From contig JAIQEV010000026.1 of the NCBI GenBank assembly GCA_020073585.1, positions 1 to 48,046 of the forward strand: a DNA stretch of 48,046 nt, written 5' to 3'. Made by a program: the position numbers and the translations under genes. The stretch comes from Terriglobia bacterium (GTDB lineage: Bacteria; Acidobacteriota; Terriglobia; Acidiferrales; UBA7541). Shown here piece after piece: positions 1 through 48,046 of this stretch. The notes beneath the pieces are model-generated. The model was given only the letters and a program-made list of their open reading frames with translations, had not been told where the DNA came from and ran no database searches. Each line of letters begins with the position of its first letter. Position 1 is the first letter of the stretch.

Positions 1-159
1 GCCGTCGGCCCTGGCGCCGTGCAAGGCAAAGAAGAGCGCGCCGGGCTGCACCTTTGCGGAGTGACAAACGACCTGGCGGACTTCCACGTCTGCAACAACG
101 GGCGCTGCCCCCGCCGCGGGGACCCGCTCCACACCTTGCAATAGTTCGCCAAGCTTCAT
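1..159 (-). CDS. murE: UDP-N-acetylmuramyl-tripeptide synthetase MurE, N-terminal fragment
   Basis: Only the first 53 codons lie in the window; the gene continues past the left edge. MurE adds the third amino acid (usually meso-diaminopimelate) to UDP-MurNAc-L-Ala-D-Glu in the cytoplasm during peptidoglycan precursor synthesis. The visible N-terminus begins MKLGELLQGVE and contains a Ser-rich stretch followed by VQPGALFFALHGARADG, the typical Mur-ligase N-terminal UDP-binding pattern (residues about 32-53). It follows ftsI in the usual dcw order, separated by 116 bp. Identification is from the N-terminus and gene order only; murF shares a weaker version of this pattern, but position directly after ftsI favours murE. 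Confidence 0.85.
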   Translation of the reverse strand, partial: MKLGELLQGVERVPAAGAAPVVADVEVRQVVCHSAKVQPGALFFALHGARADG

Positions 160-216
160 GCTCTGCCCTTCACCCGTGCCCGGAGCCTTCTCCGGGGCTT
201 CCTCGCTGTTTCCATC

Positions 217-243
217 TTTTTCAAGCGTGCCCGCACAGCGGGC
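217..243. repeat. REP-like palindrome between ftsI and murE
   Basis: The 15-nt inverted repeat GCCCGC-ACA-GCGGGC lies at 229-243, preceded on the plus strand by TTTTTCAAGCGT. Read on the minus strand it is a hairpin followed by ACGCTTGAAAA, the same arrangement as the element in front of gpsA (26396-26425). It could form an RNA hairpin in the ftsI-murE transcript. Confidence 0.5.
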
Positions 244-275
244 GACGCCTTCCGGCGCGTGACGCACTCTGCTGC

Positions 276-2384
276 TCATCTCCGTTTTTCCGCTGCCGCG
301 CGGGGCTTCCGCGGCGGCGGATTCAGCGCCGCCGGCGGCGCTGCGCCGAAGCGCACAACTATTTTACTGCCGCGGCGGACTTTCGCGCCGGGCTGCGGCG
401 ATTGCTCGGTAACCACGCCCGTGCCCACCAGCACCGGGTCGAGGCCGAGGCGCAGGCAGTCCCGGGTGACGTCGCGCATGGTCTTGCCCTGGAGCAGGGG
501 CACGGCGATGTCGCCGCCTTGGTCCACAGCAATGGTGACGCTGGGGGCCTCCGACTTCGTCCTTCTATTAGATTCACTCAGGGCCCCTTCGGGCTGTGCG
601 GAAAAATCGACGGCCGCAAAATCTTCGAGGTTGCCAGCGTCGCGCCCGTCGCCCTTCCCGGCCGGGCCGTGGTAGGAGGCCAGCAGCAGTCGCCGGCTCC
701 CGGGGACGTCGCGCGGCACATCCAGGTAGGCCAGGACCTGCTCGGCAACGCGCTTGAAGACCGGCGCGGCCACCTGCCCGCCTTCGTGCAGGCCTTCGGG
801 GGAATCGAGGGAAACCAGTATGGTCACCGCCGGATTGTTGAGCGGCGCAAAGCCCGAAAACGAGGCGATGAGCTTGTCCGGGGAGTAGCGTCCGGTGGCC
901 GGATCGATCTTCTGCGCCGAGCCGGTCTTGCCCGCGGCGGTCCAGCCGTCCAAGCGGGCGAGTTTGCCGGTGCCCTCCAGGACCACGCCCTCCATCAGGC
1001 GGCGCAGCGTCGCGGCAGTCTCCGGACGGATGACGCGCCGCGGCTCTTCGGGGGCCAGCAGGGCGGGTACGGACGCCGCTTCCTCTCCGCGGCGGAGTTC
1101 CTGGACGACGCGCGGCTTGTGCAGCAGACCGCCGTTGGCGATGGCGGAAACCGCGGTAACCAGCTGGATGGGGGTGACGCCGACCTCCTGCCCCATGGAG
1201 ATGGAGCCGATGGAGACGGGGGTCCAATTCTCCAAGCGCCGCAGCAGCCCCTTGCTCTCGCCGGGCAGGTCCACGCCGGTGGGGGCGCCGAAGCCGAAGG
1301 CGCGGATGTATTCGTAAAATTTGGGAGCGCCAAGACGCAGGGCGATCTTGATGGCACCGACATCGCTGGACTGCGCCAGAATCTCTTTCACGGTGAGCAG
1401 GCCGAAGGGCTTGTGGTCACGGATGCGGTGGCCGGCGACGTACACGGCGCCGTTCTGGCAGTCGAAGACCTCCTCGGGACGGATGAGGCGCTCATCGAAG
1501 GCCGCGGCCAGGGTAATGAGCTTGAAGGTGGAGCCGGGCTCGTAGAGGGCGCTGATGGCGCGGTCCATGTGCGCTTCGGCGGGGCTGTCGCCGGCGGCGT
1601 TGGGATTGAAGCGCGGCCAGTTGGCGACGGCCAGGAGCTCGCCGGTGGCGGGGTTCTGGACCACCACGGTGCCGGCCACGGCGTGAGTGCGGGCGATGGC
1701 CGCGGCCAATTCGCGCTCGGCGATGTATTGGATCTTTTCGTCCAGGGTCAGGACCACGCTGGCGGTGCTGTCGCGCGTGGTTTCCGTGGCGTCGAACCAG
1801 CGGCGCCGGGCGTCGGACATGACCAGTATTTTTTCGGCTTTGCCGCGGATCTGGCTGTCGAGGGCGTATTCGATGCCGCCGATACCCTTTTCGTCCAGGT
1901 CCACGTAGCCCAGGACGTGCGCGGCCAGCTCGCGCTTGGGATAGAAGCGCTGGTTTTCCTTCTGGAAGTAGACCCCGCGGAGGTTGAGCGCGGCCAGGGC
2001 CTGGGCCTTTTCCGGGGGCAGCTTGCGGGCGATCCACACGAAGGAGCGCGAGGGATCGAGGCGCGCTTCGAGGACGTCGCGGGGAATGTGCAGGACGCTG
2101 GAGAGCAGGCGCGCGGCCAGTTGCGTGTCGCGAATCTCCGCGGGCACGGCGAAGGCGGAATCCACGGGGATGCTCATGGCCAGGGGATGCAGGTTGCGGT
2201 CGTAGATCGAGCCGCGGCGCGGGGTGACCTCGACGATGCGCTGCTGCTGGCGCTGCGCGCGGCCCAGATAGTCGCTGTAACGGAAAAGCTGCAGGTAGGC
2301 CAGGCGGCCGGTCACGCCGAGCATCCAGAGCAGCGCCACGCCGGCAACCAGGAGCAAACGGACGTGGGAACGGGGCGCTGACAT
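276..2384 (-). CDS. ftsI: Division transpeptidase FtsI/PBP3 with C-terminal PASTA domain
   Basis: Class B penicillin-binding protein that cross-links septal peptidoglycan in the periplasm. The 702-residue product has an N-terminal membrane anchor (about 8-30), a PBP dimerisation region (about 50-200) and a transpeptidase domain. Catalytic motifs are visible: STFK with nucleophile Ser285, SSD at 339-341 in the SxN position, and KTG at 486-488. A single PASTA-like domain occupies the C-terminal 90 residues (VPLLQGKTMRDV onward), followed by a basic, Pro/Ala-rich tail. It sits between ftsL and murE in the dcw operon. PASTA domains on FtsI-type proteins bind peptidoglycan or beta-lactams in some families. 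The aspartate in the second motif, where asparagine is usual, is noteworthy. Confidence 0.95.
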   Translation of the reverse strand: MSAPRSHVRLLLVAGVALLWMLGVTGRLAYLQLFRYSDYLGRAQRQQQRIVEVTPRRGSIYDRNLHPLAMSIPVDSAFAVPAEIRDTQLAARLLSSVLHIPRDVLEARLDPSRSFVWIARKLPPEKAQALAALNLRGVYFQKENQRFYPKRELAAHVLGYVDLDEKGIGGIEYALDSQIRGKAEKILVMSDARRRWFDATETTRDSTASVVLTLDEKIQYIAERELAAAIARTHAVAGTVVVQNPATGELLAVANWPRFNPNAAGDSPAEAHMDRAISALYEPGSTFKLITLAAAFDERLIRPEEVFDCQNGAVYVAGHRIRDHKPFGLLTVKEILAQSSDVGAIKIALRLGAPKFYEYIRAFGFGAPTGVDLPGESKGLLRRLENWTPVSIGSISMGQEVGVTPIQLVTAVSAIANGGLLHKPRVVQELRRGEEAASVPALLAPEEPRRVIRPETAATLRRLMEGVVLEGTGKLARLDGWTAAGKTGSAQKIDPATGRYSPDKLIASFSGFAPLNNPAVTILVSLDSPEGLHEGGQVAAPVFKRVAEQVLAYLDVPRDVPGSRRLLLASYHGPAGKGDGRDAGNLEDFAAVDFSAQPEGALSESNRRTKSEAPSVTIAVDQGGDIAVPLLQGKTMRDVTRDCLRLGLDPVLVGTGVVTEQSPQPGAKVRRGSKIVVRFGAAPPAALNPPPRKPRAAAEKRR

Positions 2385-2448
2385 GTCGTTTCAGGCCGGC
2401 CGGTGTTTTTCCGCGCTGCGCACCGCCGCTTGCCTCCTTGTTTTGGGC

Positions 2449-2463
2449 GACCGCACAGCGGTC
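2449..2463. repeat. REP-like palindrome between ftsL and ftsI
   Basis: Perfect inverted repeat GACCGC-ACA-GCGGTC in the 142-bp ftsL-ftsI gap. Same core as the elements at 229-243, 26396-26412 and 38657-38673. The gap shows no other recognisable feature. Confidence 0.5.
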
Positions 2464-2526
2464 CGCCCTGGTTGGCTCGCGGGCCGTGCTGGCGTCCGCC
2501 CCGGCGGTTCTGGAACTGTGGCGCGG

Positions 2527-2946
2527 CTATTGCGCGCGGCCGGGCCGCGCCTCGCGCACGGAGGCTAGTTCCGCGCCGCTGGGGCCGCTGCCGGCCTCCA
2601 TCTGGTTCGGCAGAGGCTCGGTCAGGCCGAGCTGGCGGCGCGCGATCAGATCGATGCGGCTGGGATTGCGCAGACCGGCCACTTCCAGCTTGAGTTCGGT
2701 GTTGGTGGCCGAGGCCTGGGTTTGCCGGGCCTTCAAATCCTCGAGCTGGAAACTGAGCTCGATGCAGCGGAAGCGCTGGTAGCCGTAGCACAGAAAGAAA
2801 GCGGCGACGGCGCACCACAGGGCCACGGTGCGCGCCAGGTCGCGGGTGCGCGCGGGCTGCATGGCGCGGACCAGCCGCGAGTTGTCAATGCGCTTGATGG
2901 TGTGAAATTCGGTCATGCCGGCCCGCTTCTTCCCAAGGAAACTCAT
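2527..2946 (-). CDS. ftsL: Cell-division protein FtsL-like
   Basis: Small bitopic protein of 139 residues, expected in the FtsQLB complex that links the divisome to septal synthesis. The N-terminus is basic and cytoplasmic, one membrane span covers about residues 38-56, and residues about 62-92 look like a coiled coil with heptad leucines, followed by NPSRIDLIARRQLGL, which matches the end of the FtsL/DivIC fold. The tail after residue 112 is Gly/Pro/Ala-rich. The chosen ATG overlaps the rsmH stop as ATGA, suggesting translational coupling; an internal ATG at 2916 (MTEFHTIKRID) is an alternative. FtsL sequences are poorly conserved, so the call relies on topology and its place between rsmH and ftsI. 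Confidence 0.8.
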   Translation of the reverse strand: MSFLGKKRAGMTEFHTIKRIDNSRLVRAMQPARTRDLARTVALWCAVAAFFLCYGYQRFRCIELSFQLEDLKARQTQASATNTELKLEVAGLRNPSRIDLIARRQLGLTEPLPNQMEAGSGPSGAELASVREARPGRAQ

Positions 2947-3818
2947 ATTTTCTCGGCGCAGCGGAGCTTCGCGCTGCGCGCCCGCGGATTGGCCGCGATT
3001 TCCGCGGCCCCCGGGGGGATCACATGCTTGGTCAGGTTGCGCAGCACCCCCTGGCGCTCGCCTTCCCGAAAAGCCTGTTTCACCAAGCGGTCTTCCCGCG
3101 AGTGGTAGCTGAGCACCACCCAGCGGCCGCCGGAATTCAAAGTAGCAGGGGTCCGGAGAAGAAACTGCCCGAGTTCCTCCACCTCTCGATTCACCGCTAT
3201 CCGCAGCGCCAGAAATGTTTTTGTCGCGGGATGCAGTTTCTGCCTTCCCCATTGCTTCCGGGCCCCTGCTACAACCGTTGCCAGGTGCGCGGTATCCCGG
3301 ATGGGACGCGCGCGGACAATCGCCCTGGCGATCCTTCTGGAATCGTGCTCTTCGGCTTCCCGATAGAGCAGGTCGGCCAGTTCGTGCTCCGGCCAGCGAT
3401 TCACAATCTCGTCTGCGGTTTCGGCGTCGCGGTCGTCCATGCGCATGTCCAGCGGACCCGCTTCGCGAAACGAAAAGCCGCGCTCGGCGCGGTCAAGCTG
3501 CATGCTGGAAACTCCCAGATCGGCCAGTACGCCGTCCAGCGGCGGCAGCCCCAGCTCCTGCACGACCGTCGCAATCCTGGAAAACGCCGACTGCACCAGC
3601 GTCACCGTCGCCCCAAAGCTCTTCAGGCGCTCCCGCGCCAGCTCGATAGCCCGTGCGTCCCGGTCCAGGCCGATCAACCGCCCGGAGGTCAACTGCCGGG
3701 CGATGGCTTCCGAATGGCCGCCGGCGCCCAGGGTGGCGTCCAGATACGTTCCGTCGGGCCTGATTCGCAGCCATTCGAGCACCTCCTGCAAGAGCACCGG
3801 CGTGTGCGGCGCTGTCAA
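2943..3818 (-). CDS. rsmH: 16S rRNA (cytosine-1402-N4) methyltransferase RsmH
   Basis: Uses S-adenosylmethionine to methylate N4 of C1402 in the decoding centre of 16S rRNA. The product is 291 residues, slightly short of the usual 300-315. It starts with the family signature HTPVLLQEVLEWL, followed by the SAM-binding loop LGAGGHS at about 30-36, GLDRDARAI and DLGVSSMQLDRAERGFSF, then a C-terminal half with VVLSYHSREDRLVK. It lies 27 bp after mraZ and overlaps ftsL by four bases. All expected motifs are present. Confidence 0.97.
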   Translation of the reverse strand: MTAPHTPVLLQEVLEWLRIRPDGTYLDATLGAGGHSEAIARQLTSGRLIGLDRDARAIELARERLKSFGATVTLVQSAFSRIATVVQELGLPPLDGVLADLGVSSMQLDRAERGFSFREAGPLDMRMDDRDAETADEIVNRWPEHELADLLYREAEEHDSRRIARAIVRARPIRDTAHLATVVAGARKQWGRQKLHPATKTFLALRIAVNREVEELGQFLLRTPATLNSGGRWVVLSYHSREDRLVKQAFREGERQGVLRNLTKHVIPPGAAEIAANPRARSAKLRCAEKI

Positions 3819-3845
3819 TTTCGCCCTGCCCCGGCTTTTCCAGCC

Positions 3846-4286
3846 TCAAATCCCCAAATCTTCCAAGGCCTTGTCGTCGTCTTCGGTGTACGGCGAATTC
3901 TTCAGGTCTTCCATCACCCGGCCGTGGTTCATGACCTCGAGATAGTCCAGGTTGCCGAAGACGTCCACTTCGCCCTTCATCCGCGCCGCCTCGCGCAGCA
4001 CCGCGGGCACCAGCACCCGGCCCTGCCCGTCCACTTCCACCGTCTGCCCGAAATAGCTGGTGCGCATCAGGAACTTCCTCTTGGCCCGGTTCTGCGAGGA
4101 GACTTTGGCCAGCTTGTCCTCGATTTCAGACCAGACCTTCATCGGATAGATCCGCGCCGATTCCCCCGTGGTGCTGGTGATATAGAACTGGTTGCCATAC
4201 TCCTTGAGCGCGTCGAGAAACACGGCAGGTATCTTCAACCGACCCTTCTCGTCTACCTTCGCCGGACAGTTTCCCCGTAGTTTCAT
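3846..4286 (-). CDS. mraZ: Transcriptional regulator MraZ
   Basis: DNA-binding regulator at the head of the dcw cluster, usually repressing its own operon. The 146-residue protein has two AbrB-like repeats: the first begins near KVDEKGRLKIPAVF (about 10-23), the second near EVDGQGRVLVPAVLRE (about 83-98), the normal MraZ layout. It has an acidic C-terminal tail (TEDDDKALEDLGI). Direct repeats matching MraZ boxes lie immediately upstream at 4366-4393 over the predicted transcription start, so autoregulation is likely. It is the first gene of the minus-strand mraZ-rsmH-ftsL-ftsI-murE unit. Confidence 0.97.
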   Translation of the reverse strand: MKLRGNCPAKVDEKGRLKIPAVFLDALKEYGNQFYITSTTGESARIYPMKVWSEIEDKLAKVSSQNRAKRKFLMRTSYFGQTVEVDGQGRVLVPAVLREAARMKGEVDVFGNLDYLEVMNHGRVMEDLKNSPYTEDDDKALEDLGI

Positions 4287-4365
4287 GAACTTGGCTCAAA
4301 GCGTGGCGGCGATTATGACGAATCACCACGACCCTCTAATTCCCTCTACTCTTCCCTACTGCTCA

Positions 4366-4417
4366 CCACTTTCTACCACTTTGTGCCACATGATAGACCG
4401 GATTTGCGGCTTGTCAA
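4366..4417 (-). promoter_or_regulatory. dcw promoter with MraZ boxes
   Basis: On the minus strand the sequence reads TTGACA (4417-4412), a 16-bp spacer and TATCAT (4395-4390), a near-consensus housekeeping promoter. Just downstream, two AAAGTGG boxes lie exactly 10 bp apart (AAAGTG at 4382-4377 and 4372-4367), preceded 10 bp earlier by a degenerate CATGTGG. AAAGTGK repeats with 10-bp period are the published MraZ operator form in mollicutes. The boxes cover the predicted transcription start near 4383, as expected for repression by MraZ. Confidence 0.8.
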
Positions 4418-4651
4418 GGGGAAATCTCACAATTGCGAGGGATATTTCGCAAGGCTCAAGGAGGGGGTGGAGGACTCCGCGCAAGGCGGCGAAAAAGCCC
4501 CCAGGGATTGCGCTCCGGGGCCACGCAGCGACCAGGATTGGTGGTGGCCTTCCGGCTCCCGGTACGGGTGCCAGTGCACAGCGGTGGAGGCCCGGCCGGG
4601 CCCACGCGTCGGAAATGCCGCGCCGGCAGAATGGGCCGTGAAAAAAACTTT
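4418..4651. other. Divergent intergenic region, no gene seen
   Basis: Together with the flanking promoters this fills the 453-bp gap between the starts of mraZ and pqqA. I see no convincing reading frame with a ribosome-binding site, no RNA gene and no strong terminator. It contains a plus-strand A-run then T-run (AAAAAAACTTTTT near 4641) just before the putative pqq promoter. Confidence 0.5.
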
Positions 4652-4679
4652 TTGCGGCAGCGAGGGGCAACGCTATACT
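4652..4679 (+). promoter_or_regulatory. Putative promoter of the pqq operon
   Basis: TATACT at 4674-4679 is a good -10 box; TTGCGG 16 bp upstream (4652-4657) is only a weak -35. The predicted start near 4686 would give a leader of about 55 nt before pqqA. An AGGGGGG run about 8 nt before the pqqA ATG is a strong ribosome-binding site. Confidence 0.4.
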
Positions 4680-4739
4680 GCGCGGGTCGCGCCGGCTGAG
4701 CGGGCGCGGCGGGATGACGACTCGCAGGGGGGTTCACCA

Positions 4740-4817
4740 ATGGAATGGGTCACGCCGCAGCACGAAGAAATCGATCTCAACTGCGAAATCAGCTCCTACG
4801 CCAACGCCGAACTGTAA
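4740..4817 (+). CDS. pqqA: Coenzyme PQQ precursor peptide PqqA
   Basis: The 25-residue substrate peptide for pyrroloquinoline quinone synthesis. It begins MEWVTPQHEEIDLNCEIS and contains the invariant Glu16 and Tyr20 in the EISSY motif; PqqE joins these two side chains and the rest of the peptide is discarded. Length is typical (22-30 residues). A strong AGGGGGG ribosome-binding site precedes the ATG and the stop is 7 bp before pqqB. It is too short for ordinary gene finders, but the Glu-x3-Tyr motif and operon position make it secure. Confidence 0.96.
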   Translation: MEWVTPQHEEIDLNCEISSYANAEL

Positions 4818-4824
4818 GCCTTGA

Positions 4825-5757
4825 ATGCGCGTCAAGGTTCTCGGCTCGGCCGCCGGGGGCGGATTCCCCCAGTGGAATTGCGCCTGCCGCAATTGCAGCC
4901 GCCTGCGGGAAGGCGCCCTGCGCGGCCGTGCGCGTACGCAGGCGCAGATGGCCGTCTCACCCGATGACTCTTCCTGGTTCCTCCTGAACGCTTCTCCCGA
5001 CCTGCGGCAACAACTCTCCGGACATTCTGACTTTGCTCCGCAGGGCGCATCGCGCAGCACCTCCATCTCCGCAATCCTGCTTACGAGTGCGGACGTGGAT
5101 TGCGTAATGGGCCTGCTCCATCTGCGGGAATTCCAGCCGCTGCGGATCTATTCGACCTTATCGGTGCGGCGCATACTGACCGAGGACAACAGTCTTTTCC
5201 GCACGTTGACACGCTCCAACCCTCCGGTGCGCTGGGAGACTCTTCCCCTGGACCGGCTGATTCCCCTCGTCGCCCAGGGCCCGGCCGGAGCAAGAATGAA
5301 CCTTTTCTGCAAGGCCGTGCCGCTGAGCGGGAGCTTTCCGGAGTACGTGAGCGAGGATCTGCGGAGCAGCTTGCCCGAAGAAGAAGCCGTGATCGGCCTG
5401 CAACTGGTGCAAAACGAGAAAAGGTTTTTCTATGCGCCCAGCCTGCCGGGCCGCGGAGAGGATTGGAAACGACGCGTCGGCGAGAGCCAGCTGGCACTGA
5501 TTGATGGGACGTTCTGGACCGATGACGAACTCGTCAAGATACAAGGCAGCGCCAAGTCCGCCCGGCAGATGGGGCATCTGCCGATTTCCGGCGCAAGCGG
5601 TCTTCTCGGGCAACTGCAGTCAGCCCATAACACCCGCCGCGTGCTCATCCATGTGAACAACACCAATCCCATTCTCGATGAAGAGAGCGCGGAGCACCGG
5701 ACGGTGCTGGATGCGGGGTGGGAAATCGCCTACGATGGGATGGAGCTTGAATTGTGA
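4825..5757 (+). CDS. pqqB: PQQ biosynthesis protein PqqB
   Basis: Metallo-beta-lactamase-fold protein, 310 residues, proposed to hydroxylate the tyrosine-derived part of the PQQ precursor. Characteristic features are the N-terminal GSAAGGGFPQWNC followed by CRNC (Cys19, Cys21, Cys24), FLLNASPDLRQQL (about 52-64) and the C-terminal HVNNTNPIL near residue 275. At the position where the family usually has an Asp-His pair of the degenerate metal motif this copy reads SADVDC (Asp92-Cys93), an unusual substitution. Its stop overlaps the GTG start of pqqC by GTGA, indicating coupling. Confidence 0.96.
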   Translation: MRVKVLGSAAGGGFPQWNCACRNCSRLREGALRGRARTQAQMAVSPDDSSWFLLNASPDLRQQLSGHSDFAPQGASRSTSISAILLTSADVDCVMGLLHLREFQPLRIYSTLSVRRILTEDNSLFRTLTRSNPPVRWETLPLDRLIPLVAQGPAGARMNLFCKAVPLSGSFPEYVSEDLRSSLPEEEAVIGLQLVQNEKRFFYAPSLPGRGEDWKRRVGESQLALIDGTFWTDDELVKIQGSAKSARQMGHLPISGASGLLGQLQSAHNTRRVLIHVNNTNPILDEESAEHRTVLDAGWEIAYDGMELEL

Positions 5758-6506
5758 CGGATCTCGAGAACAGAGCGCCGCTGTGCGAAGCGGAATTTAT
5801 CGCCGGCTTTCACGCCATCGGCGCGGAACGCTATCACCACCGGCATCCCTTCCATCTCCTGATGCACGAGGGGCATCTTACGCGGGGGCAGTTGCAGGCC
5901 TGGGCGCTGAACCGCTACGCGTATCAGAGTTACATCCCGATCAAGGACGCGGCGATCCTGGCGCGCAGCGAGGACCCGGAATTTCGCCGGGCCTGGCGGA
6001 AGCGCATCATCGACCATGACGGGGATGCGGCGCACGCGGGCGGGATTGAAAAGTGGCTGCGGCTGGTGGAAGCCACCGGGCTTTCCCGGGAGCTGGCCCT
6101 GCGCGCTGAAGGCATCCTGCCCGCAACGCGCTACGCCGTCGAAGCCTATGTGCATCTGGTGAGCACTCGGCCGTTTTTGGAAGCGGTGGCCTCTTCCCTC
6201 ACGGAACTCTTCTCCGGCAAGCTCATCGCCCTGCGCATGGACCGCCTGCGCCAGCACTATCCCTGGCTCTCCGGCGGGCTCGACTATTTTCAGGGACGCC
6301 TCACGCAAGCGCCCGCAGACGCGGAGTTCGCGCTCGCCTGGGTGGTGCGCAATGCGCGAACGCGCGAAGAACAGGAACGCGCCTGGGGGGCGCTGCGCGC
6401 GAAATGCGACATTCTGTGGGCCATGCTCGACGCGCTCCATTTCGCCTACGTCGCGCCCGCGTGGCCGCCCCCCGGAGCGTTTCGTCCCGCGGAGAATCCT
6501 CGATGA
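5754..6506 (+). CDS. pqqC: Pyrroloquinoline-quinone synthase PqqC
   Basis: Cofactor-free oxidase that performs the last step, ring closure and eight-electron oxidation of AHQQ to PQQ. The 250-residue all-helical protein is family length. Diagnostic stretches include HPFHLLMHEGHLTRGQLQ, NRYAYQSYIPIKDAAIL and RIIDHDGD, and a C-terminal DALHFAYV. The GTG start lies in the GTGA overlap with pqqB, and the stop overlaps pqqD as ATGA, so all four downstream cistrons appear coupled. The last 15 residues are Pro-rich and not conserved. Confidence 0.97.
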   Translation: MTDLENRAPLCEAEFIAGFHAIGAERYHHRHPFHLLMHEGHLTRGQLQAWALNRYAYQSYIPIKDAAILARSEDPEFRRAWRKRIIDHDGDAAHAGGIEKWLRLVEATGLSRELALRAEGILPATRYAVEAYVHLVSTRPFLEAVASSLTELFSGKLIALRMDRLRQHYPWLSGGLDYFQGRLTQAPADAEFALAWVVRNARTREEQERAWGALRAKCDILWAMLDALHFAYVAPAWPPPGAFRPAENPR

Positions 6507-6781
6507 CGCCGGAGCAGCACAGGAAACCGCGCCTCGCCCCCGGCTGCCGGATGAACGATAAAAGTCAGCAACCGCGAGTCTTGTTGATGCCGGAGAAGGC
6601 GCTGCGGCTGAACGGGCCAAGCCTCGAAATCGTCGAGCGCTGCGACGGAAAACACACCGTGCAGCAGATCATCGTCCAACTGCAGAAGCTCTATTCGAAA
6701 GGCGACCCGCAGAAGGTCGAGGACGATATTCTCGGCTATCTCGCGCTGCTGCACGAGCAGCGCGCGCTGGATTTTGAATGA
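6503..6781 (+). CDS. pqqD: PQQ peptide chaperone PqqD
   Basis: Small RiPP-recognition protein (92 residues) that binds PqqA and presents it to PqqE. The core from about residue 25 reads PRVLLMPEKALRLNGPSLEI, then VERCDGKHTVQQIIVQL, which is the PqqD wing-helix fold. The first 20 residues are extra and basic; an internal ATG at residue 17 is a possible alternative start, but the ATGA overlap with pqqC favours the longer form. The stop again overlaps the next start (ATGA) of pqqE. Confidence 0.93.
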   Translation: MTPEQHRKPRLAPGCRMNDKSQQPRVLLMPEKALRLNGPSLEIVERCDGKHTVQQIIVQLQKLYSKGDPQKVEDDILGYLALLHEQRALDFE

Positions 6782-7893
6782 ATGCCGGCGCTGCTCCTCC
6801 CCTTGCGCTGGTTGCCGAGCTGACGCACCGCTGCCCGCTGCACTGCGTCTACTGTTCGAATCCCCTGCAAATGTCGCCGCGGGATGCGGAGCTCCCGCCG
6901 GAAATCTGGATGCGCGTCTTCCGCGAAGCGGCGGCGCTGGGCGTTCTCCAGACGGACTTCACCGGCGGCGAGCCGCTGGCGCGTCCCGATCTAGCCGAGC
7001 TCATCCGGGCGGCGCGCGACGCGGGTCTTTATGTCAGCCTCATTACCTCCGGCCTGCCGCTCGAGGAAAAGCGGCTCGAAGAGCTCGTGCGCGCCGGGCT
7101 CGACCACCTGCAACTCAGCTTTCAGGGAGCTCGGGAAGAGAGCGCGAACGAGTTTTCCGGAGCCCGCGCGCATGCCCAGAAGCTCCGCGTGCTCAAATGG
7201 CTGCGCGGGCAGCGCATCGGGCTGACACTCAATTTCGTGCTGCACCGCCGCAATCTGGACCAACTGGAAGAGATGATTGCGCTGGGGGAAGCCTCCGGCG
7301 CGGGACGCATCGAATTCGCCCACGTGCAGTATTATGGCTGGGCGTTTGCCAACCGCGAGCGCTTGCTGCCCACGCGCGAGCAGCTCGACCGTTCCCTGGC
7401 CGTCCTGAAAGAAGCCGAAGCGCGGCTGCTGGGGAAGATCCGCCTCGTCCATGTCGTGCCCGACTATTACGCCAAGTATCCCAAGGCGTGCATGGGCGGC
7501 TGGGGGCGGAAGATCCTCCTGGTCACGCCGAGCGGAGATGCGCTTCCCTGCCACGCGGCGCAACTCCTTCCCGTGATGCGCTTCGAAAACGTGCGCGACC
7601 GCAACCTGCGGGAGATCTGGGAATCGTCCGAGGCATTCCGGAAATTCCGCGGCGAAGAGTGGATGCCGGAGCCGTGCCGGAGCTGCGAGCGCCGCGCGCA
7701 GGATTTCGGGGGATGCCGCTGCCAGGCGTTTCTTCTGACGGGGGAAGCGGCCGCGACCGATCCCGTCTGCTCGCTCTCTCCGCAGCGGCCGCGCGTGGAT
7801 GCGATCGTCGCCGCCGCCAACGCCGCTCCGGCAGCGGCCTGCACCACAACGGACTGGCTCTACCGGCCCAATCCCCCCTCTAATTCAGCCTAG
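6778..7893 (+). CDS. pqqE: PqqA peptide cyclase PqqE (radical SAM)
   Basis: Radical SAM/SPASM enzyme that forms the carbon-carbon link between Glu16 and Tyr20 of PqqA. The radical SAM cluster motif is Cys19-x3-Cys23-x2-Cys26 (HRCPLHCVYCSNPL). TGGEPLARPDL follows near residue 62. The C-terminal SPASM region has the expected extra cysteines in KACMGGW, PCHAA, PCRSCERR, GGCRCQAF and DPVC. Length 371 is normal. It ends the operon, and its last four bases overlap the end of the convergent MFS gene, with no visible terminator between them. Confidence 0.97.
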   Translation: MNAGAAPPLALVAELTHRCPLHCVYCSNPLQMSPRDAELPPEIWMRVFREAAALGVLQTDFTGGEPLARPDLAELIRAARDAGLYVSLITSGLPLEEKRLEELVRAGLDHLQLSFQGAREESANEFSGARAHAQKLRVLKWLRGQRIGLTLNFVLHRRNLDQLEEMIALGEASGAGRIEFAHVQYYGWAFANRERLLPTREQLDRSLAVLKEAEARLLGKIRLVHVVPDYYAKYPKACMGGWGRKILLVTPSGDALPCHAAQLLPVMRFENVRDRNLREIWESSEAFRKFRGEEWMPEPCRSCERRAQDFGGCRCQAFLLTGEAAATDPVCSLSPQRPRVDAIVAAANAAPAAACTTTDWLYRPNPPSNSA

Positions 7894-9167
7894 GACGCGG
7901 CGGGGCTCTGCTGCGGCGTGATGCGCAAGAGCACGCGAAAGACGAAGAGCAGCGTGCCGGCGAGGCACACCGAGCCGAAGAGGGTGAGCGTGAGCGGCGC
8001 GCCGATGTGCCGCGCGATGATCCCGGCAAACAGCGCGCCGATGGGCTGCACGCCCATGAACATCGCGGCGTAAACGGCCATGACCCGGCCGCGCAGCTCG
8101 TCCGGGACGCGGCTCTGCACGATGGTGTTGGTGGCGGCCATCTGCGCGGTGGCGGCGAAGCCGACCACGAAGAGCACCCCCGCCGAAAGCAGAAAAATCT
8201 GCGACTGGGAGAAGGCGATGAGGCCGGCGGCGCAGATGGAAGAGGTAACGGCGATAAAGCGCGCCAGGCCCTTGTAGGCGGTGCGCGCGGCGAAGTGCAG
8301 CGCGCCGATCACCGCGCCGACGCCCGCTGAGCTCATCAGGAAGCCCAGGCCGCGCGGGCCGCCATGCAGGATGTCGTTGGCGAAGATGGGCATGAAGACG
8401 GAATACTGCAGGCCGAGCAGGCTGAGCAGGCTGAGCAGCAGCAGCGCCGAGCGGATGGGCGCATCGCCCATCACGAAGCGGAAGCCCTCGATGAAATTCC
8501 GCAGCGGAGAGCCGCCCTCGGGCTTGGGCGCGACCGGCGCGAGGCGCATGGCCAGCAGCGCGGCGATGACGGCGAGGAAACTCATGGCGTTGAAGAGAAA
8601 GCACCAGCCTTCGCCGACCCAGGCGATGGCCAGACCGGCGAGCGCGGGGCCCACGACGCGCGCGCCGTTGAAGATCGAGGAGTTCAGGGCGATGGCGTTG
8701 GGCAGATCGGGCTTGCCGACCATCTGGATGATGAAGGCCTGGCGGATGGGCACGTCGAAGGCGTTGACGATGCCCACGAGAAAGGCGATGACGATGAGGT
8801 GCCACACCTGGACGTGGTGCGAGAGGGTGAGCACGGCGAGAAGCAGAGCCAGGAGCATGGAGGCCGTCTGCGTCCAGATGACGCCGCGGTGGCGGTTGAA
8901 GTGGTCGGCGACATAGCCGCCCACGGCGGCCAGCAGCAGAATGGGAATCTGGTTGGCAAATGCGAACAGACCCAGCAGAGCCGCCGAACCCGTCAGCTTA
9001 TAGACGAGCCAGAGCTGCGCGGTGGACTGCATCCACGTGCCGATGAGCGAAGTGAGCTGACCGGCGAAGAAGAGCTGGAAATTGCGGTGCTGCAGAGCGC
9101 GGAAGCGCGCGGACACGTGCGGGTTGTTCCTCCCCCCGATTGGATGCAACAGAACGGCAACAGTCAC
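7890..9167 (-). CDS. MFS exporter of the EntS/MFS_3 type
   Basis: Major facilitator with about 12 membrane helices in 425 residues. The N-terminal FRALQHRNFQLFFAGQ and IGTWMQSTAQLWLVYKLTG are typical of the EntS-like branch (enterobactin and other small-molecule exporters). FVGFAATAQMAATNTIVQ and VPDELRGRVMAVY near 315-350 are the second signature of that branch. Start is uncertain: an internal GTG (VSARFRALQHRN) about 19 codons in would also suit. It converges on and overlaps pqqE; a role in PQQ export is possible but is guessed from neighbourhood alone. Confidence 0.85.
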   Translation of the reverse strand: MTVAVLLHPIGGRNNPHVSARFRALQHRNFQLFFAGQLTSLIGTWMQSTAQLWLVYKLTGSAALLGLFAFANQIPILLLAAVGGYVADHFNRHRGVIWTQTASMLLALLLAVLTLSHHVQVWHLIVIAFLVGIVNAFDVPIRQAFIIQMVGKPDLPNAIALNSSIFNGARVVGPALAGLAIAWVGEGWCFLFNAMSFLAVIAALLAMRLAPVAPKPEGGSPLRNFIEGFRFVMGDAPIRSALLLLSLLSLLGLQYSVFMPIFANDILHGGPRGLGFLMSSAGVGAVIGALHFAARTAYKGLARFIAVTSSICAAGLIAFSQSQIFLLSAGVLFVVGFAATAQMAATNTIVQSRVPDELRGRVMAVYAAMFMGVQPIGALFAGIIARHIGAPLTLTLFGSVCLAGTLLFVFRVLLRITPQQSPAAS

Positions 9168-9199
9168 GATGACGCCGCGGGAGGGCGGTTGTCAACGCG

Positions 9200-9232
9200 G
9201 CGAGTGACTGGTGATTCCTGACTGGTGCCTGC
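9200..9232. repeat. Short GTCACC-type repeat
   Basis: In the 81-bp gap upstream of the MFS gene, the minus strand reads CACCAGTCAGGAATCACCAG, then TCACTCGCC. Similar iterations of AGTCACCA/ATCACC occur at 21949-21970 and 32322-32350. Function unknown. Confidence 0.35.
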
Positions 9233-9248
9233 TGCGGCGCCGCGGAAG

Positions 9249-10022
9249 CTAATGCTCGGCGGGCAGTTCGGGGGCGCCGCCGACGTGGAGGTGGCTGAGG
9301 TCGCGCAGCAGGGCCTGGTCCTCGCGGCTCATGCCGCGGGTGAAACTGGGATCGCCGAGGCGCTGGTTGCGCGCCGACTCCGGCATCTCGCGGAGGACGC
9401 GCAGGCGGCGCTGGATGGCCTGGCGGCGGTCGGAGGGCATCTGCTCCCAGTGCGGCAGGACGTCGGCGCGGATGTGTTCGCGCTGCTCGGGCGTCATCTG
9501 GCGCCAGACGCGCTCGCGGTCGCGCAGTTCGTCGCGCTGCAAGGGCGTCAGACGGTCCCAGCGCTGGAAGTCGCGGCGAATGTGTTCCTGGCGGTCGGGA
9601 GGCAGAGAGCGGTACTTGTCGTGGTTTTCGAGGACGCGCTCGCGCTCCTGCGGCGGCATGTTACGCAGGCGGTCCACCCAGGGCGGATTGGCCCCCCCGC
9701 GCGGCGTTTCGGCATTCCGCTCGCTCGGAGCAAAGTTCCGGCCGGGCGCTGAGGACGGCGGCATTCCCGGCGCGCGCGAGGAGGGCGCTGCGCCGCGGCC
9801 GGGCACGGAGCGTTGCGCGTTGCCGGCGTCGGGCGGGCGCTGCCGCTCCTGCTGGCGCTCTACCTGGCGCTGCGGCTGGCGCTGCTCGTGCCGTTGTTCC
9901 TGGCGCGGCTCGCGCTTTTCCCGGCGGTCAGACTGGTTCTGCGCCGCCACGGCGGCCAGCGGAAGTGCCAGCGCAGCGACGGCCGTCAGGAGCCAGCGGG
10001 CGAATTGTGCGGTGCGGTGCAT
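9249..10022 (-). CDS. Secreted Q/R-rich DUF3106-type protein
   Basis: Predicted periplasmic protein of 257 residues. A signal peptide covers about residues 1-27 (hydrophobic run then AVAAQ). Residues 28-115 are a low-complexity Gln/Arg/Pro-rich linker. Residues about 115-230 consist of four to five degenerate repeats of about 25 residues, with recurring LPPDRQEHIRRDFQRW, LTPLQRDELRDRERVW and MTPEQREHIRAD, which match the DUF3106 pattern. It follows the anti-sigma gene by 44 bp in the same direction. The repeated amphipathic helices with charged ends recall CpxP/Spy-type periplasmic proteins, but that is only an analogy. Function is unknown. Confidence 0.8.
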   Translation of the reverse strand: MHRTAQFARWLLTAVAALALPLAAVAAQNQSDRREKREPRQEQRHEQRQPQRQVERQQERQRPPDAGNAQRSVPGRGAAPSSRAPGMPPSSAPGRNFAPSERNAETPRGGANPPWVDRLRNMPPQERERVLENHDKYRSLPPDRQEHIRRDFQRWDRLTPLQRDELRDRERVWRQMTPEQREHIRADVLPHWEQMPSDRRQAIQRRLRVLREMPESARNQRLGDPSFTRGMSREDQALLRDLSHLHVGGAPELPAEH

Positions 10023-10066
10023 GTTCCACTCTTGCCGAAAAATCTTCTCCGTCCTCCGATTCGTTC

Positions 10067-10531
10067 TTACTGGTTCTCCGCTTCCACGGGCGGCGGAAGA
10101 TCCGGAAGCGGCTCGAAGTTGGCGAGCACGTCGTAATCTTCCAGCACCGGCAGGTCCTTCATCATGCGCAGTTCAGTGTCGGGCGCGGCCATGTTGAGCC
10201 CATGCTCGGCGGGCCGCGAGGCGACCCACACGGTAGCCAGCAGAAGCAGCGAAGCGGCAAAGGCCACGCGCGGCGAAGGAGCGAGCCAAGCCCACCAGCT
10301 CTGGCGCGGCGGCGCGGCGGCGATGCGCGCCTGCATACGCAGATCGAAGGCCGCGGACGGCTCGATCTTCGGCAGCTCGTCGAGCAGCCCGGAAAGCGAG
10401 CGGAATTCGTTGACCCGCAGGCGGCAGACGGCGCACGCCGCGAGGTGCTTCTCCGCCTCGGCCCGCTCGCCTTCCTTCAGGCGGCCGTCGAGGTACGGCA
10501 GGATGCGGCTTTCCATTCGCGCACAGTTCAT
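10067..10531 (-). CDS. Zinc-finger anti-sigma factor (zf-HC2)
   Basis: Single-pass membrane anti-sigma factor, 154 residues. The cytoplasmic N-terminus has the zinc-binding motif His29-x3-Cys33-x2-Cys36 (KHLAACAVCRLRV) plus Cys3, the ZAS layout. One membrane span lies about 88-104 (VAFAASLLLLATVWVAS), leaving a short acidic periplasmic tail rich in Pro and Glu. It starts 18 bp after the stop of the ECF sigma gene, so the two are surely co-transcribed; it should hold that sigma factor inactive until a signal arrives. Confidence 0.9.
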   Translation of the reverse strand: MNCARMESRILPYLDGRLKEGERAEAEKHLAACAVCRLRVNEFRSLSGLLDELPKIEPSAAFDLRMQARIAAAPPRQSWWAWLAPSPRVAFAASLLLLATVWVASRPAEHGLNMAAPDTELRMMKDLPVLEDYDVLANFEPLPDLPPPVEAENQ

Positions 10532-10549
10532 GACGTTCTTCCCTTCCTT

Positions 10550-11161
10550 CTATCTTGATCCTTGCTGCTTCGGCGGCTGGCCCACCAGCGGTGCCAGCTC
10601 GATGCGCAGCGTTTCATAAGCCCGGAAGAGCAGCGACTTCAGCGCGCTTTCCGAGCACTCCACGATCCGCGCGATTTCGCGGTACTCCAGCTCCTGATAC
10701 TTGTGCAGGAGCACGGCCGCGCGCTGCTTTTCCGGCAGCTTGGCGATGGCGCGGCGGATCATCGCCTGCCGGGCCTGCTCGACCAGGCGCTGCTCGATGT
10801 CCGCGTGGCCGTCGGCCAGGTCCAGGCGGCGCTCGTCGCCGTCTTCCGCATCCGCCGCCAGCGGCTGATCGATGGATATTTCCATCTGCCGGTGGTGGTT
10901 GTCGCGGATGGAATTCAGCGCCAGATTGGTGGCGATGCGGAAAAGCCAGGTAGTGAACTTCGCGCTGGGTTCGTAGTCTTCGCGCGCGCGGTACACGCGG
11001 ATGAAAACTTCCTGCGCGAGGTCCTCGGCCTGCTCGCGGTTACGCACCATCCGATAGAGGAAATTAACCAGCGGACTCCGATAGCGGTGCAGGAGAAGGG
11101 CGAAGGACTGCTCGTCGCCCGCCTTCACGTCCTGCATCAACTGGATGTCGGTCCTGGCCAT
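10550..11161 (-). CDS. ECF RNA polymerase sigma factor (RpoE-like)
   Basis: Extracytoplasmic-function sigma factor of about 203 residues. Region 2 is clear (YRMVRNREQAEDLAQEVFI and KFTTWLFRIATNLALNSIRD) and region 4 follows (LPEKQRAAVLLHKYQELEYR, then a helix-turn-helix ending ALKSLLFRAYETLR). The acidic insert between them (DAEDGDERRLDLADG) is longer than average. The first gene of the sigma/anti-sigma/DUF3106 cassette. Two starts are possible, ATG 11170 and ATG 11161. I prefer 11161 because a consensus TATAAT at 11178-11173 would start transcription near 11166; that would leave almost no leader. Confidence 0.93.
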   Translation of the reverse strand: MARTDIQLMQDVKAGDEQSFALLLHRYRSPLVNFLYRMVRNREQAEDLAQEVFIRVYRAREDYEPSAKFTTWLFRIATNLALNSIRDNHHRQMEISIDQPLAADAEDGDERRLDLADGHADIEQRLVEQARQAMIRRAIAKLPEKQRAAVLLHKYQELEYREIARIVECSESALKSLLFRAYETLRIELAPLVGQPPKQQGSR

Positions 11162-11172
11162 GACCTCCATAG

Positions 11173-11178
11173 ATTATA
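11173..11178 (-). promoter_or_regulatory. -10 box close to the ECF sigma start
   Basis: Perfect TATAAT preceded by TTG (TTGTATAAT) on the minus strand. No good -35 lies at 16-18 bp, but a GGAAC, the ECF-type -35 word, is 8 bp upstream. The predicted start near 11166 is within 5 nt of the preferred ATG. Confidence 0.4.
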
Positions 11179-11240
11179 CAACCCGTTCCGGGACAGAAAG
11201 TTGCAGACGAAGAGGGGTGCGCCAGGGGCAACAGCGAAGA

Positions 11241-11984
11241 TTAAAAATGCGCTAAATGCTTGAGCGCCAGCAGGCTGGCGACGCCCAGGAAGACCAGCAG
11301 GGCGGTGCGCCAGCCCGGTTCACGGTTCACTTCGGGGAGCAGGTCGGTGGCCGCCACGTAGACCGTCACGCCGCCGGAGAGCGGCAAAGCGTACTGCAGT
11401 TGCGCCTGCAGCAGCGTGGTGAGCAGGACGCCGGCGAGCGTCGCCGCGCCCAGAAACCCAGCCGCATACAGGGCTTGCCGCCGGCCCTGCCCGCTGGCCA
11501 GGACCACCGAAGCCACGGTGAAGCCTTCGGGAAGCTTGTGCAGGAAGACGGCCACGAAGATGACCACGCCCAGCCAGGTGGAGACGAGAAAGCCCGCGGC
11601 GATGGCCACGCCGTCGAAAAACGTGTGGATCACCAGGCCCAGCAGCGCCGTGGTGCTGGCATGGTGATGGCGCATCTCCTCGGCGTGGATCTCTTCCCCG
11701 AAGTGGAAATGCGGCGCCAGGATGTGTTCGAACAGGTGCACCAGGAAGTAGCCGGCGAGCACGAACAGCAGGGCGTTCTCTCCGCCCAGGTGCACCGCCT
11801 CGGGAATGATCTCCAGGAAGGCCACGGCCAGCATGTAGCCCGCGCCCAGGGCCAGAAAATAGTGCAGAAACTGGCGCGGCCAGTCCCGGCGCACCACGAA
11901 ATAGCCGCCGACAATATTGCCGCCGGCGGCCACCAGGCCGAGGGCGGCAGCCAGCGCGATGCGGACTGGTTCGGAGTGCAGCAT
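11241..11984 (-). CDS. ZIP-family metal transporter
   Basis: Membrane transporter of 247 residues for divalent metals (zinc, iron or manganese). About eight hydrophobic segments are visible. The metal-site helices are HTFFDGVAIAAGF (about 119-131) and HKLPEGFTVASVV (about 149-161), the two hallmark ZIP sequences, and a His-rich loop (HFHFGEEIHAEEMRHHH, about 92-108) separates helices III and IV. It lies 6 bp after ychF in the same direction, so read-through is likely. Substrate cannot be settled from sequence. Confidence 0.92.
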   Translation of the reverse strand: MLHSEPVRIALAAALGLVAAGGNIVGGYFVVRRDWPRQFLHYFLALGAGYMLAVAFLEIIPEAVHLGGENALLFVLAGYFLVHLFEHILAPHFHFGEEIHAEEMRHHHASTTALLGLVIHTFFDGVAIAAGFLVSTWLGVVIFVAVFLHKLPEGFTVASVVLASGQGRRQALYAAGFLGAATLAGVLLTTLLQAQLQYALPLSGGVTVYVAATDLLPEVNREPGWRTALLVFLGVASLLALKHLAHF

Positions 11985-11990
11985 GCCGCC

Positions 11991-13067
11991 TCAGCCGCTG
12001 TGGCGGAAGAGAATGACGTCGCCTTCCTGCACGATGTAGTCGCGCCCTTCCAGGCGGACCTTGGCCTTTTCGCGGGCGGCGGCGAGGCTGCCGGCCTCCA
12101 GCAGGTCGTTCCAGCGCACGACTTCCGCGCGGATGAAGCCCTTTTCGATGTCGCTGTGAATCTCCCCCGCGGCTTTGGACGCCGTGCTGCCCTTGCGGAT
12201 GGTCCAGGCGCGTACTTCCGGCTCGCCGGCGGTGAAGAAGGAGATCAGGCCCATCAGGTCGTAAGTGGCGCGGATCAGGCGGTTGAGGCCCGGCTCTTTC
12301 AAGCCGTAGGAGGCGAGCAACTCGGCCGCTTCCTTCTCGTCCATCTCGGCGAGCTCGGCTTCCAGGCGCCCGCAGATGGCCACGACCGCGGTGTTCGGCC
12401 GGCCCTGCAGCGCGCCGAGCTTGTGGCGCTCGACGGCGGTGGAGAGCTCGGCGGCTTCGTCGTCGCCGAGGTTCAGCACAAAGAGCATGGGGCGCTGCGA
12501 AAGGAACAGGAAGCCGCTGATGAACTTCTTCTCTTCCGGAGTGATCTCCAGCTCGCGCAGGGGCTTTTCCGATTCGAGGTGCGCCTTGCAGCGCTCGAGC
12601 ACGGCCTTCTCGCCCTCGAGGATCGGGTCGCGCTTTTTCTTGAGGTCTTTGTCCAGGCGCTCCAGGCGGCGGGTGATCTGGTCGTGGTCGGCGAGGATCA
12701 GCTCCAGCTCGAGGTTGGTGGCGTCGCGCAGCGGGTCAATGCTCCCGGCGGAATGCGGCACGGAGGGATCCTCGAAGACGCGGAGGACGTGGGCGATGGT
12801 ATCCACGTCGCGCAGCGGCGCGAGCACCCCGGAATCCTTGGCGCGGTCCTTCTGCATGCCGCCGACGTCCACGTACTGCACCGTGGCGTAGGTGATCTTC
12901 TTGGGGTTATAGAGCTTGGCCAGCTCGAGCAGGCGCGGCTCGGGCACCTTGGCCACGCCCACGTGGGTGGCCTGGGCGCCGGCTTTGCCTTCAACGTGCG
13001 CCTTGGTGAGGATGCGGAAGAGCGTGGTCTTGCCGACCTGGGGTAGTCCGATAATGCCTGTCTGCAT
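11991..13067 (-). CDS. ychF: Ribosome-binding ATPase YchF
   Basis: Obg-family P-loop protein of 358 residues that prefers ATP and associates with ribosomes; linked to redox and translation stress. The Walker A is GLPQVGKTTLF (7-17), followed by VDVGGMQKDRAKDSG (switch/G3 region) and a long coiled-coil region (about 130-190). LFVLNLGD stands where Obg GTPases have NKxD, as in ATP-binding YchF. The C-terminal TGS domain includes LISFFTAGEPEVRAWTI and ends with YIVQEGDVILFRHSG, the standard YchF terminus. Confidence 0.96.
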   Translation of the reverse strand: MQTGIIGLPQVGKTTLFRILTKAHVEGKAGAQATHVGVAKVPEPRLLELAKLYNPKKITYATVQYVDVGGMQKDRAKDSGVLAPLRDVDTIAHVLRVFEDPSVPHSAGSIDPLRDATNLELELILADHDQITRRLERLDKDLKKKRDPILEGEKAVLERCKAHLESEKPLRELEITPEEKKFISGFLFLSQRPMLFVLNLGDDEAAELSTAVERHKLGALQGRPNTAVVAICGRLEAELAEMDEKEAAELLASYGLKEPGLNRLIRATYDLMGLISFFTAGEPEVRAWTIRKGSTASKAAGEIHSDIEKGFIRAEVVRWNDLLEAGSLAAAREKAKVRLEGRDYIVQEGDVILFRHSG

Positions 13068-13189
13068 AAGCGTGAAATTTTAGCACACGTGGGGGGCGGA
13101 ACAGTGACTGGCGACTCGCGGCAAGATTCCTGCGGCGGTGCTTCGCGGGGCTTGGTATTCTTTTGCGCATTCCCGACGGGAGAGAACAC

Positions 13190-13930
13190 GTGACGACCGA
13201 AAGACGCTTGCCCCCTTTTGACCTGCGCCTGGCGATGGACACCCTGGCCGCCAAGGACCCGCGCCTGGCGCGGCTGATGCAGAGCACCGAGGAGTTCCGC
13301 ACGGAAACCGACGGGGCGGAGAGCCCCTACGAGGCGCTGCTCGAAGCCGTCGCCTACCAGTCCATCTCCGGCAAGGCCGCGGAGACGATCTTCAAGCGCG
13401 TGAAGGCCCTGGGCTCCGGCGGGAGCGCGCCTTCGCCGCAAGAGATGCTGAAGCTGCCCGCGCGGGCGCTGCGCAAGGCGGGGCTTTCCGGGGCCAAGGT
13501 GCTGGCGATGAAGGACCTCGCGCGGAAGACGCTCTCGGACGTGGTTCCCTCGCGCGCCGCGGCCGAGGCGCTTTCCGACGAGGAGCTGGTCGCGCGGCTG
13601 ATCTCCGTGCGCGGGGTGGGCGCGTGGACCGTGGAGATGTTCCTCATCTTCCGCCTGGGTCGCCCCGACGTGCTGCCGATTCACGACCTGGGCGTGCAAA
13701 AGGGCTACGCGCTCACCTACGGCAAACGCTACATACCCAAACCGAAGCAACTGCTGGCGTTCGGCGAGCGCTGGCGCCCGTATCGCACGGTGGCGAGCTG
13801 GTACATGTGGCGCGCGGTGCACCGGGACAGCAGCAAAGCCCGCAAGATCGGGCGCGCCCCGGCAAAAAAGAAGAACAAGAGAAGGAAGGCCGGCCGGCGT
13901 CAGCGCGCGGCTTCGCGCGTGAGCAGGTAA
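13190..13930 (+). CDS. DNA-3-methyladenine glycosylase II (AlkA type)
   Basis: Base-excision glycosylase removing alkylated bases, 246 residues. The helix-hairpin-helix is LISVRGVGAWTVEMFL (about 138-153) and the catalytic aspartate is Asp166 in PDVLPIHDLGVQKGY. AYQSISGKAAETIFKR near 55-70 is the usual AlkA substrate-pocket region. I chose GTG 13190, preceded by GGGAGAG at good spacing; an upstream TTG at 13163 is less likely. The last 25 residues are strongly basic (Lys/Arg). Its 3' end overlaps the convergent DUF4149 gene by 31 bp. Confidence 0.9.
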   Translation: MTTERRLPPFDLRLAMDTLAAKDPRLARLMQSTEEFRTETDGAESPYEALLEAVAYQSISGKAAETIFKRVKALGSGGSAPSPQEMLKLPARALRKAGLSGAKVLAMKDLARKTLSDVVPSRAAAEALSDEELVARLISVRGVGAWTVEMFLIFRLGRPDVLPIHDLGVQKGYALTYGKRYIPKPKQLLAFGERWRPYRTVASWYMWRAVHRDSSKARKIGRAPAKKKNKRRKAGRRQRAASRVSR

Positions 13931-14373
13931 ATCGCGGCAAGCCCGCCGAGGAGCACCCCGGATTCGAGCTGCACGGAGAGGCGGTGCAGCCGGTCGAACT
14001 CGCGGCGCAGGGGGTTGTCCTCGGGCGTGTTCTGCACGGAGCCCATCTCGGTGCGCAGGCGCGCCAGGCGCGAGGTGACGCCATACTGCGAGGCCACGGT
14101 GAGCGCGAGCATGAGCACAACGGCCAGGGCCACGGGCGCGGCGAAGCTGGCGAAGGAGCGCGTGCGAGCCAGCCGGGCGGCGAAGAAGACCACCCCGCAG
14201 ATCATGCCGAGAATGTGCAGGCAGCCCAGGACGTAGCCGACCATCGAGCCGGCCAGATCGCGCCCCGGCAGCACCGCAAAGGCGCCGGGGGCGACGACCA
14301 AGCTGAGGAAAATGCCGCCGCCGAGCCACAGGCTCAGGCTTAGAAACTCGAGGCTACGGAGGACGGTTGACAT
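13900..14373 (-). CDS. DUF4149-like membrane protein
   Basis: 157-residue integral membrane protein with four hydrophobic segments at about 8-30, 43-66, 76-96 and 137-152. Sequence SLSLWLGGGIFLSLVVAPGAF and the conserved layout resemble DUF4149/TMEM205-like proteins, whose function is unknown. It is transcribed toward alkA and overlaps it by 31 bp. No operon partner is evident. The family call is by pattern and is moderate. Confidence 0.7.
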   Translation of the reverse strand: MSTVLRSLEFLSLSLWLGGGIFLSLVVAPGAFAVLPGRDLAGSMVGYVLGCLHILGMICGVVFFAARLARTRSFASFAAPVALAVVLMLALTVASQYGVTSRLARLRTEMGSVQNTPEDNPLRREFDRLHRLSVQLESGVLLGGLAAIYLLTREAAR

Positions 14374-14414
14374 AGGGAAATTTCCGCTAGAATTGAGTTC
14401 GGGCGTTCAAGAGA

Positions 14415-14491
14415 TGGTGGGCGACAAAGGACTTGAACCTTTGACCTCTCCCGTGTGAGGGGAGCGCTCTAACCAACTGAGCTAGTCGCCC
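14415..14491 (-). tRNA. tRNA-Val (anticodon CAC)
   Basis: Minus-strand cloverleaf: acceptor GGGCGAC pairing with GTCGCCC, D-loop AGCTCAGTTGGTTAGAGC, anticodon stem CTCCC/GGGAG around loop CTCACAC (anticodon CAC, reads GTG), and T-arm with GGTTCAAGTCC. The 3' CCA is encoded (14417-14415). All canonical pairs are intact. Confidence 0.97.
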
Positions 14492-14537
14492 ACGGTACTA
14501 ATTATTTTGTAACACGAAGCAGAGCGAGATACAACCG

Positions 14538-15503
14538 ATGCCCGTAACCGCCACCCAGATCGTGTCGCAGTTGCAGCGCAGCCTCTCCCGAGCCATCTAC
14601 GGAAAAGAGGAGGCCATCCAGTTGGCGCTGGTGGCGTTGCTGGCCCGCGGGCACCTGCTCATCGAAGACGTGCCGGGGGTGGGCAAGACCACGCTGGCGC
14701 AGGCCCTGGCGCGCTCCTTCCACTGCACCTTCCAGCGCATCCAGTTTACCTCCGACCTGCTGCCCAGCGACGTGCTGGGCGTCAGCGTGTACAACCCGGA
14801 AAGCCGCGAATTCGAGTTCCACCCCGGGCCCATCTTCGCCAACGTCATCCTGGCCGACGAGATCAACCGCACCACCCCGCGCACGCAATCGGCGCTGCTG
14901 GAAGCCATGAACGAGGCCCAGGTGACCGTGGACGGGCGGACGCACCCGCTGCCGCAGCCCTTCCTGGTGGTGGCCACGCAAAACCCGGTGGAGCACCACG
15001 GTACCTACCCGTTGCCGGAATCGCAGTTGGACCGCTTTCTGATGCGCATCCGCATGGGCTACCCCTCCCTGGAGACCGAGAAGGAGATTCTGCGCAAGCG
15101 CTCCAGCCAGACGAGCACCGACGCGCTGCAGGAGCTGGAGCCGCTGGCCACCGCCCAGGACGTGCTGGCGATGCAGGAGGCGGTCGCGCACGTGCGCGTG
15201 GAAAACAGCCTGCTGGATTACGCCATGGCCATCGTCACCCGGACGCGCCAGGCGCCGGAACTGGCGCTGGGCGTGAGCCCGCGCGGCACGCTGATGCTGC
15301 AGCGCGCGGCGCAGGCCCGGGCGTATCTGGACGGGCGCGACTTCTGCCTGCCCGACGATTTCAAGCAGCTCTTCGTGCCCGTGCTCGCGCATCGCGTGAT
15401 CGCCAACATCAAGAGCGCCGGGCCCGCCGCCGGGGCCAAGAAGACCGATTGGGTCGAGTCGTTTCTCCGCGAGATCGTCGAATCCGTACGCGTACCCCTG
15501 TGA
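14538..15503 (+). CDS. MoxR-family AAA+ ATPase
   Basis: AAA+ chaperone-like ATPase, 321 residues, typically acting with a DUF58 protein in assembly of exported or membrane complexes. Walker A is DVPGVGKTTLAQALA (about 44-58), Walker B is NVILADEINRTTPRTQSALL, the MoxR signature, and VATQNPVEHHGTYPLPESQL follows as sensor region. The stop overlaps the GTG start of the DUF58 gene (GTGA), indicating coupling. Its specific target is unknown. Confidence 0.95.
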   Translation: MPVTATQIVSQLQRSLSRAIYGKEEAIQLALVALLARGHLLIEDVPGVGKTTLAQALARSFHCTFQRIQFTSDLLPSDVLGVSVYNPESREFEFHPGPIFANVILADEINRTTPRTQSALLEAMNEAQVTVDGRTHPLPQPFLVVATQNPVEHHGTYPLPESQLDRFLMRIRMGYPSLETEKEILRKRSSQTSTDALQELEPLATAQDVLAMQEAVAHVRVENSLLDYAMAIVTRTRQAPELALGVSPRGTLMLQRAAQARAYLDGRDFCLPDDFKQLFVPVLAHRVIANIKSAGPAAGAKKTDWVESFLREIVESVRVPL

Positions 15504-16819
15504 ACCGCACCGCAACGCTGGCGAAGCTCCGAGCAAGAATGGACAGCCCGGGCGTCCGCGCGTTTTTCCTGTCCCTGGCCGCGCTGACCGTGGCCCTGCT
15601 TCTCGCTCTCTATTCCGGCGCCGCCGCGGAGATGGGCCAGGTCGCGCTGGCCGGGATTTGCGCGCTGGCCGCGCTGGTGCTGGCGGGCTGGGTGGCGGTG
15701 ACCCTGGTGCCGGTGCTGGCGCGGCGCACCCCGCTGCGCTGGTTCGCCTACAAGATCGAGTACAAGCTGACGCGCGAGGGCTGGATCTACATCGGCGGAG
15801 TTTTCGTCGTGGCCCTGGCGGCGATGAACACCGGCAACAACCTGCTCTTTCTGATCCTGGCCAGCCTCATCGCCGTCATTCTGATGTCCGGCATTCTCTC
15901 CGCCATCACCCTTTCGGGCGTGGCCATCCGCCTGGAGCTCCCGGAGGAGATTTTCGCGGGCACGCCGGTGCGCGCGAGCGTCGAGCTGCAGAACGAAAAG
16001 CTGACCCTGCCGTCGTTCTCGCTGCGCCTCGAGGGCGCGGCGGCGAAGGGAGCGGCGCGCGCCGCGGTGCTGGAGACCCCGGTCTATTTCCCGTACGTGC
16101 CGCGGCAGGGGCGGGTGCAGCAATGGGTGCCGCTGCTGTTTCCACGGCGCGGGGTCTACCGGCAGGAGGCCTTCAAGATCGTGACGCGCTTCCCCTTCGG
16201 ATTTCTGCGCAAGGCGCGGCCCGTGGACCTGCGCGCCGAAGCCCTGGTCTATCCCTCGGTGGAAGCCACGGCGGATTTTCGCGCCGTGCTGCCCGCGCTG
16301 CAGGGCTCTATCGAAAGCCTGAAGAAAGGCCGCGGCCAGGACCTGCACGCCCTGCGCGACTACCAGCCCACCGACAGCGCCCGCCACGTGCACTGGAAGG
16401 CTTCGGCGCGCACCGGCACGCTGCTGGTGCGCGAGTTCAACCGCGAGGAGGACCGCCGCGTGCTCCTGGTCTTCGACCCGGCGCTGCCCGCAGATTTGCC
16501 GGACGCCGCGGCCAAGTTCGAGCGCGCCGTGGCCCTCTGCGCCAGCATCGCCTGGCACTTCTACGAAACCAACGCCCTGCTGCGCTTCCGCACCCTCGGC
16601 GCGGAAACGCCTCTGGCCCCCGCCGGGGAGATCATCTCCGACGTGCTGCGCCTGCTCGCCCTCGCCGAACCGCTCCGCCCGCAGGGCGGAGCCAGTCTGC
16701 TGCAATCGCTGAGCGGCGATCCCGAGCTTTCCAAGATCGTGCTGACCAGCCAGGCGCCCGGCACGCTCCCCGAAGAGCTGTGGAATTCCGCGTACTTCAT
16801 CTTCCTGCCCGAGCTGTAG
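15500..16819 (+). CDS. DUF58 domain membrane protein
   Basis: 439-residue protein with a short N-terminus, two closely spaced membrane-span regions (about 18-75 and 105-145) and the DUF58 motif at about 275-320: KKGRGQDLHALRDYQPTD, then RHVHWKASARTGTLLVREF. A von Willebrand-A-like fold is usual for the C-terminal part. I chose GTG 15500 for its four-base overlap with moxR; an in-frame ATG at 15449 would sit inside that gene. Together with MoxR and the downstream transglutaminase it makes the common MoxR/DUF58/TGase module. Confidence 0.9.
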   Translation: MNRTATLAKLRARMDSPGVRAFFLSLAALTVALLLALYSGAAAEMGQVALAGICALAALVLAGWVAVTLVPVLARRTPLRWFAYKIEYKLTREGWIYIGGVFVVALAAMNTGNNLLFLILASLIAVILMSGILSAITLSGVAIRLELPEEIFAGTPVRASVELQNEKLTLPSFSLRLEGAAAKGAARAAVLETPVYFPYVPRQGRVQQWVPLLFPRRGVYRQEAFKIVTRFPFGFLRKARPVDLRAEALVYPSVEATADFRAVLPALQGSIESLKKGRGQDLHALRDYQPTDSARHVHWKASARTGTLLVREFNREEDRRVLLVFDPALPADLPDAAAKFERAVALCASIAWHFYETNALLRFRTLGAETPLAPAGEIISDVLRLLALAEPLRPQGGASLLQSLSGDPELSKIVLTSQAPGTLPEELWNSAYFIFLPEL

Positions 16820-16879
16820 CCGGGCGCTCGCAAACTCTGAGAAGAACGGCGTAACGCAGAGACGAAACCCGCGCCGGGT

Positions 16880-18010
16880 GTGCGAAAATGGCGCGTGCCT
16901 CTCGCGGGGAAAGAACTCGGAAAATTCCGGCGGCAACTGCTGGCGTGGTTCGCGCGCCGCCGGCGCGACCTGCCCTGGCGCCGCACTCAGGACCCCGGCC
17001 GCATCTGGCTTTCGGAGATCATGCTGCAGCAGACGCGCGTGGCCGCGGTGATTCCCTACTACGAGCGGTTCGTGGCGCGCTTTCCGGACGTGCGCGCGCT
17101 GGCCGAGGCTCCCGAAGAGGAGATACTGCGCCACTGGTCGGGGCTCGGCTATTACCGCCGGGCGCGCAACCTGCAGCGCGCGGCGCGGGAGATCATGGCC
17201 CGGCACGCCGGCGAATTCCCGCGCGACTTCGAATCCGCCCTGGCCTTGCCCGGAATCGGGCGCTACACGGCCGCCGCGATTCTGAGCATCGCCTACGGCG
17301 CGCCGCACGCCGTGCTCGACGGCAACGTGGCGCGCGTGCTGGCGCGTCTCGAGGCCCTGCGCGGCGACCTGCGCGCGCCGCGCCGCTGGCAAGGCCTGCA
17401 AGCCTCGGCGGACCGCCTGCTGGAGCGCAAGCATCCCGGCGACTGGAACCAGGCGATGATGGAGCTGGGCGCGACGCTGTGCACGCCGCGCGCCCCGGAC
17501 TGCGCCGCGTGCCCCGTGGCGCGCTGGTGCCGCGCGCGGCGCCTGGGCCTCACGGAGACCATTCCGGAAAAGCGCCGCCAGCGCGCCCCGGTGAAGATGC
17601 ATCTTGCGGCCGCGGTCTTCCTCGACGCGCAGGGACGCACGCTGCTGCTCCCTCCGCCGCGCCGCGTCGCCGCGGCCGAAACAGCCGGAGAACTCTCGCC
17701 GCTCTTCTCCCGCATGTGGCATTTTCCGGCGGTGCGCGCCGGAGAAAATGCGCTGCGCGATCTGCGCAGCCATCTCGGAAAGCGCTTCGGCAAGGCCGCG
17801 GCGGCCGGCGCGGAAATCGCCGCGGCGAAGCGCGTGCGCCACGCCGTGACCTACCGCGAGATCACCATTGCGCCCTTTCTGCTGCGCGTGAAGAAACTGC
17901 CGCGCCCGCGCGGCGCGCGCGCCCTGCTTCTGAGCGAACTGCACACCCTTCCCGTCTCCAATCTCACGCGCAAGATCGCGCGGGCCGCGGCCCCCGCCCG
18001 GCCGGAATAG
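16880..18010 (+). CDS. mutY: A/G-specific adenine glycosylase MutY
   Basis: Removes adenine mispaired with 8-oxoguanine; 376 residues. Catalytic Glu46 lies in WLSEIMLQQTRV and Asp147 in AVLDGNVARVL; the helix-hairpin-helix is LPGIGRYTAAAI (123-134). A [4Fe-4S] motif of Cys201-x6-Cys208-x2-Cys211-x5-Cys217 is intact. Residues about 230-370 form the NUDIX-like C-terminal domain that recognises 8-oxoG (ATKRVRHAVTYREITI-like, here AKRVRHAVTYREI). Start is GTG 16880, without a strong ribosome-binding site. It lies inside the MoxR/DUF58/transglutaminase module, an unusual location. Confidence 0.95.
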   Translation: MRKWRVPLAGKELGKFRRQLLAWFARRRRDLPWRRTQDPGRIWLSEIMLQQTRVAAVIPYYERFVARFPDVRALAEAPEEEILRHWSGLGYYRRARNLQRAAREIMARHAGEFPRDFESALALPGIGRYTAAAILSIAYGAPHAVLDGNVARVLARLEALRGDLRAPRRWQGLQASADRLLERKHPGDWNQAMMELGATLCTPRAPDCAACPVARWCRARRLGLTETIPEKRRQRAPVKMHLAAAVFLDAQGRTLLLPPPRRVAAAETAGELSPLFSRMWHFPAVRAGENALRDLRSHLGKRFGKAAAAGAEIAAAKRVRHAVTYREITIAPFLLRVKKLPRPRGARALLLSELHTLPVSNLTRKIARAAAPARPE

Positions 18011-18112
18011 CGGTTTCCGGCTCCTTCGCACCCGCTTTCCCGGCGCGAAGAATGATTTCGCCCGGCGGGCATTGCCGGATTCGCGCCGTCGCCGCCGCGC
18101 GGCGCGGCCCGG

Positions 18113-18121
18113 TGCTAGGAT
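18113..18121 (+). promoter_or_regulatory. Possible extended -10 before the transglutaminase gene
   Basis: TGCTAGGAT 12 nt upstream of the ATG at 18134. No convincing -35 is seen, as tolerated in extended -10 promoters. Weak evidence. Confidence 0.25.
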
Positions 18122-18133
18122 GAAGACTGCGCC

Positions 18134-20371
18134 ATGTCGAGCACCGCGACAGTCTTTCCCGCAGGGGCACCGCCCGCCGAGCGGTTTTTCCGCACCTCGC
18201 TCTTCTGCCTGATTCTCACCGCCGTGGCCACCCTGGCCGCGACCGGCAAGCTCGACCCGCCCACCGCGCTTCTGGCGCCGCTGGCCGTGCTCTACAAGGG
18301 AATTCGCGGCTGGCGGGGACACGGGCCGGAGTTCAGCCACCGCCTGGCGACCTGGCTGGTCATCGTCTACTTCGCGGTCTTCCCCGCGGACTACCTCTTC
18401 TTTTCGCGGAGCTATGCGGCCGGCGCACCCAATCCCGGACTGTACGCCGCGCTGCTCGCCGCCGTGCATCTCCTCCTGTACGTGCTCTTCGTGCGCCTGT
18501 ACAGCGCGGCCAGCGACCGGGACGCGCTCTTCCTGGCGCTGCTGTCGTTCGCCGGGATGCTGGCGGCCGCGGTGCTCACCATCGACACCTATTTCCTGGC
18601 GCTCTTTTTCCTCTATCTGCTGTTTGCCGTGGCCACCTTTCTCGGCTACGAGATGCGCCGCGGCGCGCAGGGCGCGGTCTCGCTGTCTCTGGCCACCCGC
18701 CCGGGGCTGGAGAAGCGCTTTCACCGCGCGCTGGGCCTCGCCGCGCTGAGCGTGACCCTCGGCGCGATTCTCTTCGGCGCGCTCTTCTTCTTTTTCTTTC
18801 CGCGGTTCAGCGCCGGATATTTCGGAAAGATGGGCCTGCAGCCCGCGCTGATGTCCGGCTTCAGCGAGGATGTCGAGCTGGGACAGATCGGCGCGATCAA
18901 GAAGAACTCCACGGTGGTCATGCGCGTGAAAACGGGCCAGCTTCCGCACAGCGTGCGCCTGCGCTGGCGCGGCATCGCCCTCACGGATTTCGACGGCAAG
19001 CGCTGGTTCACGCGGCATCAGCAGCGGGATGCCCTGTCCATGGATGGCGACGGCTGGATCCGCCCGCCGGCGTTTCCCGCCGGCCTGCGCGCGCATTCCG
19101 TCCCGCTGCGCTACACCGTGCTGCTGGAGCCGGTGGCGACCGACGCGCTCTTCGCGCCTTCCTACGTCCTCGCCCTGCGGGGAAATTTTTCCCGCGAAGC
19201 GGGCATCGCCGCGTCGCGCCGCACCTACCTGCTCATGGACCCCACGGCTTCGCTCTTCAATCCCTTCCACAACTACGCGACCACGCGCTACGAGGGACAT
19301 TCCCTGCTGCCCCAGGTGGCCCCGGCTCTGTTGCGCGCCGCCCCCGCGATTTATCCCCCCGGGCTGCGCGAGACCTACCTGCAGCTCCCCGCGCTCGATC
19401 CGCGCGTCGCCGCGCTGGCGCGGCAGATCACCGCGCGCGCCACAACGCCCTTCGACAAGGCTGCGGCCATCGAATCCTACCTGAAGAACAATTACGCCTA
19501 TTCTCTGGATCTCACGGGCCGCCCGGGCGGCGACGCCCTGGCCCACTTCCTGTTCGTGACCCGCGCCGGGCACTGCGAATACTTCGCCTCGGCCATGACC
19601 GTGCTCCTGCGCACGCTGGACATCCCCGCGCGCCTGGTGAACGGCTTTCTCCCCGGCGAGTACAACGACGTCGGCGGCGACTACATCGTGCGCGCCAGCG
19701 ACGCGCACAGTTGGGTCGAGGTCTACTTCCCCGGCTACGGCTGGCTCACCTTCGACCCCACCCCCGGTACGGTGGAAGCGGGAACGAACCTGCTCGGGCG
19801 CATGGGCGCGTATTGGGACTGGTTCCAGCTCTCCTGGAACGAATGGGTCATCAACTACGATTTCGCGCACCAGATCACCCTGGCCCAGACCGTGCAGCGC
19901 GGTTCGCGCTCCTGGAGCGAGCGGGCCCGGAACCTCTTTGACCGCCTGCAACAGCGCGGGAAAGAGCGGCTCAAGTCCTGGCGGGGAAGACACGGCGCGC
20001 TGCGCTTCCTGCTCCCGGTGGCCCTGGCGCTCTTCCTGCTGCTGCTGAACCTCGAGGCCCTGCGGCGCCTGGCGCGGCGGGTGCGCATCGAATGGCGGCT
20101 GCGTGCGCCGGGCGCCGCGCGCCACGATCCGCAGCTCGCTTCCCTGCTCTACCAGGAGTTTCTGCGCCTGCTCTCGCGGCGCGGCTGGAAGCATCGCGAA
20201 GCGCAAACGCCGCATGAATTCGCGGCGGCTATCGAGGCCCCGGGGATTGCTCCGGCGGTGAGCGAGTTCACGCAAATCTACGCGCGGGCCCGCTATGGCG
20301 GCGTGCCCTGCGATGCCCTGCGCCTGCGCGCGTTGCTCGCCGAAATCCGCGCGGCGCGGCCCGCGCGCTAG
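18134..20371 (+). CDS. TgpA-like membrane transglutaminase (DUF3488/TGase/DUF4129)
   Basis: 745 residues. The N-terminal DUF3488 part has about seven membrane helices up to residue 225. A periplasmic transglutaminase domain follows with Cys in TRAGHCEYFASAMTVLLR (near 480), His in ASDAHSWVEVYFPGYGW (near 525) and Asp in FDPTPG (near 540), a complete triad. A last membrane span lies near 620-640, followed by a DUF4129-like cytoplasmic tail. Such proteins accompany MoxR and DUF58 and are thought to process or cross-link envelope proteins. It follows mutY by 123 bp. Confidence 0.92.
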   Translation: MSSTATVFPAGAPPAERFFRTSLFCLILTAVATLAATGKLDPPTALLAPLAVLYKGIRGWRGHGPEFSHRLATWLVIVYFAVFPADYLFFSRSYAAGAPNPGLYAALLAAVHLLLYVLFVRLYSAASDRDALFLALLSFAGMLAAAVLTIDTYFLALFFLYLLFAVATFLGYEMRRGAQGAVSLSLATRPGLEKRFHRALGLAALSVTLGAILFGALFFFFFPRFSAGYFGKMGLQPALMSGFSEDVELGQIGAIKKNSTVVMRVKTGQLPHSVRLRWRGIALTDFDGKRWFTRHQQRDALSMDGDGWIRPPAFPAGLRAHSVPLRYTVLLEPVATDALFAPSYVLALRGNFSREAGIAASRRTYLLMDPTASLFNPFHNYATTRYEGHSLLPQVAPALLRAAPAIYPPGLRETYLQLPALDPRVAALARQITARATTPFDKAAAIESYLKNNYAYSLDLTGRPGGDALAHFLFVTRAGHCEYFASAMTVLLRTLDIPARLVNGFLPGEYNDVGGDYIVRASDAHSWVEVYFPGYGWLTFDPTPGTVEAGTNLLGRMGAYWDWFQLSWNEWVINYDFAHQITLAQTVQRGSRSWSERARNLFDRLQQRGKERLKSWRGRHGALRFLLPVALALFLLLLNLEALRRLARRVRIEWRLRAPGAARHDPQLASLLYQEFLRLLSRRGWKHREAQTPHEFAAAIEAPGIAPAVSEFTQIYARARYGGVPCDALRLRALLAEIRAARPAR

Positions 20372-20412
20372 CTCTCCGCTGGCCGCCGCCTCGAAAACCC
20401 CTCCGCGCCGCG

Positions 20413-20421
20413 TGTTACACT
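20413..20421 (+). promoter_or_regulatory. Possible extended -10 before rimO
   Basis: TGTTACACT 32 nt upstream of the rimO ATG. No clear -35. Weak evidence. Confidence 0.25.
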
Positions 20422-20453
20422 AGGGAATTGCGTGGAAGCGCAAATTCCTGCTG

Positions 20454-21920
20454 ATGGCCAAGACACCCAAAGTCGGCTTCGTGAGCCTGGGCTGCCCCAA
20501 AAACCTCGTGGACAGCGAGGTCATGATGGGCATCCTCACGCACGGCGGCTACGAGCTGACCCCGCGCGCCGACGAAGCCGACGTGCTGGTGGTGAACACC
20601 TGCAGCTTCATCGAGGCGGCGCAGAAGGAATCGGTGGACGCCATCCTGGAGATGGCCGAGCACAAAAAATTCGGCGCGGCCAAAAAGCTGATCGTCGCCG
20701 GGTGCCTGGTCGAGCGCTTCCGCCAGCAGATCCTCGAGCAGATTCCGGAAGTGGATGCGGTAGTAGGCACGGGCGAGGTCGAGCGCATTCTGGAAGCGGT
20801 GCGCGGCGACCTGCGCGTCCTGCCCGCCGCGCCGCCCGCGTTTCTCTACCACGAACTGACGCCGCGCGTCGTCACCACCCCGCGCCACGCCGCCTACATC
20901 AAGATCGCCGAGGGCTGCGACCATCCCTGTACCTTCTGCATCATCCCGCAGCTCCGCGGAAAGTTCCGCAGCCGGCGCTTCGAGTCCGTGGTGCGCGAGG
21001 CGGAAAACCTAGCTGCGGGCGGCGCGCGCGAAATCACCCTGATCGGGCAGGATACGACTTCCTACGGCGAAGACCTCGGCCTGCGCGACGGTCTGGCGCA
21101 ATTGCTGGAAAAGCTGGCGCAGGCGGGTGGCGAAGCCGGCCTGCTCTGGGTGCGCTTCCTCTACGCCTATCCCAACCGCGTAACCCAGAAGCTGCTGGAT
21201 ACGCTCGCGGCGCAGCCGCGCCTCGCCAAATACATGGACATGCCGCTGCAGCACGCCAGCCGCAACCTGTTGGCGCGCATGAAGCGCGGGTCCAGCGGCG
21301 AGGCCTTCCTGAAACTATTGGAGCGCATTCGCGCGACGATTCCCGGAATCTCCCTGCGCACCTCGTTCATCGTCGGCTTCCCCGGCGAGACCTCCGCCGA
21401 TTTTGACGAGCTGTGCGCTTTCGTGCGCGCCGCGGAGTTCGACTGGATGGGCGTGTTCGAATATTCCGACGTGGAGACCGCGGCGAGCGCCGCGCTCGAC
21501 GGCAAAGTGGACGCCGCGACGATGGCCGGCCGCCGCGACCAGTTGATGGCCCTCCAGAAGCAGATTTCGCGCAAGAAACTGCGCGCCTTCAAGGGCCAGA
21601 CGCATACCGCGCTCCTCGAGGGCCCATCCGCCGACAACCCCCTGGTCTGGGAAGCGCGCCTCGAAGGCATGGCCCCGGACATTGACGGCAAGCTCTACCT
21701 CACCGACATCGAAGTGCGCGGCGCAGCCGCCGAAGCCGGCGACGCCGTGCGCGTGGAGATCACCAAGACCGACGCCTACGACCTGATCGGCCGCGTCGTG
21801 GAGATTCTGCCCCGCCCCGCGGCCCGCGCCGTGCAGACCGTTCCCGCCGCTACGCCTCCCTCGCCCGCCGAAAAGCTGCACCGCATCTCCACCGGCGCGC
21901 CCCTCCGCCTCCTGGGGTAG
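20454..21920 (+). CDS. rimO: Ribosomal protein S12 methylthiotransferase RimO
   Basis: Radical SAM enzyme that methylthiolates Asp88 of ribosomal protein S12. The N-terminal cluster domain has Cys14 (SLGCPKNLVDSE), Cys50 (VNTCSF) and Cys84 (VAGCLV); the radical SAM motif is Cys155-x3-Cys159-x2-Cys162 (GCDHPCTFCIIPQLRG). IGQDTTSYGEDLGLRD and MDMPLQHASRNLLARM distinguish RimO from MiaB. A TRAM domain lies at about 375-440. Length 488 exceeds the usual 430-450 because of an Ala/Pro-rich C-terminal extension of about 40 residues (from PRPAARAVQTVPAA), whose role is unclear. Confidence 0.96.
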   Translation: MAKTPKVGFVSLGCPKNLVDSEVMMGILTHGGYELTPRADEADVLVVNTCSFIEAAQKESVDAILEMAEHKKFGAAKKLIVAGCLVERFRQQILEQIPEVDAVVGTGEVERILEAVRGDLRVLPAAPPAFLYHELTPRVVTTPRHAAYIKIAEGCDHPCTFCIIPQLRGKFRSRRFESVVREAENLAAGGAREITLIGQDTTSYGEDLGLRDGLAQLLEKLAQAGGEAGLLWVRFLYAYPNRVTQKLLDTLAAQPRLAKYMDMPLQHASRNLLARMKRGSSGEAFLKLLERIRATIPGISLRTSFIVGFPGETSADFDELCAFVRAAEFDWMGVFEYSDVETAASAALDGKVDAATMAGRRDQLMALQKQISRKKLRAFKGQTHTALLEGPSADNPLVWEARLEGMAPDIDGKLYLTDIEVRGAAAEAGDAVRVEITKTDAYDLIGRVVEILPRPAARAVQTVPAATPPSPAEKLHRISTGAPLRLLG

Positions 21921-21948
21921 AATTAACCGCGCCGGCTGCGGCCGCGGT

Positions 21949-21970
21949 TCTTCACGAGTCACCAATCACC
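21949..21970. repeat. Short GAGTCACC repeat upstream of yacG
   Basis: TCTTCACGAGTCACCAATCACC directly abuts the yacG ATG. Its first 14 bases recur exactly at 32322-32335. It occupies the place where a ribosome-binding site would be expected, and none is visible. Confidence 0.4.
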
Positions 21971-22162
21971 ATGAAACACCAGTGCCCCATCTGCAAGAAG
22001 CCCACGGACTCCGACAAGGACGCCGACTTCCCCTTCTGCAGCGAACGCTGCCGGGAGATCGATCTCGGCCACTGGGCCACCGAAAAATACGTCGTCTCTG
22101 AGCCGGTCTTCGACGAAGAGGATCTCGAAGAAAAGCCCAAGCCAAATGAAACCGAACACTGA
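21971..22162 (+). CDS. yacG: DNA gyrase inhibitor / zinc protein YacG
   Basis: 63-residue zinc protein whose E. coli homologue binds GyrB and inhibits gyrase. Zinc ligands Cys5-x2-Cys8 and Cys23-x3-Cys27 are in place (HQCPICKK and FPFCSERCREIDLGHW), followed by an acidic tail (FDEEDLEEKPKPNETEH). No ribosome-binding site is visible. The end overlaps the pgpA start region by 17 bp. Confidence 0.95.
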   Translation: MKHQCPICKKPTDSDKDADFPFCSERCREIDLGHWATEKYVVSEPVFDEEDLEEKPKPNETEH

Positions 22163-22808
22163 CATGCCGCCCACTGAAACGCCGGAAGCCGCACCGCGCC
22201 CCAAACCGCGCCTGGCCCTCGCCATCGCCACCGTTTTCGGTGTCGGTTACGCCCCCAAAGCCCCCGGCACATTCGGTTCGGTCATCGGTATTCTTGTAGC
22301 GGTCGTATCAGAGTTTTTCCCCATTCCTCTTCTTTGGTTGTCAGGTCTGGGTGTTGACATTCCAATGATCGCCGGCCATCCGGCGCCGATGCTGCTTTTC
22401 TTGCCTTCTTGGCTGGTCTTCCTGTTTTTTGCGATTCTTGGGGTGTGGGCTGCTTCCCGTGTCGCGCGCTATTCAGGTCTTGAGGACCCTCAGCATGTCG
22501 TCATAGACGAGGTTTCAGGCCAACACCTCACTTTCCTGTTGGGGCTCTTCCCTATCTTCCTTGGTGCCGGCTTTTCAAATGGTTCGGACCTTGCTGCCTC
22601 TGCTTTTATGCTTATGACGCAGCTGCTCAACTGGAAATGCCTGCTCCTGGGTTTTATACTTTTTCGCGTCTTCGACATCTGGAAGCCGTTTCCGGTGCGG
22701 CAACTCGAAAAACTTCCCGGCGGCTGGGGTATCATGGCCGATGACTGGATGGCGGCGGTATACGCCGCGCTGGTCTTGCGCCTGGTAATTCACTTGCGCT
22801 GGATCTGA
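22146..22808 (+). CDS. pgpA: Phosphatidylglycerophosphatase A
   Basis: Membrane lipid phosphatase that converts phosphatidylglycerophosphate to phosphatidylglycerol. Family motifs are GVGYAPKAPGTFGSVIG (about 34-50), VVIDEVSGQ (about 117-125) and FDIWKPFPVRQLEKLPGGWGIMADDWMAAVYA near the end. The protein is 220 residues, about 50 longer than typical, because of a hydrophobic insert (about 51-90) between the first two motifs. Bases about 22260-22680 are clearly lower in GC than both flanks and use other third-position bases. Start 22146 overlaps yacG; ATG 22164 is an alternative. Confidence 0.92.
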   Translation: MKPNTDMPPTETPEAAPRPKPRLALAIATVFGVGYAPKAPGTFGSVIGILVAVVSEFFPIPLLWLSGLGVDIPMIAGHPAPMLLFLPSWLVFLFFAILGVWAASRVARYSGLEDPQHVVIDEVSGQHLTFLLGLFPIFLGAGFSNGSDLAASAFMLMTQLLNWKCLLLGFILFRVFDIWKPFPVRQLEKLPGGWGIMADDWMAAVYAALVLRLVIHLRWI

Positions 22809-22816
22809 AACCAACC

Positions 22817-23872
22817 ATGAAATTCGGCGACACCGCGGCCAAGAACGGCATTCCCCGGATCGAGCGCATCGCGCCCGCAGCCGCCATTCCCGGCGGCGAA
22901 ATCTCCATCGTGGGCAGCGGCTTTTCCACCCGCAGCCACGCGCGGCCCCTGGTGCGCTTCGGCGAAGCCGAGGGCGCGCTGCTCCTGGCGGCGGAAACGC
23001 GCCTGATCGCGCGCGTCCCGGAGGGCGCCAGCGGCGGCACGGTGCGCGTCTCCACGGGCGCCGCGGAAAGCCGCCCGCATCCCATCGCCATCGGCGTGCA
23101 GGTCGCCGACAATCTGCACCCCGTGGCCAATCCCGCGGTGGACGCCGAGGGCAACATCTACGTGACCTTCAGCGGGCCGCGCGGGCAGCGCGTGCCGGTC
23201 TCGCTCTACAAGATCACCGCCAACTACAGCGTCAAGCCCTTCCTCACTTCGCTCACCAATCCCACGGGTCTGGCGCTGGACCGCGCCGGGAATCTCTTCG
23301 TCACCTGCCGCCACGACGGCACGGTGCACCGCATCACGCCCGAGGGCCGCGCCGAGCAGTGGATCGAGGGCATGGGCATTGCCACCGGGCTGGCCTTCGA
23401 CCACGCCGGAAATCTTTTCGTCGGCGACCGCAGCGGCACCATCTTCAAGATCAGCCCGCAGCGCGAGATCTTCGTCTTCGCCACCCTCGAGCCTTCCATC
23501 TCCGCCTACCACCTGGCGTTTCATCCCTCGGGCGAGCTCTACGTCGCCGGGCCGACCACCTCCAGCTTCGACCGCATCTATCGCATCACGCAGGGCGGCG
23601 AGGTGCACACCTTCTATCGCGGCCTGGGCCGCCCCCAGGGGCTGGCCTTCGACCGCGACCTCAATCTCTACGTGGCCGCTTCGCACGGCGGCCGCCGCGG
23701 CATCGTGCGCCTCACCCCGCAGGCCGAGGCCGAACTGGTGCTGAGCGGCCCGGGCGTGGTCGGCCTCGCGCTGCAACCGGGTGGCCGCGCCATCATCGCC
23801 ACCACCGGCGAACTTTACACCCTGGACTGGGACGTCTTCGGCCTGCCGCTGCCGGGCCCGGCGCAAACATGA
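22817..23872 (+). CDS. IPT/TIG plus NHL-repeat beta-propeller protein
   Basis: 351 residues without a signal peptide. Residues about 12-95 form an IPT/TIG-like immunoglobulin fold (PRIERIAPAAAIPGGEISI, then VGSGFS). From about 100 to 345 come five to six NHL-type blades with recurring GLALDRAGNLFVT, GLAFDHAGNLFVGD, HLAFHPSGELYVAG and GLAFDRDLNLYVAA. Such propellers mediate binding; no catalytic motif is seen. Its stop overlaps the cinA start (ATGA), so it is co-translated with cinA, yet no functional link is known. Confidence 0.8.
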   Translation: MKFGDTAAKNGIPRIERIAPAAAIPGGEISIVGSGFSTRSHARPLVRFGEAEGALLLAAETRLIARVPEGASGGTVRVSTGAAESRPHPIAIGVQVADNLHPVANPAVDAEGNIYVTFSGPRGQRVPVSLYKITANYSVKPFLTSLTNPTGLALDRAGNLFVTCRHDGTVHRITPEGRAEQWIEGMGIATGLAFDHAGNLFVGDRSGTIFKISPQREIFVFATLEPSISAYHLAFHPSGELYVAGPTTSSFDRIYRITQGGEVHTFYRGLGRPQGLAFDRDLNLYVAASHGGRRGIVRLTPQAEAELVLSGPGVVGLALQPGGRAIIATTGELYTLDWDVFGLPLPGPAQT

Positions 23873-25158
23873 AGGCGGAAATCATCGCCGTGGGTTCGGA
23901 GCTGCTCACTCCGGACCGCGTGGACACCAACTCGCTCTTCCTCACCGAGGAGTTGAACAAGCTGGGCATCGAGGTGGTGCGCAAAACGATTGTCGGCGAC
24001 GACCGCCAGCTCCTCGCCGACGCTTTCCGCGGCGCCCTGCAGCGCGTCGAGCTGGTGATCGCTTCGGGCGGCCTGGGCCCCACCGAGGACGACCTGACGC
24101 GCGAGACCCTGGCCGAGCTGCTCGGCCGCCACCTGCGCCGCGACGACGCCATCGTCCGCGCCATCGAAGCGCGCTTCCGCAGCTTCGGCCGGGAGATGCC
24201 GCGGATCAACGTGCGCCAGGCCATGGTGCCGGAGGGCGCCGAGGCCCTGGACAATCCGCGGGGCACCGCGCCGGGTCTGTGGCTCGAGGACGCCGGGCGG
24301 ATGCTCGCGCTGCTGCCCGGGCCGCCGCGCGAGTTGAAGCCCATGTTCCTGGAACAGATCGTGCCGCGGCTCATGCGGCGCGTTTCTGGCGTGCGCATGT
24401 TCCACCGCGAGCTGCGCGTGGCGGGCATGGGCGAATCGCACGTCGAGCAACTCATCGCCCCCATCTACAAGCGCTACGCGGACGTGAACACCACGGTCCT
24501 GGCCGCTCCGGGCGAAGTGCAGATCCACCTGCGGCTGTGGACCGCCGACGCCCGTCACGCCGAAAAGACGCTCGGCGAAATCACCGCAGGGCTGCAACTG
24601 GCGCTCGGCGAGCGCATCTTCACCACCCGGGGCGAATCGCTCGAGGCGGTCGTGGCGCAACTGCTCACGCTGAACAACGCCACCATCGCCGCGGCGGAAA
24701 GCTGCACCGGCGGCCTGCTGGCCCAGCGCCTCACCAGCCTCGCGGGCAGCTCGGCCTATTTTCTCGGCGGCGTGGTCTGCTACAGCAACGAGCTGAAGAC
24801 CGCCTGGGTGGACGTGCCCGCCGAAACGATCCAGGCCAAGGGCGCGGTCAGCTCCGAGGTGGCCGTCGCGCTGGCCGAGGGCATTCGCCGCAGCGCGGGC
24901 AGCACGCTCGGCCTGGGCATCACCGGCATCGCCGGGCCCGGCGGCGGCTCGGAAGAGAAGCCCGTGGGCACGGTGCACATCGGGCTGGCCGGCCCCGCCG
25001 GCGTCAAGGCGCGCGCCCTGCTCTTCCCCGGCGACCGCGAAGCCATCCGCTGGCAGGCTTCGCAGATCGCCCTGGACATGGTGCGCGTGCACTTCCTCTA
25101 CGGCGGCCCCGCGCCAGGCTCCTTGCAGGCCTCGGGCCAAGAGCCCGGGCGAGGCTGA
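23869..25158 (+). CDS. cinA: CinA: damage-inducible/NMN deamidase family protein
   Basis: 429 residues in the full two-domain form. The N-terminal MoaB/MogA-like domain starts AEIIAVGSELLTPDRVDTNS and contains SGGLGPTEDDLTRE (about 64-77), linked to ADP-ribose pyrophosphatase activity in some members. The C-terminal CinA domain (about 265-420), which deamidates nicotinamide mononucleotide, has AAAESCTGGLLAQRL, VVCYSNELK, GAVSSEVAVALAEG and GITGIAGPGGGSEEKPVG. ATG overlaps the preceding stop. Confidence 0.95.
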   Translation: MKAEIIAVGSELLTPDRVDTNSLFLTEELNKLGIEVVRKTIVGDDRQLLADAFRGALQRVELVIASGGLGPTEDDLTRETLAELLGRHLRRDDAIVRAIEARFRSFGREMPRINVRQAMVPEGAEALDNPRGTAPGLWLEDAGRMLALLPGPPRELKPMFLEQIVPRLMRRVSGVRMFHRELRVAGMGESHVEQLIAPIYKRYADVNTTVLAAPGEVQIHLRLWTADARHAEKTLGEITAGLQLALGERIFTTRGESLEAVVAQLLTLNNATIAAAESCTGGLLAQRLTSLAGSSAYFLGGVVCYSNELKTAWVDVPAETIQAKGAVSSEVAVALAEGIRRSAGSTLGLGITGIAGPGGGSEEKPVGTVHIGLAGPAGVKARALLFPGDREAIRWQASQIALDMVRVHFLYGGPAPGSLQASGQEPGRG

Positions 25159-25162
25159 CGCC

Positions 25163-25738
25163 ATGCGCCTCTTTGTTGCCCTGGAGATTCCCGTGGGAGT
25201 GCGCGAGAATCTGGCGGCGCTGATCCGCGAGCTGCGGCCGCTGGCGCCGCAGGCGCGCTGGATCCGCGCGGAGAATCTTCACGTGACCCTGAAATTCATC
25301 GGCGAAACGCCGCCGGAAAAACTGGACGCCATCCGCGCCGCGCTCTCTTCCGTCCGCGGCCCGGGCCCAGTCGCGCTGGACTTCCGCGGCCTGGGCTTTT
25401 TCCCCGACGAAAAGCGCCCGCGCATCTTCTGGGCGGACATCGCCGTGGGCCCCGAGGAGACAGCCCTGGCGCTGCTGGCGCGGGCCATCGAAGACAGCCT
25501 CGAGCCCCTGGGCATCCCGCGCGAGCAGCGCAACTTTTCCGTGCACCTCACGCTCGCCCGCTTTCCGCAGGGCCCCGGCAACATCGCAAACCTCCGCGCC
25601 GCCGCGCGCGAACGCGCCGCGCTGAGCTTCGGCCGGCACACGGCGCGCGAATTCTGCCTCTTCGAAAGCGACCTGCAGCCCGGCGCGGCGAAATACACGC
25701 GCCTGGCGGCGTATCCTCTCGGCGGAGAGGAGAGCTAG
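25163..25738 (+). CDS. thpR: RNA 2',3'-cyclic phosphodiesterase ThpR
   Basis: 2H-phosphoesterase of 191 residues (LigT/ThpR family) that opens 2',3'-cyclic phosphates at RNA ends. Both catalytic motifs are visible: His40-Val-Thr-Leu (LHVTLKFIGETP) and His128-Leu-Thr-Leu (NFSVHLTLARFP). The start ATG is 4 bp after the cinA stop. It is commonly found next to cinA, supporting one operon. Confidence 0.95.
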   Translation: MRLFVALEIPVGVRENLAALIRELRPLAPQARWIRAENLHVTLKFIGETPPEKLDAIRAALSSVRGPGPVALDFRGLGFFPDEKRPRIFWADIAVGPEETALALLARAIEDSLEPLGIPREQRNFSVHLTLARFPQGPGNIANLRAAARERAALSFGRHTAREFCLFESDLQPGAAKYTRLAAYPLGGEES

Positions 25739-25744
25739 CCGCGC

Positions 25745-26398
25745 ATGGACCGCACTTTCCTGCTGCACCTGGCCATGCCCCTCGCGGGCTACCTGCTCGG
25801 CTCCATTCCCTTCGGGCTGCTGCTGGGCAAGCTGTTCGGCGGCCGGGACGTGCGCCGCGTGGGCAGCGGCAATATCGGCGCGACCAACGTGGCCCGCGCC
25901 GCCGGCGCCGCCGCCGGCCTCCTGACCCTGCTCCTCGATACCGCCAAGGGCGCCCTGCCGGTGTGGCTGGCCGCGCGTTTTGCCGGCGAATCCGCCACCT
26001 GGATGATGATCGCCGGGCTGGCGGCGATTGCCGGGCACTGCTTCCCGGTGTGGCTGGGTTTTCGCGGCGGAAAAGGCGTGGCCACCGCCGCGGGCGTCTT
26101 CTTCGTCCTCTGCCCGCTGGCTATGAGCGCCGCGATCGCGCTGTTCATCCTCGTGGTGGGCTTCTGGGGCTACGTCTCTCTGGGCTCGATCGCGGCCGCC
26201 GCAGCCATGCCCCTGCTCGTCTATCTCTTCTGGGCGCCGCCTCACGCGCCGCCGCTCAGCGTGAGTTTCGGCACGCTGCTGGCCGGCCTGCTGATCATCT
26301 GGAAGCACGCCGGCAACATCCGCCGCCTGCTGGCGGGCGAAGAGCCGCGCTTTGCGCTGCGCCGCCGCAAGGACGGCGTGGACGACGAGGACCGTTGA
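25745..26398 (+). CDS. plsY: Glycerol-3-phosphate acyltransferase PlsY
   Basis: Membrane enzyme transferring acyl groups from acyl-phosphate to glycerol-3-phosphate, the first step of phospholipid synthesis. Motifs: GYLLGSIPFGLLLGK (18-32), GSGNIGATNVAR (about 40-51), FRGGKGVATAAGV (about 109-121). About six hydrophobic segments. Length 217 is near normal. Its stop TGA is part of a palindrome (26396-26412), and gpsA follows 22 bp later; pairing with gpsA, which makes its substrate, is typical. Confidence 0.96.
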   Translation: MDRTFLLHLAMPLAGYLLGSIPFGLLLGKLFGGRDVRRVGSGNIGATNVARAAGAAAGLLTLLLDTAKGALPVWLAARFAGESATWMMIAGLAAIAGHCFPVWLGFRGGKGVATAAGVFFVLCPLAMSAAIALFILVVGFWGYVSLGSIAAAAAMPLLVYLFWAPPHAPPLSVSFGTLLAGLLIIWKHAGNIRRLLAGEEPRFALRRRKDGVDDEDR

Positions 26399-26425
26399 CC
26401 GCTTCGCGGTCACGCTTGAAATGAC
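26396..26425. repeat. REP-like palindrome spanning the plsY stop and gpsA start
   Basis: Perfect inverted repeat TGACCGC-TTC-GCGGTCA (26396-26412) followed by CGCTTGAAATGAC. It supplies both the plsY stop codon and, in its 3' flank, the gpsA ATG. The hairpin plus ACGCTTGAAA tail recurs on the minus strand at 217-243. Confidence 0.55.
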
Positions 26426-27425
26426 GCAGATCGCCATTCTCGGAGGCGGAAGCTGGGGCACGGCGCTGGCCATCCTGCTGGCGCAGAACCCCAAGGGCCA
26501 CGGCGTTTCGCTGTGGGTGCACGACCCGGCGCTGGCCGAAGCCCTGCGCCGCGATCGCGTCAACGCCGTCTATCTGCCGGGCTGGGCGATTCCGCCCGGC
26601 GTGCGCGTCACCCCGGACACCGGCGAAGCGCTGGCCGGCGCGCGCATCGTGCTCGGGGTGATGCCCTCGGCGCACGCCCGCGGCGTTTATACGCAGGCGC
26701 TGCCGCATCTCACGCCGGAAATGGTCTTCGTCAGCGCCACCAAGGGCCTCGAACCGCACACCCACGCGCGCATGAGCGAACTCCTCGCGCAAGTCGTTTC
26801 CCCGAAGTTCGCTCCGCGCATCGCGGTGCTCTCCGGGCCGTCGTTTGCCGCCGAGGCGGTGCGCGGCGACCCCACCGCCGTGGTCCTGGCCTCGCGTGAC
26901 GCCAAGCTGGCCGCCACCCTGCAGGAGGAGCTCTCCGGCCCGGCCTTCCGGCTCTACACCAACGACGACGTTCGCGGCGTCGAATACGCCGGGGCCATGA
27001 AGAACGTCATCGCCATCGCCGCCGGAGCCTGCCAGGGCCTGGGGCTGGGCTCCAACTCCCTCGCCGCGCTCATCACCCGCGGCCTCGCGGAGATGACCCG
27101 CCTGGCCGTGGCCCTGGGCGCGCTCCCGGAAACCCTGAGCGGCCTCGCCGGGCTGGGCGATCTGGTGCTCACCTGCACGGGAGCGCTCAGCCGCAACCGC
27201 CGCGTCGGGGTCGAGCTGGGCCAGGGCCGCGCGCTGGGCGAAATCCTGGCCGGAATGCGCATGGTGGCCGAAGGCGTGCACACCACCGATGCCCTGCGGG
27301 AACTGGCGCGCGCCCCGGGCGTCGAGCTGCCCATCACCGAGCAGGTTTACGCCATCCTGCACGGGCAGCGTTCGCCGCGCGAGGCCATCCGCGCGATCAT
27401 GGAGCGCCCCCTCAAACGCGAATAA
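26421..27425 (+). CDS. gpsA: NAD(P)-dependent glycerol-3-phosphate dehydrogenase
   Basis: Reduces dihydroxyacetone phosphate to sn-glycerol-3-phosphate; 334 residues. The Rossmann motif AILGGGSWGTALAILLA opens the protein, followed by FVSATKGLEPHT, LSGPSFAAEAVRGDPTAVV, GVEYAGAMKNVIAIAAG (catalytic lysine in AMKN) and GLAGLGDLVLTCTGALSRNR. ATG 26421 gives the normal N-terminus; no good ribosome-binding site is present because the start lies in a REP-like element. Product feeds PlsY, encoded just upstream. Confidence 0.96.
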   Translation: MTQIAILGGGSWGTALAILLAQNPKGHGVSLWVHDPALAEALRRDRVNAVYLPGWAIPPGVRVTPDTGEALAGARIVLGVMPSAHARGVYTQALPHLTPEMVFVSATKGLEPHTHARMSELLAQVVSPKFAPRIAVLSGPSFAAEAVRGDPTAVVLASRDAKLAATLQEELSGPAFRLYTNDDVRGVEYAGAMKNVIAIAAGACQGLGLGSNSLAALITRGLAEMTRLAVALGALPETLSGLAGLGDLVLTCTGALSRNRRVGVELGQGRALGEILAGMRMVAEGVHTTDALRELARAPGVELPITEQVYAILHGQRSPREAIRAIMERPLKRE

Positions 27426-27539
27426 AGCGCGCGGCGGGGAGCCCGCCGGGATGGTACCAAAGTGCTAGTTGGAAAACGGTGACACGCTCTGGAACTGCCG
27501 CCCCGCCTTCTCCCCGGGTTGCGTAGAATAACAGGTGGT

Positions 27540-29321
27540 ATGGCCGAGATCCTCGCCAGCAGTTGGAAGAAATTGCGCTCGGGACGCGTGCGCATTCTGT
27601 GGCTCGTGCTGGGCGCGATGCTGCTGGTCAGCGCCCTGCCCCTGGGCCTCTATCACCGCCAGGTGCTGCAGCTCAGCGAGAGCAAGCTGGTGGACACCGA
27701 GCGTGTCCAGCAGAGCGAGTTGACGCGCTCGCTCGCCGACGAGATCAATCTCTTCGATTCCAACCTGACCCAGCAGTTGATCAGCCAGCGCCAGATCCTC
27801 ATGCTGACCGGGCTGATCCAGAACGTGGAAGACCCCGAAGCGCAGCCCAAAGTCACCCGCCTGCTCGAGAATTTCGTCGCCAGCAGTCCGGGCACCTTCA
27901 TCTACCTGACCGCCGTGGGCCGCACGGGAAAAGGCACGGGCGCGTCGCCCGGCAATTTCCGCCCGGACCAGGATCCTTTCGTGACCAAGGCCCTGCAGCG
28001 GGCCTTCGAAACCTGCGTGCAGTCCCTGAAGTTCCGCAGCGACCCCCTGGCCCTCGGCCAGGATAACCGCCCGGCCTTCGTCGTCGCCGTGCCGCTGAAG
28101 GTGGGCGATGAATTCACGGGCATGCTGGCCGCCGTGGTTTCCCTGGACCCCCTGCTGCGCCGACTGAAGGAAACCAGCGTGCGCGGCCGCGTCGTCTTTG
28201 TCGTGGACCACTACGGCCACGTTGTCGCCCACCCCAGTCAGGGCGATTTCGTGCCGGGCACCGATCTCAGCGCCACCTCCGCGATCGCCGACCAGGTGCG
28301 CTCGCTGCCCCAGGAGCTGCGCGCCACGGAAACCGTGCGCTTCTCCGAGAAGGGCAAGAACCACTCCGTCGAGATGATCGGCACCTACAGCACGCTGCCG
28401 GAAGTGGACTGGGCGGTGATCGCCCAGCGCAGCCTGGCCCAGGCCCGGGAAGACGCCGGGGTCAAGGAGCTGAACCGTCAGGCCCTCATCTTCGTGCTCA
28501 TCGTCACCCTGGCGGCCATCCTCGTCGGATACTTTTTCGCCGTGGGCATCAGCCAGCCCATCCGCGGACTCGCCGAATCCACCCGCGCCATCAGCCGCGG
28601 TGAATTCCACCAGCGCACCCCGGTGCGCGGCGCCGAGGAAATCAGCGAGCTCGCCGAGACCTTCAACAAGATGGCCGGCGACATCGAGGAGTACATCGAG
28701 CGCCTGAAAGAGGCCGCCGAGGAGAACCGCGAACTCTTCCTGGGCTCCATCCGCATGCTCGCCGCGGCCATCGACGAAAAGGATCCCTACACCCGCGGCC
28801 ATTCCGGCCGCGTGGCCAAATATTCCATGCTCATCGCCCAGGAGCTGGGCTTGAACGCCTCCGACCTCGACCGTCTGAGCATCTCCGCATTGCTCCACGA
28901 CGTGGGTAAGATCGGCGTGGACGACCGCGTGCTCAAAAAGCCCGGCGCCCTGACCTCCGAAGAATTCGACCTGATGAAGCAGCACACCGTCAAGGGCGCC
29001 AACATCATGCGCCCCGTCTCCCAGCTCAAGGAGATGCTCCCGGGCATCGAGCTGCACCACGAGCACATGGACGGCCGCGGCTATCCTTACGGCCTGCAGG
29101 GGCCGCAGATCCCCCTGATGGCCCGCATCATCGCCGTGGCCGACACCTTCGACGCCATGACCACCAACCGCCCCTACCAGTCGGCCATGGACACCGAGTT
29201 CGCCCTGGGCAAGATCAAGGCCCTGGCGGGCACCAAGTTCGACGGCTCCATCGTCAACGCCCTGGAAAACACCATCCACAAGGGCAAGCTGAAACTCACC
29301 GCCGTCGAAGTCCAGGTGTAG
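27540..29321 (+). CDS. Membrane receptor with dCache-like sensor, HAMP and HD-GYP domains
   Basis: 593 residues. A first membrane span (about 18-40) and a second (about 320-342) enclose a 280-residue periplasmic region resembling a double-Cache sensor. A HAMP domain follows (ISQPIRGLAESTRAISRGEF) with a coiled coil. The C-terminal HD-GYP domain has HD in ALLHDVGKIGVDD and the full HHEHMDGRGYPYGL motif, as in active c-di-GMP phosphodiesterases. The ligand is unknown. A TAGAAT 10 bp upstream suggests a very short leader; AGGTGG overlaps the same spot. An upstream in-frame TTG (27519) is an alternative start. Confidence 0.92.
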   Translation: MAEILASSWKKLRSGRVRILWLVLGAMLLVSALPLGLYHRQVLQLSESKLVDTERVQQSELTRSLADEINLFDSNLTQQLISQRQILMLTGLIQNVEDPEAQPKVTRLLENFVASSPGTFIYLTAVGRTGKGTGASPGNFRPDQDPFVTKALQRAFETCVQSLKFRSDPLALGQDNRPAFVVAVPLKVGDEFTGMLAAVVSLDPLLRRLKETSVRGRVVFVVDHYGHVVAHPSQGDFVPGTDLSATSAIADQVRSLPQELRATETVRFSEKGKNHSVEMIGTYSTLPEVDWAVIAQRSLAQAREDAGVKELNRQALIFVLIVTLAAILVGYFFAVGISQPIRGLAESTRAISRGEFHQRTPVRGAEEISELAETFNKMAGDIEEYIERLKEAAEENRELFLGSIRMLAAAIDEKDPYTRGHSGRVAKYSMLIAQELGLNASDLDRLSISALLHDVGKIGVDDRVLKKPGALTSEEFDLMKQHTVKGANIMRPVSQLKEMLPGIELHHEHMDGRGYPYGLQGPQIPLMARIIAVADTFDAMTTNRPYQSAMDTEFALGKIKALAGTKFDGSIVNALENTIHKGKLKLTAVEVQV

Positions 29322-29383
29322 CGCCGGCGTCCTGCCCGCGCTGCCGGCTTCGCCCCGCTTCCCCGCCCTCGTTGCCGCTCTTC

Positions 29384-29392
29384 TGCTACAAT
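29384..29392 (+). promoter_or_regulatory. Possible extended -10 promoter of ftsY
   Basis: TGCTACAAT 34 nt upstream of the ftsY ATG, a good extended -10 word, with no clear -35. Confidence 0.35.
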
Positions 29393-29426
29393 TTTGGTTT
29401 ATCCCTGTAGGCGCAGAGACCACCCT

Positions 29427-30377
29427 ATGTTTTCGCTCTTCGGAAAAAAGGACCGGCAGGAAGCCTCGCTGCTCGACCGCCTCAAGCAGTCGGTGAGCAA
29501 GACCCGCGCCGCGCTGTCCACCAAAGTCGAGGAGATCTTCCGCGGCGAGCGGCAGATCAGCCCCGCGCTGCTCCAGGAGCTGGAGACGGCGCTGCTGGCC
29601 GCGGACCTCGGCGTGAGCACCACCCGCGAGATCCTGGAAGCCGTGCGCGAAAAAATGGACCGCGCCGCGCTGGCCGACGCCGCGCAGGTCAAGCGCGAGA
29701 TCAAGGCCCAGATCCTGCGCATTCTGACTCCGGCCGCGGGCGCCGCGAATGGCGGCCCGGCGGAAGGGCCGCGCGTGCTCTTCATCGTCGGCGTCAACGG
29801 CGCGGGCAAGACCACCAGCATCGGCAAGCTCGCCAACCGCCTGCGCCAGGAGGGCCGCAGCGTGCTCCTCTGCGCCGCGGACACCTTCCGCGCCGCGGCC
29901 ATCGAGCAACTCGAAATCTGGGCCCAGCGCAACGCCGTGGAAATGATCCGCCAGAAGCCCGGCGCGGACCCCGCCGCCGTCGTCTACGACGCCATGGCCG
30001 CCGCGAAATCGCGCGCCACCGATGTCGTCATCGTGGACACCGCCGGACGCCTGCACACCAAATCGAACCTGATGGCCGAGCTCGAAAAGATGAAGCGCAC
30101 CGCCGCGAAAGTCATCCCCGGCGCACCGCACGACGTCTTGCTCGTCCTCGACGCCACCACCGGGCAGAACGGCCTGGCGCAAGCCCGCCAGTTCACCTCC
30201 GCCGTGGGCGTCACCGGCATCATCCTGACCAAGCTCGACGGCACGGCCAAGGGCGGCATCGTCGTGGCCATCGCCCGCGACCTCGGCCTGCCCATCCGCT
30301 TTGTCGGTACCGGCGAGCAGATCGGCGACCTCGTGCCCTTTGACGCCCCGATCTACGTCGATTCCCTTTTCGACTAG
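29427..30377 (+). CDS. ftsY: Signal recognition particle receptor FtsY
   Basis: SRP GTPase that receives ribosome-nascent chain complexes at the membrane; 316 residues with a short N-terminus and no long acidic A domain. The NG domain has Walker A GVNGAGKTTSIGKLA (about 122-136), DTFRAAAIEQLEIW, DTAGRLHTKSNLM, LDATTGQNGLAQA, and TKLDGTAKGG, then GTGEQIGDLVPFD, which distinguishes FtsY from Ffh. Start at ATG 29427 (MFSLFGKK). A 178-bp gap containing a large inverted repeat follows. Confidence 0.97.
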   Translation: MFSLFGKKDRQEASLLDRLKQSVSKTRAALSTKVEEIFRGERQISPALLQELETALLAADLGVSTTREILEAVREKMDRAALADAAQVKREIKAQILRILTPAAGAANGGPAEGPRVLFIVGVNGAGKTTSIGKLANRLRQEGRSVLLCAADTFRAAAIEQLEIWAQRNAVEMIRQKPGADPAAVVYDAMAAAKSRATDVVIVDTAGRLHTKSNLMAELEKMKRTAAKVIPGAPHDVLLVLDATTGQNGLAQARQFTSAVGVTGIILTKLDGTAKGGIVVAIARDLGLPIRFVGTGEQIGDLVPFDAPIYVDSLFD

Positions 30378-30408
30378 CGGTAGGCCGTCGGGCAAGATTT
30401 TTTGCGAG

Positions 30409-30511
30409 TGTCATCCTGAGGACCCGATGCTTTGTATCGGGGCCGAAGGATCTCAGCGTCAAGCGTTGCCGGCACGTACAGTTGAGATCCTTCGCTTCGC
30501 TCAGGATGACA
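30409..30511. repeat. Large imperfect inverted repeat of the CATCCTGAG family
   Basis: Left arm TGTCATCCTGAG...GAAGGATCTCA (30409-30455), right arm the complement TGAGATCCTTC...CTCAGGATGACA (30483-30511). The right arm has CGAAGC between its halves; the left arm instead has a 24-bp insert that itself folds as CCCGAT-GCTTTGT-ATCGGG. It fills most of the 179 bp between ftsY and ribD, where no riboswitch is seen. Possible transcription barrier or REP-type element. Confidence 0.8.
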
Positions 30512-30556
30512 GACGTGGTTTTTTAGGCGGGCTGAGGCAGACGGACAACACAAACC

Positions 30557-31681
30557 ATGGACCGCTACGACATCCCCTTCATGGAACGCGCGCTGGCCCT
30601 GGCGCGCAAGGGCGCCGGCCTCGCCAGCCCCAACCCCATGGTCGGCGCGGTGATCGTGCGCGACGGCGAGCTCGTCGGCGAAGGTTTCCATCAGTATCAG
30701 GGGCGCGACCACGCCGAAATCGTCGCCCTGAAAGCGGCCGGCGAGAAGGCCCGCGGCGCCACTCTTTACGTCACCCTCGAGCCCTGCTGCCACACCGGAC
30801 GCACCGGACCCTGCACCGGCGCCATCCTCGCCGCGGGCATCCGCCGCGTCGTCGCCGCCATGCAGGACCCCAACCCCGCCGTGGCCGGCCAGGGCTTCGA
30901 GCAGCTGCGCGCCGCGGGCGTGGAAGCCGATTGCGGCGTGCTGGAAGAAGAAGCCCGCCGGCTGAACGAGCCCTTCGCCTGTTGGATCCGCACCCGGCAG
31001 CCCCTGGTCACGCTGAAATCGGCGCTCACCCTGGACGGCCAGTTGGCTTTGCCGCAGGCCAGGAAGAAGCAGAAAAGCTCCACCTGGATCACCAGCGAGG
31101 AGTCCCGCGCCGAAGTCCATCGCCTGCGCCACGCGAGCGACGCTCTGCTCACCGGCATCGGCACGATCCTCGCCGACGATCCGCTGCTCACCGACCGCAG
31201 CGGCCTGTCACGCCGCCGGCGCCTGCTGCGCGTCGTCCTCGATTCCCGGCTGCGCCTGCCGCCCGCCTCGCGCATCGTGGAAACCGCCGACAACGACCTG
31301 CTGGTCTTCACCCTCGCCCCGCGCCGCTCGGCCCGCGTGAAGCGCCTCGAGCGCGCCGGCGTCGAAATAATCTCCCTGCGCGCCCCCGCCAAATCGCCCC
31401 GGCGCATCCCCTTGCGGAATGTGCTGCAGGAGCTGGGCCGCCGCGATATCCTGAGCGTGCTGCTGGAAGCGGGCAGCGAGCTGAACGGCGCGGCCCTGGC
31501 CGCCGGCATCGTGCACAAGCTGGTGCTCTTTTACGCGCCGAAGCTCGCCGGGGAAACCGGCGTGCCCTTCGCCCGCGTGAAAAACCTGGCGCTTCCGCCG
31601 CTCGAAAAAGTTTGCCTGCGGCGCTTCGGCCCGGACTTTGCCATCGAGGGATACCTGCGCGATGTTTACGGGAATCATTGA
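30557..31681 (+). CDS. ribD: Bifunctional riboflavin deaminase/reductase RibD
   Basis: Second and third steps of riboflavin synthesis: deamination of the diaminopyrimidine and reduction of its ribosyl chain. The 374-residue protein has an N-terminal deaminase with zinc ligands His52 (HAE), Cys77 and Cys86 (LEPCCHTGRTGPC) and substrate loop SPNPMVGAVIV, and a C-terminal reductase (about 150-370) with KSALTLDGQLAL and VLLEAGSELNGAAL. Asn/Ser motif WITSEESRAEVHRLRH is present. It overlaps ribE by 20 bp. No FMN riboswitch was found upstream. Confidence 0.96.
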   Translation: MDRYDIPFMERALALARKGAGLASPNPMVGAVIVRDGELVGEGFHQYQGRDHAEIVALKAAGEKARGATLYVTLEPCCHTGRTGPCTGAILAAGIRRVVAAMQDPNPAVAGQGFEQLRAAGVEADCGVLEEEARRLNEPFACWIRTRQPLVTLKSALTLDGQLALPQARKKQKSSTWITSEESRAEVHRLRHASDALLTGIGTILADDPLLTDRSGLSRRRRLLRVVLDSRLRLPPASRIVETADNDLLVFTLAPRRSARVKRLERAGVEIISLRAPAKSPRRIPLRNVLQELGRRDILSVLLEAGSELNGAALAAGIVHKLVLFYAPKLAGETGVPFARVKNLALPPLEKVCLRRFGPDFAIEGYLRDVYGNH

Positions 31682-32306
31682 GCACACCGGCACGATCGCA
31701 ACGCTGAAGCTCTCCGGCGAAGGCGGGCGGGTGACGATTCACGCCCCGGACGTGGCCCCGCGCCTGGCCATCGCCAACTCCATCGCCGTCAACGGCTGCT
31801 GCCTCACCGTCATCGCCTGCGACCCGCATCACTTTTCCGCGGACCTCTCCGGCGAAACCCTCCGCAAAACATCCTTCGGCGAGCTGCACCCCGGCGCGCG
31901 CGTCAATCTCGAGCAGCCGCTCACCGCCGGCAAGGAGTTCGGCGGACATTTCGTCCTCGGCCACGTGGACGGCGTCGGCCGCGTCACGCACCTCACGCCC
32001 GAAGGCGAAAACTTCTGGTGGGGCGTCGAAGTCCCGGAAGAGTTCGCGCGCTACATCGTGCCCAAGGGCTCCATCGCCATCGACGGCATCAGCCTCACCG
32101 TCGCCCGCTGCCACGCCCGCGTCGCCGAGATCGCCGTCATCCCCTACACCCACGCGCACACCAACATCCGCGACCGCCACCCCGGCGATCCCGTCAACCT
32201 CGAAGGCGATGTCCTGGGAAAATACGTCGAGCGCTACCTGCAAGCCCACAACGCCGCTCCCGAATCCAAGCTCACGATTGCGAACTTAGTCGATCAAGGC
32301 TTCTAA
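31662..32306 (+). CDS. ribE: Riboflavin synthase alpha subunit
   Basis: Final dismutation of two lumazines to riboflavin; 214 residues made of two similar lumazine-binding barrels. The N-terminal MFTGIIEHTGTI is diagnostic; VNGCCLTV (first barrel) and IDGISLTV (second barrel) are the paired signatures, with FVLGHVDGVGRV between them. The start lies inside ribD (20-bp overlap), so the two are coupled. Named ribE here; some species call it ribC. Confidence 0.95.
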   Translation: MFTGIIEHTGTIATLKLSGEGGRVTIHAPDVAPRLAIANSIAVNGCCLTVIACDPHHFSADLSGETLRKTSFGELHPGARVNLEQPLTAGKEFGGHFVLGHVDGVGRVTHLTPEGENFWWGVEVPEEFARYIVPKGSIAIDGISLTVARCHARVAEIAVIPYTHAHTNIRDRHPGDPVNLEGDVLGKYVERYLQAHNAAPESKLTIANLVDQGF

Positions 32307-32321
32307 AGATTCAACCGGCTC

Positions 32322-32350
32322 TCTTCACGAGTCACTAGTCACCAGTCACC
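32322..32350. repeat. GAGTCAC-type short repeat at the ribE/permease junction
   Basis: TCTTCACGAGTCACTAGTCACCAGTCACC lies in the convergent junction and overlaps the last codons of the permease. The first 14 bases are identical to 21949-21962. The TCAC unit is iterated three times at 7-8 nt intervals. Confidence 0.45.
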
Positions 32351-33780
32351 TCTTCCCTCTTCTTCGCCCGCGCCCCGCGCCAATACAGCGCCAGCCCGAT
32401 CCCCACGGCAATCGCCGAACCCCCCAGCAGCTTCACTTCGAAGAGCAGCTTGTTCGCCGTTTCCCCCGGCGGAATCATCGAAAACACGATGCTCGCCAAA
32501 GTCACCGCAAACCCCAGCCCGCCGCACAGCCACACGCCCAGCTTCCCGCCCGGCACCAGCACGTGGTGCTCGTTCTCTCCGCGGTCCTTGCGCGCCGCCA
32601 GCTTGATCACCGCCGCGTACATGTACAGAAACGGAATGAAGTACAGGATCACCGCCGCGTCCACCAAAATCTGGTAGGAACTGTTCGCCGTCTCGTTGAT
32701 CTGGCTCAGCAGCAGCACGATTCCCGTGATCCCCGCCTGCACCAGGATCGCGACATAGGGCGTCCGCCAGCGCGGGTGAATCTTTCCGAACGCGGATGGC
32801 AGATAGCGGTCCACGCCCACCACAAACGGCACGCGCGAGATCCCCGCAACCGTCGTGCCGATGCCTCCCGCGTTTCCCACCGCCGCCAGCAGCGCCGCAA
32901 ACATGCCCACGATCCCCACTTTCAGTATCACGGTGCCGGCCGCCAGCGCCTGGAACACGCCGGATTTCGCGTCCACCTGCATGTCCTGCAGGAGCATCAG
33001 CAGCGCGACGGTGGCCGCAATGTATATCGCGGCGATGAGCACTCCGGAACCCAGAATCGCGCGCGCCAGCGTGCGCCGCGGATCGCGGATCTCGTCGCTC
33101 ATCGCCGAGACCAGCTCCAGCCCCGTAAATGCAAAGGCGATCTGCGACCAGAAGTTCACCGTGTCCCAGTTCCACACCGGCAGCATGTTGTGCAGCGTGA
33201 AGTGTGTGACCGAGCCATGGTGCCAGCGCACCACCGCCGCCGTCAGCACCAGCAGCATCAGCGGCAGGTAGGTCCCCACCCCGCCCGCGTTCTGCAGCCA
33301 TTTGCCGATATTCAGCCCCACCAGGTTCAGAGCTACGGCCACGAACAGCAGCACGAACGAGCCCCACAGCAGAAAGGTGCGGCTCTGCGCCAGGTACCCG
33401 AAGGAACTTCCGCCCACGTACGCGGCCATCGCCGCGCTCGCCAGCAGCAGCCCCGGAAAATAAAAAAACGAATAGACCCAGTAGGACCACCCGGCCACAA
33501 ACCCGTGGAAATCCCCGAACGCTTCCTTGGACCACACGTACAATCCGCCCTCGTGCGGAAAGCGCGTGGACAGCTCGGTGATGACCAGCGCCGTGGGCAC
33601 GAAAAAGAAAAGCGCCGCGATGACCCACAGGCTGATCGAGGAGGCCCCGTTGTGCGCCGCGGCCGCCACCCAGCGCGGCCCCAGCACCGCCGCGATGTTG
33701 AACAGCAGCACGTCCCAGAAGCCCATCGCGCGGCGCAGTTCCGGGGCCGCTGCGCCGGTGGCCGGGGCTGGGTTGCTCAC
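32335..33780 (-). CDS. APC-family amino acid/polyamine-type permease
   Basis: 481 residues with about 12 membrane helices. The start of the transport domain is MGFWDVLLFNIAAVLGPRW, followed by STRFPHEGGLYVWSKEAFG and LVSAMSDEIRDPRRTLARAI, all typical of the APC superfamily (amino acid permease 2-like). I chose GTG 33780 because it overlaps the ABC ATPase stop (GTGA). It is the last gene of the kinase-regulator-mobA-ATPase-permease unit. Substrate cannot be told. It converges on ribE with a 28-bp gap. Confidence 0.88.
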   Translation of the reverse strand: MSNPAPATGAAAPELRRAMGFWDVLLFNIAAVLGPRWVAAAAHNGASSISLWVIAALFFFVPTALVITELSTRFPHEGGLYVWSKEAFGDFHGFVAGWSYWVYSFFYFPGLLLASAAMAAYVGGSSFGYLAQSRTFLLWGSFVLLFVAVALNLVGLNIGKWLQNAGGVGTYLPLMLLVLTAAVVRWHHGSVTHFTLHNMLPVWNWDTVNFWSQIAFAFTGLELVSAMSDEIRDPRRTLARAILGSGVLIAAIYIAATVALLMLLQDMQVDAKSGVFQALAAGTVILKVGIVGMFAALLAAVGNAGGIGTTVAGISRVPFVVGVDRYLPSAFGKIHPRWRTPYVAILVQAGITGIVLLLSQINETANSSYQILVDAAVILYFIPFLYMYAAVIKLAARKDRGENEHHVLVPGGKLGVWLCGGLGFAVTLASIVFSMIPPGETANKLLFEVKLLGGSAIAVGIGLALYWRGARAKKREEVTGD

Positions 33781-34541
33781 ACCGTCACGTCCAGTGCGGG
33801 GATCAGTTCGTCCTGCATGCGGAAATTGCGCAGAAACGCGTCCGGGGAGCTCTCGAACTCTTCCCACGGGCCGAAAAACGAGACCCGGCCTTCCTGCAGG
33901 AAGACCACGCGGTCGGCGAGTTTTTTCGCCAAGTGCGTGTCGTGCGTCACCACGATGGAGGTCTTGTGGAAGCGCTCCTTGAGCCGCAGGATCAGGTCGC
34001 TCATGTGCGCCACCATGATCGGGTCCACCATCGTCGTCGGCTCGTCGTAGAGTATCGCCTCGGGGTCCTGCGCCAGCGCGCGGGCGATGGCCACCGCGCG
34101 CTTCATTCCCGTGGAAAGCTCCGAGGGCAGCTTGTCCAGCATGTCGGCGACTTCCAGCATCTCCGCCAGCTCCTGCACGCGGGCCTCGATCGCTTCGTCG
34201 TCCATCTCTTTCTTGCTGGCCAGCGGAAAAGCGATGTTTTCGCCGACGGTCAGCGAATCGAAGAGCGCCCCGGACTGAAACACCATCGTCACCTTGGAGC
34301 GCACCCGCATGAATTCCTCCTCGGCAAATTGCGTCACGTCTTCGCCGTCCACCAGGATCTGCCCGGAATCCCCCCGCAGAAAGCCCATGATGTGCTTCAG
34401 CGCCACCGATTTGCCCACCCCGCTGCGCCCCATGATCACGCAGGTCTCCCCGCGCTTCACCGCGAAGCTCACGTGGTCCAGCACCAGATGGTCGTCGAAC
34501 GACTTGCAGACGTCGCGGAACTCGAAGAAGAACTCGCTCAC
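33777..34541 (-). CDS. MlaF-like ABC transporter ATPase, without Mla partners
   Basis: 254-residue ATP-binding protein. Walker A GRSGVGKS (38-45), Q-loop VFQSGALFDSLTVGENIAFP, signature LSTGMKRAVAIARALAQDPE and Walker B ILYDEPTTMVDPIM are complete; these match MlaF/Ttg2A, the ATPase of phospholipid transporters, including the characteristic SGALFDSLTV. MlaE permease, MlaD and MlaC genes are absent nearby. It overlaps mobA by ATGA and the permease by GTGA, so it is translated within this operon. Its real membrane partner may be elsewhere. Confidence 0.9.
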   Translation of the reverse strand: MSEFFFEFRDVCKSFDDHLVLDHVSFAVKRGETCVIMGRSGVGKSVALKHIMGFLRGDSGQILVDGEDVTQFAEEEFMRVRSKVTMVFQSGALFDSLTVGENIAFPLASKKEMDDEAIEARVQELAEMLEVADMLDKLPSELSTGMKRAVAIARALAQDPEAILYDEPTTMVDPIMVAHMSDLILRLKERFHKTSIVVTHDTHLAKKLADRVVFLQEGRVSFFGPWEEFESSPDAFLRNFRMQDELIPALDVTV

Positions 34542-35179
34542 GGCTTCTTTTCTTCCCCTCCGGCGCGGATGCGCGCGTACTCCTCGGCCGTATTCATGTT
34601 CAGGAACAAACGCCCCGCGCTATCAAACCGTTTCCAGTGCGCCTCGTCAAGGACTTCCATGCGCACCCGTTCGAGCGCGCCCATGATCTTGCGCACCCCG
34701 CCCTCCAGCAGCGCCGCCAGCGCCGGCCCGGCCTCCGTGCGGTAGCAGGCGCACAGCGGCTCGGGACCCTCGGCGGAAACCGGCAGCACCGCCTGCGCGT
34801 CGCTCTTCCGCGCATAGTCCGCAAGATAGTTCAGCCACTCCACGCTCAAAAATGGCAGATCGCAGCCAAGCACCAGGTTCCACTCGCACCCAGGCCGCGT
34901 CTCCGCGGTGTGCAGCAGCGCCGTGGCGATTCCCCCCAGCGGCCCCGCGCCCGGCCAGCGGTCCGGCACGATGCGCATGCCCAGCCCCGCATAGCGCTCC
35001 GCCGGCGCCACCACGCTCGCCGCTCCCGCCACTTTTTCCGCCAGCGCCGTCATGCGCAGCAGCATGGGCTGCCCATCCATCTCAGCCAGCGCCTTGTCGC
35101 TGCCGAAGCGCGTGCTGCCCCCGCCGGCCAGCACGTACCCGGCCAGCGCCGCCGCACCGGACTTTGCCGCGCCGCTCAC
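34538..35179 (-). CDS. mobA: Molybdenum cofactor guanylyltransferase (MobA-like)
   Basis: 213 residues. Attaches GMP to molybdopterin, or performs a related nucleotidyl transfer. The nucleotide-binding signature is YVLAGGGSTRFGSDKALAEM (about 15-34), followed by VPDRWPGAGPLGGI (about 71-84), LVLGCDLPFLS (about 102-112) and LFLNMNTAEEY near the end, all expected in MobA. GTG start at 35179 is preceded by GGAGGAG at the end of the regulator gene, 6 bp downstream of its stop. No molybdoenzyme or other cofactor gene lies in the window. Related MocA-type enzymes are a possible alternative. Confidence 0.87.
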   Translation of the reverse strand: MSGAAKSGAAALAGYVLAGGGSTRFGSDKALAEMDGQPMLLRMTALAEKVAGAASVVAPAERYAGLGMRIVPDRWPGAGPLGGIATALLHTAETRPGCEWNLVLGCDLPFLSVEWLNYLADYARKSDAQAVLPVSAEGPEPLCACYRTEAGPALAALLEGGVRKIMGALERVRMEVLDEAHWKRFDSAGRLFLNMNTAEEYARIRAGGEEKKP

Positions 35180-35185
35180 GATCCG

Positions 35186-36595
35186 CTACTCCTCTTCCCC
35201 CGCGTCGGCGGCTTCGTGCCCGGGACGCCGGATGCCCAGCTCGCGCAGCTTTTCCTGCAGGCTCTGCCGGTGCAGCCCGATGGCCGCCGCCGTGCGCGAC
35301 ACGTTCCACCGCCGTTCCGCGAGCTGCCGCGTCAGATACGCGATCTCGAACTTGCGCTTGGCCTCCCGGAAATCCGTCTCTCCGATGCCCGCCTCCCCGC
35401 CCCCTGCGCCGCCCTTCCCCGAGAGCGGCTCGCCGCGCACGATCTCCCCGGGCAGGTCGTCCACGCCGATCTCCGCGCCGCGGCACAGCACCAGGCTGCG
35501 CTCCAGCGCGTTCTTCAGCTCCCGCACGTTGCCCGGCCAGTCGTAGCGCTCCAGCGCGGCCAGCGCCTCCCGCGTAAGCTGCGCTCCGCGCCCCAGCCGC
35601 GCCGCGTGCCGCTGCAGAAAAGACTCCGCCAGCAGCGCGATGTCTTCCTTGTGCGCGCGCAGCGGCGGCAGCTCCACGGCCACCACCCGCAGCCGGTAGA
35701 ACAGGTCTTCGCGGAATTTCCCGGCGCGCATCTCCGCCGGCAGGTCGCGGTGCGTCGCGCTGATCACCCGCACGTCCACCGCGATGGCCTGCGTTCCTCC
35801 CAGCCGCTCGATGGTGCGGTTCTCCAGCGCGCGCAGCACCTTGGCCTGCGTCACCGGATTCATGTCCCCGATCTCGTCCAGAAACAGCGTTCCCCCGCTG
35901 GCCTGCTCGAATTTCCCCTTCTTCTGCTGTGCCGCCCCGGTGAATGCCCCGCGCTCGTAGCCGAACAGCTCCGATTCGATCAGCGTTTCCGGCAGCGCCG
36001 CGCAGTTCACCGCCACGAACGCCCGCCCCGCCCGCGGCGAGCGGTTGTGAATCTCCTGCGCCAGCAGGTCTTTGCCCGTGCCGCTCTCCCCCAGGATCAG
36101 CACCGTCGAGTCCGTGGGCGCCACGCGGTCGGCCATCTCGAACGCCCGGCGCATCTCCGCCGAGCGCCCCAGCATCGCCCCGAACTGCCCTTCGCCCGCC
36201 AACTGCTGGCGCAGCCGCGCGTTTTCCTGCTCCAGCGAACAGAGCTTCAGCAGGTTGGCCACGCGCTGCCGCAGCTCGTCCAGCTCGAAGCCTTTCACCA
36301 GATAGTCCGCCGCGCCCAGCCGCAGCGCTTCCACCGCGGTCTTGGCCGTGTCCAGCGCCGACACCATCAGCACCGGCACTTCACTGCCCTCTTCCCGCAG
36401 CCAGCGCAGAAACGACAGCCCATCCTCTCCCGGCAATATCGCGTCCAGCAGCACCAGGTCGGGCTTCTCCCGCGGCAGCGCCTCCCGCGCCCCCTCCACG
36501 GACTCGGCCTCCGCGATGCGGTACTTGCCTTCCAGCGCCCGCCGCAACCCGTAGCGCGCCGCCGGCTCGTCGTCCACGATGAGTATCGTCTTCAT
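35186..36595 (-). CDS. NtrC-family sigma-54-dependent response regulator
   Basis: 469 residues in three domains. Receiver: [16 protein letters not shown] with phospho-acceptor Asp51 ([13 protein letters not shown]) and Lys in YLVKGF. AAA+: Walker [16 protein letters not shown], the sigma-54 contact loop GAFTGA ([11 protein letters not shown]), Walker [13 protein letters not shown] and the arginine finger [12 protein letters not shown] Fis-like helix-turn-helix lies at the end ([19 protein letters not shown]). The start ATG overlaps the kinase stop by one base (TGATG). It should activate sigma-54 promoters when phosphorylated by the adjacent kinase; targets are unknown. Confidence 0.95.
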
Positions 36596-38634
36596 CAGTT
36601 CCCCCGGTTCCCTGGTGTGGATTTCGCCGTTTCTTCCTCCGCCAGCGGCAGCGTCACGCGAAACCGCGTCCCCCGCCCATTCGCCGCCGGACTCTCCCAC
36701 TCCAGCCGCCCGCCCGATTCCCCCACCCGCCGCGCGACGATCGCCAGACCCAGCCCCGTGCCCCGCGCCTTGGTCGTAAAGAACGGCTGCAGCACGCGGC
36801 TGCGCAACGCCGCCGGAATCCCCGGCCCGTCGTCCTCCACGCTCAGCACCGCCTGGCCGTTCTCCGCCGCCAATCGCAGCGCCACGCGCCCGCCCTTGGG
36901 CGCCGCCTCCAACGCGTTCACCAGCAGGTTCGCGAGCACATCGCTCAGCGCATCGCGGCTCGCGGTCACCTCCAGCGCCCCCGCCGGGAAGCTCGTCTCC
37001 AGGGCAATGCCCCGGCCTTCGGCCTCGTGCCGCAGCACGCTCGCCACTTCCTCCCCCACCGAGCGCGCATCACACCTCGCCGCCAAACGCTGCCCGCGCA
37101 CCGCCGGCCGGCTGAACTCCAGCAATTGGCTCAGCTTCGCCGAGAGCCGCCCCACCTCCTCGAGCACCAGGCGCGTCTCCCCGCGCAGCTTTTCCGGCAG
37201 CTCCGGGCTTTCCATCTGCACCTGCAGGATGGTCTTGATCGAGCCCAGCGGGTTCTTCAGGTTGTGCGAGATGCTGGCGGCCATCTGCCCCACCAGCGCC
37301 AGCCGCTCGCGTTCCGCCAGTTCCCGCTCCAGCCGCAGCTTTTCCTCGATCAACCGGCAGAGGTCCAGCGCCCCCGGTAGCTGTTCGCACAGAAATTCCA
37401 GCGCCGCCCGCGTCTCCCCGGAGAGCGAGGCGCCGTGCGGCTGCGCGTGCAGGTAGCCGAGAACCTCTTCGCCCTGGCGGATGGCAAATTCGCGCTGCGC
37501 GAAGGGCAGCACCGCGGGCTCGGGCGCCTCCGGCGCTTTCTCCGCCGCGCCGGCCGCGCCATCGCTATTCCCCGCCAGTTGCACGCGCACCGACTCCACC
37601 GCAAAAGCCTCCTTGACGCGCTGCTCGATAAAGCTCAGCAGCGCGGCCAGGTCGCCTTGCCGCGCTTCCTGCTGAATCTCCGCGGTCAGCCGCTGCAGCC
37701 GGTCCACTTCCCGGTGCAGCGTGTCGCGCAAGAGCCCCCCGAGCGCGCGCTGCAGCGGCTCCACGAAGATCACCAGCACAAACAGCAGCACCCCGGCGGT
37801 GGCTTCCGGCGGCAGGATGGGCTCCAGCCACCCGCTCACTCGCCGCACCAGGCTCAGGTACAGCAGCGCCAGAAATGTCGCCGAAACCGCGAACAGCAGG
37901 TTCTTCTGCCGTCCGATCTCCAGGAAGTTGTAGCGCTGCACCAGGTAGATCAGCACCGCCAGCGGCAAAATGGGCAGCAGCAGCAACGCCGTGTTCAGCG
38001 CGCTGCCCAGGCCGGCATTCGCGGGCCCGCTGAAAACGTGCAGGTACACGACCAGCGCGGCGCCCACCCCGAACAACCCCGCGAGAAAGCGATGAAACCC
38101 GCGCACCGGCGCAATTCCCGCGGCCTCCGCCAGGCGCATTTCCGGCCGCACGCAGTACAGCAACGCAGCGCCCAGCCACAGGCTGTACACCCAGCCCAAG
38201 ACGTTTCCCCGGTCCACAAATCCGAAGCCGTAGCCCGTCGCCTGGCGCGGATAGGCCTGCGCCGCGAAATACACCGCCGGAAGATAAGCAAGGGCCAGCC
38301 ACAGCCGCTTCCCCGGGACTCTCCCTGACACCCCCCGGGTCTCCGCGTATTCCAGATGCAGGTGCAGCAGCAGCGAGGGAAGGAAACACAGCCCCGCGCT
38401 GAGCAGCGTCACGGCGAAGGCCCGCAGCGCCGCCGGCGGCTCCGCGTAATGAATCTGCGCATTCAGCGCCAGCAGCGATCCGCCGTAAAAGGCCAGCAGC
38501 GCCAGGCACAGGAAGAACAACACACGCTCGAAGTTGCGCTGCCGGCGATGGCCCAGAATCACCACCATCCAGAACAGCGGCAGGAGCGTTCCGGCCGTGA
38601 ACCCGATCAGGCGGATGTACAGCAAGAGACGCAT
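36595..38634 (-). CDS. Membrane sensor histidine kinase
   Basis: 679 residues. The N-terminal 270 residues contain about eight hydrophobic spans with little periplasmic loop, so the membrane part itself may sense. A GAF-like segment follows (about 320-430). The dimerisation helix has SHNLKNPLGSIKTIL (phospho-acceptor His in SHNLKNP, near 465). ATP-binding boxes are N (DVLANLLVNALEAAPKGG), G1 (VEDDGPGIP), F (LQPFFTTKARGTGLGLAI) and G2, complete. SHNLKNPL is close to the NtrB/ZraS-type H-box, as expected for a partner of a sigma-54 regulator. First gene of the five-gene unit. Confidence 0.93.
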   Translation of the reverse strand: MRLLLYIRLIGFTAGTLLPLFWMVVILGHRRQRNFERVLFFLCLALLAFYGGSLLALNAQIHYAEPPAALRAFAVTLLSAGLCFLPSLLLHLHLEYAETRGVSGRVPGKRLWLALAYLPAVYFAAQAYPRQATGYGFGFVDRGNVLGWVYSLWLGAALLYCVRPEMRLAEAAGIAPVRGFHRFLAGLFGVGAALVVYLHVFSGPANAGLGSALNTALLLLPILPLAVLIYLVQRYNFLEIGRQKNLLFAVSATFLALLYLSLVRRVSGWLEPILPPEATAGVLLFVLVIFVEPLQRALGGLLRDTLHREVDRLQRLTAEIQQEARQGDLAALLSFIEQRVKEAFAVESVRVQLAGNSDGAAGAAEKAPEAPEPAVLPFAQREFAIRQGEEVLGYLHAQPHGASLSGETRAALEFLCEQLPGALDLCRLIEEKLRLERELAERERLALVGQMAASISHNLKNPLGSIKTILQVQMESPELPEKLRGETRLVLEEVGRLSAKLSQLLEFSRPAVRGQRLAARCDARSVGEEVASVLRHEAEGRGIALETSFPAGALEVTASRDALSDVLANLLVNALEAAPKGGRVALRLAAENGQAVLSVEDDGPGIPAALRSRVLQPFFTTKARGTGLGLAIVARRVGESGGRLEWESPAANGRGTRFRVTLPLAEEETAKSTPGNRGN

Positions 38635-38656
38635 CGCTCTCCCGCGCAGGACTCGT

Positions 38657-38673
38657 TGACCGCTGTGCGGTCA
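38657..38673. repeat. REP-like palindrome upstream of the histidine kinase
   Basis: Perfect inverted repeat TGACCGC-TGT-GCGGTCA, 23 bp from the kinase start codon. The same 7-nt arms occur at 26396-26412. Confidence 0.5.
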
Positions 38674-38730
38674 CAACGATCAATGATGGGCCCGATTTTA
38701 CGCCGGGAAAACAAGCACGACAACGGCCAA

Positions 38731-38750
38731 GTGCAAGGTTTTTCTTGCAC
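38731..38750. repeat. Hairpin in the kinase/groES divergent region
   Basis: GTGCAAG-GTTTTT-CTTGCAC, a perfect 7-bp stem with a 6-nt loop, between the kinase gene and the groES promoter. It could be an operator or short hairpin; no T-run follows, so it is not an intrinsic terminator. Confidence 0.45.
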
Positions 38751-38837
38751 CACCTAAGTCATTCTATTTTCAATGCTTGCCTCAGCTTAGCGGTAAAAAC
38801 GCGAGACCCACAAGCAGTCCGGGTGTCCGCTATGGGC

Positions 38838-38866
38838 TTGACTTGCAAGGAGATTGTGCCTATATT
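38838..38866 (+). promoter_or_regulatory. groESL sigma-A promoter
   Basis: TTGACT (38838-38843), 17-bp spacer, TATATT (38861-38866). Near consensus. The -10 overlaps the first bases of CIRCE, so HrcA binding would block polymerase. Confidence 0.85.
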
Positions 38867-38891
38867 AGCACTCGGTCGGGAGGAGTGCTAA
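38865..38891 (+). promoter_or_regulatory. CIRCE operator (HrcA site)
   Basis: Perfect consensus: TTAGCACTC, nine bases, GAGTGCTAA. HrcA repressor, stabilised by GroEL, binds here to keep groESL low until heat stress. hrcA itself is not in the window. Confidence 0.97.
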
Positions 38892-38948
38892 TCTCTTTCC
38901 TCCCTATCAATCCCCGGTTTTAGATCCGCTTATGGAGGAATGTGCACG

Positions 38949-39266
38949 ATGGCAGTCAATCTGACACCGCTCCACGACCGTGTGATCGTGAAGCGCATTG
39001 AAGAAAAAGAGTCCGTCAAGGGCGGCATCATCATCCCGGACACGGCCAAAGAGAAGCCCCAAGAGGGTGAAGTCATCGCCGCCGGCTCCGGCCGCCGCGA
39101 GAAGGGCGAATTGATCCCGCTGGATGTGAAGGCGGGCGATCGCGTTCTTTTCGGCAAGTACAGCGGCACGGAGATCAAGATCGAGGACGAAGAGTACCTC
39201 ATCCTGCGCGAGGACGAGATCCTGGCGAAGCTCAGCGGCACGGCCAAGTCCGCGTCCAAGAAGTAG
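38949..39266 (+). CDS. groES: Co-chaperonin GroES
   Basis: 105-residue lid of the GroEL chamber. Begins [20 protein letters not shown], has the mobile loop [20 protein letters not shown], and the roof/dome sequence [13 protein letters not shown]. The C-terminus has a short Lys/Ser tail ([10 protein letters not shown]). ATG 38949 lies about 10 nt after GGAGG; the ATG at 38940 is only one base from it and is less likely. Followed by groEL after 60 bp. Confidence 0.97.
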
Positions 39267-39302
39267 CTTTCGCTTTCATCCGCATTCAGAAATCGCTTTT
39301 GA

Positions 39303-40961
<1,659 letters not shown>

Positions 40962-40987
40962 TCCGCTCCCGCACTAACCCCATGTAC

Positions 40988-41027
40988 AAAAAGGGCGCCC
41001 CAGCATCCGGGGCGCCCTTTTTCTTTT
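40988..41027 (+). terminator. Intrinsic terminator of groESL
   Basis: AAAAAGGGCGCCCC, loop AGCATCC, GGGGCGCCCTTTTTCTTTT: a 9-bp GC stem extended by A-T pairs and a T-run. It could work in both directions. Confidence 0.93.
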
Positions 41028-41114
41028 CATGCCCCCCGCTTCCTTGCCTCCCGCCCTGCGCTCCGCTATAGTCTTCCTGCCTCATCCTGATTCCAGACGG
41101 GGGAGTCCGAACTC

Positions 41115-41741
41115 ATGCCAGGCCTTCTGCGGCGCTTTCTTCCACGCGAAGAGGATTTCTACGATCTCTTTGTAAAGCAAGCGGATAACATCCAGGGAGG
41201 CGCGAAAGCCCTGGTCGAGATGCTCGCCCACTATACCGCCGTGCCCGAGCAGGCCTCCAACATCAAGGCCATCGAGCACGCCGGCGATGAAATCACCCAC
41301 GCCATCTTCACCAAGCTCAACCAGACTTTCGTCACTCCCTTCGACCGCGAAGACATCCACGAACTCTGCTCCAAGCTCGACGACGTCCTCGACCTCATCG
41401 ACGCCGCCGCCGGCCGCTTCGTCCTCTACCGCGTGAGCGCCGTTCGCCCCGGCACCGAGGAGCTCGCCAAGATCCTCCTCGACACCACCGCCGAAGTGGT
41501 CATCGCCGTGCGCGCTCTCAACAAGCCCGCCTTCGTCCTCAAGCATTGCATCGAGATCAACCGCCTGGAAAACGAGAGCGACCGCCTCTGCCGCAAGCTC
41601 ATCGCCCAGCTCTTCGATGAGGAGAAAGATCCCGTCCAGATCATCAAGTGGAAGGAGATCTTCGAGGTCGTCGAGACCGCCGTGGACAAGTGCGAGGACG
41701 TCGCCAACATCATCGAAACCATCACCCTGAAGAGCACCTGA
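41115..41741 (+). CDS. DUF47 (PhoU-like) Pit accessory protein
   Basis: 208-residue all-helical protein. FYDLFVKQADNIQGGAKAL near the N-terminus, IEHAGDEITHAIFTKLNQTF (about 53-72), FDREDIHELCSKLDDVLDLI and NRLENESDRLCRKLI are DUF47 signatures. Acidic helices bind metal in PhoU-like proteins. It precedes pit by 75 bp; this pairing is common and the protein is thought to regulate phosphate uptake by Pit. Confidence 0.93.
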   Translation: MPGLLRRFLPREEDFYDLFVKQADNIQGGAKALVEMLAHYTAVPEQASNIKAIEHAGDEITHAIFTKLNQTFVTPFDREDIHELCSKLDDVLDLIDAAAGRFVLYRVSAVRPGTEELAKILLDTTAEVVIAVRALNKPAFVLKHCIEINRLENESDRLCRKLIAQLFDEEKDPVQIIKWKEIFEVVETAVDKCEDVANIIETITLKST

Positions 41742-41816
41742 CCGGGAGCCCGCCCCCCATGCCACGACCCCTTTCCGCTTCCGCCGCATTCCCTCTGCTC
41801 CGCGAGGTCCCGCGCC

Positions 41817-42812
41817 GTGGGTAGCCTGGGCCTGGTCGGCGTCATCATCGCTCTCACCCTGGCCTTCGAGTTCACCAACGGCTGGCATGACGCCGCCAAC
41901 TCCATCGCCACCGTCGTCTCCACCCGCGTGCTTACCCCCTTCCGCGCCGTGGTCTGGGCCGCCTTCTGGAATTTCGTCGCCGCCTTCGCCTTCGGCACCG
42001 CCGTGGCCAAGACCATCGGCAAGGGCCTCGTGCACATCGAAACGGTCAACGAGCACGTGCTCCTCGCCGGCCTCATCGGCGCCATCCTCTGGAACATGAT
42101 CACCCTGGCCCTCGGCCTGCCCACCAGCTCCTCCCACGCCCTCATGGGCGGCTACGGCGGCGCCGCCGTCGCCAACGCCGGCTTCCGCGCCCTCGTCCTG
42201 CACGGCTGGACCATGCCCGTGCTCTTCATCTTTCTCGCCCCCATCATCGGCCTGATCATCGCCCTGCTGGTCAGCGTGGCCACCAGTTGGCTGGCCCGCC
42301 ACCAGCGCCCCCTCAAGGTGGACCGCTGGTTCCGCCGCCTCCAGCTCTTCTCCGCCGCCGCCTACAGCCTGGGCCACGGCACCAATGACGCCCAGAAAGG
42401 CATGGGCATCATCACCGCCGCCCTGGTCGCCGGCGGCCTCATGAAGTCCTACTCCGTGCCCTTCTGGGTCATCATCTGCTGTCACCTCGCGATGGCCGGC
42501 GGCACCATGGCCGGCGGCTGGCGGGTCATCAAGACCATGGGCCAGCGCATCACCAAACTGAACCCTTTCGGCGGATTTTCCGCCGAGGCCGCCGGCGCTC
42601 TGACCCTCGGCGTTACCGCCCATTTCGGCATTCCGGTGAGCACCACCCACACCATCACCGGCGCCATCGTCGGCGTTGGCGCCTCCCACCGCCTCACCGC
42701 CGTGCGCTGGGGCGTCACCCGCCGCATCGTCTGGGCCTGGATCCTCACCATCCCCGGCGCCGCCCTCTTCGGCTCCGCCCTCTTCCACACCATGCACCTC
42801 TTCTCCCACTGA
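41817..42812 (+). CDS. pit: Low-affinity inorganic phosphate transporter Pit
   Basis: 331 residues, about ten membrane helices, PHO4 family. The two inverted halves carry the paired motifs FTNGWHDAANSIATVVSTR (about 20-38) and SLGHGTNDAQKGMGII (about 182-197), and LGLPTSSSHALMGGYGG and GIPVSTTHTITGAIVGVG. Start is GTG 41817, with GCGAGG upstream. Its partner is the DUF47 protein just before it. A T8 run near 42858 downstream may help end transcription, though no strong hairpin precedes it. Confidence 0.95.
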   Translation: MGSLGLVGVIIALTLAFEFTNGWHDAANSIATVVSTRVLTPFRAVVWAAFWNFVAAFAFGTAVAKTIGKGLVHIETVNEHVLLAGLIGAILWNMITLALGLPTSSSHALMGGYGGAAVANAGFRALVLHGWTMPVLFIFLAPIIGLIIALLVSVATSWLARHQRPLKVDRWFRRLQLFSAAAYSLGHGTNDAQKGMGIITAALVAGGLMKSYSVPFWVIICCHLAMAGGTMAGGWRVIKTMGQRITKLNPFGGFSAEAAGALTLGVTAHFGIPVSTTHTITGAIVGVGASHRLTAVRWGVTRRIVWAWILTIPGAALFGSALFHTMHLFSH

Positions 42813-43137
42813 CCCCATCATCGAGGGCGGCTCACCCCATAGTGGATGGCCCACGCCTTCCGTTTTTTTTCCTTATTGGCGCCTGCCCACGCGCGCGCCT
42901 CGTCATGCCCCCATCCTGCATTTCCCACACGAATCACGCTGTAGGGGCGGGGCTTGCTCCGCCCGCCGCGCCAGCGCTTCGCATCTCCGCCAGATCGCTC
43001 CTGAAATTTCTCAGCGCCGTAGGTGCGCCTTTTGCATCCCGAATGCTGTTGCGGGGCGCGCCAGACGTTAGCCCAGCCCGTGCGGACCGGGAAAGCCATG
43101 TCACCCCTACACCCCTGTCATTCCGAACTTCCCTACG
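42813..43137. other. Non-coding stretch after pit
   Basis: No supported gene. It has a T-run near 42858, a hairpin GGGCGG-GGCTTGCT-CCGCCC at 42945-42964, a dispersed-repeat type common in such genomes, and a truncated copy of the CATTCCGAAC repeat at 43113-43129. Reading frames here lack ribosome-binding sites and protein-like composition. Confidence 0.5.
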
Positions 43138-43185
43138 CCCCTGTCATTCCGAACGAAGTGAGGAATCTGCTTTTCTCTTAGACTC
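43138..43185. repeat. 48-bp CATTCCGAAC repeat, copy 1
   Basis: CCCCTGTCATTCCGAACGAA, then GTGAGGAATCTGCTTTTCTC and TTAGACTC. Identical in all 48 bases to 43258-43305, 120 bp later. Confidence 0.9.
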
Positions 43186-43257
43186 CCCTGGCCACCAAAT
43201 CCATCGTCGCGCGTCACACCGGACTGCAAAGGCGACAGCAGGGCGGACACCAAGGCA

Positions 43258-43305
43258 CCCCTGTCATTCCGAACGAAGTGAGGAATCTGCTTTTCTCTTA
43301 GACTC
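43258..43305. repeat. 48-bp CATTCCGAAC repeat, copy 2
   Basis: Exact copy of 43138-43185. Sequence between the two copies shows no array structure and is not itself duplicated. Confidence 0.9.
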
Positions 43306-43370
43306 TCTTCTGCGTCCCGGCGCTCTTAACCGGCAAGCCCGGCTCCCGGTCTCGTCTCTTGCCTTTGCCT

Positions 43371-43449
43371 GTCATCCCTGAAAGGAGCCCGCGCAGTGAG
43401 GAACCTCTGCCTCTTCGCCCGCGTTATTGGCGGGCGAAGAATCTCTCTT
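43371..43449. repeat. REP-type element with internal hairpin, copy 1
   Basis: About 79 bp. GTCATCCCTG...GCGCAGTGAGGAACC, then a perfect 10-bp stem CTTCGCCCGC-GTTATTG-GCGGGCGAAG (43413-43439) and AATCTCTCTT. A second copy with loop GTTGTTG lies at 43981-44058. Confidence 0.85.
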
Positions 43450-43455
43450 ACAATC

Positions 43456-43564
43456 GAAGCTCACCCGGTTGTTGCCCTTTTATCACTCTCGGTGACATGT
43501 GACAGTGGTATCCTCGCTCTGGACTGCGCGGGCCGAAACGCGCTCCGAACAATCCGCCACCCGC
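43456..43564. repeat. Diverged 110-bp duplicate block, copy 1
   Basis: From GAAGCTCACCCGG through GCCCTTTTATCACTC and GACAGTGGTATCCTCGC to CACCCGC. Roughly four-fifths of bases match 44384-44493. Confidence 0.75.
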
Positions 43565-43640
43565 CAATTCACAAGTCAAAATCACTTTGGAGTGTGCTAA
43601 TAGGGATAGGAAATCGATTAGCAGCAGAAAGGACGGTCCA

Positions 43641-43853
43641 ATGCTTCTAAAGATGGCTCTCTTGACTTGCGCATTTTACATTGCACTGCTTCTTTCTTTT
43701 CAGGCAGTTCTCTTTTTCTGGGCGTACTGGAAAGGTGCGGCAATGATCTTCTCGACAAGGTGGGGCTGGACTCTCGTCTCTGGAATGATGTGGTTCCTTT
43801 CATTTCAGCTAGCATGGCACTTTACCGTGGTTCGGCAGGTGGCAGCCCCTTGA
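43641..43853 (+). CDS. Small two-span membrane protein, unknown
   Basis: 70 residues, MLLKMALLTCAFYIALLLSF at the start. Two hydrophobic helices (about 4-28 and 38-60) separated by a Trp/Tyr-rich turn (FFWAYWKGAAMIFSTRWGW). The ATG at 43641 is preceded by AAAGGAC at suitable spacing. I do not recognise a family. It sits alone among repeats, on DNA of lower GC than the core. Its composition and start signal make a real gene plausible, but a chance frame cannot be excluded. Confidence 0.5.
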   Translation: MLLKMALLTCAFYIALLLSFQAVLFFWAYWKGAAMIFSTRWGWTLVSGMMWFLSFQLAWHFTVVRQVAAP

Positions 43854-43980
43854 TGCGTCGGCAAGCACCGAGTGCCGTACCCTTTTCGTCCGCAAAAAGG
43901 GTGCAGTCTTGCTTCAGCTTCTGGCAATACCGCGCACAGTCTCATTCCCGTCATCTCTGAATGCAGTCCGTCCACCCGCC

Positions 43981-44058
43981 GTCATTCCGAACGCAGTCCG
44001 CGCAGTGAGGAACCGCTGCCCCTTCGCCCGCGTTGTTGGCGGGCGAAGAATCTCTCTT
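43981..44058. repeat. REP-type element with internal hairpin, copy 2
   Basis: GTCATTCCGAACGCAGTCCG...GCAGTGAGGAACC followed by CTTCGCCCGC-GTTGTTG-GCGGGCGAAG (44022-44048). Pairs with 43371-43449. A truncated GTCATTCCGAACGGAGTCCG follows at 44068-44087. Confidence 0.85.
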
Positions 44059-44087
44059 CGCCTGTGTGTCATTCCGAACGGAGTCCG

Positions 44088-44181
44088 ATGCCTAACCACG
44101 CCCCGTCATTCCGAACGGAGTCCGCGGAGTGAGGAATCTCTCTTCTCCTTTGTCCCACGCTCCTGGCCTCAGAAACGCGCG
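44088..44181. repeat. 94-bp repeat, copy 1
   Basis: ATGCCTAACCAC, GTCATTCCGAACGGAGTCCG, CGGAGTGAGGAATCTCTCTTC and CTCCTGGCCTCAGAAA in order. Near-identical block 180 bp downstream. Confidence 0.85.
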
Positions 44182-44267
44182 CCAAGTGGCCCAGACGTGG
44201 ATCTTGCGCGTGGTGCTTTTGACTTTTGCCATGAATAGCAGCGAGAACCTATCTCCTAAATATCCAA

Positions 44268-44361
44268 ATGCCTAACCACACGCCGTCATTCCGAACGGAG
44301 TCCGCGGAGTGAGGAATCTCTCTTCGCCCTTGTGCCATGCTCCTGGCGTCAGAAATGCGCG
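44268..44361. repeat. 94-bp repeat, copy 2
   Basis: Differs from 44088-44181 by scattered single bases only. The intervening 86 bp are unique and contain no gene I can support. Confidence 0.85.
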
Positions 44362-44383
44362 TCGGGCGGCCCTCAATAAGAGT

Positions 44384-44493
44384 GAAGCCCACCCGGGATG
44401 GTGCCCTTTTATCACTCCGGAATGACGTATGACAGTGGTATCCTCGCCCTGGCCTGCGCGGGACGAAATACAATCGGAAGAATGCGTCACCCG
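44384..44493. repeat. Diverged 110-bp duplicate block, copy 2
   Basis: From GAAGCCCACCCGG through GCCCTTTTATCACTC and GACAGTGGTATCCTCGC to CACCCGC; matches 43456-43564 in the same orientation. Confidence 0.75.
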
Positions 44494-44499
44494 CGGTCA

Positions 44500-44514
44500 T
44501 ACAGAAATTCTGTA
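44500..44514. promoter_or_regulatory. 15-bp palindrome, possible operator
   Basis: TACAGAAATTCTGTA, symmetrical around the central base. No flanking gene start is close, so its role is unknown. Confidence 0.3.
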
Positions 44515-44891
44515 CGGGATTTGTATTCAACACGACGCGCCTGTTTTCAATGAGATGGAACTGGTAGGGGCGGTGGGGATCGGACTAAAAGCGACGCTGA
44601 AAACGCGTAAATTATTGATTCTATTAAACAAGAAAAACGCTAAAAACACCTGATTCGCCCAACCGAGGTACACGCCGGGTACACGGAGACTTCAGACATG
44701 GTTGTGGACTCTTCGACAGCGAAGGAACCGACTTCCCGATTGCACTATTCGCAGAATCGGACGCCAAAGGTAGTAAGGGAATACGCGCTCGTGGCGAGCT
44801 CCAAAGTGGGTGTTCTTGCGGTCCGTGCGGATGATCAATCCTTGTGCTCGCAATCGCGCGCATGACACATGAATGTGAGCACTGTCGGCAA
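44515..44891. other. Stretch without a supported gene
   Basis: Low-GC sequence with A-runs near 44605-44645 and a possible tRNA-tail-like segment at 44562-44592. No reading frame with a good start signal is seen. A minus-strand frame at 44624-45151 overlaps two better supported genes. Confidence 0.4.
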
Positions 44892-45059
44892 CTACTTCTC
44901 AGGTTTCGGTGTTTTCTTGGGCGCTTTTCCAAACACCTGCGTGAACAGTGCATCCCTGTGTTCTTTGCAGTAGTAGTGCAGATTCCCAACAGAGCCGAAA
45001 CTGGTGTTGGTTTCCGTGCCGCAGATTTCGCATTTGGTTGTGGGTGATGGAACTGCCAT
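44892..45059 (-). CDS. Small zinc-finger protein, unknown
   Basis: 55 residues, MAVPSPTTKCEICGTETNTS at the start. Cys10-x2-Cys13 and a later YYCKEH (Cys31-x3-His35 approx.) make a C2-CH zinc-finger pattern; the tail is Lys/Pro-rich (KAPKKTPKPEK). A textbook AGGAGG lies 5 nt before the ATG, strong support for expression. It follows the gene at 45076-45453 by 16 bp in the same direction. No family recognised. Confidence 0.75.
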   Translation of the reverse strand: MAVPSPTTKCEICGTETNTSFGSVGNLHYYCKEHRDALFTQVFGKAPKKTPKPEK

Positions 45060-45075
45060 GTAATCCTCCTTCGAA

Positions 45076-45453
45076 CTACAGATACCGTTTCCTCGTTCCC
45101 TCTGGTGCAATTTCGTACTTGCGAAAGAACGGCGGCTCGTAGGGGTACCACTCCATCTGATACTTGAACCCGCCTCGAACACGCACCATGACCTGCTTCT
45201 TGATTTCATCGTGAAGGTCGTCAAGTGAGAGGCAGTGCTGCGGCTCGTTCGGCAACAGAGTCGTAGCCCTGTTCTCAAACGTTTTCGACACCTCGTCCCA
45301 AACGCCGTGCTCTTCGTGGATAACCCAACACTTCACCGGGTCAGTTGCGGTTGCAAGAACTGTGCCGTTGATCTTGTATAGCTCGGACGGCTGCGAATGT
45401 GGGTCTGGCGTGTTGTAGAGGACTTGCGGGACGGTGTTGTTGTGGAGGGACAT
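45076..45453 (-). CDS. Hypothetical protein in a two-gene unit
   Basis: 125 residues, cytoplasmic by composition; no signal peptide or membrane span. Balanced, protein-like sequence with aromatic-rich end (FKYQMEWYPYEPPFFRKYEI). No motif recognised. There is no ribosome-binding site, but TACAAT at 45465-45460 puts the predicted transcription start exactly on the ATG, suggesting a leaderless message. Upstream partner of the zinc-finger gene. Confidence 0.7.
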   Translation of the reverse strand: MSLHNNTVPQVLYNTPDPHSQPSELYKINGTVLATATDPVKCWVIHEEHGVWDEVSKTFENRATTLLPNEPQHCLSLDDLHDEIKKQVMVRVRGGFKYQMEWYPYEPPFFRKYEIAPEGTRKRYL

Positions 45454-45459
45454 GGCGAG

Positions 45460-45465
45460 ATTGTA
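45460..45465 (-). promoter_or_regulatory. -10 box for a putative leaderless transcript
   Basis: TACAAT on the minus strand; +1 would be about 45453, the A of the start codon. No convincing -35. Confidence 0.35.
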
Positions 45466-45735
45466 CTACCGGAACCCATCAAACGTCGCCATTGTCGGGG
45501 ATGCAAACGGATAAACTCAGAAGGGAGCCCCAGCCCAAGGCTAACTCCTCATTCGCAGAGCATGAATAGTCTGCGAGTATCTAGTTCTGAAGGGTTAACA
45601 TATGTGTCGGATGGATTACGCCCTTTCAGGGCAAGTACCATCGCCTAAATTCAATGCTACAGTGATCCTTGAAAGTGGGAATTCTTGTGAGCAATTGGCC
45701 GGGGTCGCGTGAATGAACCCCGCGCGGAGGAAGCG
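45466..45735. other. Divergent intergenic region
   Basis: About 270 bp between the hypothetical pair and the secreted protein. GC is lower than in the core. GCGGAGGAAGCG before 45736 is a clear ribosome-binding site. I see no RNA gene; a GCCCTTTCAGGGC hairpin lies near 45620. Confidence 0.4.
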
Positions 45736-46431
45736 ATGAAGCCGGTAATGATGGCTGTGGCGTTATGCGTGACGGCATGGCCGGTGTTTGGTCAGCAGAG
45801 CACGACCGATACAAGCTGCTATGTCAACGGTCAATTGGTTAACTGCATATCCACGACCAAGACCGAACCTCCACCGAGTGGCGGTGCTTTGGAAGGCATT
45901 AATAAGGCTTTGGCCGAGCGCCGTGCAAAGGCTGACGCCAATCGAAACCAAAACGCTCAAAATGTTCAGCAGCCCCCCCAACTTTCGGCAGAGGCAATAA
46001 AAGAGCTGCTTGCGGAAGAAAAGCAGGAAAGGGAGTCCAAAAACACCGTTGATTACATCTATTGCCGCCAAAACTCAAAGGGCAGCATAACGGATTCTGA
46101 AGGGAAATCAAAAGCTTGTGCTGAGGTAATCGAGTACACGAAAGCGTTTTGTTTGGTCAATCCCGGCGTCGAGAGATGCACCCTCGCAAAATCGAAGGCG
46201 GAGGTAGACAAGGCGTTTTCAGTTCTGTCGGAGGACTATAAGGCCGATCCGCGCCGAAATAAGAAAGATGCCCAAATGTACTACGACTCGTTGTTCGCCA
46301 AGCTGACAAAGTGGGGATGCATGTCTTTCCCCGACATGACTCTGCCGCAGCGGGACGGAACATCGCATCCCTGCCCTAACGCACCAGAACCCGCTCCTCT
46401 ACATGCGGACGCTGGATCGCAGAACAAGTAA
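45736..46431 (+). CDS. Secreted cysteine-rich protein, unknown
   Basis: 231 residues. Signal peptide MKPVMMAVALCVTAWPVFGQ, likely cut after about residue 19-20. The mature part has eight cysteines (in DTSCYVNGQLVNC, IYCRQN, SKACAEV, AFCLVNPGVERC, WGCMSF and HPCPNA), suggesting disulfides, and a Gln/Glu/Lys-rich helical middle (about 60-105). ATG 45736 is chosen for its GGAGGAAGCG ribosome-binding site rather than GTG 45709. It precedes the protease gene by 81 bp and may be expressed with it; it could be a substrate or partner. No family recognised. Confidence 0.75.
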   Translation: MKPVMMAVALCVTAWPVFGQQSTTDTSCYVNGQLVNCISTTKTEPPPSGGALEGINKALAERRAKADANRNQNAQNVQQPPQLSAEAIKELLAEEKQERESKNTVDYIYCRQNSKGSITDSEGKSKACAEVIEYTKAFCLVNPGVERCTLAKSKAEVDKAFSVLSEDYKADPRRNKKDAQMYYDSLFAKLTKWGCMSFPDMTLPQRDGTSHPCPNAPEPAPLHADAGSQNK

Positions 46432-46512
46432 GCACCGGACTGTACCGATGCCTACGCCATTGCAGCGGTGTTCGTCGTTTGGATGTAATAACTATTTGTA
46501 GAGGAAATAGAG

Positions 46513-47838
46513 ATGGTCAAACGTTTTGCGCCGAAGCTTATTTCTCTGTGTTTTATCGTTGCTGGTGTCGTTGCCGCACAGTCGGTGCCGCCTCGAAAGG
46601 ACATACCAGCGATAGCTAAAGCTGCGAATGGGTCAATCGTAACCATCATCACGGCGGCCAACGATAAGCCCATAGCGCAGGGCACTGGTTTCCTTGTCAG
46701 CGAGGACGGCGTGATCGTGACGAACTACCACGTCATCGAGACCGGCAACCTGGCTGTCGTTAAATTCCCCGACGATACCGCGTTTCCGGTTGATGGTGTG
46801 CTGGCAGCCGATAAAGTCCGCGACCTCGCCATCATCAAAATTCACAGTAAAACCTTCCGCATGCTCCCGCTTGGCGATTCAGATGATATTCAAGTCGGTG
46901 AAGAAGTCGTTGCAATCGGCAATCCGCTCTTGCTTGAATCAACTGTCTCGAACGGAATAATCAGCGGAGTGCGAACATCGAAAGAACAAGGCGGTAAATT
47001 CTTGCAGACCACTGCACCGATCTCCCCTGGCAGCAGCGGCGGGCCTTTGTTCAACATGCGCGGCGAGGTTGTCGGGATCAATACCTTGTATCTCGAAGGC
47101 GGCGAAAATCTGAACTTTGCGATTCCTGTTAACGACGCGAAGCTCCTGCTCTCGCATCAATCCGCGAAGCTCCAGAACTTGCCCAACGAACGCGGTACAG
47201 ACACGCCAGAACCAGACCCACCAAAACCCGATGTGTCGACCGGATTGCCCTCCGACGCCGCGTCGGCGAGAGAGAAGGAGTCTGGTATCGCCGCTCCGTC
47301 GCACAAGACAGCGAAGGGTAACCAACCACTTTCTTATTACGTTCGGACCTACCAGCACGGTAGCTACGTCATCGAATACGATGGCCGCCAATTGGCCGCG
47401 ACGTGCCGCGAAACTCTGTCCTACCTGGACGGTATAGATAAACCGGGAGGGCCTATGGCTGAGCACGACTGCACGTACATGCATAGTTTAGTGGGGAAAC
47501 ACATTAGTCCCGAACTAATGTGGCGACGGGACAAGGAATTACGATACCAACCGTGGTCGGGCCAAGACACAGCGCAGACGGCCGATATTCTGGATATTAC
47601 CGCAGAAGCTCCCATCGGTTCCCCCCTGCGAGGGTCTTCGCCCAAGACTAGCCCGGAAATCTTGAAGACGTTGCACTGGATTCAGAACACGCTCGCCGAT
47701 GAGGAAGGTAACACAGTCTACTCAAGTAAGGACGGTACGCTCGGTACACGAGTAAATCTCTTGCCCGACGTGAATGGCTGTCAGGTGACTTTCGCTTACG
47801 CGATCCGAGGCGAACAATCAAAGGAAACGTATCACTGA
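46513..47838 (+). CDS. HtrA-like secreted serine protease with novel C-terminal half, possibly truncated by IS
   Basis: 441 residues. Signal peptide (about 1-22, VAGVVAAQS). A trypsin-like S1C domain at about 30-215 has the whole triad: His73 (VTNYHVIE), Asp104 (VRDLAIIKI), Ser175 (SPGSSGGPLF). No PDZ domain follows; instead there is a Pro/Asp-rich linker (about 225-275) and an unrecognised C-terminal region with two cysteines (AATCRETL and EHDCTYMH). AGAGGAAATAGAG precedes the ATG. The stop TGA (47836-47838) coincides with the first bases of an IS3-type terminal repeat, so the natural end may have been lost. Confidence 0.88.
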   Translation: MVKRFAPKLISLCFIVAGVVAAQSVPPRKDIPAIAKAANGSIVTIITAANDKPIAQGTGFLVSEDGVIVTNYHVIETGNLAVVKFPDDTAFPVDGVLAADKVRDLAIIKIHSKTFRMLPLGDSDDIQVGEEVVAIGNPLLLESTVSNGIISGVRTSKEQGGKFLQTTAPISPGSSGGPLFNMRGEVVGINTLYLEGGENLNFAIPVNDAKLLLSHQSAKLQNLPNERGTDTPEPDPPKPDVSTGLPSDAASAREKESGIAAPSHKTAKGNQPLSYYVRTYQHGSYVIEYDGRQLAATCRETLSYLDGIDKPGGPMAEHDCTYMHSLVGKHISPELMWRRDKELRYQPWSGQDTAQTADILDITAEAPIGSPLRGSSPKTSPEILKTLHWIQNTLADEEGNTVYSSKDGTLGTRVNLLPDVNGCQVTFAYAIRGEQSKETYH

Positions 47839-47864
47839 CCTGCCCCCCGGATCCGCAGGCTGGA

Positions 47865-48046
47865 TCATACGACATTCGCACTCTGTGAGAGAGTTCCTGC
47901 GCCTGGCGTAGCGCGAAGCGCGGAGCCAGGCGCAGGAAGAAGTTGCCGCGCATACGCGGCTGGGGTCTGATAGCCCAGCGCGCTGTGCGGCCGCTCCTCA
48001 TTGAACTCCTTTTGCCACGCCACGATCTTCCGCCGCGCGTCCCGCA
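47865..48046 (-). CDS. IS3-family transposase (OrfB), C-terminal fragment
   Basis: The gene enters from the right edge, so only the last 59 full codons are seen. The end of the DDE integrase core is plain: IVAWQKEFNEERPHSALGYQ followed by TPAAYARQLLP. After this the reading frame has an unusual tail of about 24 residues (PGSALRATPGAGTLSQSANVV) that is encoded by a large palindrome. Transposition enzyme of the element; whether it is intact cannot be judged. Confidence 0.9.
   Translation of the reverse strand, partial: RDARRKIVAWQKEFNEERPHSALGYQTPAAYARQLLPAPGSALRATPGAGTLSQSANVV
47894..47938. repeat. Palindrome inside the transposase 3' end
   Basis: 14-bp perfect arms TTCCTGCGCCTGGC and GCCAGGCGCAGGAA around a 17-nt centre that is itself partly palindromic (GCGCGAAGCGC). 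Looks like a REP-type element captured by the IS. Confidence 0.8.

Follow-up and report, generated by a model that had tools for sequence, protein, structure and literature searches.

A nest of CGTC-REP-like hairpins in a Terriglobia genome, belonging to a repeat of many bacterial phyla

Background

The closest described counterparts of the repeat considered here are the CGTC-tagged REPs. As set out in the text and Table 1 of Di Nocera et al. 2013 (PMC3733652), these are extragenic hairpins of several phyla that do not flank transposase genes and that carry a 5' tag of CGTC or TGTC (or CCTC), a stem of 8-9 bp opening with A-T and T-A, a loop of 4-5 nt and a 3-nt tail mostly fitting CCA. In that account, head-to-head dimers predominate and head-to-tail ones are negligible; Neisseria dRS3 and Rickettsia RPE-4 and RPE-6 fall within the superfamily, with large clusters in Neisseriae, and what moves the repeats is stated to be an open question. 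The REPs of E. coli and Pseudomonas, which are associated with TnpA-REP/RAYT, are described in passages of PMC8266576 and PMC6006769 as tagged imperfect hairpins, extragenic and present in many copies, and the former passages state that the E. coli enzyme needs a GTAG tag and a mispaired bulge. For IS200/IS605, the latter describe a strand choice tied to replication and single-strand ends that are folded. REP motif similarity across taxa is low according to the RepRanger paper (PMC12306157), in whose main text, abstract and section 12 a term search found neither GTCAT nor GAGCG strings.

The window, meaning the whole stretch of 48,046 nt analysed here, comes from a Terriglobia bacterium (assembly GCA_020073585.1, contig JAIQEV010000026.1). 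A sequence-only reading had recognized in it a nest of duplicated palindromic repeats, interpreted as pointing to repeated local duplication and a REP-rich hot spot, with a search for a RAYT transposase among the proposed checks. That interpretation is supported in part.

Results

The nest spans positions 43,105-44,498, to the right of a PiT-type phosphate transporter gene (41817-42812, + strand; Pfam PF01384 PHO4, E 7.5e-91) that is 95.8% identical to its counterpart in the genome of a sister species, G028. Seven copies or fragments of the core GTCATTCCGAACG lie between 43117 and 44297, six exact and one with a single mismatch, every one on the + strand. Counting an unrelated two-mismatch match at 32780, the window holds eight matches, a number that none of 100 shuffles of the window reached (1.43±1.23, maximum 7). 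In a genome-wide count, proposed by the sequence-only reading as a check, the core occurs at 83 places at three mismatches or fewer, against 6 for a reversed control. Genome-wide, GTCATTYCGAGCGAAGCGAGRAATCT is commoner than GTCATTCCGAACG...GAGGAATCT, which is confined to a local subfamily; the window core is a diverged subfamily of a repeat dispersed through the genome.

The nest opens with the 5' end of the element present as a 26-bp tandem repeat (43105-43154, +; 1.9 copies, 95%), the first copy of which is truncated (GTCATTCCGAAC at 43117). Two short-form elements, GTCATTCC-GA-ACGAAGT-GA-GGAATC, follow at 43143-43167 and, exactly 120 bp later, at 43263-43287 (both +), in a block (43138-43340, +) of a dispersed array unit of about 120 bp, made up of element plus spacer, to which blocks on contigs C112, C49 and C27 and on G028 C7 are related at 76-94% identity. 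A diverged compound element (43371-43449, +) reads GTCATCC...GTGAGGAACC, then an inserted hairpin, CTTCGCCCGC-loop-GCGGGCGAAG, which folds and is terminator-like, then AATCTCTCTT. The second compound element (43981-44058, +), likewise terminator-like, reads GTCATTCC-GA-ACGCAGTCCGCGCAGT-GA-GGAA with the inserted hairpin ahead of AATCTCTCTT. Beyond a truncated element consisting of the 5' half only (44068-44087, +) stand two long-form elements, GTCATTCC-GA-ACGGAGTCCGCGGAGT-GA-GGAATC, at 44105-44138 (+; DNA fold -6.6 kcal/mol, z -1.12) and, exactly 180 bp on, at 44285-44318 (+). Other sequences are interspersed: repeat A, a separate dispersed repeat of about 110 bp (copy 1 at 43453-43564, +, 82.6% identical to G028 C2 and adjoining small ORFs in G028; copy 2 at 44384-44498, +, 87.8% identical to G028 C2 at the orthologous site); a 70-aa ORF 3' of copy 1 (43641-43853, +), membrane-protein-like by inspection and without a match in a Pfam scan; and repeat B, another dispersed repeat of about 117 bp (43831-43947, +), with further copies on contigs C49, C1 and C24 and in G028.

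Four repeat pairs had been reported, all supposedly built around the core. The identical 48-bp pair at offset 120 is exactly as described (43138-43185 and 43258-43305, 100% identity). The pair at offset 180 keeps that offset, its length and identity being corrected from 94 bp and near-identical to 105 nt and 89% (44088-44192 and 44268-44372, +). A hairpin pair at about 610 was recovered as 70 nt at 91% identity and offset 609 (43380-43449 and 43989-44058); it does contain the element, and it also holds the second, inserted hairpin. The diverged pair of about 110 bp at about 928 reappeared as two ungapped pieces, one of 25 nt at 88% (offset 929) and one of 72 nt at 82% (offset 930). This last pair is repeat A, not a derivative of the core; both copies, over the spans given above, align to a single G028 stretch, and the second has a 10-nt near-match to the start of the core on the - strand.

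Repeated local duplication is borne out, the 120-bp unit being that of dispersed tandem arrays with a TRF period of 125 on contig C49 of the same genome and 119 in G028; at least one array (C112 with G028 C7) is common to both sister species. We propose that the exact 120- and 180-bp offsets arose afterwards, when units of element plus spacer were duplicated head to tail, probably through slippage or unequal recombination between copies; elsewhere the 120-bp unit makes up arrays of other copy numbers. Collapsed repeats could also have produced the nest as an assembly artefact, the assembly being in 113 contigs and the nest only 3.5 kb from a contig end; however, apart from the identical 48-bp pair, the two members of each pair differ by 9-18%, and the 119-120-bp unit is also arrayed in G028, a separate genome, so that an artefact is hardly credible.

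The element has the architecture [CT]GTC-AT-YYY-GA-[apical hairpin]-GA-RRR-AT-C. The complete unit comprises an unpaired [CT]GTC tag, a 5-bp lower stem opening with A-T and T-A, a conserved internal GA/GA mispair set between pyrimidine and purine (pyrimidine-GA/GA-purine) and an apical hairpin that varies, and it ends in ATC. In the sets examined the commonest short form (5 bp, the GA/GA mispair, 2 bp and a 3-nt loop) has a GNA triloop closed by C-G, while the apical parts of long forms run to tens of nt. Where the search pattern leaves the arms unconstrained, 393 of 414 stem pairs are complementary, against 277.8±6.2 in 2,000 shuffles that take no account of relatedness; 118 of the 138 elements are fully paired, in nine fully paired combinations. 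The label REP-rich is apt if taken to mean a REP-like hairpin whose stem covaries. Within the genome itself the three free arm pairs are all paired in 44 of 45 elements, the inner pair being G-C in 32, A-T in 9, C-G in 3 and other in 1.

A scan that required a paired lower stem and GA/GA, and in which nested matches may count twice, found a pyrimidine before the first GA in 243 of 245 pan-bacterial cases (among the matches listed), 217 of 217 from IMG/VR, 95 of 95 from G129, G198 and G268, 26 of 26 from G028 and 75 of 75 from the own genome, whose loci were fetched with a pattern having C at the scored position. An apical stem of at least 2 bp (G-U allowed), scored on forms not fixed by the fetch pattern, is present in 61 of 95 pan-bacterial forms (among the matches listed) and 60 of 91 from IMG/VR, against 32% in swapped controls; the corresponding figures are 18 of 27 against 45% for the own genome, 17 of 20 against 55% for G028, and 10 of 15 against 45% for G129, G198 and G268 together.

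All seven window copies carry TGTC or CGTC, and the four complete simple ones read GTC-AT...AT-C; GTC is fixed in the search patterns, so the distant sets are uninformative on the tag. In 0.8 Mb of G028 chosen regardless of the element there are 44 GTC-AT hairpins, many of which look like chance; 20 control patterns yielded 1-29. Window copies continue after AT with the tail CTC or CTG, and T is the sole conserved base to the right of ATC in the pan-bacterial set (among the matches listed). Predicted folding is weak for the bare 27-mer with DNA parameters (-1.9 kcal/mol; 129 of 200 shuffles equal or better) and unremarkable for six window stretches folded as RNA (z -1.5 to 1.2). To our knowledge, the energy model gives no special credit for GNA loops or sheared GA pairs. 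At the nest, no Rfam match exceeds its gathering score; to the left, at 43050-43091 (-), lies a sub-threshold match to Acido-Lenti-1 (21.6 bits, where the gathering score is 37; E 0.05), for which we claim no membership.

The 25-mer form of the element occurs in at least 15 phyla, judged by record title, in a non-random pan-bacterial set of at least 119 stretches, all 119 of which were used with group labels assigned from record titles. Among Acidobacteriota it is present in 37 of 297 genomes, and copy number runs from 0 to 74 among genomes of one genus. At 11 sites of the own genome compared with their orthologues in G028, eight lack the element in G028, one has a longer form and two have another or similar GTCAT-type hairpin. 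These sites derive from 22 alignment rows after removal of a duplicate row, of e75 (its match judged a non-element) and of nine array-to-array rows (e6-e8, e12 and e20-e23, of which e21 has two subjects). The own copies at e53 and e80 also escaped the hairpin finder, and for these absence in G028 is taken from the alignment. Among the 11 sites there is no clean empty site from which a target duplication, as in a MITE, could be read. Not every copy turns over: the C112/G028 C7 array is shared, and G004 has kept a tag-less remnant 1.4 kb 3' of PiT. In the own genome, five intergenic regions hold more than one element, and in all five the elements share one strand; inverted pairs are present in other phyla (for example L126, L147 and L151).

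In the Terriglobia tested, the element is locked to the C-rich strand of the local GC skew. Agreement is complete (81 of 81) in stretches of G129 and G268, all but three of G129 picked for holding elements; they cover 51 of 51 elements of G129 and 30 of 41 of G268, whose other 11 copies are on contig C1 outside the stretches. In two stretches, L508 and L494, the 20-kb skew is near zero through an internal flip, and near the element it is negative on the element strand. The own genome gives 84 of 86 (77 of 81 from 700-nt flanks only), G028 22 of 23 (22 of 26 under a looser structural definition), other members of the genus 25 of 29, and the G129, G198 and G268 set 85 of 85, in which orthologous copies may count twice. 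Of 80 balanced 9-mers, the element core shows the strongest lock and is the sole one to reach 0.9; for 28 balanced 8-mers scored in own-genome loci, the highest bias is 0.70. Because G slightly outnumbers C in the element, which yet lies on the C-rich strand, and in view of the 9-mer control, we reject base composition as the source of its orientation. Gene strand was likewise rejected as the origin of the G129 skew, Pfam-supported genes lying on both strands of the uniformly skewed L505 and L527. The lock is weaker in IMG/VR (80 of 118) and absent from the pan-bacterial sample (76 of 167, or 113 of 245 with a looser definition, each among the matches listed), which rules out a universal lock. 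On the leading strand, rRNA operon regions conflict, one in G129 suggesting the C-rich and one in G028 the G-rich strand.

Discussion

Measured against the text and Table 1 of PMC3733652, which has four CGTC families, the element shares with CGTC-tagged REPs the tag, the A-T/T-A stem start, the extragenic site, the occurrence in several phyla and, for transposases of Y1_Tnp type, the want of an adjoining gene. It departs from them in the GA/GA mispair within the stem, in its apex, a 3-nt GNA loop or else a long hairpin that varies, in place of an 8-9-bp stem with a 4-5-nt loop, in a CT[CG] rather than CCA tail, in own-genome clusters that run head-to-tail where those REPs form head-to-head dimers, and in the strand lock of the Terriglobia tested. 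The likeness to dRS3, RPE-4 and RPE-6 comes through their placement in the superfamily. With the REPs of E. coli and Pseudomonas, as those passages portray them, the element has in common a tagged imperfect hairpin, extragenic and in many copies; unlike them it bears no GTAG (or, as in REPtrons, GTGG) tag and flanks no RAYT gene at the 31 Y1_Tnp loci scanned, and its own-genome copies are not inversely paired as in BIMEs, those of the window being all on +. The proposed replication-linked strand choice and folded single strand recall what is described for IS200/IS605, although no transposase gene was found within or beside the element. Unbroken core strings, sought in the literature, matched only texts mostly eukaryotic by title, probably through primers (gapped or figure-printed strings would escape such a search), and no publication linking REPs with leading strand, orientation or GC skew was found. 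We regard the element as a new version of the CGTC-tagged REPs, one that probably spreads in the form of a hairpin of single-stranded DNA.

Several alternatives can be weighed. A RAYT is one candidate for the mobiliser: of the 47 Acidobacteriota genomes tested, 42 contain a Y1_Tnp gene, the element is similar in its tag, hairpin and conserved mispair to what E. coli TnpA-REP is described as needing (PMC8266576), and a strand lock suits an HUH enzyme working on single-stranded DNA. Yet the element is at none of 31 scanned Y1_Tnp loci (mostly about 1.5 kb per side; the 47 genomes hold 202 matches), nine of which carry Rfam Acido-Lenti-1 hairpins instead. The single Y1_Tnp gene of the own genome, and one in G028 located 3 kb beyond PiT, have their own palindromes and not the element; G268 (41 copies), G071 (21) and G138 (4), each 99% complete, and G127 (1) carry the element but lack any Y1_Tnp at E<=0.001; seven other genomes have Y1_Tnp and lack the element. 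A RAYT as present mobiliser is accordingly rejected, and the suggested RAYT link as a whole is distinctly unlikely; a RAYT once present and since lost is possible. No mobilising enzyme emerged among the Y1_Tnp-type genes scanned.

Hairpins kept at the 3' ends of transcripts, where they would stabilise or terminate mRNA, constitute an unlikely but more serious rival. The own genome has 86 elements, of which 58 have a called gene on either side, 23 lie at the edge of a locus and 5 inside a call; for the 58, the nearest gene end is 3' in 43 and 5' in 15. Where the intergenic region is tandem, the element is in sense in 21 of 24 cases, and likewise in 36 of 43 tandem cases of G129 and G268. But those gene strands come from a rough gene caller, the GC-skew strand (81 of 81) predicts orientation better than the gene strand does (36 of 43), and the pan-bacterial sense bias is 14 to 9 (loci of GC <=50%; 43 of 119 loci used, among the matches listed). 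Two compound units do form terminator-like hairpins, although the region has 4 such sites against 2.1±1.5 in shuffles and none is a simple element. Strand-reading systems such as KOPS and Chi invite the further thought of a polar chromosome signal, one orientation per replication arm, which would fit the near-perfect lock of a slightly G-rich element on the C-rich strand. We consider it improbable: copies number tens per genome, can cluster and are missing from some species of the same genus, and a signal read in duplex needs no compensated hairpin.

The hairpin (through covariation), its wide distribution, the site differences between sister species and the strand lock in the Terriglobia tested are established, the lock hinting at spread as single-stranded DNA by a helper protein. 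The reading that we favour, with confidence evenly balanced, is that REP-like hairpins of single-stranded DNA type, moved by a non-RAYT protein and then tandemly duplicated, have accumulated locally to give the nest. The unit would move as a folded single strand, the replication fork assigning it to one of its strands, and its mover would be a protein other than the resident RAYT-like transposase. With a 25-mer in at least 15 phyla, a covarying stem, patchy copies, site differences and a near-absolute strand bias in one class, the question of the CGTC-REP mobiliser becomes testable. More tentatively, the elements may form a pan-bacterial family of mobile single-stranded DNA hairpins with a pyrimidine-GA/GA-purine mispair under a swappable apex, served by a host- or phage-borne non-RAYT enzyme and entering a single fork strand in Terriglobia. 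If so, copies there would record past fork direction through later inversions. Independently of that reading, the strand lock may mark replication direction where GC-skew domains flip many times.

A nest of REP-like elements beside a phosphate transporter gene

To the right of the PiT phosphate transporter gene (41817..42812, + strand), positions 43,105-44,498 of the window hold a real, locally amplified group of REP-like elements, a variant of the CGTC-tagged kind (PMC3733652) not described before. The repeat, here termed the GTCAT element, reads YGTC-AT-YYY-GA, an apical hairpin and GA-RRR-AT-C. Its identity and structure are well supported, and its route of spread is something that we infer. 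Self-comparison of the window recovered the repeat pairs of the sequence-only reading at their offsets: 48 nt (100% identity, offset 120), 105 nt (89%, offset 180), 70 nt (91%, offset 609) and a diverged pair (offset 929-930). The local duplication and REP-rich hot spot proposed there were likewise upheld, as a locally amplified nest of this element. Core density in the window is far above chance, with 8 matches (one a distant 2-mismatch match) versus 1.43 expected and 0 of 100 shuffles reaching 8.

The nest is a mixture of four repeat kinds: the GTCAT element itself, in seven complete or truncated copies sharing a single orientation, and, at 43371, a diverged compound copy; another hairpin, CTTCGCCCGC-loop-GCGGGCGAAG, which sits as an insertion within the 3' arm in two of the element copies; repeat A (43453-43564 and 44384-44498), found also at the same locus in the sister species, G028; and repeat B (43831-43947). 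On inspection of the sequence, repeat A in G028 adjoins small ORFs. It precedes different small ORFs downstream of PiT in G028 (locus L241) and one small ORF in the window, so that the layout is cassette-like.

The left block of the nest, with its 120-bp offset, is a unit arrayed at other sites as well, namely on contig C49 of the same genome (125 bp x 3.2) and contig C7 of G028 (119 bp x 2.8), and related blocks lie on own-genome contigs C112 and C27. Because the C112 and G028 arrays have a flank of ~1.3 kb in common, they look like one array in two species, arranged differently.

Right of the nest, a ~80-145-bp stretch within 44546-44690 has counterparts of about 69-92% identity in numerous genomes of the genus. 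It is followed by an ORF with no Pfam match (45709-46431) and, by Pfam scan, a trypsin-like peptidase (46513-47838).

Structure of the element

The genome-wide core count that the sequence-only reading had proposed returned 83 places at no more than 3 mismatches versus 6 in the reversed control; of 86 elements placed in gene context, 58 lie between called genes and 5 inside one. The commoner form in this genome is GTCATTYCGAGCGAAGCGAGRAATCT, from which the window form, GAACGAAGTGAG, differs by a paired inner-stem change, G-C to A-T. With its arms unconstrained, the stem was searched for in 84,980 genomes, a single one for each GTDB species, giving at least 138 matches in at least 119 stretches. 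Among the matches listed, free arm positions are paired in 393 of 414 cases versus 278 in shuffles. All three free positions are paired in 44 of 45 own-genome short forms, where the inner pair is G-C, A-T or C-G.

A GA/GA base is common to apical hairpins of widely differing sequence and length, and its 5'-side GA is preceded, almost without exception, by a pyrimidine. A context of this pyrimidine-GA/GA-purine type promotes sheared tandem G-A pairing; C(GNA)G triloops give very stable DNA hairpins. Papers that print GCGAAGC also mention extraordinarily stable hairpins. As a set, the conserved features resemble a structure that is read in single-stranded DNA; no special stability of the element emerged from the DNA energy model.

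Strand preference and GC skew

In two other Terriglobia genomes, G129 and G268, GC skew reaches ~±0.3 in 20-kb stretches around elements and in several of them is uniform across many kb; along one 4.9-Mb contig its sign flips many times. Domains with frequent, sharp flips were seen in loci L503-L542 of G129 contig C1 and L483-L502 of G268, and in two stretches checked with Pfam the domains do not follow gene strand. All 81 elements in the G129 and G268 stretches lie on the locally C-rich strand, as do 84 of 86 in the window's genome (77 of 81 counting 700-nt flanks only), 22 of 23 in G028 and 25 of 29 in other genus members. A looser structural definition gave 73/75, 22/26 and 95/95 for the window's genome, G028 and G129/G198/G268, respectively. 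Since an all-phyla sample revealed no such lock (76/167), it is a feature of these Terriglobia and not of the element everywhere.

Out of 80 balanced 9-mers, the most biased in G129 and G268 is the element's own core. Called genes lie on the C-rich strand at 59% in 40 G129 stretches and 62% in 20 G268 stretches, and, relative to tandem neighbouring genes, elements have the sense orientation in 36/43 cases in these genomes and in 21/24 regions of the window's genome; the lock to skew is tighter than that to gene sense. The simplest reading is that elements would insert into one strand at the replication fork, and that later inversions would move skew and elements together.

Distribution and turnover

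Judged from record titles, the element occurs in at least 15 phyla among the at least 119 stretches listed. It is present in 37 of 297 Acidobacteriota genomes and 31 of 36 of the window's genus, and copy number within one genus ranges from 0 to 74. A further 92 stretches, from IMG/VR contigs (L265-L356), were used for counts only and could be prophage or host DNA; one record, UViG 2808606664, carries the element several times.

Comparison of 11 element sites with G028 found the element absent from the G028 interval at eight, including e53, judged by alignment, and e62, where perhaps a remnant persists. At the others, G028 retains a longer version of the element (e79), shows a different pair of GTCAT-type hairpins (e24) or, on inspection, has a similar hairpin (e80). 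The DNA 3' of PiT, covered over 4,000 nt for six relatives and 1,257 nt for a seventh, contains no element whose tag and core are both intact. In one relative, G004 (L252), a long-form remnant lacking the GTCAT tag lies at the orthologous locus, ~1.4 kb 3' of PiT.

Relation to Y1_Tnp transposases

A search for a RAYT transposase, also proposed from the sequence alone, did not tie the element to one. Neither the single Y1_Tnp gene of the window's genome nor a G028 Y1_Tnp gene 3 kb beyond PiT is bracketed by the element; GCCCCAC-type palindromes flank both. The element was found in 0 of 31 Y1_Tnp loci, one each from 30 genomes plus the window's own, drawn from 202 matches in 47 genomes. Five of the 47 have no Y1_Tnp, four of them with the element (41, 21, 4 and 1 copies) and a fifth lacking it, and seven with Y1_Tnp have no element.

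Rfam Acido-Lenti-1, typed there as an sRNA gene and appearing as a probable RNA in a 2010 table (PMC2864571), gave 16 matches in nine of the 31 loci (L361, L362, L364, L365, L366, L367, L370, L372 and L373); the Y1_Tnp loci of the window's genome and G028 had none. Thirteen matches lie within 250 nt of the Y1_Tnp domain, and in L362, L364 and L367 inverted copies stand on both sides of it. There were 0 matches in 120 kb of other DNA, a weak control because it came from G028 and G129 and not from genomes with matches. Given this placement, Acido-Lenti-1 may be a RAYT-associated palindrome of these transposases rather than an RNA gene.
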